From the NCBI GenBank assembly GCA_020723285.1, contig DYJE01000001.1, forward strand, positions 124,001 through 188,000: a stretch of 64,000 bases of DNA, read 5' to 3'. The notes beneath the pieces are model-generated. The model did not search any database. It was not told where the DNA came from and saw only the letters and a list, made by a program, of their open reading frames with translations. This stretch comes from Desulforapulum autotrophicum (GTDB lineage Bacteria > Desulfobacterota > Desulfobacteria > Desulfobacterales > Desulfolunaceae). Shown here piece by piece: positions 1 through 64,000 of this stretch (positions are counted from its first letter, which is position 1; each line of letters opens with the position of its first letter). A program made the translations under genes and the position numbers.

Positions 1-540
1 CTGAAACACCTGGGTTTCGACGATTCAGCCCTTGAAATCACGCTCGCCGATCTCCAGAGCTGGAAGAGCCTCAAACCCGGTTCACCGCTGTCCAAAGTAA
101 AGGCCCTGTTCCCACGAATCGATGTGAAAAGCGCCAAAGAACCGGCCAGCGAAACACCTTCCGCCGCAGCGCCGGTGGAATCCGTGCCAAGCGCCCTTAA
201 AACACCGCTGAAACCCGAAATCACCTTTGAAGATTTCTCAAAAATCGATCTGAGAACCGCCAAAGTGATCAAAGCCGAAGCCATTCCCAAAGCCGACAAA
301 CTTTTAAAAGTCACCGTGGACATGGGCGAAGGCGTTGAACGGACCCTGGTGGCCGGAATCTCGAAATTCTACACACCCGAAGACCTTCTCGGAAAACAGG
401 TGATCATCGTGGCCAACCTCAAACCCGCCAAACTCATGGGCCAGCTGTCCCACGGCATGATCCTCGCCGCCACCGATGACGACGGTCTGTGCACAGCCAC
501 CTTTGACAGAGATTTCACGCCGGGATCTCAGGTTAAATAA
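1..540 (+). CDS. metG: Methionyl-tRNA synthetase, C-terminal part (partial at window start)
   Basis: This is the 3' end of the enzyme that charges tRNA-Met. The reading frame is open to the first base of the window, so the catalytic domain lies outside it. The visible part begins with the end of the anticodon-binding helical region (a typical 'LFPRID' junction near base 109-123). A low-complexity Ala/Pro/Ser linker follows, and then the C-terminal tRNA-binding OB-fold of the EMAPII/Trbp111 type, from about 'ITFEDFSKIDLRTAKV' to 'GMILAATDDDG'. That appended domain dimerises the enzyme and holds tRNA in many bacterial MetG proteins. A bidirectional hairpin follows the stop, before the convergent gltD gene. 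A stand-alone Trbp111-like protein is unlikely because the frame continues upstream without a start. Confidence 0.93.
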   Translation: MKHLGFDDSALEITLADLQSWKSLKPGSPLSKVKALFPRIDVKSAKEPASETPSAAAPVESVPSALKTPLKPEITFEDFSKIDLRTAKVIKAEAIPKADKLLKVTVDMGEGVERTLVAGISKFYTPEDLLGKQVIIVANLKPAKLMGQLSHGMILAATDDDGLCTATFDRDFTPGSQVK

Positions 541-545
541 CATAA

Positions 546-575
546 AAAGGGGCGGACAACCCTGCCCTCCCCTTT
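546..575. terminator. Hairpin between convergent metG and gltD
   Basis: Seven-base arms AAAGGGG and CCCCTTT, with extra GG/CC pairing inside, lie 5 bases after the metG stop and 34 bases from the gltD stop. The A-rich left flank and T/A-rich right flank suit termination in both directions. This is inferred from structure only. Confidence 0.6.
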
Positions 576-609
576 AATAACTATTGATTTATAATTTGGT
601 ATGATCCGG

Positions 610-2046
610 CTATTTATTTCCGGCTTCCATGGAAAGATAGTCGATCACGCCTTTGGCGGCCTGTTTTCCGGAGTAGATGGCCGTGACAACCAGAGACTGG
701 CCATGGGCCATATCCCCTGCTGAAAACACGCCTTTGACGTTGGTCATCATGGTTTCATTCACCTTGATATTTCCACGGTTGTCTGTTTCAAGACCGAAAT
801 CCGCGATCAGGGATTCGTTGCCGGGACCTGTGAAACCCATGGCCAGAAGCACCATGTCCGTTTCAATCTCAAATTCCGAGCCTTTGATTTCTTCAGGCAC
901 CATGCGTCCGTCTTTGTTCAGCCAGTTCAGCTCCACGCAGCGGATTTTTTTCAACACCCCGTTTTCACCGAAACAGGATTTGGTGGAAACAGACCAGCGC
1001 CGTGATCCGCCCTCCTTGTGGGCGTGGGATTCACGGAGCTTCATGGGCCACATGGGCCAGGGCGTGGTTTCGGCACGTTCGACAGGCGGCTTGGGCAGAA
1101 TTTCAAGCTGAATGACTTCTTTGGCACCCTGCCTCAATGACGTTCCGATGCAGTCAGAGCCTGTGTCACCGCCGCCGATCACCACCACTTTTTTGCCGGA
1201 TGCGTTGATGTTGCAGGCCACGGGAATGGCTTCACCGGCCACACGCTTATTCTGCTGGGTCAGAAAATCCATGGCATAGAAAATACCCGTCAGATTACGA
1301 CCGGGCACATCCAGATCCCGGGGTTTCCTTGCTCCGCAGGTGAGGATCACCGCGTCGAAATGGTTCATCAGATATCGAGTGCTGATGTCTTTGCCCACCA
1401 GGACATTCGGCTCAAACGTGATACCTTCTTCCTCCATGAGCCGGATGCGGCGTTCCACCACGCTTTTTTCCAGTTTGAAATCGGGAATTCCGTAACGCAG
1501 AAGCCCACCGGGTTTTTCCGCTTCGTCGAACACCGTGACACGGTATCCGGCACGGTTGACCATGAGGGCTGCGGCAAGTCCGGCAGGCCCGGCCCCGATC
1601 ACCGCCACTTTCTTGTCATGGTATGATGCCGGAGGCTGGGGCTTCATCAACCCTTTGGCAAAGGCTTTTTCGATGATGGACAACTCGATCTGACGGATGG
1701 TCACCGCGTCACCGTTCACCGAATCCACACAGGCCGCCTCACAGGGGGCAGGACAGATCCTTCCGGTGAATTCGGGAAAACTGCTGGTGGAAAGAAGGAT
1801 GGACAGGGCTTCGGTCCAGTCTCCCCGGTAAACCTGCTCGTTGAATTCGGGAATGATATTCAGCAAGGGGCATCCGTAATCATGGCAGAACGGTATGCCG
1901 CAGTCCATGCACCGGGCCGCCTGGTCGTAAATCACCTCTTCATCCGGCAGGTTTTCCACAGCCTTGTAATCCGAAAGCCGTTCGGAAACACTCCGGTAAT
2001 CCGGCTCCTGCCGTTCAAAATCAAGAAAACCTGTATCTTTACCCAT
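610..2046 (-). CDS. gltD: Glutamate synthase (NADPH), small subunit
   Basis: The beta subunit of glutamate synthase. It takes electrons from NAD(P)H through FAD and Fe-S clusters to the large subunit, which makes two glutamates from glutamine and 2-oxoglutarate. About 478 residues. The N-terminal Cys-rich region (CxxCGxPFCHxxGCP, then CPAPCEAAC) binds the [4Fe-4S] clusters. It is followed by an FAD GxGxxG motif (VIGAGPAGLAAA) and an NAD(P)H GGGDTGSD motif, as in dihydropyrimidine-dehydrogenase-like domains. I chose the ATG at 2046 because an AGGAG stands just upstream and 'MGKDTGFLDF' is a usual N-terminus; a longer frame to 2082 adds 12 atypical residues. The start overlaps the gltB stop by 8 bases (ATGGGTAA), indicating translational coupling. 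Confidence 0.95.
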   Translation of the reverse strand: MGKDTGFLDFERQEPDYRSVSERLSDYKAVENLPDEEVIYDQAARCMDCGIPFCHDYGCPLLNIIPEFNEQVYRGDWTEALSILLSTSSFPEFTGRICPAPCEAACVDSVNGDAVTIRQIELSIIEKAFAKGLMKPQPPASYHDKKVAVIGAGPAGLAAALMVNRAGYRVTVFDEAEKPGGLLRYGIPDFKLEKSVVERRIRLMEEEGITFEPNVLVGKDISTRYLMNHFDAVILTCGARKPRDLDVPGRNLTGIFYAMDFLTQQNKRVAGEAIPVACNINASGKKVVVIGGGDTGSDCIGTSLRQGAKEVIQLEILPKPPVERAETTPWPMWPMKLRESHAHKEGGSRRWSVSTKSCFGENGVLKKIRCVELNWLNKDGRMVPEEIKGSEFEIETDMVLLAMGFTGPGNESLIADFGLETDNRGNIKVNETMMTNVKGVFSAGDMAHGQSLVVTAIYSGKQAAKGVIDYLSMEAGNK

Positions 2047-5000
2047 GCTGAATCTCCTGTCGTTCTGTTTCCGCGTCTTCACGAATCATCTTTCCAAGCA
2101 CCTTTCTGTATTCCATGGGGAATACCTTGACAAAATTGGGAAGGCTTTCATCCCAACTTTCAAGAATCTCACGGGCTCTTTCGCTGCCCGTGTATTCGGC
2201 GTAACGGGCGATCATTGCTTTCAGTTCAGAAGCCTCGTCCTTGTCCGTGATGATTTCAAGGTCCACCATTTCCAGGTTGCACCGCTGGTCGAAAACCTGG
2301 TCAGGGTCAAACACATAAGCGATACCACCGCTCATACCCGCCGCAAAGTTGATGCCGGTTTCTCCCAGCACCACCACGCGACCGCCGGTCATGTATTCGC
2401 AGCCGTGGTCGCCAACGCCTTCCACCACAGCCGTTGCACCGCTGTTTCGAATGGCGAAACGTTCACCGGCCTTGCCGTAGATGTAAACTTCACCGGCCGT
2501 GGCTCCGTAAAGAAGCACGTTGCCAGCGATGATGTTTTCCGAAGGATCGAAAGTGCATTCGTCCTGGGGTTTCACGATGATTCTGCCACCGGAAAGACCT
2601 TTTCCGAGATAATCGTTGGCCTCGCCGGTCAGGATCATGGTGAGCCCGCGTGCGGCGAACGCTCCGAAACTCTGTCCGGCGTAACCGCTAAAGCGGCAGA
2701 GGATGGTATCTTCGGGAAGTCCTTTGTCGCCATATCGTTTGGCGATTTCACCTGAAAGCATGGTTCCCACGGTTCTCATGCTGTTTTTCACCCGGTCTTC
2801 GATAACGACGTTCTCACCTGCTTCAAGGGCCGATTTCGCCCTTTCGATCAGGCTTCTGTCAAACACGTCGTCCGTATCCGACGGCTGTTTTCGGATGGAT
2901 CTTCTTGCCACTCTGTCATCACCGGCCCAGGGGTTGTGGAAGATCCGTGAAAGGTCGATGCCTTTGGCTTTCCAGAATGAAACAGCGGGTTCCGTGACCA
3001 GAAGGTCGGATCGTCCGATAATCTCGTCCATGGTTTTGAAACCCAGTTTTGCAAGGATTTCCCGGGCCTCTTCCGCCACCATGCGCAGGTAGTTCACCAC
3101 GTATTCAGGCTTGCCGTTGAACAGTTTTCTCAGCCGTTCATCCTGTGTGGCGATGCCCACAGGGCATGTGTTTTTATGGCATTTACGCATCATCACACAT
3201 CCCAGTGTCACCAGGATGGATGTTGCGAAACCGAATTCCTCGGCACCCAGAAGCGCGCCGACAATGACGTCACGGCCTGTTTTGATCTGGCCGTCCACCT
3301 GGATTCGAATCCGGTCTCGAAGGCCGTTCAGAATCAGGGTCTGCTGGGTTTCGGCAAGTCCTGTTTCCCAGGGGCCGCCGGCATGTTTGATGGATGAAAG
3401 GGGTGAGGCTCCGGTTCCGCCGTCGCTTCCGCTGATCAGCACCGCATCGGCATGGGCTTTAGCAACACCTGCAGCAACGGTTCCAACACCGGCCTCGGAC
3501 ACCAGCTTCACACTGACCATGGCGTCGGTGTTCACGTTTTTCAGATCGAAGATCAGCTGGGCCAGGTCTTCGATGGAATAAATATCATGATGGGGCGGAG
3601 GCGAAATCAGCGTCACGCCCGGAGTGGAATGGCGGACCCTCGCGATTTCACGGTTCACTTTATGGCCTGGAAGCTGGCCGCCCTCACCGGGTTTCGCACC
3701 CTGGGCGATTTTGATCTGGAGGTCTTTGGCATTGACCAGGTATTCGGTGGTCACCCCGAATCGTCCACTGGCGATCTGTTTGATGGCGCTGGATTTACTG
3801 TCGCCGTTTTCAAGGGGAATGTAACGGACAGGATCTTCGCCACCCTCTCCACTGTTGCTTCGTCCACCGATGCGGTTCATGGCAATGGCGATGGATTCAT
3901 GGGCTTCCTTGCTGATGGAACCGAAACTCATGGCTCCGGTGACAAACCGTTTCATGATTTCCGTTGCCGGTTCCACATCGTGGAGCGGGACCGCGTTTCC
4001 GTATTTGAAGGCGAAAAGCCCGCGAAGGGTGCTCTGCTTTTTACCCTGGTCGTTGATCTGATTCGCGTAATCCATGTATGTTTTGTAATCATTGGTGCGA
4101 ACCGAATGCTGCAAGGCGCTGATGGATCGTGAGGTCCAGAGATGGCGTTCGCCGTCTTTACGAAGTTTGTAGTGACCGCCGGAGGGCAGAATATCACGCC
4201 TGTTTTCCTGTTTGAAGGATTCTGTGTAGCGCTGGTTGGCCTCTTTAGCGATTTCATCAAGCCCGATACCGTCGATCACAGAAGACGTTCCCGTGAAATA
4301 GCGGTCCACCAGCTGGCGTGAAAGACCGACCGCCTGGAAAACCTGGGCGCTCCGATAGCTGCGAAGGGTTGAAATCCCCATTTTGCTCATGACTTTCAAA
4401 AGGCCCTTGGACAATGATTTAATATAATTTTCAAGGGATTTGGCCACTTCAACGGACTTGGTCAGACGGTTTTTAATGGCAAGTTCCGCCACGGATTCAA
4501 ACGCAAGGTAAGGATTGACCGCCGTGGCACCGTATCCCAGAAGAAGGGCGATGTGCATCACTTCCCTGGCTTCGCCTGTTTCAAGGACAATGCCTGCATT
4601 GGTTCGTTTTCCAATCCTGACCAGATGTTTGTTGAGGGCCGAGGCGGCAAGAAGAGCCGGAATAGGAGCGATACCATCAGGGAGATTCTTGTCGCTGAGG
4701 ATCAGGATCCGGCTGCCGTTTTCAATGGCCGTTTCAGCCTTTTTGCAAAGCTGGTCAAGGGCGTCTTCCAGATCCCGGCCAGTTCCTCCGGCCGCAAAGC
4801 CCATGCTCAGCACGGAACTTCTGAAATCCTGAAGCTTCAGACCTTTCAACATTTTAAGGTCTTCGTTACTCAATATGGGATGGAGAAGCTTGATCAGACG
4901 GCTGTTCTGGGGCACCTCGGACAGGATATTGCCGGGATTGCCGATAAACGTCATCAGAGACATCACCAGTTCCTCACGCACCGGATCGATGGGCGGATTG

Positions 5001-6586
5001 GTGACTTGGGCGAACAGCTGGCGGAAATAGTTGTAGAGCAGCTGATTATTTTCGGACAGCACTGCGTGGGGCGCGTCGTTGCCCATGGAACCCACCGGTT
5101 CCTGACCGTCCACGGCCATGGGTCCCAGTATCACGTCGAGATCTTCACGGGAATATCCGAAAAGCTTCTGGCGTTTCATAAGGCTTTCTGAATCAGGCAC
5201 CACAGGCACCACATCCCCATAGAAACCACGAAGGGTGATCCGGTTTTCCTCGACCCAGCGCCGATAGGGCTGTTTTCGTGCGCAGCGGGATTTCACCTCA
5301 CGGTTCTTCATCACACGTTTTTTTGTAAAGTCCACCAAAAGGATTTCACCGGGACGCAAAGCTCCTTTTTCCGCGACATTTTCAGGATCAATTTCAAGGA
5401 CTCCGGTCTCAGACCCAAACACGATCATGCCGTCTTTGGTGATGGTGTAACGGGCCGGGCGAAGCCCGTTCCGGTCAAGAAGAGCCCCAGTGACTGTGCC
5501 GTTTGAAAAAGCGACGGCTGCCGGACCGTCCCAGGGTTCCATCAGCCCCGCATGGTATTCAAAAAAACCACGCAGATCCGGACCCATGGGATATTTGACA
5601 CCCCAGGCTTCGGGAATCAGCATCAGCATGGCATGATCGAGATGCCGTCCTCCTTTCACAAGGAGTTCAACCGTGTTATCAAGGCTTGAGCTGTCGCTGC
5701 CCTTTTCGCGGATCACCGGAAGCACCTTGGCCATATCGTCACCGAAAAGATCCGATTTCATGGCGGCTTCACGAGATTTCATATGGTTCACATTGCCCTT
5801 GAGGGTGTTGATCTCGCCGTTATGGGCCAGATAGCGAAAAGGCTGTGCAAGTTCCCAGGATGGAAATGTGTTGGTGCTGTATCGTTGATGAACCAGGGCA
5901 ACTGCGCTGGTCATCGCTTCGTCCGAAAGATCGGGATAATAAGCCGGGAGTTGGGGCGCTGTAAAAAGGCCTTTATAAACCAGAGTTTTACAGGACAGGC
6001 TTGATATATAGAAACAACCCTCGCGAATCGAGAGCAGGTCTCCTTCTTTTTCGATCAGACGTCTGACCACATAAAGCTTGCGTTCAAAAGCGTCTCCTTC
6101 AAGTCCATTGCCATCCACGAAGAACTGCATGATTTCAGGTCGTTTGGCCAGCGCCTGACCGCTGATGGCGGAAAGCTCACACGGCACGTCTCTCCATCCG
6201 AGAAAACTCAGGCCTTCTCCTGTGACTTGGCGTTCCACAATGTCCATGCACTGTTTTCTCAAGACCTCATCACGGGGCAGAAAAACCATGGCCGCAGCGT
6301 AAAAGCCCTCTTCCGGAAGAGAGATGCCTAAACCCGGACACACTTTCCGGAAAAAATTGTCCGGAATCTGGATCAGAATCCCAGCGCCGTCGCCGGTGGC
6401 CTGATCCCCGCCCACAGCCCCTCGATGCATGAGGTTTTTAAGTATTTCCATACCGTTTTTTACCACCGAATGACTTTTTGTCCCGTCGATGGCCGCCGTA
6501 AACCCTACCCCGCAACTGTCGTGTTCATGGGCCGGATGGTAAAGCCCCTGAGCTTCCGGTAAGGACGCCCATGTTGTATCGTTCAT
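2039..6586 (-). CDS. gltB: Glutamate synthase, large subunit
   Basis: The alpha subunit of glutamate synthase, about 1515 residues, the normal full length. The N-terminal class II amidotransferase domain has its nucleophile at Cys25 (DSCGVGF), so a 24-residue propeptide is expected to be removed. The central and FMN-binding synthase domains follow. The Cys motif of the [3Fe-4S] cluster (CxxxxxCxxxxCP) lies around residue 1130. The C-terminal beta-helix rich in Gly repeats runs from about 1240 to 1500. It forms a gltB-gltD operon, so ammonia assimilation by the GS-GOGAT route is expected. A GAGGAAAG ribosome-binding site supports the start. Nothing is truncated. Confidence 0.97.
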   Translation of the reverse strand: MNDTTWASLPEAQGLYHPAHEHDSCGVGFTAAIDGTKSHSVVKNGMEILKNLMHRGAVGGDQATGDGAGILIQIPDNFFRKVCPGLGISLPEEGFYAAAMVFLPRDEVLRKQCMDIVERQVTGEGLSFLGWRDVPCELSAISGQALAKRPEIMQFFVDGNGLEGDAFERKLYVVRRLIEKEGDLLSIREGCFYISSLSCKTLVYKGLFTAPQLPAYYPDLSDEAMTSAVALVHQRYSTNTFPSWELAQPFRYLAHNGEINTLKGNVNHMKSREAAMKSDLFGDDMAKVLPVIREKGSDSSSLDNTVELLVKGGRHLDHAMLMLIPEAWGVKYPMGPDLRGFFEYHAGLMEPWDGPAAVAFSNGTVTGALLDRNGLRPARYTITKDGMIVFGSETGVLEIDPENVAEKGALRPGEILLVDFTKKRVMKNREVKSRCARKQPYRRWVEENRITLRGFYGDVVPVVPDSESLMKRQKLFGYSREDLDVILGPMAVDGQEPVGSMGNDAPHAVLSENNQLLYNYFRQLFAQVTNPPIDPVREELVMSLMTFIGNPGNILSEVPQNSRLIKLLHPILSNEDLKMLKGLKLQDFRSSVLSMGFAAGGTGRDLEDALDQLCKKAETAIENGSRILILSDKNLPDGIAPIPALLAASALNKHLVRIGKRTNAGIVLETGEAREVMHIALLLGYGATAVNPYLAFESVAELAIKNRLTKSVEVAKSLENYIKSLSKGLLKVMSKMGISTLRSYRSAQVFQAVGLSRQLVDRYFTGTSSVIDGIGLDEIAKEANQRYTESFKQENRRDILPSGGHYKLRKDGERHLWTSRSISALQHSVRTNDYKTYMDYANQINDQGKKQSTLRGLFAFKYGNAVPLHDVEPATEIMKRFVTGAMSFGSISKEAHESIAIAMNRIGGRSNSGEGGEDPVRYIPLENGDSKSSAIKQIASGRFGVTTEYLVNAKDLQIKIAQGAKPGEGGQLPGHKVNREIARVRHSTPGVTLISPPPHHDIYSIEDLAQLIFDLKNVNTDAMVSVKLVSEAGVGTVAAGVAKAHADAVLISGSDGGTGASPLSSIKHAGGPWETGLAETQQTLILNGLRDRIRIQVDGQIKTGRDVIVGALLGAEEFGFATSILVTLGCVMMRKCHKNTCPVGIATQDERLRKLFNGKPEYVVNYLRMVAEEAREILAKLGFKTMDEIIGRSDLLVTEPAVSFWKAKGIDLSRIFHNPWAGDDRVARRSIRKQPSDTDDVFDRSLIERAKSALEAGENVVIEDRVKNSMRTVGTMLSGEIAKRYGDKGLPEDTILCRFSGYAGQSFGAFAARGLTMILTGEANDYLGKGLSGGRIIVKPQDECTFDPSENIIAGNVLLYGATAGEVYIYGKAGERFAIRNSGATAVVEGVGDHGCEYMTGGRVVVLGETGINFAAGMSGGIAYVFDPDQVFDQRCNLEMVDLEIITDKDEASELKAMIARYAEYTGSERAREILESWDESLPNFVKVFPMEYRKVLGKMIREDAETERQEIQHG

Positions 6587-6993
6587 TTTTCTTTCCTCGA
6601 TCCTATTGTCATATCCTGTTTCGATTCAGCCGGGTATCCATGAAAGCCTGTCAGGACCCCTCAAAAATCAACGGATGTTCCGTTTCACAAAACGTTCTTT
6701 TTTACCCGGGAAAGGGTAAGAACGAACCGGGAAACTTACATGAAAACCTCATGAAAAAAAAGACTTTTTTAATGAAAAAACCAACAACGACCCATGGTTT
6801 CGGTGGAACCTGTTATAAGGATGGTGTGTAGACGCCCTCTCTCACGTGTCATACCGATAGAAGAGATCAAATCACAAGGATGTCATTCATTATAACGTAT
6901 CTTGATAAGGATGAAAAGGCTTGATAAATCATGTCGGAAATCAATAAAAACAAACGATGACATGAATAAACCACTGTTATTATTCCTGAAATA
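6587..6993. other. 407-base intergenic leader of gltB with an imperfect hairpin
   Basis: No convincing gene on either strand. All flanking genes run leftward, so this holds the end of the prfA-prmC unit and the gltB promoter/leader. An imperfect inverted repeat at 6693-6724 pairs CGTTCTT(TT)TTACCC with GGGTAAGAACG around a GGGAA-like loop. It could be a terminator remnant, a leader structure or an operator for nitrogen control. I could not fix a promoter with confidence. Confidence 0.4.
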
Positions 6994-7896
6994 TCATGTC
7001 GGATTACGCTTTTTCATAACCGCCACACGATCATGTCCCGCTGAATCCTTAATGTAGTGTATATCTTCATAACATCCAAATCTGTCGGCCATTTCCATGA
7101 CCGCAAATTTCTGGTCAAAGCCGGTTTCCATCATCAGAACCCCACCGTCTTTCAGGTAAATCCTTGCGTCATCCATGATTTTCCCGATGCAGGACAGGCC
7201 GTTGGAATCCCCGTCAAGCGCCAGCATGGGTTCATAGCGCGTTATTTCCGGTTCAAGACCGGGAATGTCGGCACTTGGGATGTATGGCGGATTGGAAACG
7301 ACGACATCGAACAGTGGCATTTCGGCAAAGGGCCCGAACCAGCTCCCGCAAATAAAAGATATTTCGGCTTGAATATTATTGGAATCTTTGTTTTTTCGAG
7401 CCAGATTCACCGCTTTCTCGGAAACATCCACAGCATAATAATGATGAACCGGTCTTTCGGACGCGATGGAAAGAATGATGGCCCCGGTACCTGTTCCAAG
7501 ATCGATGATCCTTAGGGGTTTGGTATCGGTTTCTGAAGGGATGACGTGAAGAGCCGTTTCAACCAGGCATTCTGTATCAGGGCGCGGAATCAGCACATCC
7601 CTTGTAACCGAAAGGTCAAGGGTCCAGAAGCCTTTGGACCCCGTGATGTACGCCACGGGTTCCCGTTCCACGCGCCGTTTGATCAAGGATTTGAACGCTG
7701 AAAGCTCCACCTGGGAAAGGGGTTTGTCATGCTGGAGGTAAAGATCGAGACGCCTGATGCAAAGGCTGTGGCAAAGAAGCAGTTCGGCGGTAAGCCTGGG
7801 ACTGTCAATGCCATGGGAATTGAAATAATCGCTTGTCCAGGAGATCAAACGTCCGATGGTCCAGACAGCCGGTGTCTGATCAGAGCCCACTTTCAT
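6994..7896 (-). CDS. prmC: Release factor glutamine N5-methyltransferase
   Basis: Methylates the glutamine of the GGQ motif in peptide-chain release factors using S-adenosylmethionine, which raises termination efficiency. 300 residues, normal for HemK/PrmC. Visible elements are an N-terminal helical release-factor-binding domain, the SAM-binding 'DLGTGTGAI' near residues 133-141 and the catalytic NPPY motif (VVSNPPYIP) near residue 203. The start overlaps the end of prfA by 17 bases, so enzyme and substrate are made from one transcript, the common bacterial arrangement. Confidence 0.96.
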
Positions 7897-8950
7897 TTTT
7901 AAGAGCCTGGGCCTGATTATGGGTTCTCAAACCCTGGATCACTTCTTCGATATCTCCCTGCATGATGCTTTCAAGGCGGTAGAGGGTCAACCCGATGCGA
8001 TGATCCGTCAACCGTCCTTGAGGGAAATTGTAAGTTCGGATTCGCTCGCTCCGATCGCCTGATCCGATCTGTCCTTTACGATCAGCGGATCGTTTGGCGT
8101 TTTGTTCCTGAACCATGGCGTCATAAATTCTGGAACGAAGCACTTTCATGGCCTTATCTTTATTCTTGTGCTGGGATTTCTGATCCTGACATGTGGCCAC
8201 GGTCCCTGTGGGGATATGGGTGAGTCTGACCGCAGAATCTGTGGTGTTGACGCTCTGTCCGCCAGGGCCCTGAGCCCTGTAAACATCCACTTTGATATCG
8301 CTGGGATCGATATGCAGTTCCACATCTTCTGCTTCGGGCAGAACCGCCACCGTTACAGCGGAGGTATGGATTCGCCCCTGGGTTTCCGTGGTGGGAACAC
8401 GCTGAACACGATGGGTCCCGCTTTCATATTTAAACGAACTGTAAGCCCCTCGTCCCTGAACCATCATGATGATTTCCTTGAAACCGCCCACACCCGTTTC
8501 ATGGCTGTCCATGATTTCAACGCTCCAATTCCGTGTTTCCGAGTATTTGCTGTACATGCGGAACAGATCTCCGGCAAAAAGACCGGCCTCGTCGCCACCT
8601 GTTCCGGCCCGGATTTCCACGATGACATTCTTGTCATCCAAAGGATCTTTCGGAATCAGAAGCTTGCGAAGCTCAAGTTCCATGTTTTCTTTTTCTGCGG
8701 TGAGGGCTTCGATGTCATCTTTTGCCATGGCCTTGATATCAGGGTCGCTGTCTTGAAGCAGTTCTTTGCTGCTGTCCAGATCCTCCAGTATTTTTCGGTA
8801 TTGGCGATATGCCTCCACAAGCCCTGAGATCTCACCATGTTCCTTGATGTATTTCTGGTACAGAGTTTTATCGCCCATGACGGCAGGATCGCTGATCAAG
8901 CGTTCAAGCTTGATGAACCGGTCTTCCACACCTTGTAATTTTTGAAACAT
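7880..8950 (-). CDS. prfA: Peptide chain release factor 1
   Basis: Recognises UAA and UAG stop codons and triggers hydrolysis of peptidyl-tRNA on the ribosome. 356 residues, the usual length. The GGQ loop ([16 protein letters not shown]) lies near residue 230. The run beginning '[19 protein letters not shown]' and the [16 protein letters not shown] block are family signatures. The 'AVRLTH' context after GGQ fits RF1 rather than RF2, and there is no programmed frameshift. It is the first gene of a prfA-prmC unit, and the terminator of rpmE lies just upstream. Confidence 0.97.
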
Positions 8951-9038
8951 GATGTTTTTCCATGCGGGACATCATCTTGGTGGAAGTACAGGGTTCCATC
9001 ATGATAATCCCGAATCTTTAATTGTTGGACTTCAGACA

Positions 9039-9080
9039 ACAAAAAGGGAAACCGTCAGACCACAGCGATTCCCCTTTGTT
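9039..9080 (-). terminator. Terminator of the rho-rpmE unit
   Basis: Read on the minus strand, CAAAGGGGAA pairs with TTCCCTTTTTG across a GC-containing loop and ends in a T-rich run, 74-115 bases after the rpmE stop. It separates rpmE from prfA. Structure-based call. Confidence 0.6.
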
Positions 9081-9153
9081 TTCAAACCGGACGTTAAACC
9101 GGACTCATGAACGCAAGTACATGAAAAGTCAGATTTATTCTCGTCTTTATGAT

Positions 9154-9375
9154 CTATTTCTTCATGTTTTTCGCATCGAAACCGGCAAATTTTTTACGGA
9201 AGCGGTCAATACGTCCAGCCGTGTCCACAAGTTTCTGTTTCCCGGTAAAAAACGGGTGGCAGTTGGAACAAATTTCAACCTTGATTTCGTCTTTGGTGGA
9301 ACCGACATTAAATGAATGACCGCAGGCGCAAGTTGCAGTGGTCACAGCGTAATTGGGATGAATACCTTCTTTCAT
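9154..9375 (-). CDS. rpmE: 50S ribosomal protein L31 (zinc-binding form)
   Basis: A 73-residue large-subunit ribosomal protein. It starts 'MKEGIHPNY' and has a CxC pair (TCACGHSF) and a CxxC pair (CSNCHPF), so it is the zinc-containing L31 type, which can serve as a zinc store. The 'HPFFTGKQK' block is the family signature. An AAGGAG site precedes the start. It follows rho by 28 bases and is probably cotranscribed with it. Confidence 0.96.
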
Positions 9376-9403
9376 TATTATTTCAACTCCTTAAAACAGA
9401 TGG

Positions 9404-10651
9404 TTACGAATTCATGGATTCAAGAAACTCTTTATTATCTTTTGTACCGCTTATTTTGTCAAGCAAAAATCCCATGCTGTCTACGGTATTCAACGAAGCC
9501 AAAAGTTTTCTCAAGATCCAGATACGGTCAAGCTGGGATTTATCCACCAGCAGCTCTTCCTTTCTCGTCCCTGATTTTTTGATGTCAATGGCCGGATACA
9601 TACGCCGTTCGGAAAGTTTTCTGTCCAGAACAAGCTCCATGTTGCCAGTGCCTTTGAATTCTTCAAAAATAACTTCGTCCATTCTGCTGCCGGTTTCAAT
9701 AAGGGCTGTTGCGATAATTGTGAGACTCCCCCCCTCTTCCACATTACGGGCCGCACCGAAAAAACGTTTGGGACGGTGAAGGGCGTTGGAATCCACACCA
9801 CCTGAAAGAATTTTACCTGAAGGCGGCATAACCGAGTTGTATGCACGGGCAAGACGGGTGATGCTGTCAAGAAGAATCACCACATCTTTCTTGTGTTCAA
9901 CAAGACGTTTGGCTTTTTCGATCACCATCTCAGCCACCTGAACATGGCGTTCTGCCGGTTCGTCAAATGTGGAGCTTATGACTTCTGCGTTAACAGACCT
10001 TTCCATGTCCGTCACTTCTTCTGGACGTTCATCAATAAGAAGAATGAAGGGAACGATATGGGGATGGCTTTCGATCATGCAGTTGGCGATGTTCTGAAGA
10101 AGCATGGTTTTACCGGTTCTGGGGGGCGAGACGATCAGCCCTCTCTGGCCGAACCCGATGGGAGCCATCAATTCAACGATGCGCATGGAATAGTTGTCCG
10201 GATCCCTTTCAAGCTGAACTTTCGTATCGGGGTAAAGGGGAGTCAGGTTATCGAAAAAGATTTTTTCTCTTGCGATTTCAGGGTCTTCATAGTTCACAGC
10301 CTCCACTTTGAGGAGGGCGAAATACCGTTCGGATTCTTTGGGTTGGCGGATCTGACCCGAAACCGTGTCACCGGTCTTGAGGTTGAATCGCCTGATCTGT
10401 GAGGGTGAAACGTAAATATCGTCAGGACCCGGCAGGTAATTGCAGTCGGGTGATCTTAAAAAACCAAACCCGTCGGGCAGGATTTCAAGGGCACCTTCAC
10501 CGTAAATCATCCCGTCTTTTTCGATTTGAGCCTGAAGAAGAAGGAAAATCAGCTCCTGCTTTCTCAACCCGCCGGCACCGTCAATTTTGAATTTCTTGGC
10601 CAGCTTCGCCAGTTCCTCGATCTTCATCGCTTTCAATTCAACAATGTTCAT
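9404..10651 (-). CDS. rho: Transcription termination factor Rho
   Basis: Hexameric RNA-dependent ATPase that ends transcription at Rho-dependent sites. 415 residues. An N-terminal Rho-N helical domain (about 1-45) is followed by a cold-shock-like RNA-binding domain containing '[22 protein letters not shown]'-type sequence. The Walker A loop ([11 protein letters not shown]) lies near residues 176-186, then '[13 protein letters not shown]', and the Q/R loops follow. The P-loop reads PPRTGKT instead of the more common PPKAGKT, a conservative variant. The 285 bases upstream, as far as coaE, hold its leader. Confidence 0.96.
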
Positions 10652-10936
10652 TCACCCGCACTCCATTATGGTATGTATTATATAGAATTTAAATTGTGGT
10701 GGCTGATTCCATGAGTGAAACAGTTATGCCTGATTTGATTTAGAGGTAAGGGTTTTCAAATTCCAGTTCACGAGCCTGGCGTAACCCCATCATGTACTGA
10801 CCACATGTTTGTCCTTGATTAGTTTCAATAAGACGTGTTTTTTAGTGACAGTGGATAAAGCCCTGTTTCGAATAAAAACATTTTTTAAGTACAATAGGAC
10901 CGCATTACCTGTCAAGGCTTTTGACACATGATTCTT

Positions 10937-11533
10937 TTATTTATTGAATATATTAGCCAGCAATCTATCAACCTGATCGATAAGGTTTTCCGGCGAACCG
11001 TTGTTATCCAATACAATATCAGCCTTTTTCAGTTTTTCCGACAACGGCATTTGCAGTTTCAGCAGTCTTAGCGCGTCGTCTTCCGAAACACCGTCTCTCT
11101 GAACAAGCCTTATAATCTGTGTTTCTTCTTGAACAGCCACCAGTATCGTCCGATCAAACCCCTTCTCCATACCCAGCTCGAAAAGAAGAGGGACCTCAAC
11201 CACAACATGGACTTCTCCACGATCACGACTTTCATCGATCCGGCGGTTCATTTCCTCACGAATAGCGGGCTGAACGATGCTTTCAAGTTTTTTTTTGGAT
11301 TCAGGATCACTGGTAATCATCCGTCTCAGACTCTGGCGATTCAATGTCCCGTCCTGATTCAAAATTCCGTCTCCGAACTCACTGACCACACGATTGTAAA
11401 CAACTGTGCCTGGAAGCATAAGCATTCTGGATAAATCATCGAGAATGATCACGGTGATGCCCTTTTCCGACACCCGCTTGCAAACCATTGACTTTCCGGA
11501 TGCGGCTCCTCCGGTTACGGCGATTTTCATCAT
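10937..11533 (-). CDS. coaE: Dephospho-CoA kinase
   Basis: Last step of coenzyme A synthesis: phosphorylates the 3'-hydroxyl of dephospho-CoA with ATP. 198 residues, normal length. The P-loop (TGGAASGKSMV) is at residues 7-17, and the 'VVEVPLLFE' motif and the later lid residues are typical. The first ATG shares a base with the TAA of a possible upstream small frame (TAATG) and is followed directly by a second ATG; either may be used. The gene stands between rho and adk, transcribed away from adk. Confidence 0.95.
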   Translation of the reverse strand: MMKIAVTGGAASGKSMVCKRVSEKGITVIILDDLSRMLMLPGTVVYNRVVSEFGDGILNQDGTLNRQSLRRMITSDPESKKKLESIVQPAIREEMNRRIDESRDRGEVHVVVEVPLLFELGMEKGFDRTILVAVQEETQIIRLVQRDGVSEDDALRLLKLQMPLSEKLKKADIVLDNNGSPENLIDQVDRLLANIFNK

Positions 11534-11658
11534 TAATCGTCCTTCATGATTTCTTCATACTTTATTCGGAAATGCGGGTTCATTCCACACTCGACTTTGA
11601 GATACATGAGATTATCACCAGCTTCAATGAAAATATCTTTGATTCCAGTTCTTGACAA
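11533..11658 (-). CDS. Possible small ORF coupled to coaE
   Basis: A 41-codon frame that could start at TTG 11658 or at an internal ATG (11607). Its last residues read 'MNPHFRIKYEEIMKDD', and its TAA overlaps the coaE ATG as TAATG. The composition looks coding (acidic and basic residues, no runs), and the stop-start overlap is typical of coupled genes. No good ribosome-binding site precedes the TTG. I do not recognise a family. It may be only the coaE leader, which would then also contain the adk promoter on the opposite strand. Confidence 0.3.
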   Translation of the reverse strand: MSRTGIKDIFIEAGDNLMYLKVECGMNPHFRIKYEEIMKDD

Positions 11659-11678
11659 GGTTTACACATTTATATAGT
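11652..11678 (+). promoter_or_regulatory. Candidate sigma-70 promoter of adk
   Basis: TTGACA (11652-11657) and TATAGT (11673-11678), with a short 15-base spacer, about 130 bases before the adk start. Both hexamers are close to consensus, but the spacing is suboptimal. Confidence 0.4.
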
Positions 11679-11806
11679 AAAGTCGAGTTGTCATGTTAAA
11701 TCATCCAGAAAGGAGTGTTAACCTCTTTTCTGTTTCGGATTATGGGATTATGGAAATCGTTTTCCGTGACCTGTGCCCAAAACCATTTATCGTGAAAGGA
11801 AGTCAC

Positions 11807-12481
11807 ATGAACATTTTATTTTTCGGTCCGAACGGCAGTGGAAAAGGAACTCAGGGTTCCATTCTCAAAGAAAAATACAACAGCGCCCACATCGAATCCG
11901 GTGGAATCTTCCGTGAAAACATCAAAGCAGGTACGGAACTCGGCAAAAAAGCAAAAAGCTTCATCGATGCCGGTGACCTCGTTCCCGATGAAATCACCAT
12001 CCCCATGATCCTTGACAGACTGAAACAAGACGACTGCAAAAACGGCTGGCTTCTGGATGGCTTCCCGAGAAATAAAGTTCAGGCCGAAAAACTCGACGAA
12101 TCCCTGAAAGCCGCTGGCATGCCTCTCAACTACATCGTTGAAATTCTTCTCCCCCGTGAAACAGCCAAGCTCAGAATCACGGGCCGCAGACTGTGTGCCA
12201 ATGACAACAACCATCCCAACAACATCGGTATTGACGCTATCAAACCCAACGGAGATAAATGCCGCGTCTGTGGCGGTGATCTGTCAGCCCGTGCCGATGA
12301 TCAGGATGATGCAGCCATCGACAAACGTCATGACATCTATTACAACACAGTAGACGGAACCCTTGCTGCCGCTTATTATTTCAAAGATATGGCCGCCAAA
12401 AGCGACGTCAGCAAATACATCACTCTTGATGGATCAGCGGATATGAAATCCGTAACGAACGAGCTGATCAGCAAGCTGTAA
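11807..12481 (+). CDS. adk: Adenylate kinase with Cys3His metal lid
   Basis: Interconverts ATP + AMP and 2 ADP; in sulfate reducers it recycles the AMP formed during sulfate activation. 224 residues. The P-loop is GPNGSGKGTQ (7-16), Arg36 sits in the AMP site, and 'DGFPRNKVQ' and 'RADDQDDAAIDKR' carry the catalytic arginines. The lid holds C130, H136, C152 and C155, exactly C-X5-H-X15-C-X2-C. This is the metal site known from Desulfovibrio gigas adenylate kinase (Zn, Co or Fe). The usual 'STGD' is replaced by 'ESGG'. A start at 11807 is preferred over a 38-residue extension because AAAGGAAG lies just upstream and the protein then begins at the beta strand before the P-loop. A strong terminator follows. 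Confidence 0.95.
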   Translation: MNILFFGPNGSGKGTQGSILKEKYNSAHIESGGIFRENIKAGTELGKKAKSFIDAGDLVPDEITIPMILDRLKQDDCKNGWLLDGFPRNKVQAEKLDESLKAAGMPLNYIVEILLPRETAKLRITGRRLCANDNNHPNNIGIDAIKPNGDKCRVCGGDLSARADDQDDAAIDKRHDIYYNTVDGTLAAAYYFKDMAAKSDVSKYITLDGSADMKSVTNELISKL

Positions 12482-12501
12482 TATTCATTCAGCATGAATA
12501 T

Positions 12502-12537
12502 AAGCCCGTTGTGATTTCCGCAGCGGGCTTTTTTATT
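12502..12537 (+). terminator. Rho-independent terminator of adk
   Basis: AAGCCCG and CGGGCTT arms, with inner pairing, are followed by TTTTTATTTT, 21 bases after the adk stop. A second small stem (TATTCAT/ATGAATA, 12482-12500) directly follows the stop codon. Confidence 0.85.
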
Positions 12538-12660
12538 TTCTTCTTGCCATTTACCTTCTTTTCATATAATTATCACGGTCTACATGATTCAAGTTTTCAA
12601 ATAACCATCGGTGCAGGGCTTCGCCTGTGCGTTAACGATGAGAAGAAAGGGGCGATACAT

Positions 12661-12864
12661 TTGAAAGAAATCGAAGTCAAAGTGATCGATAACGATCTCG
12701 AAAAAGCCATGCGCATTCTTAAGAAAAAAATTCAGAATGACGGTCTTTTCAAGCGTTTGAAGCTGAAAAAAAGCTATGAAAAACCCAGTGAACACAAACG
12801 CCGTAAACACAGAGAATCCCTGAGAAGACAACGCATTGCCACTGCCCGAAGCAGAAACAAGTAA
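12661..12864 (+). CDS. rpsU: 30S ribosomal protein S21
   Basis: A 67-residue basic protein of the small ribosomal subunit, which helps mRNA base-pairing during initiation. Sequence 'IEVKVIDNDLEKAMRILKKKI' spans the family motif, and the Lys/Arg-rich tail (RRKHRESLRRQR) is typical. It must start at TTG 12661: GAAAGGGG is correctly spaced upstream, and the longer frame to 12511 would read through the adk terminator. A TTG start on a ribosomal protein gene suggests modest or regulated translation. A perfect 9-base hairpin follows. Confidence 0.88.
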   Translation: MKEIEVKVIDNDLEKAMRILKKKIQNDGLFKRLKLKKSYEKPSEHKRRKHRESLRRQRIATARSRNK

Positions 12865-12890
12865 GAAACGTCATTGACGTTCATTGTCTT

Positions 12891-12923
12891 GAACCCGGAT
12901 TGAAATCCTTTCATTCCGGGTTC
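12891..12923 (+). terminator. Hairpin after rpsU
   Basis: Perfect nine-base arms GAACCCGGA and TCCGGGTTC, with further GGAtt/TTTCatTCC pairing inside, lie 26 bases past the rpsU stop. The following T-run is weak, so it may only attenuate read-through into folC. Confidence 0.6.
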
Positions 12924-12963
12924 ACTGTTTCAACAGAACTCTTTCCAATCCCGAGGTTCATCC

Positions 12964-14283
12964 ATGTCATCACACACTGAATACGACCGCTGTCTCGACA
13001 CCATGTACGCCCTGGGGCGTTTCGGCATTGTCCTTGGCCTTTCTACCATGGAAAGCATTCTGGAAAAACTCGGCAATCCCCAAAACCATTTTACATGTAT
13101 TCATGTGGCAGGTACCAACGGAAAGGGATCTGTCGCATCAACCTTATCCCATATCCTTCATCAGTCGGGATATAAAACAGGCCTTTACACTTCCCCCCAC
13201 CTTGTATCCTTTAACGAAAGAATCATGATCGACAACCAGATGGTGTCAAACGATGAGGTTGTCGAAGCCTACAAAGCTGTTGAGGCTGAAAATACAGGTG
13301 AGCGTTCGGCGACCTTTTTTGAAATTTCAACAGCCATGGCATTTTATCTTTTCAAAAAACGAAATGTTGAATTTGCCGTAATCGAAACAGGAATGGGCGG
13401 TAGGCTCGACGCGACAAACATCATCACTCCGGCATTGAGCATCATCACCAACATTTCACTTGAACACAAATCGTATCTTGGAAACACCCTTTCTGAAATC
13501 GCTTTTGAAAAAGCAGGGATCATAAAACATAAAGCTCCGGTCATCACGGCCGCGGAGCAGGAAAAAGTCCTTTCAGTCATACAAAAAACTTCAGATGAAA
13601 AAAATTCCCCTCTGTATGTTTACCGTCAGAATTTCAAAGTACGCCGAAAAAAACAGGAAGGATGTTTTACGTACTACGGCATTCATGAAACATGGCAGGA
13701 CATGCAGGTTGAACTAAAAGGAAAGCATCAGGTCGATAATGCTGCGCTTGCCCTGGCAGCCTGCGAGATTCTCAAGCAAGGAGCTGCTGGCAATATCACG
13801 GAAATAACGATCCGGCAGGGCCTTAAATCAACACAATGGCCCGGAAGACTTGAAATACTGTCGCATTCACCGCTAACCATGGTTGACGGAGCCCATAATC
13901 TCATGTCCATCCATAAACTCTCTGATTATCTGGAAGAAACACATCCTGAAAAGAAAATAACCCTCGTTACGGGTGTCCTGGATGACAAATCTTACTCCGC
14001 CATGTTCAAAAGGCTCCTCCCTCTTTGTTCGAGTGTGATTCTTACCCAGGCCAAAACTGAACGGGCCATCGATCCTGAAAAACTATATCAGGTAGCCAAG
14101 GATCTTTGTCGGGATGTCACCGTCATCAACGATATTCCTGAAGCGATAAGCTTTGCGGAAAAAAAGACTTCTGAAAAAGATATGATCTGTATCTCAGGAT
14201 CGCTTTATGTTGTTGGGGAGGCCAAAGCGTTCTTTGATGAACGTGCTGGAAGCGGAAGCCCCATGAACATGAACAGAATTTAA
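12964..14283 (+). CDS. folC: Folylpolyglutamate / dihydrofolate synthase
   Basis: Adds glutamate to dihydropteroate and/or extends folate polyglutamate tails, a cytosolic ATP-dependent ligase of the Mur family. 439 residues. The ATP-binding motif 'HVAGTNGKGSV' is at about 46-56, followed by 'GLYTSPHLVSFNERI', the family's omega-loop region. Further motifs are 'ETGMGGRLDATNI', 'NISLEHKSYLG' and the C-terminal domain start 'WPGRLEIL..MVDGAHN'. The gene stands alone in orientation, facing the minus-strand cyclase-FHA gene across 43 bases. In sulfate reducers folates also serve C1 transfer in the acetyl-CoA pathway. Confidence 0.95.
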   Translation: MSSHTEYDRCLDTMYALGRFGIVLGLSTMESILEKLGNPQNHFTCIHVAGTNGKGSVASTLSHILHQSGYKTGLYTSPHLVSFNERIMIDNQMVSNDEVVEAYKAVEAENTGERSATFFEISTAMAFYLFKKRNVEFAVIETGMGGRLDATNIITPALSIITNISLEHKSYLGNTLSEIAFEKAGIIKHKAPVITAAEQEKVLSVIQKTSDEKNSPLYVYRQNFKVRRKKQEGCFTYYGIHETWQDMQVELKGKHQVDNAALALAACEILKQGAAGNITEITIRQGLKSTQWPGRLEILSHSPLTMVDGAHNLMSIHKLSDYLEETHPEKKITLVTGVLDDKSYSAMFKRLLPLCSSVILTQAKTERAIDPEKLYQVAKDLCRDVTVINDIPEAISFAEKKTSEKDMICISGSLYVVGEAKAFFDERAGSGSPMNMNRI

Positions 14284-14326
14284 TCCTGATCAAATCTCAT
14301 GGTTCGTGGAATCATAACGTCATACA

Positions 14327-15220
14327 CTATTTACGATTGAACACAACGGTTTCCGGTGATTCTTTTCCCATCTCTTCACCAAAATTCAGATATCCGCTGA
14401 CAGGAAGCACTGTTTCCTCCCGCTTCAGATACCTTTTTTTGTCCTTCAGGTCATAAACGAACGTTCCGTTTGAACTCTGGTCGATCAGTACAAATTTGCC
14501 CCATCGATATTCAATCCGGGCGTGTGTCCTGGAAACCCTTTTATTGGTCAGAACAAAATCATTGTGACTCTGCCTTCCGAAAGTCGCCACCGGGTGCGTC
14601 TGATCCACGAGTGTGATTCTTTCTTTGGATCGAAGCTCCAGAGAGTACATCATGGCCTTTTTGTCCATGTTTTTGTCGACGATCATGGTTTGGTCAAGCT
14701 GTTCCCAGATATATTCATAATAGCGAATTTCTTCAAACTTTCCTTTAACCACTTCCGTATCGACAAATTTCACATGGCTCTGGTCATGACTTGACAACTG
14801 ATTTATGGCATCTTCACTTAAAAGGATCTGTCTCTGTTTGGCAAGATTGACAAGCCGTGACGCCACATTGACCACATCACCGAAGATATCCCCACCATCA
14901 AAAATCACTTTTCCCCAGTTGATGCCCACATAGATATTGGGCGAACCGACTTCAGGAAAATCTTCAACAGGCATTCGGTCAAGGGCCTGATGCATGGCTT
15001 TACCTGCAGACACGGCACTTGAAACATCCCTGAATGTGCAAAGTACCTCATCCCCAATTTTTTTGATGACAAAACCGCCATGATCCGATGTGACATCAGA
15101 CAGTATCTTCAACCACGTTGATATCTGGGCCTGCGCTCTTTTATCACCAAGAATATCATAGAGTTGTGTACTTTTGGCAATATCTGCAAATAAAACAGAA
15201 GCCGATACAGTTTTGCGCAA
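14327..15220 (-). CDS. Class III nucleotide cyclase with C-terminal FHA domain
   Basis: About 297 residues, with no membrane segment. The first half is a class III adenylate/guanylate cyclase domain. 'VLFADIAKSTQ' and 'KIGDEVLCTF' hold the two metal-binding aspartates, and 'GDIFGDVVNVASRL' holds the transition-state Asn and Arg. The second half is a forkhead-associated domain ('ATFGRQSHNDFVL', 'VSRTHARIEY', 'SSNGTFV'), which binds phosphothreonine. Cyclase output may therefore depend on docking to a phosphorylated partner. The start is TTG 15220 with GAAGG upstream; no better ATG exists. It is the last of four same-strand genes that include another FHA protein and a kinase-like protein. The nucleotide made is not known. 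Confidence 0.85.
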   Translation of the reverse strand: MRKTVSASVLFADIAKSTQLYDILGDKRAQAQISTWLKILSDVTSDHGGFVIKKIGDEVLCTFRDVSSAVSAGKAMHQALDRMPVEDFPEVGSPNIYVGINWGKVIFDGGDIFGDVVNVASRLVNLAKQRQILLSEDAINQLSSHDQSHVKFVDTEVVKGKFEEIRYYEYIWEQLDQTMIVDKNMDKKAMMYSLELRSKERITLVDQTHPVATFGRQSHNDFVLTNKRVSRTHARIEYRWGKFVLIDQSSNGTFVYDLKDKKRYLKREETVLPVSGYLNFGEEMGKESPETVVFNRK

Positions 15221-15316
15221 TGTTTTTTACCTTCATGAAAGTAATGTCTGGAATTGCATGAAACAAATAGTATGCAAATGCCCATGGAGTGTCAAGGGGA
15301 ACCCTTGGCATCCAAT

Positions 15317-16363
15317 TTATTTATGTACAATAAAATCGGCATATATGGGCAAATGATCTGAATAACCAATCCCAAGGTGTTTTCCGCCGCCCTGCCTGCC
15401 TGTCTGCCATCGGTTTATGGTTTTTCCTGAAAATACGTAGCCTGACGTAAAACGCTTGAACGTATTTTCCATATATTCAACACATCGCCCATCATAAAGG
15501 GAAGCAGGAACCATTAAACTGTCCAGCGAGCTCACTTTGCTTTTATAAATATACGACCACCTTTGGCTTAACGGTAGCTCAAGCCAAAGATTATACAAAA
15601 GGTCCTGATTTTCATGTCTTTTCAGGATCATTTTATCAACAAGACGGCCAACTGAAACGGTCCTGAGAACATGGTTGATCCCAGTAAACCCTTGACTATC
15701 GTTCAATTCCGGTTCATTCACGATGGATCTGAATTCATCATATTCCGAATTGAAATCACCGATAACAAGGTAATCTGTCCCCCGTGGCAGAGTTTGTATA
15801 TCCTGTCTTAAAACATTAGCCGATTTAATCCTGTGGCTTTCCGGCCATTTTTTCGAAGTCCAGTGATTTACATAGACGATTAAAGATCTTCCGTGAACGT
15901 TTATGCCCGTTTTTAAGATACTCCGGATATGCCCATGATTCACTTCAAGGTCCTTTTTAAAGCTTACCGGATATTTTGATAACAGGGCACAACCCACGGA
16001 CTGCCCAGCGGTATCGCTCATCACTGAAAATGGATAGTCACAACCCCTTTTTTTCAACTCCATCACAAGCTGTAAAAGAGCCTTTGACGATTCGACTTCT
16101 TCCAATGCGACGATATCTGCCCTGATATCGGCTATGACCCGAGATAGCCGCCTGCATTTTAATTCAAACATTTCCCGGTTCCAGCCTGAACAGCTGTTGG
16201 GTACAAACTCAGGGTATTCCGTACCATGTGTTTCAAGATCGAATAAATTTTGAACGTTATAATTGGCCACTCTGAATGTTAATTGTGACGGACATGCAAG
16301 TCCCGGAGTAATGACAAAACATAGTATTGAACATAAAAATATTATCCCGCATCGTTTTCTCAT
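15317..16363 (-). CDS. Exported endonuclease/exonuclease/phosphatase family protein
   Basis: About 348 residues with an N-terminal signal peptide (MRKRCGIIFLCSILCFV..GLACPSQ; the Cys after GLA could be a lipobox). The mature part has the EEP fold: 'VANYNVQNLFD' (metal Asn), 'DIVALEEVES' (catalytic Glu), 'YVNHWTSK', 'LVIGDFNSEYDE' (Asp and Asn) and a C-terminal 'GYSDHLPIYADF' (Asp-His pair). All expected catalytic residues appear to be present. Substrates in this fold range from nucleic acids to phosphoinositides and sphingomyelin, so no specific function is claimed. I chose the ATG at 16363 because it begins the signal peptide; 16 further upstream residues are atypical. It is transcribed with FHA and kinase genes. 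Confidence 0.82.
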   Translation of the reverse strand: MRKRCGIIFLCSILCFVITPGLACPSQLTFRVANYNVQNLFDLETHGTEYPEFVPNSCSGWNREMFELKCRRLSRVIADIRADIVALEEVESSKALLQLVMELKKRGCDYPFSVMSDTAGQSVGCALLSKYPVSFKKDLEVNHGHIRSILKTGINVHGRSLIVYVNHWTSKKWPESHRIKSANVLRQDIQTLPRGTDYLVIGDFNSEYDEFRSIVNEPELNDSQGFTGINHVLRTVSVGRLVDKMILKRHENQDLLYNLWLELPLSQRWSYIYKSKVSSLDSLMVPASLYDGRCVEYMENTFKRFTSGYVFSGKTINRWQTGRQGGGKHLGIGYSDHLPIYADFIVHK

Positions 16364-16442
16364 TATTTCCCAGATCCAATAAAACGCGATCAAGAGGCGG
16401 CATTGGATCACAATCTAAATAATTGGCCTATGTACCGGCGAT

Positions 16443-17135
16443 CTACCGATAAAAAAACTGAAGCTCTATCGAGCCGATTCGTATCAGATCGAATTCCTCA
16501 AGAAGAACCGTGTGTTTAACCACCTTGTTATTGACGTGAACCTTACTGAAGCCACCACCGAAAGACAAGGTATACCCTTGATTGGTCTTTTTCAAAATGG
16601 CTGCGGTTTTTCCGACAAAAAGACCTTGTATGACAATATCACTGTCAGGGTCTTTTCCGATCTTTACTGTATTGCCTTTCAATTCAATTTTTCCATCTCC
16701 ACCTTCCACAAAGGCAAGCATGGCAACACCAGGATTCAGCTCCCCCGCACCTGCATTCCGTTTCAACAGATCCTTGTGGGAGACTGTATTCATGGCCATG
16801 GTGCGATCCATATCGTCTTCCTTATCACCCCCTGGAAGTTCATCTTTGGCAGGACTGAATACGAGGATGTGTTTCCCTATACCAATTTCATCTTTGTCCT
16901 GAAGAATGCATGTCGTCACCTCTTCCCCGTTGACATAAGATTTGTTTTTACTGTTCAGATCAGTAAGGAGAAAACCATCGTCGGTTAAATCAATTTTAGC
17001 GTGATGCCCTGAAACTGTAAGATTTGATATAACAATATCATTGTTCTCACGGCGTCCGATCCCTATGGATTTATCTTTTTTGAAATTGTAGATCTTTATC
17101 ACTTTATTATTAAATTTCAATGTCAACTTGGGCAT
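16443..17135 (-). CDS. Double FHA-domain protein
   Basis: About 230 residues. The first FHA domain (residues 1-95) shows the whole signature: 'IGIGRRENNDIVI', 'SGHHAKI', 'NSKNKSYVNGEEV'. A charged linker (about 96-140) contains 'DMDRTMAMNT', a Thr-containing stretch that could itself be phosphorylated. The second FHA-like domain (about 145-230) keeps 'VKIGKDPDSDIVI' but lacks the Ser-x-x-His part, so it may not bind phosphothreonine. Likely a soluble adaptor. The ATG at 17135 is preferred since AGGAAG precedes it. The gene follows the kinase-like gene by 70 bases, which suggests it reads the kinase's phosphorylation. Confidence 0.85.
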   Translation of the reverse strand: MPKLTLKFNNKVIKIYNFKKDKSIGIGRRENNDIVISNLTVSGHHAKIDLTDDGFLLTDLNSKNKSYVNGEEVTTCILQDKDEIGIGKHILVFSPAKDELPGGDKEDDMDRTMAMNTVSHKDLLKRNAGAGELNPGVAMLAFVEGGDGKIELKGNTVKIGKDPDSDIVIQGLFVGKTAAILKKTNQGYTLSFGGGFSKVHVNNKVVKHTVLLEEFDLIRIGSIELQFFYR

Positions 17136-17205
17136 GATTTCTTTTCTTCCTAACCCAGACAATCTGGAGGTATTAAGCAAAGTGACCTGTTCAAATCATC
17201 ATTAG

Positions 17206-19545
17206 TCACAACGTAATATCATGAGATGTGCCCTGATCCGAATCCTGGACACCTCCAGCAGATCCCGCGGTGTGATCCCCCCACACTTCAGTAAACATGG
17301 CTGTAAGAACGATATTAAACATCACTTCCATCATTGTGGCAACAGGAATTTCAGGGCCTGACGTCTTCAGATAGTCAAGGGCGGATTTTCTTTGTTCCAT
17401 CTGAATCTTCAATGGTTCAAACTCTTTAAAGAACTGAATGATTTCCTGTTTGTTGTTCAGCTTCTCCCCTGACCCTGATTCACATTTGCGTCGCATGGCG
17501 GCAATCTGCTCCACAGGAGCATTGAAAAGAAATTCCTTGTTCTGTTTACTTTTGAAAAGAGACTGATTGTTGATCTTAGCTGCAAGCCTGACAGAAAGGT
17601 TCTTCTTTTCATGTGAAAGCTGATGCAGGAATACCTGCCTGTCTTTTTCCCTCACGATAAGGTTGACCGTGTTCAAAACAGATTTGTTTTTCTGGATTTT
17701 TTCCTGGAATTCTTCTGTGGAATTTTTCCAGAACATACGGCTGACATATTCGACCGTTGAACGGACATTGTCATCCGTTTCCATGGGCCCCTCAAGCACC
17801 CGTTTGATATCCGGCAAAAGGGCAGCGGTTTTATCGAACAGATTCCCGCCGGTGATCACTTTGAATATCATGGCAACGGACGCATACCAGTCCTGAAGGT
17901 GGAGTATTCGTTTTAAATCCCCGAATATTTCAATGATCCACTGATTTGGGAAAAGATGGGAGGGTGTCGCATATTTGGGAGTTCCTCCCAACTGTGGCTG
18001 CATGATTTCAGCAATGTTTTCCGGGCTGTAATCCACTGCCGTTTCAACATCGATAAAGCCCATGGTAAACTGATCTGGAGAACGTAAAAAAACCGGATAT
18101 CTGTCCACATCGCCTGCAATGATCAGGTTGTCGGGTTTCAAGTCCCTCATGGACACCTGTTTTTTTCCAAGATATATCAGAAGGCCGATGATGTTTGTCA
18201 CAATACTCCCCATTTCGGCCTTAAAACGTGCAATGGTCGATTTGTAGATATACTCACGGACCACACGCCTGTAACTTTCGATGGACGTTTTGTTATCGAT
18301 CATGGATTCTCTGGACAGGGCGTTTAAGTCTTCAATAAAACTTTGTGAAAGATCGCCCTCGGATTCTATGCGCCCCCGTCCGGACAAATGAACGAGAAAC
18401 CAGTGTTTCATGGTATACGAAGGAAGAGGCGTGGTGACCCCGTACTGAAGAAGAAGCCTGCCTATTTCACGCTCGTATTCTTCATAGATGTTTCGCATCT
18501 CAAAGCCGATATGAGAGTTGTGATGACCGTATCGGCCTTCAAACTCATACGTATCCCAGATCATGTTCGGAAAACCGAGTATTTCACGGGGCATCGCGTT
18601 TTCCATATCGTGCATTTCGTTGACCACGGAACTGAGAAAATAATACCGGGCCAGATCCATAAAAAACACGAAAGAACGTCCGATTTTCAGATACTCCTGA
18701 AACTGTGAATTACTGTTCAGACGTTCGACATAATTTTTTTCCAGGTTCTGGGTTTCTGAATTTTTCATCCCCGGAGAAAGAAGACGGCCAAGGACCACGG
18801 AAACCCTCGGAATGATGCATTCCTTGGGGGCGATTTTCCGGGCAATCCGCATATCGGCTTTGATGCATGCCAGATATTCCTGAAAGTCCGTGATGGGTTC
18901 AGGGGGGACCTTCACAACGAGATGATCATCGTATATCACGTAATAACAAACACTTTTACTGACTCCGTCGTCTCCCAGAGGCCCGATGGTCAGTCTGCGC
19001 GAAACCCAGTCTCCCGAATGAAAAACGCTGAGTTCATAAACCCTGTTGGGCCAGACGTTGATGGTTGTCACAGGACTGTACTTGCCGGGTGAACTTTTCG
19101 ATGCCCCGATCTGGATTTTAAACAGTTTCAGAAAAAACTGAACAAGGATCTCCTTGTTGAAATCCCCCCCCTTGGATGCGTCAAACTCTTCACCCTCTGA
19201 GAAGCTTTCTTCGCCAGGTTCGGTTTTTTTCAAATCTCTGGGTTTGACTTCCTTTTTTCTTCGAAATCTCTTGGTTGACAGCCAGTCCACTGTTTTAAGA
19301 AGTGAAAGGATAATGATGATCCACATGGGGATGGCAAAGATCATGCCTTTGTTGATAGGAACTCCGGGGTAGTATCGTCCGATGTGAGAGATAAGATACG
19401 ATATGAACCGGTCCAGTGCCTCAGGTGAGTAACCTGAAAACATCCGTTCATAGTCCGGTGAAAAAAACGTTGCCGCTAAAACGCAGGTACACACCACAGC
19501 AATTTTTATGAACGCCTTTTTCAATTGTAGACCTCTTTGATTCAT
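17206..19545 (-). CDS. Membrane-anchored protein-kinase-like protein
   Basis: About 779 residues. Two hydrophobic segments near the N-terminus (about residues 9-28 and 66-87) are separated by a short external loop. The rest is cytoplasmic. A kinase catalytic-loop motif 'RDLKPDNLII' is at about residue 466, and 'GFIDVETAV' stands where DFG would be (about 493), so the metal Asp is kept within IDVE. Upstream 'HLVVKVPPEP' may provide the ATP-binding Lys. A long helical C-terminal region follows, with a final hydrophobic stretch. I read it as an atypical Ser/Thr kinase, possibly active. It heads the operon kinase-FHA-EEP-cyclase/FHA. An alternative start lies at 19581. Confidence 0.7.
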   Translation of the reverse strand: MNQRGLQLKKAFIKIAVVCTCVLAATFFSPDYERMFSGYSPEALDRFISYLISHIGRYYPGVPINKGMIFAIPMWIIIILSLLKTVDWLSTKRFRRKKEVKPRDLKKTEPGEESFSEGEEFDASKGGDFNKEILVQFFLKLFKIQIGASKSSPGKYSPVTTINVWPNRVYELSVFHSGDWVSRRLTIGPLGDDGVSKSVCYYVIYDDHLVVKVPPEPITDFQEYLACIKADMRIARKIAPKECIIPRVSVVLGRLLSPGMKNSETQNLEKNYVERLNSNSQFQEYLKIGRSFVFFMDLARYYFLSSVVNEMHDMENAMPREILGFPNMIWDTYEFEGRYGHHNSHIGFEMRNIYEEYEREIGRLLLQYGVTTPLPSYTMKHWFLVHLSGRGRIESEGDLSQSFIEDLNALSRESMIDNKTSIESYRRVVREYIYKSTIARFKAEMGSIVTNIIGLLIYLGKKQVSMRDLKPDNLIIAGDVDRYPVFLRSPDQFTMGFIDVETAVDYSPENIAEIMQPQLGGTPKYATPSHLFPNQWIIEIFGDLKRILHLQDWYASVAMIFKVITGGNLFDKTAALLPDIKRVLEGPMETDDNVRSTVEYVSRMFWKNSTEEFQEKIQKNKSVLNTVNLIVREKDRQVFLHQLSHEKKNLSVRLAAKINNQSLFKSKQNKEFLFNAPVEQIAAMRRKCESGSGEKLNNKQEIIQFFKEFEPLKIQMEQRKSALDYLKTSGPEIPVATMMEVMFNIVLTAMFTEVWGDHTAGSAGGVQDSDQGTSHDITL

Positions 19546-19764
19546 TAGTACGATGAAGATCTTAATTCCGCCGGCTGTCATGATTCAACATGAACTCCGG
19601 ATCGTTTCCCACCCTGAACAAACCACGGAAAACCTCAAGAAGATCCAGTTTACAGATCATTCATCGGTTTAAATTATAAACGGCGGATACCGTCATGGAC
19701 GGTTTTTTAAAACTTTAAATGAACCACGTCTTGGATGTCAAAAGAATTCTTCGGATGAGGAATA

Positions 19765-19801
19765 AAAAATCCGTGCCTCCGATCATGACAGAGGGCACGG
19801 T
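19765..19801 (-). terminator. Terminator of the fadR-like/glpD unit
   Basis: On the minus strand CCGTGCC(C)TC pairs with GAGGCACGG and is followed by ATTTTTTATT, 57 bases after the glpD stop. It lies in the 312-base gap (19546-19857) before the kinase gene; I see no gene in the rest of that gap. Confidence 0.8.
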
Positions 19802-19857
19802 ATGCAGGTGAAACGGGGCTTTAACATTGCCTCTAAGACAAAAAGTCATTCATGGGA

Positions 19858-21420
19858 TCATCGAGAAAAGTTCTGAAAAGCATCGGGTGAATAGCATGAA
19901 TCCCAGAGCATGAAGTAGGTTTTCAACTCAAGTTCCCATCGCTCATTATCCCATGGGAGAACATTTTCACACAATGACCTAATACGTCCGACATAATCTT
20001 TGCCACCCTTTGAAAGAAGTAATCCTATCCTAACTCTTCTAAGCAGAAGATCATCCAGATGCCTGATCTTCTCGTATTTTGCTGCATACTTGATTTCAGC
20101 CCACAGCGTCCGAGTTCCAGGAATTGTCTCCAGATCTTGTTCATCGCTTTCATTTAAAAGAGTCAACGTTTCTTTACCATATCGACCCCACAAAGAGCGG
20201 AGCACGGTTTCAGAAACAGTGTGCGATAAGGTTATTGATCGCCTTGATTCAAATACCGGCTCACTGATGGCATCCAAATTGCAGTGGGGCAGCATGTCAA
20301 GACAAGCTTTAAGTGTATCGTATGCGAGAACCCTGAACGTGGTGAGTTTCCCGCCGGTTACAGTGACGAGTCCTTTGTCTTTCCAAATTACATGATCCCG
20401 AGATTCCTTGTCGGCCGATACGTTCCCTTCACTCACCACCGGTCGTACTCCGGCAAAACTCGACACAGCCTGGTTTAAGGAGAGTTTGAGACCAGGAAAT
20501 GTGTGATTCAGAGAATTTATAAGATATTCCGCTTCGCCCTGTGTGATTCTTGGTTCATCTGTCAATGAGTTCCCATGATCGATATCTGTGGTGCCGACAA
20601 GAACGGAACCTTCCCAGGGGATAGCGAAAAGCGCTCGCCCGTCTTGAGCATTAAAAAAACTCACCGTTGTTGTAATGGGAATCAATTCCCACGGAAAGAT
20701 CAGGTGACTTCCTCTCAATGGGCGAATGTGTTTGTTTTTTTCAGGTGAAGGATGAAGGTTTTCCGCCCAGACACCGGTTGCATTGATAACACAGGGCGCA
20801 TGAAACGGCTTGATCTCTCCTGTTTCTACATCTTCAGTCACAACACCTTCGATTTTTCCTGACGAATTCCGGAGAAGTTTATTGACGCGCGTGTAGTTCA
20901 ATGCCTTGCCGCCATTCATTTCAGCGTCCTTGATCAGCCGCATGACAAGCCTGGCATCGTCGACCTGAGCGTCGCTGAAAGAAAATCCACCGACAAGGCC
21001 TCTTGGATCAACCTGAGGCACGTTTTGAAGAAATTCGTTTCTGGGCATATACCTGTGGTTCCATTTCCATGAAATCAGGTCGTACAGCGCAAGACCCAGC
21101 CCCATGGTCCATCTCCCCGGTTTTCTTCGTTCATAGACAGGAAGACGAAATTCTAACGGTTCGACAAGTCCCGGTGCCTCACGGATCAACCGCTCCCGTT
21201 CCTTAACAGACTCCCGTGTCAGGCCGAAATGCCCCTCCTTCAGATATCGCAAACCTCCATGAACAAGTTTCGATGAGCGGCTGGATGTACCCCAGGCAAA
21301 ATCTTTCTGTTCGATCAGAAGCGTTCTGAATCCGTTGCGGACAGCCTCCCGGAGTATGCCAGCTCCGGTGATTCCGCCGCCGACAACAATCAAGTCCAGG
21401 TTATTCATGTTATTTTCCAT
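19858..21420 (-). CDS. glpD: Glycerol-3-phosphate dehydrogenase, FAD-dependent, GlpD type
   Basis: Oxidises sn-glycerol 3-phosphate to dihydroxyacetone phosphate with FAD, passing electrons to the quinone pool; membrane-associated. 520 residues. FAD motif 'VVGGGITGAG' at about 12-21. 'TSSRSSKLVHGGLRYL' and 'VPQVDPRGLVGGFSFSDAQVDDARL' are family blocks, followed by 'GTTDIDHGN' and the C-terminal helical domain. Its start overlaps the end of the FadR-like gene by 11 bases (a second ATG at 21408 is possible), so regulator and enzyme share a transcript. The divergent kinase and AGPS-like genes suggest its substrate may be an alkyl- or acyl-glycerol phosphate rather than plain G3P. That is inference; the sequence itself looks like ordinary GlpD. 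Confidence 0.9.
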   Translation of the reverse strand: MENNMNNLDLIVVGGGITGAGILREAVRNGFRTLLIEQKDFAWGTSSRSSKLVHGGLRYLKEGHFGLTRESVKERERLIREAPGLVEPLEFRLPVYERRKPGRWTMGLGLALYDLISWKWNHRYMPRNEFLQNVPQVDPRGLVGGFSFSDAQVDDARLVMRLIKDAEMNGGKALNYTRVNKLLRNSSGKIEGVVTEDVETGEIKPFHAPCVINATGVWAENLHPSPEKNKHIRPLRGSHLIFPWELIPITTTVSFFNAQDGRALFAIPWEGSVLVGTTDIDHGNSLTDEPRITQGEAEYLINSLNHTFPGLKLSLNQAVSSFAGVRPVVSEGNVSADKESRDHVIWKDKGLVTVTGGKLTTFRVLAYDTLKACLDMLPHCNLDAISEPVFESRRSITLSHTVSETVLRSLWGRYGKETLTLLNESDEQDLETIPGTRTLWAEIKYAAKYEKIRHLDDLLLRRVRIGLLLSKGGKDYVGRIRSLCENVLPWDNERWELELKTYFMLWDSCYSPDAFQNFSR

Positions 21421-22135
21421 GGTCAGCCCCGCTGTTTAAGTTTGAATTCCCAACACACGACTTCCAGAGGTTCAAAGCATCATTCATGACTTTTCCGACA
21501 CGTTCCTTCACACCTTCTGTGTCACGGTTTCTGACGAGTTCAGAAAGTTCGGCATAATACAGCTTAGATAGTTCCCTTGCTTCGTTGAATGCAAAATAGT
21601 CGCCGCCCATTTTTCGGTATAAAAAATCAAAATCATTGAGAATGATTCTGAAAAACGGGTTCCCGGAACATGTGGCCATGGTCAGCTGCAGGTTCCAGTC
21701 GTAATCTGTATAAGCGGCGGACTCTTCTTCAAGACCTTCTGACATTTTTAAAAACGCCTCAAGCCTTTCAGGCTGGTTTTCCACCGCCATTGCGGAAACC
21801 GGCGGCATAACGATGCAGCGGACATTCAGAAAATGCTCGACGAAACTTAATGGGAGTTCCGTTCCAAAGCGCGCCATGGTCGCCAGAACTCCCATGCCAC
21901 CTTCATTCATGTAATCTTTGACAGTGGTCGATTTTCCATGCCGGATAGTGATCCAGCCGTCCCGTGACATTTTCTGAAGCGTTTCACGCAACGTCGGCCG
22001 TGTCACTCCGATCATTTCGGCAAGCTTTCTTTCACCCGGAAGAACAGAACCCGGCGCGAATTCCCCTTCAAGAATGGCGGTCAGGAGCTTGTGTTCGGCA
22101 TACTGAGCCGGCTTCATCAATTTTTCAGAGATCAT
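21410..22135 (-). CDS. FadR-like GntR-family regulator
   Basis: 241 residues. The N-terminal winged helix (about 10-75, 'PGERKLAEMIGVTRPTLRETLQKMSRDGWITIRHGK') closely follows E. coli FadR. The C-terminal part also resembles FadR_C rather than generic FCD: 'SGNPFFRIILNDFDFLYRKMG' and 'YFAFNEAR' match the acyl-CoA-binding region of FadR. A long-chain acyl-CoA or similar lipid ligand is therefore plausible. It is the first gene of a two-gene unit with glpD and diverges from the FGGY kinase gene. A palindrome overlapping its own promoter fits autorepression. The helix-turn-helix is intact. Confidence 0.88.
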   Translation of the reverse strand: MISEKLMKPAQYAEHKLLTAILEGEFAPGSVLPGERKLAEMIGVTRPTLRETLQKMSRDGWITIRHGKSTTVKDYMNEGGMGVLATMARFGTELPLSFVEHFLNVRCIVMPPVSAMAVENQPERLEAFLKMSEGLEEESAAYTDYDWNLQLTMATCSGNPFFRIILNDFDFLYRKMGGDYFAFNEARELSKLYYAELSELVRNRDTEGVKERVGKVMNDALNLWKSCVGNSNLNSGADHGK

Positions 22136-22183
22136 GATTTATCATTCCTCGATTAAATTTGTCTTTTCATCCCCAAACTTTTC

Positions 22184-22201
22184 TGGTAAGAGGTCATACC
22201 A
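22184..22201. promoter_or_regulatory. Palindromic operator for the FadR-like regulator
   Basis: An 18-base imperfect palindrome, TGGTAAGAGGTCATACCA, in the 103-base divergent region. Its minus-strand half TGGTATGACC resembles the FadR/GntR core TGGTNNGACC. It covers the -10 region of the leftward promoter. It is the only such site seen here. Confidence 0.6.
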
Positions 22202-22222
22202 CTAGCCTGTGCTGGTTGTCAA
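22193..22222 (-). promoter_or_regulatory. Candidate promoter of the fadR-like/glpD unit
   Basis: Minus-strand TTGACA (22217-22222) and TATGAC (22193-22198) with an 18-base spacer. The -10 lies inside the palindrome above, so regulator binding should block it. No equally clear rightward promoter was found. Confidence 0.5.
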
Positions 22223-22238
22223 GAATAAGGAGGGGGAT

Positions 22239-23789
22239 ATGAACAATAATGTTTTAGCCATCGACTGCGGCACACAGAGTCTCAGAGCGCTTGTGTTCAA
22301 TGAAACCGGTTGTCTGATGGAGTCTGCCAAAATACAATACGAACCGTACAACAGCCCGCAACCCGGATGGGCCGAACAAGACCCGGAGGTGTTCTGGGAA
22401 AGCCTTGTTACGGCCTGTAAAAAACTGAAAGAAAAAAATCCGTCGTTGTTCAATTCCATCGGCGGTGTGGGCATCACCTCCCAGAGAGCCACCATGATCA
22501 ACGTTGATATCAACGGGTTCCCCTTGCGTCCCGCCGTCACATGGCTTGATCAGCGCAAAGCGGAAGACCATGTGCCATGGAAATCCATTCTATACCCCGT
22601 ACTTAAACTCGGTGGGCTGGATAAAGTTCTTTCAAGGCTGTACAAAGACGGAAAATGCAACTGGATCCGACAGAATCAGCCTGAAATATGGAATAAAACC
22701 CATAAATACCTTCAGGTTTCCGGTTTTTTGAACCATCGGCTCACCGGTGAGTTCAGGGATTCCGTAGCCTCCCAGATAGGCCATATCCCGTTCAATTACA
22801 AAAAAATGTCGTGGTGCGGAGCCTTAGAACCGGCATCCATTCTATTCCCGGTGGAACGTGATAAACTTCCTCAGGTTGTCCATCCCGGAGATGTGATCGG
22901 AACCCTGTGCCCAAAAGCGTCGGAACTCACAGGACTTGCGCGGGGAATCCCTGTGATCGCCTGCGGCTCGGACAAAGGATGTGAAACACTGGGCATGGGC
23001 GTCATGGATAAAAACATGGCCAGCCTCAGTTTCGGAACCACGGCCACCGTTCAGACGACCAGCCCGTCGTACTACGAAGCGATTCCCCTCATGCCGCCCT
23101 ACCCTGCACCGATCCCCGGTCACTACAACCCGGAGATTGAAATATTCAGGGGTTACTGGATGATCACATGGTTCAAAAACGAGTTTGCCCACAAGGAAGT
23201 TGAAACAGCTGAAAAAAAGGGGATCATCGTCGAAGCGGCCCTTGACGCGCTGCTGCTTCAGTCGCCACCGGGCTCCATGGGACTTGTGGTCCAGCCATAC
23301 TGGGGGCCAGGCCTTAATCATCCGGACGCCAAAGGTGCGATGATCGGATTCGGTGATGTACACACCAAAGCCCATGTTTACCGCGCCGTGATCGAGGGTC
23401 TGGCTTTTGCCCTGCTTGAAGGGGTTCACACCCTTGAGAAAAAAGGGAAGACCCGTATTGAACGTCTTGCCGTATCAGGTGGCGCATCCCAGAGCGACCA
23501 GATCTGTCAGATTTCAGCCGATGTTTTCAACCGCCCCTTAGTCCGTGGTAAAACGACGGAAACATCAGGACTCGGCGCGGCCATCGTCACAGCTTCAGGT
23601 GTGGGGATTCACGCCTCGATTCAGGACGCCATGAAATCCATGGTTTCCTATGATACCCATTTTGAACCCGATCCCCACCATGCATCCATATACAACGAAT
23701 TGTTCTCCAAGGTGTACCTCAACATCTACAACGCCTTGAAACCCCTGTACCGGAATATCAGGGATATCACCGGTTACCCCGAATCATAG
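22239..23789 (+). CDS. FGGY-family carbohydrate (glycerol-type) kinase
   Basis: About 516 residues, two-domain FGGY kinase. The N-terminal phosphate-binding 'AIDCGTQSLRALVFN', 'TSQRATMINVD' and 'TWLDQRK' are typical of the glycerol/xylulose/erythritol kinase superfamily. The C-terminal signature 'VSGGASQSDQICQISADVFNRPL' is also present. It is not a canonical GlpK: the GlpK-specific allosteric and glycerol-site blocks are not recognisable, and the middle part ('YPAPIPGHYNPEIEIFRGYW') is unusual. The ATG at 22239 has an excellent AAGGAGGGGG site. It diverges from the FadR-like gene and is followed after 35 bases by the AGPS-like gene. A polyol carrying an alkyl chain is one possible substrate; this is inference. 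Confidence 0.85.
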   Translation: MNNNVLAIDCGTQSLRALVFNETGCLMESAKIQYEPYNSPQPGWAEQDPEVFWESLVTACKKLKEKNPSLFNSIGGVGITSQRATMINVDINGFPLRPAVTWLDQRKAEDHVPWKSILYPVLKLGGLDKVLSRLYKDGKCNWIRQNQPEIWNKTHKYLQVSGFLNHRLTGEFRDSVASQIGHIPFNYKKMSWCGALEPASILFPVERDKLPQVVHPGDVIGTLCPKASELTGLARGIPVIACGSDKGCETLGMGVMDKNMASLSFGTTATVQTTSPSYYEAIPLMPPYPAPIPGHYNPEIEIFRGYWMITWFKNEFAHKEVETAEKKGIIVEAALDALLLQSPPGSMGLVVQPYWGPGLNHPDAKGAMIGFGDVHTKAHVYRAVIEGLAFALLEGVHTLEKKGKTRIERLAVSGGASQSDQICQISADVFNRPLVRGKTTETSGLGAAIVTASGVGIHASIQDAMKSMVSYDTHFEPDPHHASIYNELFSKVYLNIYNALKPLYRNIRDITGYPES

Positions 23790-23824
23790 ATCTGAAACAC
23801 ATCAAAGCCAAGGAGATGACGTTC

Positions 23825-25570
23825 ATGAAAAAAAAACAACCATTTCAGCCTGACTGGAGAAAAACACCCCCTGAACCTTTGTCATTCAGGTCCATCTTCA
23901 AATGGGGAGCACCGGATGGATTCAAGCATCCCAATCACGGTCTCTATGAGCTTTTAAAATCAACGTTTTCAATGAATGATGGTCATTTCAGTACCAAACA
24001 GAATGAAGGAAACAGCACGGTCGCGGTCAATAAAAAGACACCGGCCATACTTTCTGATGAACAGATTCAAACCCTTGAAAACATCGTAGGCAAGACCAAC
24101 ATCAATACCGATGACTATGCCCGAGTCAAATACTCCACCGGAAAAACCATGGAGGAAATCGCCCTGCTCCGCGAAGGTGGTACAGGCCCGCTCTGCGACC
24201 TGGTGGTTCATCCGAGAAACAAAGACGATATCAGGCAGATTGTGGCCTACGCCCATGAACAACGCATTCCTGTTTATACCTTCGGCGGGGGCAGCTCAGT
24301 GACACTGGGCCTGACACCGGTGAAAGGCGGTATCACTCTGGTGATGAGCACCCACATGAACAAGATCACGGAATTCAATGAAACGAACCAGACCATCACT
24401 GCGGAAAGCGGCATCATGGGGCCTGAGCTGGAGCAAGCCCTGAACCGGGCTCCGGTTCTCTATAATTCCAAACACCCATACACCTGCGGCCATTTTCCCC
24501 AGTCCTTCGAATTCTCGACTCTGGGAGGCTGGATACTTGCCAAAGGTTCGGGACAGCAGAGTTCTTATTACGGAGATGCATGCGACATGGTCATCAGCCA
24601 GGAATATGTGACACCCGCCGGTTCATTCAAAACCATGGATTATCCGTCCACGGCAACAGGCCCCATGGTGAACGACATCATGAAAGGAAGCGAAGGATCG
24701 TTTGGCATCCTTGTTTCAGCCACCATGAAAATATTCCGGCACATGCCTCAAAACAGACACCGTTTCAGTTTCATTTTCCCTTCGTTCGCCGATGCCGTAA
24801 ACGCATGCCGGGACATTTCACAGGGTGAATTCGGCATGCCGTCGGTCCTTCGGATATCCGATCCCGAAGAAACATGGATCGGGCTCAAACAGCATGGCAT
24901 TGAAGGAACCGTCCTTGACAAAATCATCACTTATAAAGGCTACAAACCCATGGAACGCTGTCTTATGATCGGACACACGGAAGGTGAAGCGTCTTTTTCA
25001 CGCGGCGTTTACCGATCAGTAAAAAAAATATGCCGGCATCACAGAGGCATGACCCTCACCGGTTATCCGGTCAGGAAATGGGAAAAAGGGAAGTTCGCCG
25101 ATCCCTACATGCGTGAAGACCTGAACGATTTCGGAATAACCATTGACACGCTGGAAACAGGCGTCACCTGGGACAGACTCCACAAAGTCCACCTTGAGGT
25201 TCGTGAGTTCATCAAATCAAGACCGCAAACCCTGTGTCTCACCCACTGTTCCCACTTCTATTCCCAGGGGACAAACCTGTATTTTATCTTTATCGGAAAA
25301 TTTCAGTCCACCGCAGAATATAAAGCGTTCCAGGTAGAAATCATTGATCGGATTGAGCGGAGCGGAGGTTCATTAAGCCATCATCACGGGGTTGGAAAAA
25401 TGATATCCCCATTGATGGAAAGGCATCTGGGCAAAGAACAGATGGAGGTTTTAAAAGCCCTTAAAAAACATTTTGATCCGGAAAACATCATGAATCCGGG
25501 TGGAACTCTGGGATTCGACCCCCAGGAACCTCCCGGCATTCAACAGGAAAACGCCAAAATTTCAGGATGA
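23825..25570 (+). CDS. Alkylglycerone-phosphate synthase (AGPS)-like flavoprotein
   Basis: About 581 residues, FAD-binding PCMH/type 4 oxidase family. AGPS forms the ether bond of ether lipids by swapping the acyl chain of acyl-DHAP for a fatty alcohol. Parallels with AGPS run along the whole protein: 'EIALLREG', 'TFGGGSSVTLGL' (about 151-162), 'GHFPQSFEFSTLGGW' (about 221-235; AGPS has GHEPDSLEFSTVGGW), 'GSEGSFGIL', and the active-site triple His 'SLSHHHGVGK' (about 516-525). The start at 23825 is preferred because AAGGAG lies 9 bases upstream. It forms an operon with the FGGY kinase and ends in a strong terminator. D-lactate or glycolate oxidase activity is less likely given the HHHGVGK block. 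Confidence 0.82.
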   Translation: MKKKQPFQPDWRKTPPEPLSFRSIFKWGAPDGFKHPNHGLYELLKSTFSMNDGHFSTKQNEGNSTVAVNKKTPAILSDEQIQTLENIVGKTNINTDDYARVKYSTGKTMEEIALLREGGTGPLCDLVVHPRNKDDIRQIVAYAHEQRIPVYTFGGGSSVTLGLTPVKGGITLVMSTHMNKITEFNETNQTITAESGIMGPELEQALNRAPVLYNSKHPYTCGHFPQSFEFSTLGGWILAKGSGQQSSYYGDACDMVISQEYVTPAGSFKTMDYPSTATGPMVNDIMKGSEGSFGILVSATMKIFRHMPQNRHRFSFIFPSFADAVNACRDISQGEFGMPSVLRISDPEETWIGLKQHGIEGTVLDKIITYKGYKPMERCLMIGHTEGEASFSRGVYRSVKKICRHHRGMTLTGYPVRKWEKGKFADPYMREDLNDFGITIDTLETGVTWDRLHKVHLEVREFIKSRPQTLCLTHCSHFYSQGTNLYFIFIGKFQSTAEYKAFQVEIIDRIERSGGSLSHHHGVGKMISPLMERHLGKEQMEVLKALKKHFDPENIMNPGGTLGFDPQEPPGIQQENAKISG

Positions 25571-25674
25571 AATCCCAGTTAAATGAGGGGGTTGATCTAT
25601 GGACACCACACCATCGTTTCCATATAATTCTAATCAAGTTCTTCCCCTCACCTATCGCATTCCCCACCTTTTTC

Positions 25675-25709
25675 GGGCGATTCGCAATGAATCGCCCATT
25701 TATTTTTAA
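25675..25709 (+). terminator. Rho-independent terminator of the kinase/AGPS unit
   Basis: Perfect nine-base arms GGGCGATTC and GAATCGCCC around a GCAAT loop, then ATTTATTTTTAAT, about 105 bases after the AGPS-like stop and next to the convergent Nudix gene. The 105 bases between show no gene. Confidence 0.85.
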
Positions 25710-26386
25710 TAATTCTTTTCATATACCCAGCCTGATTCCCTCATCCACAACCTGTGTCTTTTTCCTCGTCTCAGGGTACCGCACACATCGTAATCGTCAT
25801 CTTCTTCATACACCGAGAACACACCGTCCGGCCCATGTTCGATTTTTGGCCGGTAATCCAGTATTACGGAGTTCCTGTAATGACGCATCACATCTTCCAC
25901 ACGATCATAACCTGACAAATGAACCAGAGTGACGTAATTGGGCGGAGCGAAAAACATGTCACCCTCCTTATGCCCGGCAAGAGCTTGGAGGGGAGTCATC
26001 CAGACATGGGTTTCAATTTCCATTCCATCGACGACAACCTTAGAATACGAATCCTCGGCCAGAAAAAAATACGTGGAAAAACGTTTGGGAAACCCTTCCG
26101 GAGTCACCCACAAAGCCATGGGCGTCAATTGCTCGCTGACCAATATGATTCCGCATTCTTCACGGGTTTCTCTCAAGGCTGTGCGATATGCAGTATCCAT
26201 GGACTCCTGATTGCCACAGACGACATCGTCCTCATCCACCCTGCCCCCTGGAAAAACCCAGGCTCCGCCAAGATAGGATACATCCTTGCTTCTCTTCAGA
26301 AGCAGCACCTCAAACCCATGAATGCATGTTCTCAAAATCACCACACTTGCAGCTGGAATTGCCCGTGTCTCGGAGTCTTTCACCAC
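25706..26386 (-). CDS. Nudix hydrolase (NUDT19/CoA-diphosphatase-like)
   Basis: 226 residues. Nudix hydrolases cleave nucleoside diphosphates linked to another moiety. The core 'LGGAWVFPGGRVDEDD' and 'ALRETREECGI' supply the metal-binding REtrEE part of the Nudix box, with an insertion between the Gly and the REUXEE element as in the NUDT7/NUDT19 group. 'FSTYFFLAE' and 'WMTPLQAL' are also typical of this group. The substrate cannot be read from sequence. The start is probably GTG at 26386 or the adjacent GTG, with GAGG upstream. The gene is convergent with the AGPS-like gene and may share its terminator region. Confidence 0.82.
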   Translation of the reverse strand: MVKDSETRAIPAASVVILRTCIHGFEVLLLKRSKDVSYLGGAWVFPGGRVDEDDVVCGNQESMDTAYRTALRETREECGIILVSEQLTPMALWVTPEGFPKRFSTYFFLAEDSYSKVVVDGMEIETHVWMTPLQALAGHKEGDMFFAPPNYVTLVHLSGYDRVEDVMRHYRNSVILDYRPKIEHGPDGVFSVYEEDDDYDVCGTLRRGKRHRLWMRESGWVYEKNY

Positions 26387-26499
26387 GTTTTAACCTCGCA
26401 TTTATAAAAAAACCGTCTGGCGGCTGCCCAGTTCCTGTGTTATCATCACACGCTAAAAATCACTATCAAAACATCTCAGTTCATGAAAAGGAAAAACCT

Positions 26500-27012
26500 A
26501 TGGATGCCACATTCAATTCAGACTGTGAATTTACCCCCCTTGTGAAAACTCTGGACACGTTCTGCTTCGGGTGCAGCCCCACAAACCCTTCAGGGCTTCG
26601 CATGAAATTCCTTGCAGGGACAGATTCAGTCATTTCAAAACTGAATGTGCCGCTTCATCTTTGCGGGTGGAAAAATATCGTTCATGGTGGAATTCTTGCC
26701 ACCATTCTCGATGAAACCATGAGCTGGTCCACCATCTATCTGTTGAAACGGGTGGTATTGACCACATCCATAACGGTTGAATACGTCAAGCCGGTTTTTG
26801 CGGAAACGGAAATTATTTCTCAGGGAAAAGTTTTTGAAAGAATCAGTGAACGGGAAGCTGTCATGAAGGCGGCCATTTACAACAGCGACGGGGAACTCTG
26901 CACACATTCACGGGGAACGTTCAGACTTTTCACTCCTGAAGCGGCGCGTAAACTGAAATTGATGAGTGACGACATTCTCACGGATTTTGAACAATTCATT
27001 CAATTGAGCTGA
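26500..27012 (+). CDS. Hotdog-fold (PaaI-type) thioesterase
   Basis: About 170 residues. The hotdog helix motif 'NIVHGGILATILDETMSW' carries the conserved HGG and the catalytic Asp/Glu region typical of acyl-CoA thioesterases of the PaaI/4HBT group. The sequence before it, 'CFGCSPTNPSGLRMKF', is a common N-terminal element (CFGCgpxNPxGL) of this subgroup. The start at ATG 26500 is set by AAAAGGA just upstream; the longer open frame to 26188 would overlap the Nudix gene. It is divergent from the Nudix gene. The acyl-CoA substrate is unknown. Confidence 0.85.
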   Translation: MDATFNSDCEFTPLVKTLDTFCFGCSPTNPSGLRMKFLAGTDSVISKLNVPLHLCGWKNIVHGGILATILDETMSWSTIYLLKRVVLTTSITVEYVKPVFAETEIISQGKVFERISEREAVMKAAIYNSDGELCTHSRGTFRLFTPEAARKLKLMSDDILTDFEQFIQLS

Positions 27013-27077
27013 GCATCTTTGGGTCCGAACACCGGAACAGGATTTCATCGAATGCCATCCCACAGCCTGTTCCGGCA

Positions 27078-27251
27078 TCAAGCCTTTTTACTTTCATGAA
27101 TTTCATGGAAATATTCTTTTTCATATCCGCATCGCGGACAGATCCAATCTTCGGGAAGAGATGTGAATGGAGTGCCCGGAGGCGTCGAATTCTGGGGTTC
27201 ACCTTTCTCAGGATCATAAATGTAACCGCAAGGGCACTTGAATCGGTTCAT
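27078..27251 (-). CDS. Small rubredoxin with a Cys-X-Cys first motif
   Basis: 57 residues. The rubredoxin fold is clear: '[13 protein letters not shown]', '[25 protein letters not shown]'-type spacing and a normal second motif CPRCG. The first motif reads KCPCGY, that is Cys-X-Cys instead of the usual Cys-X-X-Cys, one residue short. Rubredoxins carry one electron on a mononuclear Fe(Cys)4 centre; this site would need a rearranged loop. The start overlaps the stop of the upstream DUF3786 gene as ATGA, so the two are coupled. The frame is intact, so this is not a pseudogene. Iron binding is likely but not shown. Confidence 0.85.
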
Positions 27252-28081
27252 CGTTTGGGTTCCTCATCACACAGAAGCTGCCTTAATCTTTCACTTAGAA
27301 AAACTATGGATTCAATGTCCAGATGCTCTGTCGCCGTTTCATCAAACATCAGTTTGACCTGCCCTTGAAAATCCTCACTGGGCACCCTGTCCCAGAAAAG
27401 AAGGACAACCGGAACTTTTGGCAGAGGTTTGAAAAGAATAGCCGCATCGGCAGAACCCTCCATATCCCTCACCAGCTCTCCCCCCATATCCATGGAGCGG
27501 GATACAAGTTCATCTTTTTTACCGGTGAACCTTTCACTCAGAGGTTCTTCAACCTGTCTGGTCATGGTGATGACTTTTGAAACCGTGTTAGGAAATTGAA
27601 CAAATCCTTTCCAACGTCCTTTGGGATCTGAACTTCCTCCCTGGGCCAGGTGATTCAATATGAACACCTGTTCCCACCGGGTAAGCTCTCCGCCGTCCAT
27701 GCGTGAGATATCCAAGCCGCAGATAAAAACGTGGCCATTGAAATAGGGGAGTTTCAAACCCTGTCTTTCATGATGAGTCACAATTTCACCGCCAATTCGG
27801 CCGGGTAGTTTCTCAAGTTTCATGGATGCGGCCCGGGTCTTTGCCCATGCCAGAGCGTCTTCCGCAAGATCACGCTTCAACCATTTACCCTGGGCGTATT
27901 GCTCAGCCAGTTCTTTTTCACAGCGTTCCAGGATCTCAGCTGAAACGTGGGGGCAATTTTTCAAAGGATATTTTTCAGCCACGACTTTGCTTGCAAACGC
28001 CATACAGGTGGGAAAACCACAGTCTTTGCAGTTTGTTCTCGGGAGAACATCCCGGTAAAGATCAACGACGGACAGAGCCAT
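27248..28081 (-). CDS. Fe-S-binding DUF3786 protein
   Basis: 277 residues. The N-terminus carries a four-Cys Fe-S motif, '[15 protein letters not shown]', as in the corrinoid/Fe-S domain of CO dehydrogenase/acetyl-CoA synthase gamma subunits and RnfB. The rest corresponds to DUF3786, a domain common in acetogens and sulfate reducers, with '[24 protein letters not shown]' and '[19 protein letters not shown]'-type blocks. Its role is unknown; a link to one-carbon or corrinoid metabolism is a guess from distribution. It is translationally coupled to the following rubredoxin, which suggests an electron-transfer partner. A terminator just upstream separates it from the zinc-ribbon gene. Confidence 0.8.
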
Positions 28082-28117
28082 ATTTCAAAGCCTTCAATGT
28101 TTCACTATCAGTTTTCG

Positions 28118-28162
28118 AAAAAAATTTTCAGCCGACAAAGACACGGTGTCTGTTGCCGGCTG
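28118..28162 (-). terminator. Terminator of the zinc-ribbon gene
   Basis: On the minus strand CAGCCGGCAACAGACA pairs with TGTCTTTGTCGGCTG around CCG and is followed by AAAATTTTTTT, 32 bases after the small zinc-ribbon gene stop. Confidence 0.85.
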
Positions 28163-28193
28163 ATAACAATCTTGTCCTCAATCTGAATCAGAA

Positions 28194-28373
28194 TCATTTA
28201 CGATCCGGTTTGATTTTGGACAAATCAAGCTCAGTTCCGCAAACAACACATTTATGAGTTTTTTTCAACTCATCACCAAAAATCTCGTTTTCTTTTCCAC
28301 AGGACGGACAATCACATGAATAGGTGGTAAGGGACTTGTTAAGTTCGTTCCCCGGACAACGCTGAGTTTCCAT
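28194..28373 (-). CDS. Small zinc-ribbon protein
   Basis: 59 residues. Two CxxC knuckles (CPSCGKENEIF and CVVCGTELDL) form a single zinc ribbon; a third possible pair, CDC, precedes the first. The start at ATG 28373 is favoured by GGGAGGTG at good distance. No family name can be given. Such short ribbons usually bind zinc or iron and act as nucleic-acid or protein adaptors. It lies between cydB-side genes and the DUF3786 unit with its own terminator. Confidence 0.7.
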   Translation of the reverse strand: METQRCPGNELNKSLTTYSCDCPSCGKENEIFGDELKKTHKCVVCGTELDLSKIKPDRK

Positions 28374-28463
28374 GACACCTCCCAATGTTTAAGGTTATTG
28401 ATGAATATGGCCCGGACACGTCCAACACATAAGGACCGACTGTCGTGAGCAGACAAAAATGGA

Positions 28464-28679
28464 TCAATCAAGGGCGCGTTCATTCCACCACCCTTTACGG
28501 ATGTGAGCCGTTCTCTCTTTCTCAGCCAACTGCTTGATCTTGTATGCAGAATCCCTCATGACTCCGTACATGATACCGCAACCGCTGTCTTCGCGTTCTT
28601 CATCACCTTTTTCCGCAAGGGCGAGCATTTCATTCACCAGCAAAAGGGTGGCCTTGATATTTAGATCACATTTTCTCAC
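28464..28679 (-). CDS. Conserved small hypothetical protein
   Basis: 71 residues, starting at GTG 28679 with GGGAG upstream. Helical and charged ('NIKATLLLVNEMLALAEKGDEERED' then 'GCGIMYGVMRDSAYKIKQLAE'). Similar short proteins occur in other Desulfobacterota to my knowledge, but no function is known to me. The GCG Cys is the only cysteine of note besides Cys4. It could be cotranscribed with the following zinc-ribbon gene (90 bases). Confidence 0.6.
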   Translation of the reverse strand: MRKCDLNIKATLLLVNEMLALAEKGDEEREDSGCGIMYGVMRDSAYKIKQLAEKERTAHIRKGWWNERALD

Positions 28680-28786
28680 GGTCGAACTCCCGTTTCATGA
28701 TGGCATCTTCTAAAAAACATGTTCATTTATCTCATTCTTTATCAAATATCATGCCAACCACTTAGCATCCCTTTATCTTGTATTTC

Positions 28787-28821
28787 GTTGCAGACCGTTC
28801 ATCCACAGCCCTGTCTGCAAC
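28787..28821 (-). terminator. Hairpin after cydB
   Basis: Perfect nine-base arms GTTGCAGAC and GTCTGCAAC lie 19 bases beyond the cydB stop. There is no T-run, so it may be an RNA-stabilising 3' hairpin or a Rho-assisted terminator. Confidence 0.5.
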
Positions 28822-28839
28822 CCGATGTCTTCCGGAAAA

Positions 28840-29868
28840 TCAATAGGATTCGCCGTGATGAAGATCTTCTTCTTTCACTTTAACTGAGAACACTTTGTAG
28901 GCCCATGCCTGATAAGCAATGACGAGAGGAATAAAGCAGATGACCACTCCCAACATGATCTTCAGTGTCAGCGGGCTTGATGAAGAGTTATAGGCGGTCA
29001 GTGAATATTCCGGATTCATGTTTGAGCCGAACAAGGTTGGGAAAAGACCGATCACTCCAAAAAAAGTCGCAAGGACAATGGTAAGGCTCGATGCGCCCCA
29101 TGCCATGAAAAAAGACTGTTTTTTAAGATAAAACCTTACGCCAAGAAGTGAAACGACGGCCGCGATAATGACGATGAAAAGAAGAGGTTGCGCAAAATAA
29201 TTTTTGAACAGATCTGTTGCAAAATACGATGAGACAACAAATACAAGGGTGAGAACTAAAACAACCGGCCACGATTTCCCTGAAACGTTTATCGCTCTGG
29301 CCTGAAGGTCACCTTCTGTCCGGATACACAACCAAAGAGCACCGTGCTGGATAAACAGACAGAGAAAAAGAACGCCTCCCAGAAGTCCGTATGGATTAAG
29401 AAGGGTCAACAGGTTTCCGTGAAAAATACCGTCCCCGTCAATGGGAAGTCCTTGAAAAATGTTCGCGAAAGCCACGCCGAATAAAAGGGCCGGTGCTGCG
29501 CTGCCGATAAAGAAACAGGCGTCCCAGATCTTTTTCCAGCCGGGGCTTTCTATCTGACTCCTGAACTCAATGGAAACCCCACGAATGATCAGGGCAAAAA
29601 GTATCAGCATGAGCGGTGTGTAAAGCGCCGAAAACATGGTGGCGTATACAGCTGGGAATGCGGCAAAGGTAACCCCCCCGGCTGTGATCAGCCAGACTTC
29701 ATTACCGTCCCAGAGTGGGCCTATGGCTGATATCATCGTTTTTTTGTCTGTGTCTGTTTTGCCTATAAAGGGATAAATAGTGCCTACTCCGAAATCAAAT
29801 CCGTCAGTCATGAAAAAAACAGCCCAGAGCAAACCCCACAAAAAAAACCATATTGCCTGCAGTTCCAT
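28840..29868 (-). CDS. cydB: Cytochrome bd oxidase subunit II
   Basis: Second subunit of the quinol:oxygen oxidoreductase; with CydA it reduces O2 to water in the cytoplasmic membrane. About 342 residues and eight or nine predicted membrane helices. The family opening 'FFMTDGFDFGVGTIYPFI' and 'PLWDGNEVWLITAGG' are present, as is 'ATMFSALYTPLMLILFALI'. Start at ATG 29868 with GGAGG upstream. It lies 100 bases downstream of cydA. In a sulfate reducer it is expected to scavenge oxygen. No CydX or CydCD genes are nearby. Confidence 0.95.
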   Translation of the reverse strand: MELQAIWFFLWGLLWAVFFMTDGFDFGVGTIYPFIGKTDTDKKTMISAIGPLWDGNEVWLITAGGVTFAAFPAVYATMFSALYTPLMLILFALIIRGVSIEFRSQIESPGWKKIWDACFFIGSAAPALLFGVAFANIFQGLPIDGDGIFHGNLLTLLNPYGLLGGVLFLCLFIQHGALWLCIRTEGDLQARAINVSGKSWPVVLVLTLVFVVSSYFATDLFKNYFAQPLLFIVIIAAVVSLLGVRFYLKKQSFFMAWGASSLTIVLATFFGVIGLFPTLFGSNMNPEYSLTAYNSSSSPLTLKIMLGVVICFIPLVIAYQAWAYKVFSVKVKEEDLHHGESY

Positions 29869-29968
29869 ATGAACCTCCGATTGGTTAACCTGTTTAAGGT
29901 ATTCATACATTGTATCACGGGTGTCGTGACAGCCATGTTATTTGTCAATGCTAATAAATATCAGAAAA

Positions 29969-31273
29969 TTAAGCGGCCTCGGGACCTTTCTTGGCATTCT
30001 TGAACATCAGATAATAGCCCACGGCACCCAGAAGTCCGTAAACGATGACAAAGGCGATCAGTGTAAAAAGAACCTGTGGTCCGGCAACAGGAGAAGCCGC
30101 ATCGCTTGTTTTCATCAGACCGTATACGATCCAGGGTTGCCTGCCAACTTCTGCAAGCACCCAACCCGATTCAAGTGCCACCACGGGCAGCGGAATTGAA
30201 AACAGCATGATCTTGAGCAGCAATGGATTTTCAAGCAGCTTCTTCCGTTTAATCCAAAGAAGGAGCGTGATCAGCGGAAAGAAAGTACCGAGTCCCACCA
30301 TGGCTTTAAACGCAAGTGACGTGATCAGGACAGGGGGGCGTTCTTCTTTGGGTATGTCTTTGAGACCGGTTATTTTCGCATTGAAATCATGGGTGGCAAG
30401 AAAACTTAACACACCGGGAAGACGACCGATTTCAATGAGATTGGTTTCGTTTTCCTCATCAGGAATAGCAAACAGGAACACAGGAGCCCTCTCCGCCGTT
30501 TCCCAGTGGGACTCCATGGCTGCAAGTTTCGCCGGCTGAACTTCAGCCACATGAATTCCATGAAGGTCTCCGGAAATAAATGCAAGAACTGAAGAAACAA
30601 GTCCGACGACAAGAGCCATATTGAAGGCCTTGGTAAACAACTGGACTTCGTTTTTCTTCAACAGGTGATAAGCACTGACCCCCATGACGAAAAAAGCACC
30701 AAAAATATAAGAGGCGGTTAACGTGTGAAACATTTCAAGGAGTGCGAATTTCTGAAAGACGATAGCAAGGAAATCTGTCAGCTCAGCCCGACCGTTTCTG
30801 ATGGCATAGCCTACAGGATGCTGCATCCAGGAGTTTGCTGCGAGAATCCAGATGGCGGATAACGATCCGGCAATCGCCACAAGCCACATCACAAAAGCAT
30901 GAGCTTTTGCAGAAAGTTTCTTCCAGCCAAACATCCAGATCCCGATGAACGTGGATTCCAGGAAAAAAGCCACAGAAGCTTCGATCGCCAGAAGTGAACC
31001 GAATACATCGCCAACATACTCGGAATAGCGTGACCAGTTCGTCCCGAATTGAAACTCCAAAGTGATACCTGTGACGACGCCCACTGCGAAGTTGATCAGA
31101 AACAGTTTTCCGAAAAACTTCGTCATTCTTAAATAGTCTTCGTCGCCTGTCCGGGCATAACGGGTTTCCATAAACGCAAGGAGCACGGACAGTCCGAGAG
31201 TCAGGGGAACAAAAAGAAAATGAAACATTGTCGCTGCAGCGAACTGAAGCCTTGATAGAAAAACCACATCCAT
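29969..31273 (-). CDS. cydA: Cytochrome bd oxidase subunit I
   Basis: Subunit that carries hemes b558, b595 and d and oxidises quinol. About 434 residues, in the short range of the family. 'LSRLQFAAATMFHFLFVPLTLGL' has the first heme His; 'ANSWMQHPVGY', 'FHTLTASYIFG' and 'GRQPWIVYGL' are hallmark blocks. The quinol-binding loop is short, so it belongs to the short-Q-loop class. Start at ATG 31273 with GGAGG upstream. It is first in the cydAB unit, near ferritin, NDH-2 and rubredoxin genes, which supports a role in oxygen defence. Confidence 0.95.
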   Translation of the reverse strand: MDVVFLSRLQFAAATMFHFLFVPLTLGLSVLLAFMETRYARTGDEDYLRMTKFFGKLFLINFAVGVVTGITLEFQFGTNWSRYSEYVGDVFGSLLAIEASVAFFLESTFIGIWMFGWKKLSAKAHAFVMWLVAIAGSLSAIWILAANSWMQHPVGYAIRNGRAELTDFLAIVFQKFALLEMFHTLTASYIFGAFFVMGVSAYHLLKKNEVQLFTKAFNMALVVGLVSSVLAFISGDLHGIHVAEVQPAKLAAMESHWETAERAPVFLFAIPDEENETNLIEIGRLPGVLSFLATHDFNAKITGLKDIPKEERPPVLITSLAFKAMVGLGTFFPLITLLLWIKRKKLLENPLLLKIMLFSIPLPVVALESGWVLAEVGRQPWIVYGLMKTSDAASPVAGPQVLFTLIAFVIVYGLLGAVGYYLMFKNAKKGPEAA

Positions 31274-31706
31274 GTCGTCCTCCGTCAATAATAATTAGTG
31301 GATAGAATTGGGTTTAAAAAAAGTTTTTCAAACTGGTTACACGTTTTATGCCAATGTATTCCGGATGGTATTTCTTAAAAAGAATTAGGGCATTATAGCA
31401 CGACAGATCAGGCATCCACAAACATTTTAAATCCGAGTGCAGCAGAACGCCCCTGATGTGTTTCACGTTGATCATGAGACACTCTGTCTTATAATACATA
31501 ACAACCCCACGGGTACCTGCCACATACAGCCATCACCCATTCGATATGCAGCATTCACTAAAACCATGTCGTTATATAATAATGATGTGAAGATAATTCC
31601 ATCACATAAAAACCTCTTATGAAAGTACTTTTTAAAGCATGGCACGATAATTGATAGTGAATTGTCAGTATATGAGTAAAAAACCTGCCACAAACAAGGA
31701 GGCGAC
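31274..31706. other. 433-base divergent intergenic region upstream of cydA
   Basis: No gene I can support. A possible 50-70 codon leftward frame has no recognisable family or ribosome-binding site. The region must hold promoters for cydAB (leftward) and the DVU0772-family gene (rightward). Apart from the sigma-54-like site listed separately I see no clear FNR or Rex box. Confidence 0.4.
31640..31655 (+). promoter_or_regulatory. Sigma-54-like promoter candidate
   Basis: TGGCACGATAATTGAT matches the consensus TGGCACRNNNNTTGCW at all fixed positions except C15, which is A. It lies 51 bases before the DVU0772-family start. The mismatch hits the important -12 GC, so activity is uncertain. Confidence 0.35.
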
Positions 31707-32066
31707 ATGATACAATTTGAAGAATTAAAAAACAACATATCCATTTTAAACACTGTGGAATGGGATCTTAACCCTGCAACGGCCGTGGGAAGGCATCTGG
31801 AATGGGGAGCCGGTTGGGCAGAAGATGAGTATCGGTCAAGAGGCAGTGTCAATGAATCCGTTTATTTTGCCATCACAACCTGGGAAAGCCCACCTGTCAT
31901 TGTTCTGGTTAAACGAACCGGTTTTGATATGGAAGAGCTCGCTCGGTTCAGAATGCCCGTGGAACTTGAAAAAAAATTTCTTGACTCCATAGGCTATCAT
32001 AAGGGAATATACGAGCCTGATACTGAAATTAAGAAATGGCTTAAAACCACTTTATATAGTCACTGA
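31707..32066 (+). CDS. DVU0772-family conserved protein
   Basis: 119 residues. 'ELKNNISILNTVEWDLNPATAV', 'LEWGAGW' and the C-terminal 'YHKGIYEPDTEIKKWL' match a small soluble family conserved in sulfate reducers and known to me as DVU0772-like, from Desulfovibrio vulgaris. No function is established. No signal peptide, cysteine or membrane segment. AAGGAGG precedes the start. It is followed after 40 bases by a ferritin-like gene, so the two probably form an operon ending at the hairpin near 32653. The family assignment is from memory of the motif pattern. Confidence 0.65.
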   Translation: MIQFEELKNNISILNTVEWDLNPATAVGRHLEWGAGWAEDEYRSRGSVNESVYFAITTWESPPVIVLVKRTGFDMEELARFRMPVELEKKFLDSIGYHKGIYEPDTEIKKWLKTTLYSH

Positions 32067-32106
32067 TACTATTCTATCGACAAGATAAATCTGAAAGGAG
32101 TTTGAC

Positions 32107-32577
32107 ATGGCGCTGGATTTCAACGCAGATGAAATTTTTGAAATGGCAGAACAGATTGAAAGAAACGGTGCTGTTTTTTACAGAAAAGCCGCTGAAAACG
32201 TAGCCGGAGAAGAAAAAGACTTTCTCCTTGAACTGGCCAAAATGGAAGATGACCATGAAGTTACTTTCAAGGCTCTTCGCAAGGAATTGTCCGCCGCCCA
32301 GAAAGAATCCACCACCTTCGACCCCGAAGACCTGGCACCCCAATACCTGAAAGCCCTTGCCGACACCCGTGTTTTCTTTGAAAAAGACATGGATCCGAAA
32401 ATTATGAAAGACATTCTCAAAGCAGCCATCACTGCAGAAAAAGATTCCATCGTCTTTTATCTGGGGATGAAAGACCTTGTGCCCGAAAAAATGGGGAAAG
32501 CAAAAATAGATGATATCATCAGAGAAGAAATGTCCCATATCAGACTCCTGAGTTCTCGTCTGACCAAAACCAAATAG
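32107..32577 (+). CDS. Ferritin-like (rubrerythrin-type) diiron protein
   Basis: 156 residues, all-helical. Diiron ligands are visible as 'EQIERNGAVFY', 'LAKMEDDHEV', 'AITAEKDSIVFYLGM' and 'REEMSHIRLL', that is two Glu and two ExxH-type motifs as in the rubrerythrin four-helix bundle. No rubredoxin domain is attached. Such proteins reduce peroxide or store iron in anaerobes. Excellent GAAAGGAG site. It sits between the DVU0772-family gene and NDH-2, within a set of oxygen-related genes. Confidence 0.88.
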   Translation: MALDFNADEIFEMAEQIERNGAVFYRKAAENVAGEEKDFLLELAKMEDDHEVTFKALRKELSAAQKESTTFDPEDLAPQYLKALADTRVFFEKDMDPKIMKDILKAAITAEKDSIVFYLGMKDLVPEKMGKAKIDDIIREEMSHIRLLSSRLTKTK

Positions 32578-32652
32578 GTTTTACAAGAACCATTTGAGAC
32601 TTCAGTATTCAGTAACAGACGCTCGCTGTTACGGCATGGGACTGAGTTTTTT

Positions 32653-32683
32653 ATGCGGGCGCATCCATTGTATGCGCCCGCAT
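32653..32683 (+). terminator. Hairpin after the ferritin-like gene
   Basis: Perfect eleven-base arms ATGCGGGCGCA and TGCGCCCGCAT with a nine-base loop, followed by CTTTCC. GC-rich stem, weak T-run; likely terminator of the two-gene unit upstream. No gene seen in the remaining gap. Confidence 0.7.
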
Positions 32684-32811
32684 CTTTCCTGAGATTGACC
32701 TGTTATTTATTCACTATCAACCCGAATATGTACCGATCCGTTCAGAATGATTTCCTGTTCACTGGATGTCTTTATCCCATATTCTGAAATGAGGTCTGTC
32801 AAGAGGTGATC

Positions 32812-34080
32812 ATGAAGCACGTGGTGATTGTCGGTGGGGGTTTTGCTGGCTTGAAAGCTGCAAAAGTTTTCGGGAATGCCAAATCTGACGTAAAAGTGAC
32901 GGTGATCGACAAAACGAATCACCATCTTTTTCAGCCTCTTCTCTACCAGGTCGCCACTGCTGGTCTCAGCCAGTCTGACATTTCTGTCCCCATAAGAAGC
33001 ATTCTGTCCTCGTTCAAGAATATTTCAGTTCTTAAAGGAAACGCCCAAGGGGTTGACTTCACAAACAATCACCTGATCACCGATTTCGGAAACGTAGCGT
33101 TTGATTATCTGATTCTGTCCTGCGGTGTCAGACACTCCTACTACGACCATCCCGAATGGGAAACAATGGCTCCGGGTCTTAAAACCCTTGAGCAGGCTTC
33201 GGAAATCAGGCGTCGCATCCTTTCGGCCTTTGAAGAAGCGGAAAAAGAAGCTGACAAATCAAAGCAGAAAAAGCTTCTGACCTTCATCATCGTTGGAGGT
33301 GGGCCTACAGGCGTCGAACTGGCCGGTGCTATAGGCGAAATGACCCGCTACACACTGGGCCGGGATTTCAGAAACATTGATCCCAAACTTACGCGCATCA
33401 TTCTCTTAGAAGCAGGTCCGAGAATTCTGTCCATGTTCTCCGCCAGCCAGAGCAGCCGGGCCACCCGGGATCTGGAGTCCCTGGGGGTTCAGGTCTGGAC
33501 ATCAAGCCCTGTCACATCCATGGACAATGGCAGCATCACTGTCGGGAACGAACGCATCGAAACAGCCACAGTTCTCTGGGCCGCAGGCGTTACAGCCACT
33601 GAGCTGAACCGTAAATTGGGTGTTCCATTGAACGATCAGGGTCGGATCATCGTTGAACCGGACCTGAGTATCAAAGGTCACCCCAATGTCTTTGTGGCCG
33701 GAGACCAGGCTTGTTTTTTTGATAAAAGCAATGTACCACTCCCCCCCCTTTCCCCAGTCGCCATCAAACAAGGTGAAAGTATCGCAAAAAACATCCTCGC
33801 AGAGATCAATGGCGAGTCAAGAAAACCTTTTCATTATAAGCACCTTGGAACCATGGCCACCATCGGTCGCAGTCGAGCCATCGCAGATTTCGGTTTGTTC
33901 AGGGTCAACGGACTTTTTGCCTGGCTTCTCTGGCTTTTTGTCCATATTTATTTTATTGCAGGTTTCAACAATCGTTTCTTCGTATTTCTTAAATGGTGTA
34001 TTGCCTATGTGACCAACAAAAAAGGTGCTCGCATCATTTTAAAAGATTCCTGGCGATTTTATGATGACATTGATGATTAG
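32812..34080 (+). CDS. ndh: Type II NADH dehydrogenase (NDH-2)
   Basis: Single-subunit flavoprotein that oxidises NADH and reduces quinone without pumping protons. About 422 residues. 'VIVGGGFAGLKAAK' binds FAD; 'IIVGGGPTGVELAGAI' near residue 160 binds NADH. 'VATVL WAAGV'-type and 'VFVAGDQA' blocks follow. The C-terminal stretch 'GLFAWLLWLFVHIYFIAGF' is the membrane-anchoring amphipathic/hydrophobic region of the family. Start at ATG 32812 with GAGGTG; a GTG six bases earlier is possible. With cytochrome bd it could make a short oxygen-consuming chain from NADH. It is followed after 20 bases by another NADH flavoprotein. Confidence 0.92.
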   Translation: MKHVVIVGGGFAGLKAAKVFGNAKSDVKVTVIDKTNHHLFQPLLYQVATAGLSQSDISVPIRSILSSFKNISVLKGNAQGVDFTNNHLITDFGNVAFDYLILSCGVRHSYYDHPEWETMAPGLKTLEQASEIRRRILSAFEEAEKEADKSKQKKLLTFIIVGGGPTGVELAGAIGEMTRYTLGRDFRNIDPKLTRIILLEAGPRILSMFSASQSSRATRDLESLGVQVWTSSPVTSMDNGSITVGNERIETATVLWAAGVTATELNRKLGVPLNDQGRIIVEPDLSIKGHPNVFVAGDQACFFDKSNVPLPPLSPVAIKQGESIAKNILAEINGESRKPFHYKHLGTMATIGRSRAIADFGLFRVNGLFAWLLWLFVHIYFIAGFNNRFFVFLKWCIAYVTNKKGARIILKDSWRFYDDIDD

Positions 34081-34100
34081 AAAAGGAGAATGAGGCGATC

Positions 34101-35594
34101 ATGACTTCAAGTGTCAATGAATGGCGTTGTACCGTTTGCGGATATGTCCACAAAGGAGATGAAGCGCCTTCCCAATGCGTGGTCTGTGGTGCACCCCAGG
34201 ATAAGTTCGAACCTTTCGGAGAACTGCGCTCAGACAAAACACGGGATATCGCAGGATGGAAATGTCTGGTGTGCAATTATATTCATCATGGAAACACCAC
34301 ACCGGACACATGTCCTGTCTGCGGTGCCGGCTCCCGGAATTTCGAACCGGTGTCACCCCCCAAGGACACTTCCGGTGTTAAAGAAGCCAAACGAAGAATA
34401 ATCATTGTCGGTGCCGGTATTGCCGGGATATCTGCCGCAGAAGCCATCAGAGAACAGAATCCCGTCTCTGAAATCGTCCTTGTCTCAAAAGAAGTGAACC
34501 TTCCCTACTACCGTTTGAACCTGACACGCCTTCTTGCCGGAGAGATTTCCGAACAGTCCCTTCCCGTCCATGATGAAACCTGGTATCGGGAAAAAAGAAT
34601 CGAACTTCTGCTCAATACAGAAGTCACAGAAATCAACCCCGATGTAAAAGCCGTGATTCTCCGGGACGGCCGCCGCCTTCTTTACGACAGACTGATTCTT
34701 GCCGCCGGTTCCCATCCCTTTATTCCACCCGTCCCAGGTGCCCAGAAAAACGGGGTGACAACCCTGAGAACCCTCGATCAGGCCCTGATGCTTTCCCGCT
34801 CTTCTGTTAATTCCAAGGCGGCCGTTGTTGTTGGGGGCGGAATTCTTGGCCTTGAAACCGCAGCCGCTCTGAAACAGACGTCCCCTTCCCTTCCTGTGAC
34901 CGTTGTTGAAGGCTTTGAATATCTGATGCCCAGGCAACTTAACCGTAAAGCCGCAAACCGTCTGAAAAAACATGTGGAAGCGTTGAACATCGTCCTTGAA
35001 ACTGGCACGTCGGTCAAGGAAATCGAAGGTGATGAAAGCGCAGCCGGTGTTCTTCTCGCCAACGGCAAAAGAATTTCAGCAGATCTTGTGATTTTCGCCG
35101 CAGGAGTCCGCCCCAACAGTTATCTTGCCAGAACATCAGGACTCCATGTCAACCACGGCGTCATAGTCAACGATTACATGGAAACTTCCCTGGAGGGGAT
35201 TTACGCCGCTGGCGACATCGCCGAGCACCGGGGTGTTCTCTACGGTCTGTGGAACGCTTCCATGTATCAGGGTGCCATCGCAGGAATGAATGCCGCAGGA
35301 ACAAAATCCGTTTTTGGAGGAATTCCCCGGTCCAACACCATCAAAGTTCTCGGCATCGACCTTTTCAGTATCGGAACCATTGAACCCTGTGACGGCAGTT
35401 GCACAGTGATGGAAAAAGACACGGATGAGCACTACACCCTGCTCCTTTTCCGTGATGGCCATCTTGAAGGTGCCATTCTTTACGGTGACACATCCAAAAG
35501 CAGTGTGGTCAAAAAAGCCATTGAAGAAAAAACAGATTTTTCACGGCTGCTCCGGAATGAACCGGATGTGGATCACATTCTTCAAGACAAGTGA
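34101..35594 (+). CDS. Tandem-rubredoxin NAD(P)H oxidoreductase
   Basis: 497 residues. Two rubrerythrin-type rubredoxin domains at the N-terminus: 'WRCTVCGYVHKGDEAPSQCVVCG' (about 8-30, shown by its two CxxC pairs) and a second with 'KCLVCNYIHHG' and 'CPVCGAG'. A pyridine-nucleotide-disulfide-type flavoprotein follows ('IIIVGAGIAGISAAEAI', 'VVVGGGILGLETAAAL', 'IYAAGDIAE'), like NADH:rubredoxin oxidoreductase or NorW. Enzyme and two Fe centres in one chain could feed rubrerythrin or other peroxide/oxygen reductases. AAGGAGAATGAGG precedes the start. Downstream sfsA follows after 6 bases. Direction of electron flow is inferred. Confidence 0.87.
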   Translation: MTSSVNEWRCTVCGYVHKGDEAPSQCVVCGAPQDKFEPFGELRSDKTRDIAGWKCLVCNYIHHGNTTPDTCPVCGAGSRNFEPVSPPKDTSGVKEAKRRIIIVGAGIAGISAAEAIREQNPVSEIVLVSKEVNLPYYRLNLTRLLAGEISEQSLPVHDETWYREKRIELLLNTEVTEINPDVKAVILRDGRRLLYDRLILAAGSHPFIPPVPGAQKNGVTTLRTLDQALMLSRSSVNSKAAVVVGGGILGLETAAALKQTSPSLPVTVVEGFEYLMPRQLNRKAANRLKKHVEALNIVLETGTSVKEIEGDESAAGVLLANGKRISADLVIFAAGVRPNSYLARTSGLHVNHGVIVNDYMETSLEGIYAAGDIAEHRGVLYGLWNASMYQGAIAGMNAAGTKSVFGGIPRSNTIKVLGIDLFSIGTIEPCDGSCTVMEKDTDEHYTLLLFRDGHLEGAILYGDTSKSSVVKKAIEEKTDFSRLLRNEPDVDHILQDK

Positions 35595-35600
35595 TACAGC

Positions 35601-36326
35601 ATGAACCCTTCCGACACCGCTTCCGCTTCCATTGTCTGGCCGGAACTCTTCCGGGGTGTTCTGATCAAACGATACAAACGCTTTCTCGCCGATGTCCGGC
35701 TGGATGACGGAAGCCTGGTCACCGCTCACTGTCCCAATTCAGGAGCCATGACCACCTGCTCGGAAAGCGGGCGGCCTGTTTATCTTTCTTTAAGCGACAA
35801 TCCCAAACGAAAACATCCCTACACTTTTGAGCTGATCGACATGGGTTCATCGCTCGTCGGCGTCAACACCAACGTTCCCAACCGTCTGGTCAAGTCTGCC
35901 GTCATGGCACAGGTTTTTCCGGAACTCTCAGGTTATGAGCTCGTGACATCGGAAGTCACCATTCATTCTTCCACCCGGCTTGATCTCATGCTCTCGGATC
36001 CGATCAAAGGAAACTGTTACATTGAGATCAAAAACTGCACCCTGGTTGAAAACGGCCAAGCCCGGTTCCCGGATGCCGTGACAAGCCGTGGCCTCAAACA
36101 TCTGGATGAGCTCGTCTCCCTTAAAAAAAAGGGGCACCGCTGCGTGATGTTCTATGTCATCCAGCGGATGGACGCCTCAAAATTTGCCCCGGCTGATCAT
36201 ATCGATCCTGTTTACGGTGCCGGGCTTCGAAAAGCTTACGCTCAAGGTGTTGAAATCATGGTTTATGACACCGCCATCACACTATCATCCATCTCAACAG
36301 GAAAAAAGGTCCCTTGGGAATTATGA
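35601..36326 (+). CDS. sfsA: SfsA family DNA-binding/nuclease-like protein
   Basis: 241 residues, full length. 'FLADVRLDDGSLVTAHCPNSGAM' and 'LVGVNTNVPNRLV' are SfsA hallmarks, as are 'RLDLMLSDP..YIEIKNCTLV', which resembles a nuclease-fold D-ExK motif. 'AQFPDAVTSRGLKHLDEL' also fits (here ARFPDAVTSRG). SfsA was named for sugar fermentation stimulation in E. coli; its molecular role is still poorly defined. It overlaps the next gene by ATGA, and the unit continues for three more genes. Confidence 0.93.
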   Translation: MNPSDTASASIVWPELFRGVLIKRYKRFLADVRLDDGSLVTAHCPNSGAMTTCSESGRPVYLSLSDNPKRKHPYTFELIDMGSSLVGVNTNVPNRLVKSAVMAQVFPELSGYELVTSEVTIHSSTRLDLMLSDPIKGNCYIEIKNCTLVENGQARFPDAVTSRGLKHLDELVSLKKKGHRCVMFYVIQRMDASKFAPADHIDPVYGAGLRKAYAQGVEIMVYDTAITLSSISTGKKVPWEL

Positions 36327-37708
36327 AACCTGAACTATTTATCAAACGTTCATTCATCAACGCCCCGGCAGAAAAAGTCTTCGACTGGCATGCCAGGGAG
36401 GGAGCCATCCGCCGTCTGAGTCCACCCTGGGCACCTCTTCAGATCATTTCAAAAACCCCAGGGGTTGACACGGGTACACAGGTCCGTCTCAAAATTAAAA
36501 CCGGCCCGGTTTTTTCAGCATGGGACGCGGAACACACCGCCTGTGAACCAGGGCGGATGTTTACCGATTCGCAGATCCGTGGCCCCTTTAAAGTCTGGCG
36601 GCACACCCATCGTTTCACTCCGGATAAAGACGGTTGCATGCTTGAAGACAGCATCGAATTCGCCATGCCTTTTCCTTTGGACAGATCCGGCCTGATTAAC
36701 GCCTATATCCGTAAAGATCTGAATCGAATTTTCAACTACAGACACGCTGTTACACGCCGGGATGTGCCTTTGCATCTGTCCGGAAAATTACCGGGGCCGC
36801 TTAAAATTGCCGTCACAGGATCAAGCGGCCTGATCGGCTCAAACCTTGTCCCGTTTCTCACAACGGGCGGGCATGATGTTTACACTCTGGTTCGACGCTC
36901 TCCGGATCCTGATAAAAAGGAAATATTCTGGAATCCGGAAAAGGGTGTTCTCTCTGAAAAAGACCTCGAAGACTTCGATGCCGTCATTCACCTCGCCGGA
37001 GAAAATATCGGTGAAGTGAGGTGGACGGATGCAATAAAACAACGCCTCACCGATAGCCGGGTCAAAGGAACACGATTGATTGCGGATACCCTGACTCGCC
37101 TGAAAAGACCGCCTTCGGTTTTCCTTTGCGCCTCAGCCATCGGTTTTTACGGAAATACTGGTCTTGATATCGTGGACGAATCAGCGGCAAAGGGTTCCCA
37201 GTATATTTCAGACATGTGTGAAGCATGGGAAGCTGCCTGCGAACCTGCAAGAGTGTCAGGCATAAGGACCGTCAACATGAGGATCGGCGTGGTTCTGTCG
37301 CCTCAGGGCGGGGCATTGTCCAAAGTCCTCACCCTGTTCAAATGTGGGCTTGGGGCAACCATGGGCAACGGTGACCAGTATGTCAGCTGGATATCCCTTG
37401 AAGATACTCTTTGCGCCATTCACCATCTTATGGCTGACAGAACCCTTGATGGACCGGTCAATCTTTCATCACCCAACCCTGTAACCAATTCATATTACAC
37501 AAAAACACTTGCCAAAACGCTTAAAAGACCGGCGTTTTTACGCGTTCCTGAATCGCTGATCCGAGCACGATTCAGCCAAATGGGAGACGAAATCCTCCTG
37601 TCAGGCTCCCGCATTATTCCGTCAAAACTTCTTGACAGCGGCTACACTTTTCTTCACTCTGATCTCACATCCTCATTGACTGAAACCCTAGGAGTGACCG
37701 AGACATGA
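36323..37708 (+). CDS. SRPBCC domain fused to TIGR01777-type epimerase
   Basis: About 461 residues. Residues 1-150 are an SRPBCC/START-like ligand-binding domain ('FIKRSFINAPAEKVFDWHAREGAIRRL', 'WRHTHRF'). From about 152 a short-chain dehydrogenase-like domain of the YfcH/TIGR01777 group follows: 'AVTGSSGLIGSNLV' for NAD(P), 'IHLAGENIG', 'SAIGFYGN' and 'RIGVVLSPQGGAL'. The same two-domain architecture is known in several bacterial groups. Substrate unknown. The ATG at 36323 overlaps the sfsA stop; no other start is needed. The end overlaps the next gene by ATGA. Confidence 0.87.
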   Translation: MKPELFIKRSFINAPAEKVFDWHAREGAIRRLSPPWAPLQIISKTPGVDTGTQVRLKIKTGPVFSAWDAEHTACEPGRMFTDSQIRGPFKVWRHTHRFTPDKDGCMLEDSIEFAMPFPLDRSGLINAYIRKDLNRIFNYRHAVTRRDVPLHLSGKLPGPLKIAVTGSSGLIGSNLVPFLTTGGHDVYTLVRRSPDPDKKEIFWNPEKGVLSEKDLEDFDAVIHLAGENIGEVRWTDAIKQRLTDSRVKGTRLIADTLTRLKRPPSVFLCASAIGFYGNTGLDIVDESAAKGSQYISDMCEAWEAACEPARVSGIRTVNMRIGVVLSPQGGALSKVLTLFKCGLGATMGNGDQYVSWISLEDTLCAIHHLMADRTLDGPVNLSSPNPVTNSYYTKTLAKTLKRPAFLRVPESLIRARFSQMGDEILLSGSRIIPSKLLDSGYTFLHSDLTSSLTETLGVTET

Positions 37709-38832
37709 GCAACCGCCTTAAAACACTGTTCCTGATTCTGATGACTACAGCTCTCGGATTTGGCTTTCTCCACCAGTTTTTCGGGTCCGTGACCCTCAAC
37801 TTTGACAGACTCCACATTTTTCTGTTCAATCTCTGTTCCGGCGGGACCCTGGTTCTTTATCACACTGAAAATCTTAAACGTCTGTCACCTAAGTCCACAA
37901 CCTTTTTATGCCTGTCCATTGTATATGCCGTTTTCGCTTTTCTTGAACTTTATGTTGCTGCGGTGGCCTGTTCCCTTTTGCTCTTCGTGATAGTGGAATC
38001 TGTGAGAATCCGGCGATTTTCTTTTTTCCCATGGAATTTCTTTGATCATCGAGCCCCTGTTTCTGAAAAATTCAATCAGGCCTCTCTGCTTTGTCTGAGC
38101 ATGGGGCTCCTGATTTCGTCCGCTGTGATCATCAACAACGAATACATGAAACTCATCACCATCCCCAAACTCAAACTTGACACGTTCTTTCTCGGTTTTT
38201 CATTTCCATTGTCCCTGATCACCATGTCGGTGATGTTCGCCATCATGAAGCCGGACAAGAAAAACATCGGAATCTTTATCCGCAATCTCTGTTTCTGGAC
38301 TGTGAATCTGGGAGTCATCATCTTTTTTCTGTTCATCCTCATGGAAAAACTCTTTCCCCAGGTGATTGTGACCTCTCTTCTGTTCGCCGCCGTGGTGACC
38401 ATTCTCTTCCTGTTTCTCAATCATGTGGATCATATCCAGCAAAAAAATTTTCTGACATCCGGTATGTTTTTTCTTCTTTACACCGCCATTACCGGCATCG
38501 CCTATATCATCATCGAATTTTATCCGGATTACTATGCTCAGAGCTCCAAACTGTTATTGAAGCTCCACTCCTTTGCATCTCTTTACGGATGGAACCTGAG
38601 CGGGCTCGCCGTGATCATCCGCTACGAGGATTTTCCCATCCGTCTTCATTCACGCCATCTAATTTTTGCTCACTGGGTCATTGTGGCCTTTCTTGCTCCC
38701 ATGGGATACTATATGGGCGTTTTTTCCTTTATCGCTGTCGCAGGGTATTTTCTTCTGTTGTATATTCTCTTTTTTACAAGAACCAAAAACAATGATGGGA
38801 TTTCTGCCCCCATCCAAAAGGTATCTGAATGA
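37705..38832 (+). CDS. Polytopic integral membrane protein of unknown function
   Basis: 375 residues with about ten hydrophobic segments spread over the whole chain (for example 'LFLILMTTALGFGFLH' and 'LNLGVIIFFLFILM'-like stretches), no soluble domain and no signal for a known transporter. 'SFASLYGWNLSGLAVIIR' near residue 295 contains the only unusual motif. Both ends overlap neighbours by ATGA, so it is part of the sfsA operon. I do not recognise the family. Confidence 0.75.
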   Translation: MSNRLKTLFLILMTTALGFGFLHQFFGSVTLNFDRLHIFLFNLCSGGTLVLYHTENLKRLSPKSTTFLCLSIVYAVFAFLELYVAAVACSLLLFVIVESVRIRRFSFFPWNFFDHRAPVSEKFNQASLLCLSMGLLISSAVIINNEYMKLITIPKLKLDTFFLGFSFPLSLITMSVMFAIMKPDKKNIGIFIRNLCFWTVNLGVIIFFLFILMEKLFPQVIVTSLLFAAVVTILFLFLNHVDHIQQKNFLTSGMFFLLYTAITGIAYIIIEFYPDYYAQSSKLLLKLHSFASLYGWNLSGLAVIIRYEDFPIRLHSRHLIFAHWVIVAFLAPMGYYMGVFSFIAVAGYFLLLYILFFTRTKNNDGISAPIQKVSE

Positions 38833-39653
38833 AAACAAAAAACATCATTCATCTCTCAACGTCCCGGCTTAAAGAATACATTGAAAGCCACAACGAGAAA
38901 GAATACGCCATCATCGACGTGAGACAGCCTGAAGAATATTATGAAAGTCACATCCCTGGAGCCCGACTGATTCCATTTACAACGCTTGGAACACGCATCA
39001 CCAAGTTGCCCGAAGACATGGACCTGATCTTCACCTGCCGTTCGGGTGCACGCTCAAAGGCTGCGGCAGCACTTGCTTATGACATCCTTGAGCGACCCGG
39101 AAAAATATTCAACCATGAAGGCGGAATATTGGCCTGGAACGATAAAACCCTTCACGATTTCCCCAAAGTCCAGGCCCTTGGACCGAAAAACGACTTTGAA
39201 GAGATGCTGCTCGCTGCTATAGACCTTGAAAAGGGTGCCTGGAACTTCTACAAGTCCATACTTGCAAAATTCCCCCATGAACCTTTCAGCCATGCCATTG
39301 AGTATTTGTCTCTTGCCGAATCAGATCACGCCGAAGCTCTTTACCGCATTCTCGTCACACGGAAAAACGATATTCCGGAATTCGACACACTCTTTCTTGG
39401 CATGAAGGGTGATATTCTCGAAGGCGGCATCACACTTTCCGACGCTCTATCCAGGCTTGATCTGATCAAAGAAGCCCAGCCCCTTGCCATACTCGATATG
39501 GCGCTGGATATCGAATACGCCGCCTTCGATCTTTACAGGAGCGGGGCTGATCTTGTCGATGAACCGGATATCAAAAAAACACTTTACGGCATTGCCAATG
39601 GAGAGAAAAACCACATGAAAAAACTGTCCGAAGCATTCAGTTATCTGACATGA
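38829..39653 (+). CDS. Rhodanese-ferritin-like fusion protein
   Basis: 274 residues. Residues about 1-115 form a rhodanese domain: 'IIDVRQPEEYYESHIPGARLIP' region and the active-site loop 'TCRSGARSK' with its Cys. From about 125 a ferritin/rubrerythrin-like bundle follows with possible diiron ligands 'AIDLEKGAWNFY', 'LAESDHAEAL', 'ALDIEYAAFDLY' and 'ANGEKNHMKKL'. Rhodaneses move sulfane sulfur; the second domain suggests peroxide or iron chemistry. The pair in one chain points to sulfur-transfer under oxidative stress in a sulfidogen, which is inference. Last gene of the sfsA unit. Confidence 0.87.
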   Translation: MKTKNIIHLSTSRLKEYIESHNEKEYAIIDVRQPEEYYESHIPGARLIPFTTLGTRITKLPEDMDLIFTCRSGARSKAAAALAYDILERPGKIFNHEGGILAWNDKTLHDFPKVQALGPKNDFEEMLLAAIDLEKGAWNFYKSILAKFPHEPFSHAIEYLSLAESDHAEALYRILVTRKNDIPEFDTLFLGMKGDILEGGITLSDALSRLDLIKEAQPLAILDMALDIEYAAFDLYRSGADLVDEPDIKKTLYGIANGEKNHMKKLSEAFSYLT

Positions 39654-39761
39654 TCCTTTTTTTCATGTATTACTTCATCAAAAAATGGTAAAAAGATCGT
39701 ATTGAAAACACAAACAAACCAAACCCTGACTATTTTAACCGATAAAGGAGACATTTCTGCC

Positions 39762-40367
39762 ATGCTGAAAAAAGGGATCTTCTTGTTTGCCGCCTGTATT
39801 GTTGTCATCATTGCCGGTTGCCAGACCATTGCTACCAAGCGTGTTGAAACCGATTCCGTAACGGATGTGGGTGATAAATGGAACGATACCGATTCACGAC
39901 TCGTTGCCGAAGAAATGATTCAAGACGCCCTTGAAAGACCTTGGCTGAAACAGTTCAAGCAAAGCAATAAACAAAAAAACCCCACGGTCATCATCGGCTC
40001 GGTGAAAAACAGAAGCCACGAACACATCAACGTCCAGACATTTGTCAGAGATCTTGAACGTGCCCTGTTAAACTCCGGAGAAGTTGAATTTGTCGCCGGG
40101 AAATCCGAACGCGATGAAATCAGAGACGAACGTTTCGACCAGGCCTCAAACTCCTCCGAAGATACGGCGAAATTCGACGGTGAAGAAGTCGGTGCGGATT
40201 TCATGCTCAAAGGCGAACTCAACAGCATCGTGAACCGCGACGGGGGAAAAGCTGTCAAATTCTACCAGATTAACCTCACACTCATCGATATTTCAAAAAA
40301 CAAAAAAGTTTGGATTGGCGAGAAAAAAATAAAAAAATTGATCAGCCAGAGCCGAATCAGATTTTAA
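39762..40367 (+). CDS. LpoB-like penicillin-binding-protein activator lipoprotein
   Basis: About 201 residues. Signal peptide with lipobox 'VVIIAGC' (Cys about 20), so it is lipidated. The folded part 'VIIGSVKNRSHEHINVQTFVRDLERALLNSG', then 'DFMLKGELNSIVN' and 'KAVKFYQINLTLIDISKNKKVWIGEKKIKK', matches LpoB/COG3417. In E. coli LpoB spans the periplasm from the outer membrane to switch on PBP1b. The start at 39762 begins the signal peptide; an AAAGGAG lies 11 bases upstream. The next gene is COG3014-like, a common companion of LpoB genes. It may instead serve another secretion or assembly system. Confidence 0.85.
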   Translation: MLKKGIFLFAACIVVIIAGCQTIATKRVETDSVTDVGDKWNDTDSRLVAEEMIQDALERPWLKQFKQSNKQKNPTVIIGSVKNRSHEHINVQTFVRDLERALLNSGEVEFVAGKSERDEIRDERFDQASNSSEDTAKFDGEEVGADFMLKGELNSIVNRDGGKAVKFYQINLTLIDISKNKKVWIGEKKIKKLISQSRIRF

Positions 40368-40402
40368 TAACCAGAAAATAGTTATTAATTTACCCGATAA
40401 GA

Positions 40403-40434
40403 TCTGGAAAACCTGAACATTCAGGTCTTCCAGA
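40403..40434 (+). repeat. Long hairpin between the LpoB- and COG3014-like genes
   Basis: TCTGGAAaACCTG pairs with CAGGTcTTCCAGA with one mismatch and a six-base loop. No T-run follows, so it may regulate relative expression of the two genes rather than end transcription. Confidence 0.5.
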
Positions 40435-40465
40435 CGATTCCGGCAAACAACCAGGTGGGGGAACC

Positions 40466-41770
40466 ATGAATAAATTCGCCGTAATCTTCTTAATTCTTTT
40501 TATTGTGTCGGGCTGCGCGCCTCAATTCAATTATTCAGCTTTGCAAAACTCCATGGCTTCAGGGAATTGTCCGGGATCCGTGGAATTAATGAAGAATTCC
40601 AAGCTTACTTACGGCGATAAAGCCCTGCTGCTTCATATGCTTGATTCAGGCATGATCCATTTTCAATGTGGAAATACCAAAGAAGCCACGGCTTTTTTTC
40701 AGGATGCTGACACTCTTGCCCAAGAACTCTGGACAAAAAGTCTGACAAAAGAAGCGGCTTCGTATGTGACCAACGATTTCATTCTTCCCTACCGGGGCGA
40801 GGATTTCGAAAGGGCCATGATCAGCCTGTTCTCCGCTTTTTCGTACATCAAAATGGGCGAATACGACGAAGCCATGGCAGACTGCCGTCGTCTTGACACC
40901 ATCCTGACGGAATACAACAGCAAGTACGAAAAAAAGAATGTTTACAAAGAAGACGCACTTGGACGATACCTCAGTGGCATTCTGTCCGAAGCAGACAAAG
41001 AGTACAGTGAGGCTTACATTTACTATTATGAAGCATTCAAAGCCTTTAAGAATTACAACCAGGCTTATGGAACTGTGACTCCCAAATACCTTTTTGAAGA
41101 TCTTAAGAGGGTTTCGGCACCGGCTGACCGTGAAAACGAATTGAAATCCATTATTTCAAATCCATCAAGGATGAAATACGTTGATCATCAAACCGCAAAA
41201 AAATTAGGAAAAATCATCCTGATTCATCTCAATGGGAAAGCCCCGATAAAAGTCGAAAACAAATTCAGCGTCGTCACAGCAACCGGCCCCATCAGCATCG
41301 CTTTTCCTGATTTTGTTTCTTCACCACCCTCCTGTCATTCAAGCCGGATGGTTTTAAAATCGAACCAGAATACCATTGTGGAAGAATCTGTTCTGTTTGA
41401 AGACATCAACGGCATTGCCCTCAAGGACCTGGCTGACAGAAAAGTGAGAATTACAGCTAAAGCCATCGCACGTGCCGTGGCCAAACAAGTGGTTGTCCAG
41501 GCCAGCGCCAACGAAATGGAAAAGCATTACGGCCCCATGGCAGGTCTTATGGCCAATATTGCAGGCAATGTTGCGGCAAGCGCCCTTGAAAAAGCGGATA
41601 CTCGATCCTGGAGAACACTGCCGGGTGAAATATACATCGCCCGTTCTTTCGTGCCAGCCGGCCAATATGAAGTATCAGTAGAAAATTGTCATGGCGGTCA
41701 GCACACGCTGGAACCTGTAACAGTCAAGGCCGGTGAAACCAAATTCATATTCTATGATACCATTTACTAA
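40466..41770 (+). CDS. COG3014-like lipoprotein
   Basis: 434 residues. Signal peptide ending 'LFIVSGCAPQ', a good lipobox. A TPR-like helical region (about 50-210; 'GEYDEAMADCRRLDTIL', 'EYSEAYIYYYEAFKA') is followed by a domain with 'IILIHLNGKAPIKVE' and 'AKAIARAVAKQVV', as in COG3014 proteins, which stand beside LpoB genes in many Gram-negatives. No catalytic residues are evident. AGGTGGGGG precedes the start. Probably a periplasm-facing outer-membrane lipoprotein of unknown role. Confidence 0.82.
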   Translation: MNKFAVIFLILFIVSGCAPQFNYSALQNSMASGNCPGSVELMKNSKLTYGDKALLLHMLDSGMIHFQCGNTKEATAFFQDADTLAQELWTKSLTKEAASYVTNDFILPYRGEDFERAMISLFSAFSYIKMGEYDEAMADCRRLDTILTEYNSKYEKKNVYKEDALGRYLSGILSEADKEYSEAYIYYYEAFKAFKNYNQAYGTVTPKYLFEDLKRVSAPADRENELKSIISNPSRMKYVDHQTAKKLGKIILIHLNGKAPIKVENKFSVVTATGPISIAFPDFVSSPPSCHSSRMVLKSNQNTIVEESVLFEDINGIALKDLADRKVRITAKAIARAVAKQVVVQASANEMEKHYGPMAGLMANIAGNVAASALEKADTRSWRTLPGEIYIARSFVPAGQYEVSVENCHGGQHTLEPVTVKAGETKFIFYDTIY

Positions 41771-41851
41771 TCACCATTTAACTTTGTAACAGTTTGAAAT
41801 AGTTCATTCTGTACATATGTGAAACTGAATAACATTCTGGAGCCATTATTT

Positions 41852-43012
41852 ATGAAAAAAATTTCATGCCTCATTGTTGCCGCAGCTTTCATTTTTTCTT
41901 CCTGTGTCAGCGCGCCTGTTGCAAAAAAAGAAACACGGTCTGTAAAAAATCAGCATGAACGAGCCAAATCCGCTTTCGATGAACTTGAAGAAAAACCATC
42001 GAATGATACACCTTCAGAAGAAATTCCAGTTAAAAAACCGGCCCCTCCGGTTACGACGTCAAAAAAACCACCCAAAGCTGTAGAAAAACCCGTTTCAGTT
42101 CCACCACCAGTGACCATCACCGAAGAAAAAATTGATTTTTCGTCCTCACGATATCTTACGGCAAAAGGTTACGGTTCATCGAAACCTGAATCCATCATTC
42201 ATGCCAAGGCAGAACTATCCAATATCTTTCAGGCAAAAATATCAAGTGACGTGACGTCTAAAGTAAAACAGGTGACAGACTCCATTAAAGGAAACTCATA
42301 CAGCAAATCCCTTGAATCTCAGATTCAGGTTGTCTCCGATATCGAACTTGAAGGTCTTCAGATCGGTGAAACACAGAAAGAACGAAGCGAATATGTAACT
42401 GTGGCCGCTCTTGACAAGACGAAAGCCAAAGAGAAATGGGAAAGAGACATCAACAAAGTCGATACGGAAATTGATGTTCTTCTCAATAAATCCAACTCTT
42501 CCCGCAGTAAAATCCAAAAACTCCTTCCTCTCAAAAAGGTTCTTGAACTTTGGGTTGTCAGGGAAGTGACCATCAGCCGTCTCCGGGTGATCGGTTACGC
42601 TTCGGAGTTCGAAAGAAAAGATCTCAAAAACATTTTACAGACCATATCCGACATTAAATCAAATATGCTGATCGATATTGATGTTTCCGGTTCCCTGGGC
42701 CAGGCAGTTCGAGATAAAGTCGCAGAAATTTTAACGGACAATGGATTCAAAATTGGTGATTTTGAATCCAAATCCGATGTGACCATATCCGGCTCAGTAA
42801 AAACCGACGAGGTAAAAAACAACAATCCAAGATTCAAATTTGCACGGGCCACTGTGTCATTGAACATCATCGATTCTCAGTCAAAAAGCCAGGTTGGTCA
42901 GGTTTCTGAAAATGACAGGGGCGCAGGACTGAATGTTGAAGAAGCGACTCACCAGTCCATCAAGAAGGTTTCCGAAAAAGTTTCCGAGAAACTGATTCAG
43001 TATTTCAATTGA
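41852..43012 (+). CDS. LPP20-like lipoprotein with Pro-rich linker
   Basis: About 386 residues. Lipobox 'AAFIFSSC'. A flexible Lys/Pro-rich stretch (about 50-100) leads to a LPP20-type domain ('YLTAKGYGSSKPESIIHAKAEL', about 110-140) with coiled 'KTKAKEKWERDINKVD'. A second domain after residue 240 ('LIDIDVSGSLGQAVRDKVAEIL', 'ARATVSLNIIDSQSKSQVGQ') looks like a lipoprotein beta-sandwich, similar in kind to FlgT/LPP20-associated domains. The ATG at 41852 starts the signal peptide. It is the last gene of the rightward lipoprotein set. Confidence 0.78.
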   Translation: MKKISCLIVAAAFIFSSCVSAPVAKKETRSVKNQHERAKSAFDELEEKPSNDTPSEEIPVKKPAPPVTTSKKPPKAVEKPVSVPPPVTITEEKIDFSSSRYLTAKGYGSSKPESIIHAKAELSNIFQAKISSDVTSKVKQVTDSIKGNSYSKSLESQIQVVSDIELEGLQIGETQKERSEYVTVAALDKTKAKEKWERDINKVDTEIDVLLNKSNSSRSKIQKLLPLKKVLELWVVREVTISRLRVIGYASEFERKDLKNILQTISDIKSNMLIDIDVSGSLGQAVRDKVAEILTDNGFKIGDFESKSDVTISGSVKTDEVKNNNPRFKFARATVSLNIIDSQSKSQVGQVSENDRGAGLNVEEATHQSIKKVSEKVSEKLIQYFN

Positions 43013-43030
43013 TCCTATCGTCTGGCAAAC

Positions 43031-43066
43031 AAAAAGCCCTCTTTAAAAAAGAGGGCTTTTTTATTT
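43031..43066. terminator. Bidirectional terminator between convergent lipoprotein sets
   Basis: AAAAAGCCCTC pairs with GAGGGCTTTTT; A-run on the left, TTTTTTATTTT on the right. It serves both the LPP20-like gene (43012) and the convergent CsgG-like gene (43096). Confidence 0.93.
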
Positions 43067-43095
43067 TATCAAAAATAATGTATCGCCGTTTTTTA

Positions 43096-43728
43096 TTATT
43101 TAACGTTACTCATTTTATTCGATTTTTTGACTATGGTTTTGATAAAATCACTGGCGGCCTTGTTGGCGTATTTCAGGACATCACAGGAGCATCCGTACAT
43201 AAAATCATCTTTAAGACCGGTGGATTTGGTTAATGAACCTGTCCAGATGATCTCTCCAGTTTCAATGTCAATGGCTTTGACAGCAAAACTGATGGACGTA
43301 CATTTTGATGGTTTATCGGGTTTTTCATGATTCTGGAACAGAGCGTTTTGAAATGTTCTCAATTTTCCGATGATCATGATATCGGAATTGGTGAGTTTGC
43401 CAATCTGCTTCCGCTGATTGGGGTCCACATCACCTTCGTACGAAAATTTCAACTCATCCAAAGCACTTTGGATGTTTCGTCTGTCAACGACTTTAAAACC
43501 GGCACCGATGAATTCTGTCTCGAATGCATCGGTCATGGCATCTACGGCATTATAACCAAGATCAGAAGAGCGCGCTTCCCTTTTATCCTGAAACGGTAAT
43601 ATGGCGTATGTACCTTTTGAAGTATTGAGCTCAGACTTTCCCACGGTGACATTTATCGAGCGTTCCAAAAGAAAACAACCCGATACAGTTATAATCATTA
43701 AAAAACATGCAATACCGTTACGTATCAT
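43096..43728 (-). CDS. CsgG-like lipoprotein
   Basis: About 210 residues. Signal peptide with lipobox 'IITVSGC'. The mature chain, 'YAILPFQDKREARSSDLGYNAVDAMTDAFETEFIGAGFKVVDRRNIQSAL', shows the CsgG/LpoB/TolB-like fold; further on are 'DIMIIGKLR' and 'KAIDIETGEIIWTGSL'. CsgG forms the curli secretion pore, but this short version lacks the pore-forming long hairpins as far as I can see, so an accessory role is more likely. The start at 43728 overlaps the upstream LPP20-like stop (ATGA). Last gene of the leftward set. Confidence 0.8.
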   Translation of the reverse strand: MIRNGIACFLMIITVSGCFLLERSINVTVGKSELNTSKGTYAILPFQDKREARSSDLGYNAVDAMTDAFETEFIGAGFKVVDRRNIQSALDELKFSYEGDVDPNQRKQIGKLTNSDIMIIGKLRTFQNALFQNHEKPDKPSKCTSISFAVKAIDIETGEIIWTGSLTKSTGLKDDFMYGCSCDVLKYANKAASDFIKTIVKKSNKMSNVK

Positions 43729-44114
43729 TCCGTCACCATCCAGACATAGATTTCTTCTGATTTGGGATCTTTCCATGTTTCTTTGATGACAGCCTTCACC
43801 ACCTGCCCCTCCACGGTTTGAAAACTGTAGCTTTCCACTGAGCTCCCGCCGCCTGCACCGGATTTGGTTCCAACAAGAGCGACGTTGTTAACTTTTACAC
43901 CGAGTTGCAGAGCAATTTCATCGATTGCGCGTTTAATGGCAAGGGAACGCTGTGCGTTCACACCATTAACATGCATACCGCAGACACCAATGCCTGCGAC
44001 TTTACCAGACACACTGGAATTATGAATCCAGGAAGGTTTGTTAATGGGTTGAACCGTTACACAGGAAACAAACAAAAGACAGAACAATACCATGAAATAA
44101 GCTTTGAATTTCAC
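43725..44114 (-). CDS. Short LPP20-like lipoprotein
   Basis: About 129 residues. Lipobox 'LLFVSC'. LPP20-type sequence 'VAGIGVCGMHVNGVNAQRSLAIKRAIDEIALQLGVKV' and 'EIYVWMV' at the end. I chose GTG 44114 because GGGGAGG stands 5 bases before it. The ORF ends at the window's neighbour by ATGA overlap. The Cys in GVCGM is unusual for the family. Function unknown; some LPP20 homologues (FlgP) help the flagellar motor. Confidence 0.8.
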   Translation of the reverse strand: MKFKAYFMVLFCLLFVSCVTVQPINKPSWIHNSSVSGKVAGIGVCGMHVNGVNAQRSLAIKRAIDEIALQLGVKVNNVALVGTKSGAGGGSSVESYSFQTVEGQVVKAVIKETWKDPKSEEIYVWMVTE

Positions 44115-44223
44115 TCGGACCTCCCCCACTTGAAACAACAAAAAAGACATTCAGGGTGGCGGGCACCACCCTGGCATGTCTTTCTTCAAGATTATAATAC
44201 GTGATCGACGTCAGGCACTAAAA

Positions 44224-44808
44224 TCAATCTGCAGCCGCATCGGCTTTTGCTTCACCAAATTCTTTTTCAATTTCTTTTTCAAGTTCTTCGTGACCCTTTT
44301 TGGCCTGGAATTTCTGCCACAGAGCCTGGTCGTTTTTCATGCTTGTGATGGCAGCAGATTTCATGGCATCGGCGACCTGGGTTACCACTTCAGGATTAAC
44401 CGCCACAAGAACATGAAGTTCGTTGTTTTTCTCATCAAGGAAAACTTTTTTGATCTGTGACCCTGAAAGATCGACTTTAGATACTTGTTTTGAAACGTTG
44501 GTGAACACTTTGTCAACGGTCTGAGCATCGCCGACGCCAGTGGTTTCAGTGAAATTTTTCACCATGTTTTTGACTCTTACATTCAAGGTACGGGAAATTT
44601 CATCACGTGCGTTGGCAGCTGCTTCAATGCGCGCCGTCTGCATTCCGGCAGGACCAACTTTTGCAGAACCGATACCTGAAATTCCACCTTCGGGAGGATT
44701 CAGAACCCATTCAGGAAGATTTGAAGAAGGTTTACTTGCAGTTTTGCATCCCGTCACAGCAACACAAGCAACTGCCAGTACTGCCATAATCACTATAATT
44801 TTTTTCAT
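44224..44808 (-). CDS. LPP20-like lipoprotein
   Basis: About 194 residues. Lipobox 'VACVAVTGC'. 'LPEWVLNPPEGGISGIGSAKVGPAGMQTARIEAAANARDEI' is the classic LPP20 opening (WV.NPP..GI.GIG.A), followed by 'LNVRVKNMVKNF' and a C-terminal acidic helix. The start at ATG 44808 is set by AAAGGAG 7 bases upstream and the signal peptide. It is separated from the next lipoprotein gene by about 110 bases. Likely periplasm-facing, with no catalytic residues. Confidence 0.87.
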   Translation of the reverse strand: MKKIIVIMAVLAVACVAVTGCKTASKPSSNLPEWVLNPPEGGISGIGSAKVGPAGMQTARIEAAANARDEISRTLNVRVKNMVKNFTETTGVGDAQTVDKVFTNVSKQVSKVDLSGSQIKKVFLDEKNNELHVLVAVNPEVVTQVADAMKSAAITSMKNDQALWQKFQAKKGHEELEKEIEKEFGEAKADAAAD

Positions 44809-44962
44809 ACCGTCTTTCTCCTTTTTATAGATTAATATTCTGCAAAGACACCTTTGCACAACCAACTCCAGCAACATGAACCATCTCAGTTTCTGCAGTA
44901 TCTTGACCTGTAAATAATGGCTTATTACTTTCGAAAATCCCAACAAAAGTCAACACGAAACA

Positions 44963-46759
44963 CTATCTGATTCGAACAATTTCAGGCTTTGTTTTCTTGA
45001 ACTGCGGCATGGCCATCCCTGAAACTGCGTTGATATATGTGGGATCACAAACCGTATACTTGGTTTCTTTATCCATAACATAATCTCCTGGAAGATTGTC
45101 ACTGAACCTTACACCTGTCGCTACGTGGCCCGGGTAGTCAAGCCCCACCACCTCAAGCCCAACGAGCTTCCTGACCAGATAGGCAAAAAAGAACGACCGG
45201 TCTTCACAATCCGAATAGGGATAAAATACAGTTTCTTCAGGTAGCATATATTTCTCGTGACCAAACTGCCCGTCATCCGTTTTATAACTGAATGCCTTCT
45301 GAACGAATCGCAGCAGATTGTTTACCGCTTCAACCTCTGTTTTGTTTTCCACCAGGGGTTTCAACGACTTAATGAGCGCATATTCAAGATCCGGTGACAT
45401 GAAGGAGTCGAAATAGACCTTGATGTTTGTCTGGGGGTAAAATTTGAAGAAGTCTACAATATTTTTATTGTAGAGTGTCTTGACCTCTACATTCTGTCTG
45501 TTCAGGTCAAAAGAAAGATTTTTTTCTTTCATCATCTTCGGAATGACAGGAGCAGACTGAAGATCAAAATCCATCGCTTTTTTTGCATCGGGATAACTCC
45601 CCTGATACGTGTAAAGTGTGCTGAATTTTGATGGCAGATCATCAAAAAACAAGGAATAATATTTTTTATTGTTCAGCGTTAAAAATGGAACGCTGTATAA
45701 ATTATTTTTTGAAGGCATCAGCAGATACACCTGGGTGTCGTTGTAACCAATCCGGGATTCGTATCCGGACTTGGCTGAAAGATACCATGTAAACAGATTG
45801 GCCATGTTTTTATCGCCACGATACAATTCAAGCCCTAACCTGTAGAGGATAAAATGGTATCCCCAATCGTTGAGACGAAGGTCTGTTTTATATTTTTTAG
45901 TCTGGGCAATAATCGAATCGTAATCAAGCTGGCTCATCTTGTCCCAAAACGCTGCAATAGCCTCTTTATTGATTGTGGAATTCCTGGAAGCCATGGGAAA
46001 ATCGTACTGACCATAAATGGATACGGTCGCCATGTAAAAATTTGTTGTTATGGCGGCCTTTCTTTTCTCCTGCTTCACAACCGGCGGCGATACCTTGGGC
46101 AACGGTTTTTCAATGACGGGCTCCACAGCTGGTTTTGACTTAACGTATGAGGATTCAGGTACGGTTTGAACAACAGGTTTGTCCGCTGTTTTTTTGTCAC
46201 GATCCGATGGAATATCTTGAACGTCTAAGGGTTTTGGCTCAGAGGGTTTAATGATCGGTTTTTCAGCAACAGGAACCATGGGCTTATCAACCGGCTTATG
46301 CAAGGATTTTACAGCCGGGGTTTCTTCGGGTTTGTCTTTCGGAGCTTGTTTTGTTTGATCGATCGGTTTTGAAACTGTGGGGACAGCCACGACTACCGGC
46401 TTTTCTGTGGTATCGATAGCCGGCTTTTCCACAGGTTTATATTGTGGAAGTTCAACCTTCTTAACCACTTTCATCTTCGGAGGTAATGGAGGCAAAGTTG
46501 GTTTGGGCGGTGCTACAGGCAAGGATAAGGGTTTGGGTTTGTCATCAATGACCAGCCCTTTATTGACATTGTATTCACGCCATTGATCTTTTAAAAAACC
46601 TATGAATTCTGCGTCTCTCGCATCTTTGTACGATTGGAAATCTTCTTTCTGGGAGCGCAGGTAATCTTCGTAATCCCCGGAATTACTGTCTCCGGCCATG
46701 GACTGAAACATCACAAGGGTAACAATAGAATATAGAAATACTCGAAGATAACGGTTCAT
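44963..46759 (-). CDS. Secreted transglutaminase-like protein with Pro/Lys-rich region
   Basis: About 598 residues. Signal peptide 'MNRYLRVFLYSIVTLVMFQSMA'. Residues about 65-240 are a low-complexity Pro/Lys/Val stretch of repeated 'EKPV', 'KPVD', 'KPII' units, TonB-like, probably spanning the periplasm or cell wall. The C-terminal domain has a transglutaminase-like catalytic set: Cys in 'YSDCEDRSFFFAYL', His in 'GHVATGVRF' and Asp in 'CDPTY', with the upstream 'YKTDDGQFGHEKYM' loop. These folds cleave or join peptides and often act on cell-wall or surface proteins. GGGGGA precedes the start. It opens the leftward lipoprotein set. Confidence 0.82.
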   Translation of the reverse strand: MNRYLRVFLYSIVTLVMFQSMAGDSNSGDYEDYLRSQKEDFQSYKDARDAEFIGFLKDQWREYNVNKGLVIDDKPKPLSLPVAPPKPTLPPLPPKMKVVKKVELPQYKPVEKPAIDTTEKPVVVAVPTVSKPIDQTKQAPKDKPEETPAVKSLHKPVDKPMVPVAEKPIIKPSEPKPLDVQDIPSDRDKKTADKPVVQTVPESSYVKSKPAVEPVIEKPLPKVSPPVVKQEKRKAAITTNFYMATVSIYGQYDFPMASRNSTINKEAIAAFWDKMSQLDYDSIIAQTKKYKTDLRLNDWGYHFILYRLGLELYRGDKNMANLFTWYLSAKSGYESRIGYNDTQVYLLMPSKNNLYSVPFLTLNNKKYYSLFFDDLPSKFSTLYTYQGSYPDAKKAMDFDLQSAPVIPKMMKEKNLSFDLNRQNVEVKTLYNKNIVDFFKFYPQTNIKVYFDSFMSPDLEYALIKSLKPLVENKTEVEAVNNLLRFVQKAFSYKTDDGQFGHEKYMLPEETVFYPYSDCEDRSFFFAYLVRKLVGLEVVGLDYPGHVATGVRFSDNLPGDYVMDKETKYTVCDPTYINAVSGMAMPQFKKTKPEIVRIR

Positions 46760-47049
46760 TTTACATCCCCCTGAAAAATGGTCCGAATAACATATACTGT
46801 ATCGATGCTTACGTTTCGCCACACCATTATCAGAATTATCTGAAGCTAACGGTTATTCGTTTATTTACGGAACATCATACATGAAACATGGGAGTACTTA
46901 TCTTGTATTGAAGAAACGCTTAATTATGTAACACAATAAGGCCGTTTATCCAACACCAAAGATCAAAACAGTTTCAGTTCAATGAATGTTTTGAGGAATA
47001 TATGTCAAATAAATCGTATTGTATGTGAAGCATATCACTTTCGTCCCTG

Positions 47050-47973
47050 CTAATTACCCACAAAATCCTGAGGTTTCTTTTTCCAGCGTTTGTGCATCCA
47101 TATCCACTGGTCCGGATATTTTCTGATCATCTTTTCGTACACTGCCGTGCAGATTTGCGTGTTCGTAATGACATCTGCTTCTTCATCACCGGTGTTTACA
47201 ATCCTGACTTCATCGAGACACATCACAATATAGTTCAAATCCTTGGTGAGTCTAATAAAAATCGGGACAATGGGAACCTGAAGCTTTGAAGCCAAAACAG
47301 CGGGAATTGTGGCTGTGTGAGCAGGTGTACCAAAAAAATCGACAAACACGCCTTTGACCTTTGTATCAAGGTCGAACAACAGCCCGAATGTTTCTCCGCT
47401 CATCAAGCCTTCGACAACAGACCTGCTCGCGCTTCCTCTGGCCGTGTTTGCGTAACCGGCCTGATTTCTGTAATCCACAATCAGTTTATCAAGACGAGGA
47501 TCGTATGATTTTTTAGCCACAACTTTTAATGGATAACCTTTTCTGACAACCCAGGTTCCAAGGAGTTCCCAATTACTGAAATGGCCGGTCATGATAATCA
47601 CACCTTTTCCCCGTTTCACCGTGTCGGTGAAGCGGCGAAATCCCTGAGCCGTGACAATCCTGTCAAGCGTCCCATCTTTGACAAGAACCGGAAGACGCAT
47701 GGCGTCGGCAATACAGACTGACCAGTTTATAAAAATCTGTCTGGCAAGGGCGAGAATCTCCTCATGGCTTTTTTCTTTTCCAAATGCCATGGTCAAATGT
47801 TTGATGGTATTCTTTCGCTCATGTGCAGCCAGCGCGAATGACACACGAGCGACGTACCCCATAAAAGCCACAGCCTTTTCTCTAGACAGGGCCTGCAAAA
47901 ACGAAATCAACGATACGATTCCATAGTATATGAGAGTGTTTTTTATCTTTTTTTTATATTGACCTTTCCCCAT
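47050..47973 (-). CDS. Lipid A-type lysophospholipid acyltransferase (LpxL/HtrB family)
   Basis: About 307 residues. The catalytic motif 'MTGHFSNWELLG' (Hx4E) at about 120-131 and 'FGLLFDLDTKVKGVFVDFFGTPA' are typical of the late acyltransferases that add secondary chains to Kdo-lipid A in the inner membrane. One N-terminal hydrophobic helix anchors it. The ATG at 47973 is used because AGGGG precedes it; an upstream start at 48000 is possible. It stands alone on the minus strand after a 290-base gap that shows nothing clear. Confidence 0.88.
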   Translation of the reverse strand: MGKGQYKKKIKNTLIYYGIVSLISFLQALSREKAVAFMGYVARVSFALAAHERKNTIKHLTMAFGKEKSHEEILALARQIFINWSVCIADAMRLPVLVKDGTLDRIVTAQGFRRFTDTVKRGKGVIIMTGHFSNWELLGTWVVRKGYPLKVVAKKSYDPRLDKLIVDYRNQAGYANTARGSASRSVVEGLMSGETFGLLFDLDTKVKGVFVDFFGTPAHTATIPAVLASKLQVPIVPIFIRLTKDLNYIVMCLDEVRIVNTGDEEADVITNTQICTAVYEKMIRKYPDQWIWMHKRWKKKPQDFVGN

Positions 47974-48146
47974 GAATTCCCCTGTTTTTGCCTGATCCAT
48001 AAAAAAATTCTGGATTTGCGTATAAAAAATCTTTAAAATAATTCATTAATACGAAAATTAATCCCGACAAATTGATTTTTTTTAATTTCTCTATCATTTC
48101 AGACAGAGCAAACTCTTCTATTCAAAAATGATCATAGGGATCAATT

Positions 48147-48377
48147 ATGACATTCCAGCAATCATGTGAACGAATCGACATATGCGGTTTTTTTATCTAT
48201 GAAATGAAAGTTGAATCAATCGCCCACCGTTTCAAAGACAGGTACTGCCATTCATGCAAAGAAGCCTGTGCCATTTATATGGTCTTTTCATCGTGTGGTG
48301 ATGCCAATATTCCCAGGGATCTTTACCCCAATGAATATGACCGGGCTCTCGATATTCTTTCAAAAAAGCCTCAGTGA
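48147..48377 (+). CDS. Small Cys-rich protein
   Basis: 76 residues with six Cys: 'SCERIDICGFF', 'YCHSCKEACAIYMVFSSCGD'. The tail 'NIPRDLYPNEYDRALDIL' follows a pattern I know from short Cys-rich proteins of anaerobes, where the Cys set may bind a metal or Fe-S cluster. No function is known to me. GGGATC lies upstream of the ATG. It is convergent with the zinc-ribbon membrane protein, 17 bases away. A chance frame cannot be fully excluded, but Cys spacing and tail argue for a gene. Confidence 0.6.
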   Translation: MTFQQSCERIDICGFFIYEMKVESIAHRFKDRYCHSCKEACAIYMVFSSCGDANIPRDLYPNEYDRALDILSKKPQ

Positions 48378-48394
48378 CGTTTATGTTTACCCAG

Positions 48395-50137
48395 TTAAGG
48401 AAAATCGCGATATATTTTCCCGCAAACAAGATGGTTAAACGTCAACCTGGCAGGGCTTGTGCCCGTCCTGAAGTACAGCTCTCCCCATGTCTGCTCCCCA
48501 GGTTCAATTTTTCCACTGAGCCTGTTTCCCATATCGTTGTATGTATAGCTCAGTCCATTTTTCCCAAGCATCGTAAAGTACTGGACGTTGATAAACACCG
48601 TTTCCTGACTTTTATTAACGATCCAGACACTGATTTTTCTCTGGTCACTGTATAAATTCCGGCCCATGCCGTCATCACGGGCAGCCATGGCGATTTTGTC
48701 GTTTCCATCATAAAAAAGGAGCCGCTCTTTCATCAACTGTTGTTTCAAACTTTGGTATTTGGCAGATCCCGGATACAAACTCACCGATTTCTTAACGGTC
48801 TTGATAGATTTATCAAGCATGGCCGGATCTTTTTTTCCGGAATTGTAATAAGAAAGGGCTTTCATGTATTCACTGTCAGCATATTTTTGGCGAAAGATTT
48901 CCTTTCTTTCTGCATACAGTCCGTTTTGAGGATCAATGTCCGAAAGTCTTGAATAAGCTTCATACTGCTTTTCGAACTGGCTCTCCGGTAAGTTCTTAAC
49001 CGATTCCATGATTCGATATTCATCAATATAATTTTCAAGAGGAACCAGCTCATTTTTCAATGCCGGAATATTATACAAGGCCATCTCTTTTTCAGCCTTA
49101 TCGACCATCCGCTGATCCACCATCTCTTTGATTCTTTTCGAAATCGCATCACGATGACTCATAAAATCGAGCTGAACCTGTTTCTGCCTTTCAGCCTCAG
49201 CCTTGATGCGATAATCGTTTCTTATCTCTGTGATCAAAGAATAAAGAAAAGGCGACGAGGCGACAAGCAAAACAACGCAGATGACAATCCCTGTGTTTCG
49301 CACCGCTTTTTTCTTCCCGCCACTCCAGGTTTCAAAAGCATTCCATCCGGAATTCAAAGCACTGATCAACGAATGGGACCGATTATTCAGCTTCCGTTTG
49401 TATATCGTCCATGTGGATTCCGGAATCTGGGGATTTCTTATCTTGTATCTTGGCTGTCCATCTTTACGAACATTTAATTTATCTTTCTCCTGAACTGACG
49501 TCTCAACAGCCTGGCTCATCAGCCCCGAACCATTTGCCATTCCAGGGTTATCGCTCATGAGATCCGTGACCGCTGGTTTTTCTGGTTGATAAGTTTCCTG
49601 ACGGCCAGAGGCGGATTCCATTTCCAGGGGTTGATCCAGATCATCATCAGACGTCACCGCTTCTTCAGTGAGTAACTGGTCGAGCCTGGCGATATCGATT
49701 TCATCGGTTCTGTCATCATCACGTTCAGTCCATACCGGTACAGGAGCGACATTCGCCTGAGACCCGTTCCCCGAACCATTCTGGCTTCCTTGTTTCACTC
49801 CATATTTATACTTTTCGAAAATCAAACCGCATCGAATGCATTCCACAGATTCCGCATGTCGGTCAGCACCGCACTTCGGACAAGCCGGTTTTTTCTTGAA
49901 CACATCTTGAAGAGTCTTACCCTGAACAGGTTCTTTGACCACCGGTTCGTCATCATCCGGAATCAAACCCAGTTCTTTCTTCAGTTCTATATCATATTTT
50001 TCTTTTCTCTCCCTGGCCTCGATAGCCCTGACACGTTCCTTTTCCTTGTTTTCGGCAGCAAGGACAATATCAACCCCACATGCAAGGCACTCCACATCTC
50101 CCGGGAGGCATTCAAAACCGCAATCAGGGCATTTCAT
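48395..50137 (-). CDS. Zinc-ribbon membrane protein with helical/TPR-like region
   Basis: About 580 residues. Two N-terminal zinc ribbons: 'KCPDCGFECLPGDVECLACG' type CxxC pairs (about 2-20) and 'CPKCGADRHAESVECIRCG' pairs (about 85-105). An acidic, disordered linker follows, then a membrane segment (about 282-306, 'GIVICVVLLVASSPFLYSL'), then a long helical region with repeated short helices ('ALSYYNSGKKDPAMLDKSIKTVKKS'). It ends in a beta-rich domain ('ISVWIVNKSQETVFINVQYF') that resembles a secreted sandwich. The ribbons are cytoplasmic, so the C-terminal part should be periplasmic. GGAGG precedes the start. I do not recognise a family. Confidence 0.75.
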   Translation of the reverse strand: MKCPDCGFECLPGDVECLACGVDIVLAAENKEKERVRAIEARERKEKYDIELKKELGLIPDDDEPVVKEPVQGKTLQDVFKKKPACPKCGADRHAESVECIRCGLIFEKYKYGVKQGSQNGSGNGSQANVAPVPVWTERDDDRTDEIDIARLDQLLTEEAVTSDDDLDQPLEMESASGRQETYQPEKPAVTDLMSDNPGMANGSGLMSQAVETSVQEKDKLNVRKDGQPRYKIRNPQIPESTWTIYKRKLNNRSHSLISALNSGWNAFETWSGGKKKAVRNTGIVICVVLLVASSPFLYSLITEIRNDYRIKAEAERQKQVQLDFMSHRDAISKRIKEMVDQRMVDKAEKEMALYNIPALKNELVPLENYIDEYRIMESVKNLPESQFEKQYEAYSRLSDIDPQNGLYAERKEIFRQKYADSEYMKALSYYNSGKKDPAMLDKSIKTVKKSVSLYPGSAKYQSLKQQLMKERLLFYDGNDKIAMAARDDGMGRNLYSDQRKISVWIVNKSQETVFINVQYFTMLGKNGLSYTYNDMGNRLSGKIEPGEQTWGELYFRTGTSPARLTFNHLVCGKIYRDFP

Positions 50138-50332
50138 AAACAATCCTCCATTGTTTTACAGTACCAAACATCACATTTATTAATTGGCGGATAAGGACAT
50201 GATAATAACGAACAACAGTTAATATACAACCATTTAAATGTCAAAGAAAATGCTCCTCAACCTGCGGCTGCGTATGATTTGAAAGTGTCATACAGCCATT
50301 ATCCCGTTTATGACCAGCTGTACAGACGTTCA

Positions 50333-51634
50333 CTAATCAGGCAACAGATTGTAATAATAGCGCATCGCATCCGTCCGTGTCAGGATGCCTATAATCTCTC
50401 CATCCTGAATGACAGGAACACGACCGATATCATGTTTGATCATCAGTCTCACCGCTTCAAGAGGGCTTTTCCCCGAATCGATGGTGATGATTGCCTTGCT
50501 CATATAAGCTTTCACAGGGGATTTCATATGGGCTTCTTTTCTCATTTTTCTGAAATCCCTGCGGGATATCACACCGACCAGCTTCCCCTCCTCGATCACA
50601 GGCAATCCTGAAAACCCTCGCTCTCTCAGGAGTTTGGCCACGTCCTCCATGGCCATATCCGACGTGACCGTATGCACCGGATAAGACATGAGATCACTCA
50701 GTTGAACCGATGATCGCTGATGACCGTCAATAAGTTCCGAAATCATCTCGATGACCGCTTCCGGGTTTAAAAATTCGGATTGTATCATGGCAGAACCGGC
50801 ACCGGGGTGCCCCCCGCCTCCAAGATTGCTCATCAGCTTGCCGATATTGAGGCTTTCATTTGAACTTCTTCCGATGACGATGCACTTGTTTTTCTTTTCT
50901 TCATGGAAAACGCCAAAGGCTCCGTCCACGTTTTCCAAATCCCTGTACATACTGACCACCACCGACAGGTTTCCCACATGACCCTCCATTTTAACCTGGC
51001 AGAAAGCCAGTTTATAGCCCCTTATTTTTCTCCTCACCGTGGTACCCATCATCTCGAACAGTACATTCTTCTGTTTTTCGCCGTATGCCGGCCTTAAAAA
51101 AGAATTAAGAACCGATAAATCGGCTTTGTTTTCAAGTAAATATGCACATGTCGCCGCATCTTCAGCCGTGGTGGATGAAAATGTCAGGTTTCCTGTGTCT
51201 TCATAGATCCCCATCATTAGAAGGGTCGCCACAATGGGTGTGAGCGGGATATTATTCCTTATGATACTCCGGGCGATAAGGGTGACTGTCGCCCCTTTCA
51301 TTTCCTGGCATTTCCATGAACAATGGATATCCCCGCCCGTATGATGGTCCCACATGACAATTTCAAGATCTTCCTTATCCTTCAGCTTTTGAAGTCCGTC
51401 AAGCCGGTTCCAGTTGCAGGTGTCCACCACGACGAGGGTTTTCACATCCGTCAGATTCACATCTCCCGGTGGTGTCATGATAAACAGTTCTTTATGAAGA
51501 GATAAAAAGGCTTTCACGTTGGGATTCATGGTGTCACTCATAACCGTGACAGCGTCAGGATAAAGAAGTGACGCCGCGATAACCGAGGCCAGGGCATCAA
51601 AGTCGGCACCCTTGTGTGCGGTGATAATTTTCAT
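50333..51634 (-). CDS. DHH phosphoesterase with two CBS domains
   Basis: About 433 residues. Residues 1-300 form a DHH/DHHA1 phosphoesterase core: 'HKGADFDALAS', 'VVVDTCNW', 'WDHHTGGD' (the DHH motif itself), 'YEDTGNLTFSST' and 'GGGGHPGAGSA'. These hydrolyse nucleotide second messengers or nano-RNA, or are polyphosphatases. Two CBS domains follow (about 310-430; 'VTSDMAMEDVAKLLRERG', 'GRVPVIQDGEIIGILTRTD') and probably bind adenylates. The same order occurs at the N-terminus of the larger protein at 53722, but here the nucleotidyltransferase is missing. Divergent from the ACT-domain gene. Confidence 0.87.
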   Translation of the reverse strand: MKIITAHKGADFDALASVIAASLLYPDAVTVMSDTMNPNVKAFLSLHKELFIMTPPGDVNLTDVKTLVVVDTCNWNRLDGLQKLKDKEDLEIVMWDHHTGGDIHCSWKCQEMKGATVTLIARSIIRNNIPLTPIVATLLMMGIYEDTGNLTFSSTTAEDAATCAYLLENKADLSVLNSFLRPAYGEKQKNVLFEMMGTTVRRKIRGYKLAFCQVKMEGHVGNLSVVVSMYRDLENVDGAFGVFHEEKKNKCIVIGRSSNESLNIGKLMSNLGGGGHPGAGSAMIQSEFLNPEAVIEMISELIDGHQRSSVQLSDLMSYPVHTVTSDMAMEDVAKLLRERGFSGLPVIEEGKLVGVISRRDFRKMRKEAHMKSPVKAYMSKAIITIDSGKSPLEAVRLMIKHDIGRVPVIQDGEIIGILTRTDAMRYYYNLLPD

Positions 51635-51762
51635 GAATATATGGTTCCCCCCTCGACCGTTTTTATTTCCACCCATGAAAAGATCATATGGGCATTCAAA
51701 TCAAGCTGTGCTACCATGATAAACTCAGTTTTTTGATAATATCAAATCGTTTCGAGGTTTAC

Positions 51763-52317
51763 ATGAAAAAAGTCATCATCACTGTTACAGGCCCGGACAA
51801 ACCAGGAATCATCGCCGGTGTCTCAAACGTTCTCTACAACCAGCACTGCAACATCGAAAACATTTCACAGACCACCCTGCAATCCGAATTTGCCGGAATC
51901 TGCCTCGCTGCCATTCCCGAGTCCCTGTCCATTCAAGAACTTCAGGCCCATATGGAACAAGGCCTTTCAGGACAGAATCTGCAGATCACCATCAAAACCA
52001 TGGATGAGGAAACGTCAAACCCGGCAAATACCATAACCGAGCCTTTCATTGTCAGCACTTTCGGACCGGACAGAAAGGGTATCGTGGCTGTTATATCCCA
52101 GGTTATAGCTGACGCAGGCGTCAATATTTCAAACCTCAAGGCTGTTTTTCAGGGTGGCGACAACCCGGACAGGAATATCATGATTTTTGAAATCGACGTG
52201 CCTGTCTCCATCGATCTGCAAAGATTCTCTGCAGAACTCAGTGAAAAAGCATCGGCCATCGGCCTTGACCTGAACATCCAGCACAAAAACATCTTCGACG
52301 CGGTGAACCGCATATAA
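51763..52317 (+). CDS. Two-ACT-domain protein (GcvR-like)
   Basis: About 184 residues, two ACT domains: 'IITVTGPDKPGIIAGVSNVLYNQHCNIENI' (residues 4-33, in segments) and 'VSTFGPDRKGIVAVISQVIADAGVNI' from about 95. ACT domains usually bind amino acids and regulate enzymes. The next gene, 11 bases downstream, is a DUF711 protein, and this pair is common in many bacteria, so the product may regulate it. ATG 51763 is preferred because CGAGG precedes it; the longer frame has an atypical N-terminus. Confidence 0.88.
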   Translation: MKKVIITVTGPDKPGIIAGVSNVLYNQHCNIENISQTTLQSEFAGICLAAIPESLSIQELQAHMEQGLSGQNLQITIKTMDEETSNPANTITEPFIVSTFGPDRKGIVAVISQVIADAGVNISNLKAVFQGGDNPDRNIMIFEIDVPVSIDLQRFSAELSEKASAIGLDLNIQHKNIFDAVNRI

Positions 52318-52328
52318 GGACAGACATC

Positions 52329-53702
52329 ATGCTCAACGACAGAGAATTCATATCGACCCTCGATATGCTGAAGTACGAACATCTCGATGTGAGGGCCGTG
52401 ACTCTGGGGATAAACCTGGCCGATTGTTCGAGCCACGATCTCTCCGTTTTTAAATCCAATATCCGAAATAAAATGACGGGCCTCGCTAAAAATCTGGTCA
52501 CAGTCTGTAACCGTGTGGGCGATAAATACGGTATCGACGTGGTGAACAAGCGAATTTCCATCAGTCCCATCGCCGTAGTGGCCGCAGCCTTCTCGTCAAA
52601 ACAGATGGTTGAAATCGCCCGGACCCTGGACGACATTGCCGAAGAAGTGAACGTGGACTTCATCGGCGGTTTTTCGGCTCTGGTTGAAAAAGGAATCGCC
52701 AACGGGGACAGGGCCCTGATCGAGGCCATTCCCGAAGCCCTGGCCACAACACGCCGTCTCTGTTCCTCGGTCAACGTGGCTTCCACCCGGGCCGGAATCA
52801 ATATGGACGCCGTTCTCCTCATGGCCGAAGCCATCAAAAAAGCGGCTGAACTGACCAAAGACAGCGACGGACTCGCCTGCGCCAAGCTCTGTGTGTTCTG
52901 CAACATTCCGGAAGACGTCCCGTTCATGGCCGGTGCCTATCTGGGCACAGGTGAAGCGGACGCGGTGATCAACGTCGGCGTCTCTGGCCCCGGTGTGGTC
53001 AAAAATGCCATTGACAGAGCCCTTGCCGGAGAAACCCGGCCCGACCTTGGACGTATTGCCGAGATCATCAAGCAGACCGCCTGCAAAGTCACACGAGTCG
53101 GCGAACTGATCGGCCGTGAAGTGGCTGAAAATTTAGGAATTCCCTTTGGTGTGGTCGATCTTTCCCTAGCCCCGACACCCACGGTGGGTGACAGTGTGGG
53201 CGAAATTTTCCAGAGCCTGGGTCTTCTCAGCATCGGTGTGCCCGGAAGCACGGCGGCGCTTGCCATGCTCAACGACGCGGTCAAGAAAGGCGGGGCGTTC
53301 GCCAGTTCCTACGTGGGCGGGCTGAGCGGTGCCTTTATCCCTGTGAGTGAAGACCTGAACATCGAAGAGGCCGCCCGCAACGGATATCTGAACATTGAAA
53401 AACTTGAAGCCCTGACCAGCGTCTGTTCCGTAGGACTTGACATGGTGGCCATACCCGGAAACACATCTGTGGACACCCTGGCCGGAATCATCGCCGATGA
53501 AATGGCTGTGGGCATGATCAATTCCAAAACAACAGCCACACGGATCATTCCTGTGCCAGGGAAAAACGTGGGAGACAACGCCCATTTCGGAGGTCTCCTG
53601 GGCCATGCAGCCATCATCGGTGTAAAAAACGCGGATGGCGTAAACCGGTTCATCCGTCATGGAGGAAGGATTCCGGCACCTATTCACAGTCTGAAAAACT
53701 AA
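52329..53702 (+). CDS. DUF711 (UPF0210) PFL-like protein
   Basis: 457 residues, full length. 'RAVTLGINLADC', 'VGDKYGIDVVNKRISISP', 'DFIGGFSALVEKG' and 'TRAGINMDAVLLM' are typical of the UPF0210/DUF711 family. The fold is distantly related to pyruvate-formate-lyase-like barrels, but the activity is unknown and no glycyl-radical motif is seen. It is paired with the upstream ACT-domain gene and ends 19 bases before the DHH-CBS-nucleotidyltransferase gene, so three genes may form one transcript. Confidence 0.92.
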   Translation: MLNDREFISTLDMLKYEHLDVRAVTLGINLADCSSHDLSVFKSNIRNKMTGLAKNLVTVCNRVGDKYGIDVVNKRISISPIAVVAAAFSSKQMVEIARTLDDIAEEVNVDFIGGFSALVEKGIANGDRALIEAIPEALATTRRLCSSVNVASTRAGINMDAVLLMAEAIKKAAELTKDSDGLACAKLCVFCNIPEDVPFMAGAYLGTGEADAVINVGVSGPGVVKNAIDRALAGETRPDLGRIAEIIKQTACKVTRVGELIGREVAENLGIPFGVVDLSLAPTPTVGDSVGEIFQSLGLLSIGVPGSTAALAMLNDAVKKGGAFASSYVGGLSGAFIPVSEDLNIEEAARNGYLNIEKLEALTSVCSVGLDMVAIPGNTSVDTLAGIIADEMAVGMINSKTTATRIIPVPGKNVGDNAHFGGLLGHAAIIGVKNADGVNRFIRHGGRIPAPIHSLKN

Positions 53703-53721
53703 TACAACGGCCGCCATCATT

Positions 53722-56442
53722 ATGACCGCTCAAAGCAGGCAAAAATCAGGGACCGAATCCGTCAAAGACGCTGGGAAAGGTGTCACAGTGATCACCACCC
53801 ACATCAACGCCGATTACGACGCCATCGGTTCCATGCTGGCGGCCCACAAGCTCTATCCCGATTCCGTGGTCGTTTTTCCGGGTTCTCATGAAAAAAACAT
53901 GACCCGTTTTTTCATCAGCTCACTGGTCTATCTGTTCAACATGGTGGATGTGTCTGCCATTGACCGCTTGAAAATCGACCGGTTCGTTCTCGTGGACACA
54001 AAGCAGAGAAATCGCCTGGGTGTAATACAGAACTATCTCCAGGGAAAAGAAGTCCATATCTACGATCATCATCCTGTTTCCGACAAAGACATCCGCGGGG
54101 ACATGGAGCTGGTTCGTGAAACCGGGGCCACGACAACCATCCTTGTGGACATCATCAGGGAAAGGGACCTTTCCATTTCGCCGGACGAGGCCACCATCAT
54201 GTGCCTCGGCATATACGAAGACACAGGATCTTTCACCTTTTCATCCACCAAGGAAGCGGATTTCCATGCCGCGGCCTATCTTCTTTCCAAAGGTGCCAAC
54301 CTGGATATCATATCCAGCCTGATTTCAAAGGAAATCAACCCCAGACAACTGGCCTGCTTGAACGACATGATTCAGTCCCAGACCCATCACCGGATCAACA
54401 GTGTGGACATCGTCACCACATCCATCTCAAGCGAGGAGTACATCAACGATTTTTCAAGCCTCGTTCATAAAATGATCCAGATGGAGAATATCGACGTCCT
54501 GTTCGCCCTGGCCCGAATGGGAGACAAAATGTATGTTGTCGGCCGAAGCAAAATTCCGGAAGTGGATGCCGGAGCCATTATCACGGCCCTTGGAGGTGGA
54601 GGCCATGCCTATGCAGCCTCGGCCACCATCAAGGACAAAACACTGGCTCAGATTGAACAGTCTCTTTTCGATATCCTCAGAAAAAACGTCAGATCCAGCA
54701 AAGCCGCCAAAGACCTGATGTCAAGCCCTCCGATTTTTGTCGAACCGGATTTGACCTGTGATCAGGCAGCTCGGATTCTCACCCGCTACAACATCAATTC
54801 CGTGCTCGTCATCAAAGGAGACCTTCTTAAAGAAAACATCCTGGGGTATATCACCCGACAGGTTCTTGAAAAAGCCCTTTACCACAAACTGGAAAAATCC
54901 AAGGTCACGGAATTCATGACCACGGAAATCATGACTGCGGACACAGACCATCAACTGGAGGATATCCAGGACATCATCATCGAAAACAAACAGCGGATCG
55001 TCCCTATCATCGACAACGGCCAGATCATGGGCGTCATCACCCGGACCGATCTCCTGAACATTCTCGTCCAGCGGTCACAGTCAGGCAACGTCCACTCTCA
55101 GGAACCCTTGACCAAAGCCGTCTACGCCAAAACAAAAAACATCATTCCCTTCATCACCGAACGGCTGTCTGACGGCATGGTGGATTTGCTGAAAAAAATT
55201 GGGAAAGTGGGTTCCGATCTCGGTTTTTCCGTCTATGTGGTGGGCGGCTTCGTCAGGGATCTGCTTTTATACCGTGACAACGACGATGTGGATATTGTCA
55301 TCGAGGGCAACGGGATACTTTTTGCCAGAACATTCGCAGACATCGAAAACGCCCATGTAAACACCTATGAAAAATTCGGGACTGCCGTGATCATTTTCAA
55401 GAACGGCTTCAAAATCGATGTGGCTTCCGCACGGATGGAATACTACAAATCCCCAGCCGCTCTTCCGGAAGTTGAAATGAGTTCCATCAAGCTCGATCTC
55501 TACCGTCGTGATTTCACCATCAACACCCTGGCCATCCGCCTTGACCCCGGTCATTTCGGAACCCTCATCGATTTCTTTTCAGCCCAGAGGGACCTGAAAG
55601 ACAAATCCATACGGGTCATCCACAATTTAAGTTTTGTCGAAGACCCCACCCGTGTCTTCAGGGCCATCCGTTTCGAACAGCGTTTCGGATTCACCATTGG
55701 AAAACTGACGGCAGGACTGATCAAAAACGCCGTCAGGAACGACTTCTTCAAACGCCTGAGCGGACTACGAATCTTCTCAGAACTCAAACAGATCCTGGAA
55801 GAGGACAATCCGGTGCCTGCCATCATCCGTTTGTCCGACTATGGCCTGCTTCATGTGATTCACCCGGATCTGGTGCTGAACAAGGCCGTGATCCGTTCCC
55901 TGGATTCCGCCAAAAAAGTCATCGCCTGGCACGATCTTCTTTTCGTGAACGAACCTCTCGAAAAATGGACCATCTACATGTTGATGCTGGTCAGGAAACT
56001 ACCCCGGAAAGTGACGGAGGATCTGTCTCAACGGCTTTTGTTTCAACCCCGTTACGACAAACTTTTCAACAAGGAACGATTCAAGGCCGAAGGATGTCTT
56101 TACTGGCTTGAAAACCATCCCGAAGCACTGAACAGCGACCGTTACCAACGTTTATCCCCTTTCAGGCCGGAGTTGATTCTTTTGATGATGGCTGTCACGG
56201 AAAACGAAGAACTGAAAAAAAAGATCTCCCATTATTACACCTACCTCCGGGGGATGTCCATTTCCGTTCAAGGCCGAGATATAAGGAGTATGGGTGTCCC
56301 GCCGGGTCCACACTACAGAAAGCTTCTCGAAGACACTCTCTTCGCCAAACTCAACGGCCATCTTGCCACCCGTGACGACGAGATTCAGTTTATCAAAGGC
56401 CTCATCGAAAACGTCTCTTGGAATCCAAAGCCCAAAACGTGA
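53722..56442 (+). CDS. DHH-CBS-tRNA nucleotidyltransferase/poly(A) polymerase
   Basis: 906 residues. Order of domains: DHH phosphoesterase (about 1-320; 'THINADYDAIGS', 'VDTKQRNRLG', 'YDHHPVSD', 'YEDTGSFTFSST'), two CBS domains (about 330-450), then a class II nucleotidyltransferase (about 480-870). The last shows 'GGFVRDLLL', 'NDDVDIVIEG', 'RRDFTINTLAI' and 'EDPTRVFRAIRFEQRFGF', the active site and ATP-binding helices. It repairs or completes the CCA end of tRNA, or adds A residues; in Geobacter separate C- and A-adding enzymes are known, so this may be one half of such a pair. CBS domains may sense adenylate. The relative at 50333 lacks the transferase. Confidence 0.9.
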   Translation: MTAQSRQKSGTESVKDAGKGVTVITTHINADYDAIGSMLAAHKLYPDSVVVFPGSHEKNMTRFFISSLVYLFNMVDVSAIDRLKIDRFVLVDTKQRNRLGVIQNYLQGKEVHIYDHHPVSDKDIRGDMELVRETGATTTILVDIIRERDLSISPDEATIMCLGIYEDTGSFTFSSTKEADFHAAAYLLSKGANLDIISSLISKEINPRQLACLNDMIQSQTHHRINSVDIVTTSISSEEYINDFSSLVHKMIQMENIDVLFALARMGDKMYVVGRSKIPEVDAGAIITALGGGGHAYAASATIKDKTLAQIEQSLFDILRKNVRSSKAAKDLMSSPPIFVEPDLTCDQAARILTRYNINSVLVIKGDLLKENILGYITRQVLEKALYHKLEKSKVTEFMTTEIMTADTDHQLEDIQDIIIENKQRIVPIIDNGQIMGVITRTDLLNILVQRSQSGNVHSQEPLTKAVYAKTKNIIPFITERLSDGMVDLLKKIGKVGSDLGFSVYVVGGFVRDLLLYRDNDDVDIVIEGNGILFARTFADIENAHVNTYEKFGTAVIIFKNGFKIDVASARMEYYKSPAALPEVEMSSIKLDLYRRDFTINTLAIRLDPGHFGTLIDFFSAQRDLKDKSIRVIHNLSFVEDPTRVFRAIRFEQRFGFTIGKLTAGLIKNAVRNDFFKRLSGLRIFSELKQILEEDNPVPAIIRLSDYGLLHVIHPDLVLNKAVIRSLDSAKKVIAWHDLLFVNEPLEKWTIYMLMLVRKLPRKVTEDLSQRLLFQPRYDKLFNKERFKAEGCLYWLENHPEALNSDRYQRLSPFRPELILLMMAVTENEELKKKISHYYTYLRGMSISVQGRDIRSMGVPPGPHYRKLLEDTLFAKLNGHLATRDDEIQFIKGLIENVSWNPKPKT

Positions 56443-56560
56443 AACGGTTATGACAACAAGCGGTTTGATATTTCCTTCTCTTTCATGTACAAGACGAAGA
56501 TCCATCGACATGAACAACTGTGTTTTATTAATATGACGTTAATCTGAATCAGGATCGGCC

Positions 56561-57571
56561 ATGAAAAAAGAAATCGTACTCACAGGAATCACGACAACTG
56601 GCACACCTCACCTTGGAAATTACGTGGGAGCCATACGACCGGCCATTGAAGCCAGCCGGAACAAAGACAGCGAATCTTTCTACTTTCTTGCGAACTACCA
56701 CGCCATCATAAGCTGCCACGAGCCTTCGCGGATCAAACAGTCAAGCCGGGAAGTGGCCGCCACATGGCTGGCCCTTGGACTTGATACCGACAACGCCTTT
56801 TTTTACAGGCAGTCCGATATCCCTGAAATCATGGAACTGACCTGGATTCTCACCTGCATGACCGCCAAAGGCCTGATGAATCGCGCCCATTCCTACAAAG
56901 CGGCTGTGGCGGCCAACGAAGCCGACAACGACAAAGACCCGGACAAAGGTGTCACCATGGGGCTATACAGCTACCCCATCCTCATGGCTGCCGACATTCT
57001 CATGTTTCAAGCCACCCGAATCCCCGTGGGAAAAGACCAGATCCAGCACATTGAAATGGCCAGGGATATTGCCGCCCGTTTCAACCACCATTTCGGAGAA
57101 CATTTCGTGCTTCCCGAAGCGGTGGTGAACGATCAGGTCGCTGTCCTCTCAGGTCTTGACGGCAGAAAAATGAGCAAGAGTTACAACAACACCATTCCGC
57201 TTTTCACACCGGAAAAACAGCTCAGAAAGCTCATCATGAAAATCAAGACCAACTCCCTTGAACCCGGCGAACCCAAAAATCCGGACGGTTGCACGCTGTT
57301 CGAGATCTATCAGGCCTTTGCCACAGAAAACGACGTCGAAGCCATGAAACGAAGGTACGCGGAAGGCATCGCCTGGGGAGAGATGAAACAGACCCTTTTT
57401 GAATACTTGAACGCCCATCTGGCGCCTTTCAGAGATCGTTACAACGATCTGATGAACGCACCGGACCACATTGAGGCGGTCCTTCTTAAAGGCCGGGACA
57501 AAGCCAGGGAACGAAGCGTTCCGTTCCTTGAAACAATCAGGAAGGCGGTGGGCATTTCAGCCCTGGAATGA
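56561..57571 (+). CDS. trpS: Tryptophanyl-tRNA synthetase
   Basis: Charges tRNA-Trp. 336 residues, a normal class I length. ATP-binding HIGH-like '[12 protein letters not shown]' (about 13-24) and the KMSKS motif '[11 protein letters not shown]' (about 205-215) are intact, as are '[12 protein letters not shown]' and '[17 protein letters not shown]'. Upstream of the ATG is 'AATCAGGATCGGCC'. The unit continues into scpA with a 15-base gap. No regulatory T-box-like leader is visible in the 118-base gap before it. Confidence 0.96.
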
Positions 57572-57586
57572 CGAAAGTGAACCGGC

Positions 57587-58294
57587 ATGCGTGAAAACGC
57601 CTATTCTGTCAAAATCGACGTGTTTGAAGGTCCCATGGACCTCCTTGTCTATCTGGTCAGGAAAAACGATGTGGATATCACCAATATCCCCATCGCCCTG
57701 ATCACCGAACAGTTTCTCGCCTACCTGGACCTTCTTGAACTAATGAACATCGATTACGCATCGGAGTTCATTTATATGGCGGCAACCCTTGCCCATATCA
57801 AGTCACGGATGCTTCTGCCCCCTGTTCCCGGAGACGAAGATGAGGAAGACCCGCGGATGGAGATCGCCCGGCCCCTCATGGAATACCTTCGTCTCAAGGC
57901 CGCCGCGGATCTTCTGGAAAAACACGACATGCTCGGCAGGGACACGTTCAAAGGCAATCCGTTCCACGAAGATGATGCTCACCCTGAAGATCAGGTGATC
58001 AGCATCGGTCTGTTCGAACTCGTGGAAACCTTCCGCCAGCTATCGGAAAACCAGTATCACGATCATGTGGTGGATTTCAAAACAAACCGGATGACCGTCA
58101 AGGAACGGATCATCGGCATTCTGTCTCTTCTTGAAAAAAAAGCGACCCTGAGTTTCGAGGAGCTGCTATGCGAACATCCCGGGAAATTCATGATGGTCCT
58201 TACCTTTCTTGCCATACTTGAAATGGCCAAAATGAATCTGATCGAAATCCGGCAGCACATTCAGAACGGCGTGATCAAAGTGGCATACGTATGA
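57587..58294 (+). CDS. scpA: Segregation and condensation protein A
   Basis: Kleisin subunit of the SMC condensin, which compacts and separates chromosomes. 235 residues. The N-terminal 'VFEGPMDLLVYLVRKNDVDI' block is the family hallmark, followed by 'SEFIYMAATLAHIKSRMLLP' and the C-terminal winged helix. Its stop overlaps the scpB start (ATGA). It is preceded by trpS, a linkage seen in several Desulfobacterota-type genomes to my knowledge. Confidence 0.95.
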   Translation: MRENAYSVKIDVFEGPMDLLVYLVRKNDVDITNIPIALITEQFLAYLDLLELMNIDYASEFIYMAATLAHIKSRMLLPPVPGDEDEEDPRMEIARPLMEYLRLKAAADLLEKHDMLGRDTFKGNPFHEDDAHPEDQVISIGLFELVETFRQLSENQYHDHVVDFKTNRMTVKERIIGILSLLEKKATLSFEELLCEHPGKFMMVLTFLAILEMAKMNLIEIRQHIQNGVIKVAYV

Positions 58295-58866
58295 ACGATA
58301 CACGAAACATCATAGAAAGCCTTATTTTCGTGTCCAAAGAACCCTTGAGCATGGAACGGCTCATATCCCTTCTTCCTGAAATCGAACCGGCGATCATTCG
58401 AAAAGAACTCCTGGGTCTCATCGACGAATACGAGCAAAAACAGGGCGGATTTCACCTTGTTCAGGTGGCGGGAGGTTTTCAGTTCAGGACCCGGGCGGAT
58501 TATAAAACATGGATCAGACGACTGAACCAGGCCTCTCCGTTAAGACTCAGCCGAGCGGCCCTTGAAACCCTGACCATAGTCGCTTACAAGCAACCCGTCA
58601 TACGAAGCGATATCGAGCATATCCGTGGCGTCGATTCCGGCGGCGTGATCCGCAGCCTTCTGGATCTCAAACTGATCCGTGTTCTTGGCCGGAAAGATAT
58701 TCCGGGACGCCCCCTGATCTATTCCACCACCCGTTTTTTCCTCGAAATTTTCGGGCTATCCGATATCAAGGATCTTCCCACACTGAAAGAAATGGAATCC
58801 CTCGAAAAAAAACAGGCTTTGCAGAAGGACCCAGCGCCGGCCCATGATGAAAAAAACTTGACATGA
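58291..58866 (+). CDS. scpB: Segregation and condensation protein B
   Basis: Partner of ScpA in the SMC-ScpAB complex, made of two winged-helix domains. 191 residues. 'IIESLIFVSKEPLSMERL' and 'RAALETLTIVAYKQPVIRSDIEHIRGVDSGG' are family signatures. It is translationally coupled to scpA. A promoter-like TTGACA lies across its stop. Confidence 0.95.
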   Translation: MNDTRNIIESLIFVSKEPLSMERLISLLPEIEPAIIRKELLGLIDEYEQKQGGFHLVQVAGGFQFRTRADYKTWIRRLNQASPLRLSRAALETLTIVAYKQPVIRSDIEHIRGVDSGGVIRSLLDLKLIRVLGRKDIPGRPLIYSTTRFFLEIFGLSDIKDLPTLKEMESLEKKQALQKDPAPAHDEKNLT

Positions 58867-58887
58867 TGCCAGTGTGCACCCTACGTT
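58858..58887 (+). promoter_or_regulatory. Candidate promoter of the Rrf2 gene
   Basis: TTGACA (58858-58863) and TACGTT (58882-58887), spacer 18. Good -35, poor -10. An 8-base stem (ATTTCTTC/GAAGAAAT, 58889-58915) lies between it and the gene and could be an operator. The -35 starts TTGACATGA, like the next promoter. Confidence 0.4.
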
Positions 58888-58936
58888 AATTTCTTCAGGT
58901 AATGAATGAAGAAATCGAACCGCAATACGGAGATAT

Positions 58937-59389
58937 ATGAAGCTTTCGACGAAGAGCAGATACAGCGCACGCATCCTCATTGAACTGGCGCGCCACAGTA
59001 AAGACAGTCCTCTTCAGACAAGCAGGATTTCAACCAAACAGCACATCCCGATGAAATACCTGGAGCAGCTCATCACCATCCTCCGGAAAGCGGGTTTCAT
59101 CGAAAGTTTCAGAGGCCCTCGCGGAGGCCACCGGCTTGCTATCCCTGCATCCACAATCAGTCTGGGTCAGATTGTCCGCATGTTTGAAGGTCAGAATGAA
59201 CTGGTTCAATGCGTCTCGGAAACTGAAAAATGCGGTCTGGCAGATGAATGTCGTCTGAGAACAGCCTGGCAACAGGCGACGGAAGCCCTCTACCTGAAAC
59301 TTGACACCATAAGCATCGAAAGCCTTGTCGAGTTACAACAACATGATAATACAAACGATTTTTGCCGGAAAAACATTCTCAAATCTTGA
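58937..59389 (+). CDS. Rrf2-family transcriptional regulator with Fe-S cysteines
   Basis: 150 residues. N-terminal winged helix 'KLSTKSRYSARILIELA' and 'GFIESFRGPRGGHRLAIP' as in IscR/NsrR. Three cysteines, 'CVSETEKCGLADEC', in C-X6-C-X5-C spacing near residue 90-105, suggest an Fe-S cluster; IscR has C-X5-C-X5-C. Such regulators sense iron, Fe-S status, O2 or NO. The gene stands alone, with promoters on both sides; the neighbouring aspartic protease may be its target. Which ligand is unknown. Confidence 0.88.
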   Translation: MKLSTKSRYSARILIELARHSKDSPLQTSRISTKQHIPMKYLEQLITILRKAGFIESFRGPRGGHRLAIPASTISLGQIVRMFEGQNELVQCVSETEKCGLADECRLRTAWQQATEALYLKLDTISIESLVELQQHDNTNDFCRKNILKS

Positions 59390-59414
59390 CATGACCCCAC
59401 CTAAACGTTACAAT
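59386..59414 (+). promoter_or_regulatory. Strong sigma-70 promoter of the aspartic-protease gene
   Basis: TTGACA (59386-59391), 17-base spacer, TACAAT (59409-59414), a near-perfect promoter overlapping the Rrf2 stop. It places the transcript start near 59421 and so excludes the upstream start at 59325 for the next gene. Confidence 0.75.
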
Positions 59415-59480
59415 TCCCAAGCTTTAAACGTTGGTTTCGTTGAATTTGACACAGACAGCAAACAGAAGGCAGCAACACCT

Positions 59481-60230
59481 ATGTACGTCACGATTCAAGC
59501 AGCAAAAAGAATGGCCCTGGTTTTATCGATGTTTTTCTTTGTCACAACCCTTTTCCCGACATTGACATACAGTGAGTTTTACGAGTACACCGACGAACAT
59601 GGTGTCAAATGTTTTACCGATGACCAGGGACGGATTCCGGAAAAAAAAGTGAAAAAACTTCGCGTTCATAAAGAACGGTTCGACGGATTGTCCGATGAGG
59701 AAAAAGAAGCGCTTCTCAAAGCTGAAAAAGATGATATCGCCCAGATGCGTGTCAAGCAGGAAGAAGACATGAAGCAAAGGGCGGACAAGCAGAAAAAAGA
59801 AGATGATGACAAAGCGGAACAGGAAAAACTGAAGAAGCTGGAATCCCTGAAAACACCTGTTTCCATAACGGACAACCAGATTCTCGTGCCTGTCACTCTG
59901 ACCAACGGCGACAAAACCGTCACGGCCATCATGCTCCTTGACACAGGTGCCAATGTCACAAACATTTCTGACAACCTGGCCCAGCAGCTCAACATCACAG
60001 ACGGAAAACCGAGTGCCGCCCGTGTGGCCAACGGAAGCATAGTTAAAACATCCCAGGCCATCATCAAGTCCATGTCTGTGGGGCCAAAAACAGTTAAATC
60101 CCCCCTGATCACGGTCATGAAGCACAACGGTCCAAAACTCCGTTTTCAGGGGTTGCTGGGTCAGGATTTTTTGAAACATTTCCAGTACACCATCGATCAT
60201 AAAACGAGCCATATCATCTGGAAAGAGTAA
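59481..60230 (+). CDS. Membrane-anchored retropepsin-like aspartic protease with DUF4124 domain
   Basis: About 249 residues. An N-terminal hydrophobic signal/anchor (about 12-30) is followed by a DUF4124-like segment ('EFYEYTDEHGVKCFTDDQG'). A strongly charged coiled coil (about 70-130; 'KQKKEDDDKAEQEKLKK') leads to a single retropepsin-like domain with catalytic 'LLDTGANVTNIS' (Asp about 153). 'GLLGQDFLKHFQYTID' closes the fold. One DTG per chain means it works as a dimer. The start at 59481 is chosen because the promoter lies downstream of the longer frame's start. Substrate unknown. Next gene follows after 26 bases. Confidence 0.85.
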   Translation: MYVTIQAAKRMALVLSMFFFVTTLFPTLTYSEFYEYTDEHGVKCFTDDQGRIPEKKVKKLRVHKERFDGLSDEEKEALLKAEKDDIAQMRVKQEEDMKQRADKQKKEDDDKAEQEKLKKLESLKTPVSITDNQILVPVTLTNGDKTVTAIMLLDTGANVTNISDNLAQQLNITDGKPSAARVANGSIVKTSQAIIKSMSVGPKTVKSPLITVMKHNGPKLRFQGLLGQDFLKHFQYTIDHKTSHIIWKE

Positions 60231-60256
60231 GCCAGAAAAAGGATGCGGGAAAGCCC

Positions 60257-62506
60257 TTGAAACAGTTTTTAGCCCGGTTCCAGCCTTATCTCATAGCACT
60301 CGTCATCACCCTGGCCGGAATTGCGGCTTTTTTCGGCAAAGAAACGTCCATCACCAATTTCATCGAAGTGATATCCCTTAAAACCGTGGACCTCCGTTTC
60401 GCTTCAAGGGGTTCAGTACCTCAAGGGAATCACTTGACGATTGCCGCCATCGATGAAAAAAGCCTGAATGCCGAAGGCAAATGGCCTTGGCCCAGAGATA
60501 AAATGGCGAAGCTGATAAACACGCTTTCGGCTTCAGGAGCGAAAGTCGTCGCTTTTGATGTGGGATTCCTTGATGAGGACGACACACGGGTTTTATCGGT
60601 GCTCTCAGAAATCCGGAACACATTCGCAATCAGCGCCAATGATCGTCAACGCCTGGACGACATCATCAAACGCGCCGATTCTGACGAAATATTCGCTGAA
60701 TCCATCAAAAAAAGCCGCGCCAAAATCGTTTTGGGTTATTACTTCAACCTTGACGACCTCGAAATATCCGATGATTCATCCGGTGCGAACGTTGACACAG
60801 ATGATCTGATCAGCAATTCCCAGTACCTCAATTTCACGTACAGCTCTGAAAAAGCGGAAAAGGATTCCGGTTTTCTCATTGCGCACTCACCGGAACCCAA
60901 TATCCGCATCATTTCCGAATCTGCTGAAAAATCAGGATTTTTCAACATGAAAGCCGATCAGGACGGCATTGTGCGGTCCATGCCGGGGGTTATCGTATAC
61001 AACGATCTGCTTTACGCCCCCTTGTCACTCATGGCTGTTTCAGCTTATCTGGACAAACCCCTTTCCATCGAAATCGGTGAAATGAGAAATACCACCATAA
61101 AGGTGGGCGAACATTCCATTCCTGTAGACCGGAACGGAAGCATCACCATCAACTACAGAGGCGGACCCAAAACCTTTCCCCATGTCTCGATCACGGACAT
61201 CCTTTCAGGCAAGGCCGATCCGTCGCTCCTCAAAGACCGGGTGATCATCGTCGGGGCCACGGCCACAGCGCTTTCCGACATCCGTTCCACCCCATTTTCA
61301 ACGGTCTCCCCAGGATGTGAAATCCACGCCAACATCATCGACAGCATCCTTGACAACGACCAGTTGCATCAACCGCCCCTTTACGCCATGTGGAGCGTGT
61401 TCGCCATCATTGTCGCAGGCCTTGTCCTTGGCCTGGCTCTTCCGTTTGTCAGTGCCGTGCCGGGACTTCTGCTCTACAGCGGCCTGGGGATCGGGTACTG
61501 GATTCTCTGTCAGCTTCTGTTTTCACGAACCGGTCTTCTACTCAATATGGTCTACCCCCTTGCCGTGTTGACCTTCGTTTACATCACCGTGACCACAGAC
61601 CGTTATCTGTCTGAATCGAAAAAGAAAAAATTTATCAGCGACGCATTTTCCACCTATCTTGCCCCCTCTGTGGTCAAACAGCTGATCAAATCTCCTGAAA
61701 AGCTGGGACTAGGTGGAGAAGACCGTGAAATCACCGCCTTCTTTTCAGACGTTCAAGGGTTCACCAGCATTTCGGAAAAACTTACCGCCAAAGAACTGGT
61801 GGAGCTTTTGAACGAATTCCTCACGGAAATGACCGATATCATCCTGAAATACGAAGGAACCGTCGACAAGTTCGAAGGCGACGCCATCATCGCCTTTTTC
61901 GGCGCTCCTCTTACCCTTGAAAACCATGCCCTTTCCACATGCCGGGCCTGTGTGGACATGCACGAGCGCCTGAAAATCCTCAATGACCGCTGGAAAAATG
62001 AAAACCGACCCCAGCTTCACATGCGAATCGGACTCTGCTCAGGAACCGCCGTGGTAGGCAACATGGGTTCTGTAAACCGGATGGACTACACCATGATGGG
62101 GGACGTGGTGAACACCGCCGCACGCCTTGAAGGTGTGAACAAGGTGTACGGGACCTATTCCATGATCGGCGAAACAACGAAAAACAAGGCGGGGAATGAT
62201 ATCGAAACACGCGAAATCGATACGATCTTTCTTGTGGGTAAATTCGAACCTGTCACCGTATATCAGATCATCGGATTAAAAAACCAGGTGGATGCAACGC
62301 TACGTCAGACCGTGTCACTTTACGAAAAAGGACTGGCCTGCTACAAGTCCGGGGACTTCAAAACCGCCCTTTCCTTTTTCAGCGAAGCTTTGACTGTCTT
62401 TCCTGAAGACGGCCCCTCCAAAACCATGTCGGCCCGTTGCCGGACGTTCATGGAAACCCCGCCCCCTCGGGACTGGAACGGAGTGTTCAAAATCACAAGC
62501 AAATAA
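60257..62506 (+). CDS. CHASE2-domain adenylate/guanylate cyclase
   Basis: 749 residues. An N-terminal membrane helix (about 10-28) is followed by an extracytoplasmic CHASE2 sensor (about 40-360; 'LTIAAIDEKSLNAEGKWPWPRD' opening, 'VIIVGATATALSD' near the end). Then come three membrane helices (about 375-455) and a class III cyclase domain ('AFFSDVQGFTSISEKL', 'KFEGDAIIAFFGAP', 'MDYTMMGDVVNTAARLEG'). Metal-binding Asp pair and the Asn/Arg pair are intact. A C-terminal TPR-like tail ends it. It starts at TTG 60257; there is no in-frame ATG nearby. It probably makes cAMP or cGMP in response to an outside signal and shares the aspartic-protease transcript. Confidence 0.9.
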   Translation: MKQFLARFQPYLIALVITLAGIAAFFGKETSITNFIEVISLKTVDLRFASRGSVPQGNHLTIAAIDEKSLNAEGKWPWPRDKMAKLINTLSASGAKVVAFDVGFLDEDDTRVLSVLSEIRNTFAISANDRQRLDDIIKRADSDEIFAESIKKSRAKIVLGYYFNLDDLEISDDSSGANVDTDDLISNSQYLNFTYSSEKAEKDSGFLIAHSPEPNIRIISESAEKSGFFNMKADQDGIVRSMPGVIVYNDLLYAPLSLMAVSAYLDKPLSIEIGEMRNTTIKVGEHSIPVDRNGSITINYRGGPKTFPHVSITDILSGKADPSLLKDRVIIVGATATALSDIRSTPFSTVSPGCEIHANIIDSILDNDQLHQPPLYAMWSVFAIIVAGLVLGLALPFVSAVPGLLLYSGLGIGYWILCQLLFSRTGLLLNMVYPLAVLTFVYITVTTDRYLSESKKKKFISDAFSTYLAPSVVKQLIKSPEKLGLGGEDREITAFFSDVQGFTSISEKLTAKELVELLNEFLTEMTDIILKYEGTVDKFEGDAIIAFFGAPLTLENHALSTCRACVDMHERLKILNDRWKNENRPQLHMRIGLCSGTAVVGNMGSVNRMDYTMMGDVVNTAARLEGVNKVYGTYSMIGETTKNKAGNDIETREIDTIFLVGKFEPVTVYQIIGLKNQVDATLRQTVSLYEKGLACYKSGDFKTALSFFSEALTVFPEDGPSKTMSARCRTFMETPPPRDWNGVFKITSK

Positions 62507-62529
62507 TTCTCTCTTGTTCAGTGGATACC

Positions 62530-63357
62530 TCAGCGGATACGCATACTCAGGTCCACAGCCCGTGCCTGATGGGTCAGAGCTCCGGAAGAAATGATATCCA
62601 CGCCTGCCATGGCCAGGGGAATCAGACGGTCACGGGTGACGGACCCCGACACCTCCACAAGAGCCCTTCCTCCCACAACCTTGACCGCTTCAGCGATCTG
62701 ATCCAGATTCATGTTATCCAGCATGATCACATCGGCTTTGGCCGCAAGAGCGTCTTCAAGCTCTTTCATGTCAGACACTTCGACCTCGATTTTCACCAGG
62801 TGTGACACATGGCGGCGCAAGGTGCTCACGGCCTTTTCAATCCCCCCGCATGCGGCGATGTGATTATCCTTGATCAGAACCCCGTCGTAAAGAGCCATCC
62901 TGTGGTTGAAAGCCCCGCCCACACGGACGGCGTATTTTTCAAGAACCCGGTGACCGGGAATGGTTTTCCGTGTATCCACGAGACGGACCCGGGTTTCTCC
63001 CAGTTCGTTCACGTAGGATCTGACATGGGTGGCTATTCCGGAAAGCCTCTGGAGAAAGTTCAGTGCCGTCCGCTCCCCTTTTAAAAGCGCCCGCATTTTT
63101 CCTTTGATCTCCATGACGATATCGCCGTTTTTCACCTCATCGCCATCTCTGAAAGACCGAAAGATATCCATGCAGGGATCCAGAGTTTTAAACACCCGTT
63201 CCGCAACGTCGAAACCGGCAACAATGAGATCCTCCTTAGCCGTGATATATGCTTCACCCTTGGCAAATTCATCGATCAGATAATCCGTGGTGATATCACC
63301 CGGTCCGATATCTTCCTGCAGGGCCATGTCGATCAGGGGCTGTATGGCGTGTTCCAT
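62530..63357 (-). CDS. nadC: Quinolinate phosphoribosyltransferase (decarboxylating)
   Basis: Converts quinolinate and PRPP to nicotinate mononucleotide in de novo NAD synthesis. 275 residues. 'EDIGPGDITTDYL', 'RTALNFLQRLSGIAT', 'DTRKTIPGHRVLEKYAVRVGG', 'HRMALYDGVLIKDNHIA' and 'EVSGSVTRDRL' are the family's PRPP- and substrate-binding blocks and are all intact. No nadA or nadB is nearby. It follows valS by 48 bases and may share its transcript. Confidence 0.96.
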   Translation of the reverse strand: MEHAIQPLIDMALQEDIGPGDITTDYLIDEFAKGEAYITAKEDLIVAGFDVAERVFKTLDPCMDIFRSFRDGDEVKNGDIVMEIKGKMRALLKGERTALNFLQRLSGIATHVRSYVNELGETRVRLVDTRKTIPGHRVLEKYAVRVGGAFNHRMALYDGVLIKDNHIAACGGIEKAVSTLRRHVSHLVKIEVEVSDMKELEDALAAKADVIMLDNMNLDQIAEAVKVVGGRALVEVSGSVTRDRLIPLAMAGVDIISSGALTHQARAVDLSMRIR

Positions 63358-63405
63358 GTTTATTCCTCGATAAATATGATGTTCATACCAGCGCGGCCGG
63401 AAACC

Positions 63406-64000
63406 TCATGACGTCCGGGCCTCTTTGATTTTAGCCAGATTTTCCTGATATTTGTCCATTTTATCTTTTGATTCCTGATGTTGTGAACGAACTTTTTCCA
63501 CCACATCGTCAGGAGCCTTGGACATAAATGCTTCGTTGGACAGTTTTTTGGATATGGTTTCCACGTCCTTGGACAGTTTGGCGATGGATTTTTCAAGCCG
63601 TTCCACCTCCTTGTCAAAATCAATGACCCCTTCAAGATTGACGTAAAGGCTCGATTCACCAACAATGGCTGTGGCCGATGACCGGGGTTTCTCTCCGTCT
63701 TCTCTCACGTCAAAGGAATCAAGACGTGATAGAACCATGATCATGTCCTTGAATTTCCATGCAGTCTGTCTCTCGGAGTCAACATCGCTCTGAATCACGG
63801 CAGCCAGATTCTGGGACGGATTGATGTTCATTTCACCACGTATGTTCCGGACACCTGAAATCACGCCCATCACAAATTCCATGTCCTTTTCCGAATCAAG
63901 ATCTTCAAGTGCGCCAAAATCGTCAAGATCCGCCGGAAACACAGCGTTCATCACAGAGCCTCTGACTCCCGGAAGTTTACCCCAGATCTCTTCGGTCACA
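63406..64000 (-). CDS. valS: Valyl-tRNA synthetase, C-terminal part (partial at window end)
   Basis: 3' end of the class I enzyme that charges tRNA-Val. The frame is open to the window edge; a 'VTEEIWGKLPG' block (end of the anticodon-binding domain) is at the cut, with its Val codon GTG not a real start. 'VISGVRNIRGEMNINPSQ' follows. The tail is a two-helix coiled coil (about the last 90 residues; 'VERLEKSIAKLSKDVETISKKLS') that contacts tRNA, with 'NEAFMSKAPDDVVEK' as a family marker. The catalytic part lies beyond this window. Confidence 0.93.
   Translation of the reverse strand, partial: VTEEIWGKLPGVRGSVMNAVFPADLDDFGALEDLDSEKDMEFVMGVISGVRNIRGEMNINPSQNLAAVIQSDVDSERQTAWKFKDMIMVLSRLDSFDVREDGEKPRSSATAIVGESSLYVNLEGVIDFDKEVERLEKSIAKLSKDVETISKKLSNEAFMSKAPDDVVEKVRSQHQESKDKMDKYQENLAKIKEARTS

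Follow-up and report, generated by a model that had tools for sequence, protein, structure and literature searches.

A candidate outer-membrane-anchored peptidoglycan-remodelling module of lipoproteins and a transglutaminase-like enzyme in Desulforapulum autotrophicum and its relatives

We propose, at a probability of about one-half, that a 7-kb locus of Desulforapulum autotrophicum encodes an outer-membrane-anchored peptidoglycan-remodelling module, in which a lipoprotein scaffold docks soluble enzymes through an aromatic helix. Six lipoproteins with TPR, LPP20 and TolB-N/CsgG-like folds would form this scaffold at the inner face of the outer membrane, a location that we infer from their lipoboxes, the residue following the lipid Cys and their known relatives. 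A soluble periplasmic transglutaminase-like enzyme (TG) at this locus, together with a lytic transglycosylase of the MltC type that most TG-positive relatives encode, would be held at the scaffold, with the aromatic 11-residue repeat helix that both enzymes carry near the N-terminus as the probable dock. Judging by fold and gene neighbours, the transglycosylase would cleave glycan strands close to the outer membrane, where the C-H-D enzyme may break or form amide bonds of peptides. The LPP20, LpoB-like and COG3014-like families include studied Helicobacter pylori and Campylobacter jejuni proteins whose function, in the excerpted literature, is unsettled; their linkage to a transglycosylase and a TG through one helix would bring several orphan families together in a single, testable system of wall remodelling and yields predictions of their binding partners.

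All seven open reading frames (7/7) were confirmed at their coordinates in the window, the 64,000-nucleotide stretch of DNA analysed, and all encode exported proteins. The forward-strand set comprises the LpoB-like lipoprotein P0001 (39762..40367; PF13036 domain at residues 44-190), the TPR-containing lipoprotein P0002 (40466..41770), which had been labelled COG3014 before, and the lipoprotein P0003 (41852..43012), in which an LPP20-like domain (residues 96-188; 42137..42415) is followed by a helical hairpin and a C-terminal TolB-N/PelC/CsgG-like domain (residues 258-386; 42623..43009). On the reverse strand lie the CsgG/LpoB-domain lipoprotein P0004 (43096..43728), which overlaps the short LPP20-like lipoprotein P0005 (43725..44150) by 4 nt, the LPP20 lipoprotein P0006 (44224..44808) and the secreted TG, P0007 (44963..46759). 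The two sets converge on one terminator-like hairpin (43031..43061) common to both, with A and T tracts flanking it on both sides, as expected of the bidirectional terminator that the first-pass annotation had described. Its count of six lipoproteins among the exported proteins was borne out as well: read by eye, P0001-P0006 each carry a lipobox Cys, in no case followed by Asp, and P0007 has an ordinary signal peptide. Within the 5.44-Mb genome, both LpoB matches, the sole CsgG match and two of the five LPP20 matches fall in this locus, a clustering that is more than chance. A phage or defence island was rejected, with 0/7 proteins matching PHROGs (E up to 0.001) or PADLOC (E up to 0.01).

The family assignments are of uneven strength. 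P0001 is a clear LpoB-like protein in Pfam (PF13036, E 2.2e-43) and scores 108.1 bits against the NCBIfam equivalog TIGR02722, just below the cut-off of 110.55; phmmer gave no match for it in the PDB at 0.01. P0002 has TPR matches only, all under the Pfam cut-off. The COG3014-like family found short TPR-like matches only among PDB sequences (best E 0.035), and a search of a plasmid collection for annotated COG3014 relatives gave one partial, unannotated Aeromonas match. Of three lipoproteins that had been called LPP20-like, P0006 stands on a match above the Pfam cut-off (PF02169, E 4.4e-9) and P0003, below it at E 0.0012, is recovered by profile comparison (4kzs, 5.1e-6; 5ok8, 0.0029). P0005 falls below the cut-off at E 0.083 and is tied to P0006 only through relatives, because its orthologues match P0006 at E 1e-6 to 3e-12.

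P0004 matches CsgG above the Pfam cut-off (PF03783, E 2.8e-7), which upholds its CsgG-like label at the level of a domain. A CsgG-type P0004 that secretes amyloid or other subunits would fit that match, and other CsgG-domain proteins lie near a TG at one further locus (L109). Unlike CsgG itself, however, P0004 covers only positions 13-102 of the 210-position model, the remainder possibly being too diverged to detect; it also matches LpoB (1.6e-5), and among the related loci compared with the locus proteins a close relative of it occurs in a single genome (G001). We therefore regard such secretion as highly improbable, and the earlier link to the curli pore has no support beyond the partial domain match, on which curli/amyloid secretion was ruled out. 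No curli genes were recognised by eye in the window's list of ORFs of at least 130 aa.

Iterated family profiles drifted, merging the LPP20 types with each other and LpoB with CsgG, so labels derived from them cannot separate these families; ortholog counts were instead taken with the locus proteins as queries or with models of separate clusters. The locus is two modules, not one unit. Module A consists of P0001, P0002 and the LPP20/TolB-like P0003, and module B of the TG and two LPP20 lipoproteins, to which the CsgG-domain lipoprotein is added at this locus. In 25 of the 58 genomes strong LpoB-like and COG3014-like matches coincide, with a single genome departing from the pattern in each direction, and TG and LPP20 genes lie together in Desulfobacterota, Gammaproteobacteria, a Bacteroides and others, which sustains the idea of an envelope module recurring across several phyla. 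The two modules occur together, in varying gene order, in other Desulfobacterota, Calditrichota and further MAGs, and this recurrence speaks for the scaffold model. In the related genus Desulfoluna they are apart, by ∼113 kb in the complete genome G004 and ∼16 kb in G006 and on separate contigs in G002, G003, G005 and G007, an arrangement that speaks against it. B without nearby A was seen in Gammaproteobacteria and Bacteroides; one record of Bacteroides finegoldii has a form of module B, and tests in a culturable group therefore look possible. The seven genes thus recur, but not as the self-contained set first suggested, given the split in Desulfoluna, the restriction of P0004 and a transglycosylase partner that is missing from this genome.

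The first-pass annotation had named independently scattered orthologues as the pattern contrary to its proposal. Within the order and the phylum the orthologues are not scattered in this way, but at none of the 24 Cloacimonadota TG loci was an LPP20, LpoB, COG3014, MltC or FecR gene detected within 8 kb, on contigs of which some are short, and these loci weigh against the scaffold model. The three-unit aromatic repeat described below is present in 8 of the 24 Cloacimonadota TGs.

Module A might alternatively be a PBP1B regulator set of an LpoB and a TPR lipoprotein, with module B as an unrelated neighbour. The TPR lipoprotein LpoP was reported to activate PBP1B (PMC7267771, in the excerpt available), P0001 carries the PF13036 domain, the D. 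autotrophicum genome encodes a UB2H domain (G000:C91:46957-47211, E 4.6e-12) in a PBP-sized open frame of 797 aa, and the separation of A and B in Desulfoluna would suit this explanation. E. coli LpoB and P0001 are indeed alike in their PF13036 matches (E 3.5e-37 and 2.2e-43) and share 20% identity over 120 positions. LpoB, however, is characterized by a long Pro-rich disordered tether that spans from the outer membrane to PBP1B (PMC4632607, as excerpted), with 51 Pro-rich residues between lipid Cys and domain in E. coli, whereas in P0001 only 23 residues, none of them Pro, separate Cys20 from the domain; in four further LpoB-like members the domain begins at ORF residues 45-49. The gene neighbours also differ, being COG3014-like and LPP20 genes for P0001 and ycfL, thiK and nagZ for E. 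coli LpoB. Across the 58 genomes, UB2H over the cut-off was not associated with LpoB (16/26 with a strong LpoB match, 15/32 without; p 0.30), and A and B recur jointly in several lineages. The absence of the tether weakens the PBP1B-activator role first suggested for P0001, and we consider this explanation unlikely.

The scaffold model draws on the enzymes found beside the TG. A transglycosylase of the Mltc_N type lies within 8 kb at 10 of the 80 TG loci and beside the TG on the same contig in 8 of the 11 TG-positive genomes of the order, D. autotrophicum counted, and this proximity is a point in the model's favour. A module-type MltC lytic transglycosylase was not found in the D. autotrophicum genome, a point against it. 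The TG, the MltC-type transglycosylase and FecR-domain neighbour proteins have in common a helix built of an aromatic 11-residue repeat (residues 30-63 of P0007; 46571..46672, reverse strand). Three units of this repeat were found in 49/80 TGs, 8/10 MltC-type proteins and 3/6 FecR proteins, compared with 5/771 other ORFs and 0/963 shuffled sequences. Two units are a weak marker, occurring in 28/771 other ORFs, 36/963 shuffled sequences and 3/6 members of one LPP20-like group. Comparison of profiles gave 93.5% between TG and MltC (E 2.4e-7) and 80.6% between TG and FecR, while 18 of 19 controls stayed at or below 0.8% and one reached 18.1%. A search of the D. autotrophicum genome with the repeat recovered the TG at 5e-14; a second match (E 0.147), to a regulator-like ORF, was dropped.

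The G001 transglycosylase and E. coli MltC are 33% identical across 322 positions, the SLT domain among them. E. coli MltC carries a lipobox but lacks the aromatic repeat. Of the ten module MltC-type proteins none shows a lipobox and eight have the three-unit repeat, which is absent from all six lipid-anchored MltC proteins. By sequence, the aromatic helix thus seems to replace the lipid anchor of these enzymes. By pattern, the MltC of one locus (L091) lacks both the lipobox and the repeat, and it sits poorly with the scaffold model. The helix might be a non-lipid outer-membrane docking tag through which soluble enzymes attach to a scaffold of lipoproteins, with the TG joining outer-membrane lipoproteins covalently to peptidoglycan by isopeptide bonds as a counterpart of Braun lipoprotein attachment, a combination that we think improbable.

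P0007 had no match in Pfam or NCBIfam, although among 11 aligned TG members four match PF04473 and one matches PF01841 weakly. A search of PDB sequences for TG relatives gave three chance-level matches (best E 0.95). The C-H-D triad (C518, H545 and D572 in P0007) is invariant in 64/64 TGs and lies in the core at residues 444-598 (44966..45430, reverse strand), whose predicted structure aligned by VIA-align to LapG, TglA, TG2 and PNGase at Z 8-11. A transglutaminase-like fold with a C-H-D triad is supported by these results. In Foldseek the top match had an E of 0.025, with none at 0.001 or better. Between helix and core, a Pro/Lys-rich spacer (∼residues 119-230; 46070..46405, reverse strand), predicted at low confidence and probably disordered, varies in length among relatives and may let the catalytic domain reach the wall.

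LapG gave the best structural matches (Z 9.7-11.1 over 136-143 residues) and was the top Foldseek match, which would suit a periplasmic cysteine protease of the LapG type, trimming either an adhesin on the surface or an exported protein, with the lipoproteins as a platform or as the exit route of the substrate. Like P0007, the LapG/BTLCP proteases are exported and have a transglutaminase-like fold with C-H-D, and HvyA, of the related BTLCP family, was reported to control capsulation in Caulobacter in dependence on its catalytic triad (PMC4241560, from partial text). The likeness is one of predicted fold, with no significant sequence match, and P0007 differs in having an N-terminal helix, a lengthy spacer and, preceding the core, a further domain of ∼200 residues. 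TglA (Z 9.7) and TG2 (∼9) come near to the LapG scores, inspection by eye of 45 neighbour clusters, most of them unannotated, revealed no adhesin or exporter that recurs, and it is a lytic transglycosylase that does recur beside the TG. Such a protease is rather unlikely in our judgement; the fold equally suits a protease with a non-wall substrate, an observation that tells against the scaffold model.

None of the open-access papers examined describes this combination of lipoproteins, TG and lytic transglycosylase, and searches of an open-access collection gave no paper on COG3014, on DUF6175, on "LPP20 family lipoprotein", on a transglutaminase with an LPP20 lipoprotein and a lytic transglycosylase, or on hendecads together with peptidoglycan and outer membrane. 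Searches of the same literature returned only PMC11394524 for operons of LPP20 and LpoB lipoproteins and only PMC4241560 for transglutaminase-like enzymes with a peptidoglycan or outer-membrane lipoprotein crosslink.

The best fold match of P0003 is HP1454 of H. pylori (4kzs), and FlgT also matched. This would agree with lipoproteins that, in the manner of FlgP and FlgT, form a ring or disk for motility or for another machine spanning the envelope, and the excerpted text of PMC11756786 reports interactions of HP1454 and HP1456 with FlgP and FapH by co-IP and two-hybrid. The same excerpts describe a wild-type motor after hp1456 deletion, however, no flagellar genes were recognised by eye in the window's list of ORFs of at least 130 aa, and the TG and transglycosylase would have no role there other than clearing the wall, all of which makes a ring doubtful.

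By analogy, the closest known systems to the proposed peptidoglycan-remodelling module appear to be HP1454/HP1456/HP1457/HP0018 of H. pylori and Cj0089-Cj0091 of C. jejuni, for which operon organization or synteny was reported (PMC11756786, PMC11394524, PMC3100323, each as excerpted). Neither a transglutaminase nor a lytic transglycosylase is mentioned for the operons in these excerpts, and an inner-membrane location was reported for Cj0089 (PMC3100323, as excerpted), which is at odds with the scaffold model. HP0018, a TPR lipoprotein, is syntenic with an LpoB homologue in several Helicobacter; its deletion produced less helical, hypervesiculating cells, and it co-precipitated MltD and AmiA as potential partners, a tie given by co-IP and modelling only (PMC11394524, in the available part). 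These HP0018 findings and the fold match of P0003 to HP1454 count in favour of the scaffold model. P0002 may be likened to HP0018/Cj0089 by its sub-cut-off TPR matches and gene context. HP1454, with an LPP20 and a further domain, shares an operon with the LPP20 lipoprotein HP1456 (PMC11756786, as excerpted), and the LpoB homologue HP1457/Cj0091 together with the TPR lipoprotein HP0018/Cj0089 parallels module A.

All seven open reading frames of the first-pass annotation were found where it had placed them: on the forward strand, the LpoB-like P0001 (39762-40367), the COG3014-like TPR lipoprotein P0002 (40466-41770) and P0003 (41852-43012), and on the reverse strand, the CsgG-domain P0004 (43096-43728), the LPP20-like P0005 (43725-44150), the LPP20 protein P0006 (44224-44808) and the transglutaminase-like enzyme P0007 (TG; 44963-46759). 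The shared terminator and the six lipoproteins that it described were also recovered, as a symmetric hairpin at 43031-43061 terminates both gene sets and a lipobox is seen by eye in six of the seven proteins. Under the +2 rule, Asp after the lipobox Cys bears on lipoprotein sorting. The residue at this position, read by eye, is Q, A, V, F, V or K and in none of the six Asp, so these lipoproteins are likely to be sorted to the outer membrane. These 7 kb contain both LpoB matches, the sole CsgG match and two of the five LPP20 matches of the 5.44-Mb genome. A terminator-like hairpin (44151-44174) separates P0006 from P0005, and P0005-P0004 may therefore be expressed at a lower level than TG and P0006. 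Further ORFs clustered at 14327-19581 of the window resemble, by eye only, an FHA-domain cyclase, an FHA protein and a kinase-like protein.

Gene neighborhoods group the set into module A (LpoB-COG3014-P0003) and module B (TG-LPP20-LPP20), and the set recurs. Among 58 genomes of the order, including that of the window, the COG3014-like protein and a strong LpoB match (E below 1e-17) were each found in 26 and TG in 11. LpoB and COG3014 occur together in 25, with one exception in each direction (Fisher 4e-14, or 1e-11 once the window's family enters as a single count). In one exception (G029), an alignment-based search showed a weak COG3014 match adjoining LpoB, and in the other (G040), the 3.2-kb contig that carries COG3014 stops at that point. 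COG3014 was found in every one of the 11 TG genomes (p 3e-5; 4/4, p 0.016, with the family counted once). The two modules are neighbors in the window and G001, where they converge, and in G026, where they share a strand in a different order. They are ∼113 kb apart in the complete genome G004, ∼16 kb apart in G006 and on separate contigs in G002, G003, G005, G007, G040 and G053. Across a sample of 297 genomes of the phylum, TG was found in 7, with four long matches (the window genome G000, G026, G100 and G135) and three weak ones, and COG3014 in 47, including all four long-match genomes and none of the weak ones. G135 has an LpoB-COG3014-P0003-LPP20-TG run on one strand, its TG cut by the contig end. 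G100 carries P0003-TG-LPP20-LPP20-FecR on a single contig, and its LpoB-COG3014 pair lies at the end of a different one.

Related loci link the set to a lytic transglycosylase. The G001 locus is arranged like the window with an MltC-type gene added between the P0005 and P0004 counterparts (SLT 3.3e-27; Mltc_N 4.6e-4, slightly below the cut-off). An Mltc_N match lies on the contig of TG in 8 of the 11 TG genomes (G001-G005, G026, G040 and G053) and on a different contig in G007; the Mltc_N search gave none in G006 or the window genome. Since a search of the latter with the G001 protein returned only two partial SLT-region matches (best, 5.7e-7), either the window holds a reduced version of the module or the transglycosylase copy is absent from this 97%-complete assembly.

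When GTDB genomes were scanned with the TG alignment, at least 585 TGs were confirmed among at least 595 pattern matches. The 80 best-scoring loci, which are not a random sample, were analyzed within 8 kb, and since many contigs are short, the neighbor counts are lower bounds. Among these best 80 of at least 585, an LPP20 gene was detected near TG in 48: 14 of 15 under Desulfobacterota and "Delta/Proteobacteria" titles, 20 of 22 in Gammaproteobacteria and 14 of 19 in other groups. The first-pass annotation had proposed co-occurrence as one check on a self-contained module; recurrence of A and B genes held in Desulfobacterota, but no LPP20 was detected within 8 kb at any of the 24 Cloacimonadota TG loci, where some contigs are short. 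The same 80 loci gave MltC-type neighbors in 10, FecR-domain proteins in 6, LpoB in 5 and COG3014 in 4, the last by a coverage rule that omits the L113 copy and a partial L156 copy. Both modules occur in Calditrichota (L113, L165 and, in part, L156) and in L109 and L111. The near-identical module proteins of L109 and L111 carry two titles, Manganitrophaceae and Flavobacteriales, which suggests a binning error in one of these MAGs. L139, titled Nanoarchaeota, has TG and LPP20-like genes, and L156 has a large LPP20+DUF4384 protein nearby. A Bacteroides finegoldii record reads DUF6175-LPP20-LPP20-x-TG, its TG with a three-unit repeat by eye. The Bacteroides DUF6175 protein (L180:5153-6418), immediately upstream of two LPP20 genes, resembles by eye a fusion of LPP20-like and TolB-like parts; no paper on DUF6175 was found among the open-access papers searched.

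TG, the module's MltC and FecR-domain neighbors share a helix in which [FYW]xx[FYW] pairs repeat with an 11-residue period. A run of three such units was present in 49 of the 80 best TGs of at least 585, 8 of 10 MltC-type and 3 of 6 FecR proteins. Of 771 other ORFs, 5 contain such a run, in each case the same WWAYN stretch of a single unrelated family. The LPP20, P0003, LpoB, COG3014 and three additional named groups (96 proteins) gave no case, and neither did 963 shuffled proteins. Matches to only two units discriminate poorly (28 of 771 other ORFs; 36 of 963 shuffled proteins). Profile comparison, with at most 60 of the 80 TGs, gave 93.5% for TG and MltC (E 2.4e-7), 80.6% for TG and FecR (1.3e-5) and 64.3% for MltC and FecR (6.4e-5); of 19 TG controls, 18 stayed at ≤0.8% and one LPP20-like group reached 18.1%. 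By helix angles, the repeat residues form a single narrow aromatic face, and in the TG model they lie within a confident helix (residues 27-58). In the FecR-domain proteins beside TG (L098, L102, L148 and related loci), the repeat lies in a C-terminal stretch, in 3 of 6 by pattern.

Among the proteins compared, this helix excludes a lipid anchor. Of six lipid-anchored MltC proteins (five relatives and E. coli), five match the lipobox pattern, the remaining one reading YGC, and none has the repeat. The module's MltC-type proteins have a lipobox in none of 10 and at least two units in 9, L091 having none. TG has a lipobox pattern in 2 of the best 80 of at least 585. The simplest reading of these sequences is that the helix would substitute for the lipid anchor. 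The module pattern recurs in the MltC proteins of L174, a second copy distant from TG in G026, of L177 and of L176, from G032, a genome with LpoB, COG3014 and an LPP20-type protein and no TG match; L178 is the L095 gene again, and L175 has neither lipobox nor repeat. Cloacimonadota TGs have three units in 8 of 24 and two in 23 of 24, with no partner detected nearby (best 80 of at least 585).

Structure prediction for TG (64 sequences; mean pLDDT, 84) gave the helix, a Pro/Lys-rich spacer of low confidence (residues about 119-230) and a folded region (235-598) in which C518, H545 and D572 are invariant in 64/64. Its C-terminal core matches the periplasmic cysteine protease LapG (Z 9.7-11.1), TglA (9.7) and animal transglutaminases (about 9), and with LapG as the top Foldseek match (E 0.025), the main rival explanation is a LapG-like protease acting on a surface protein. 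We give a probability of about one-half to a wall-remodeling scaffold, in which TG and MltC would dock through their helices to the lipoproteins, peptidoglycan would be the substrate and A and B would act jointly.

E. coli LpoB has 51 Pro-rich residues between lipid and domain, whereas P0001 has 23 without Pro, and P0001 is therefore unlikely to extend to an inner-membrane PBP as the E. coli protein does. The P0003 model (8 sequences; pLDDT, 77.7) comprises an LPP20 domain, a helical hairpin and a PelC/CsgG/TolB-N/LptE-fold domain (Z 8.6-12.1), with Helicobacter pylori HP1454 as the top Foldseek match (E 3.9e-6). HP1454 and HP1456 are reported from a common operon (PMC11756786), HP1457 is termed an LpoB homologue and Cj0091 orthologue, and HP0018 is described as a TPR lipoprotein homologous to Cj0089; in many enterohepatic Helicobacter its gene shows synteny with hp1457 (PMC11394524). 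Cj0089-Cj0091 form a single operon; Cj0091 localizes to the outer membrane, whereas Cj0089 was placed in the inner membrane (PMC3100323), a point against a scaffold confined to the outer membrane. Deletion of HP0018 reduced helicity and caused hypervesiculation, with MltD and AmiA as potential partners by co-IP (PMC11394524), and LpoP is described as a TPR lipoprotein able to activate PBP1B (PMC7267771).
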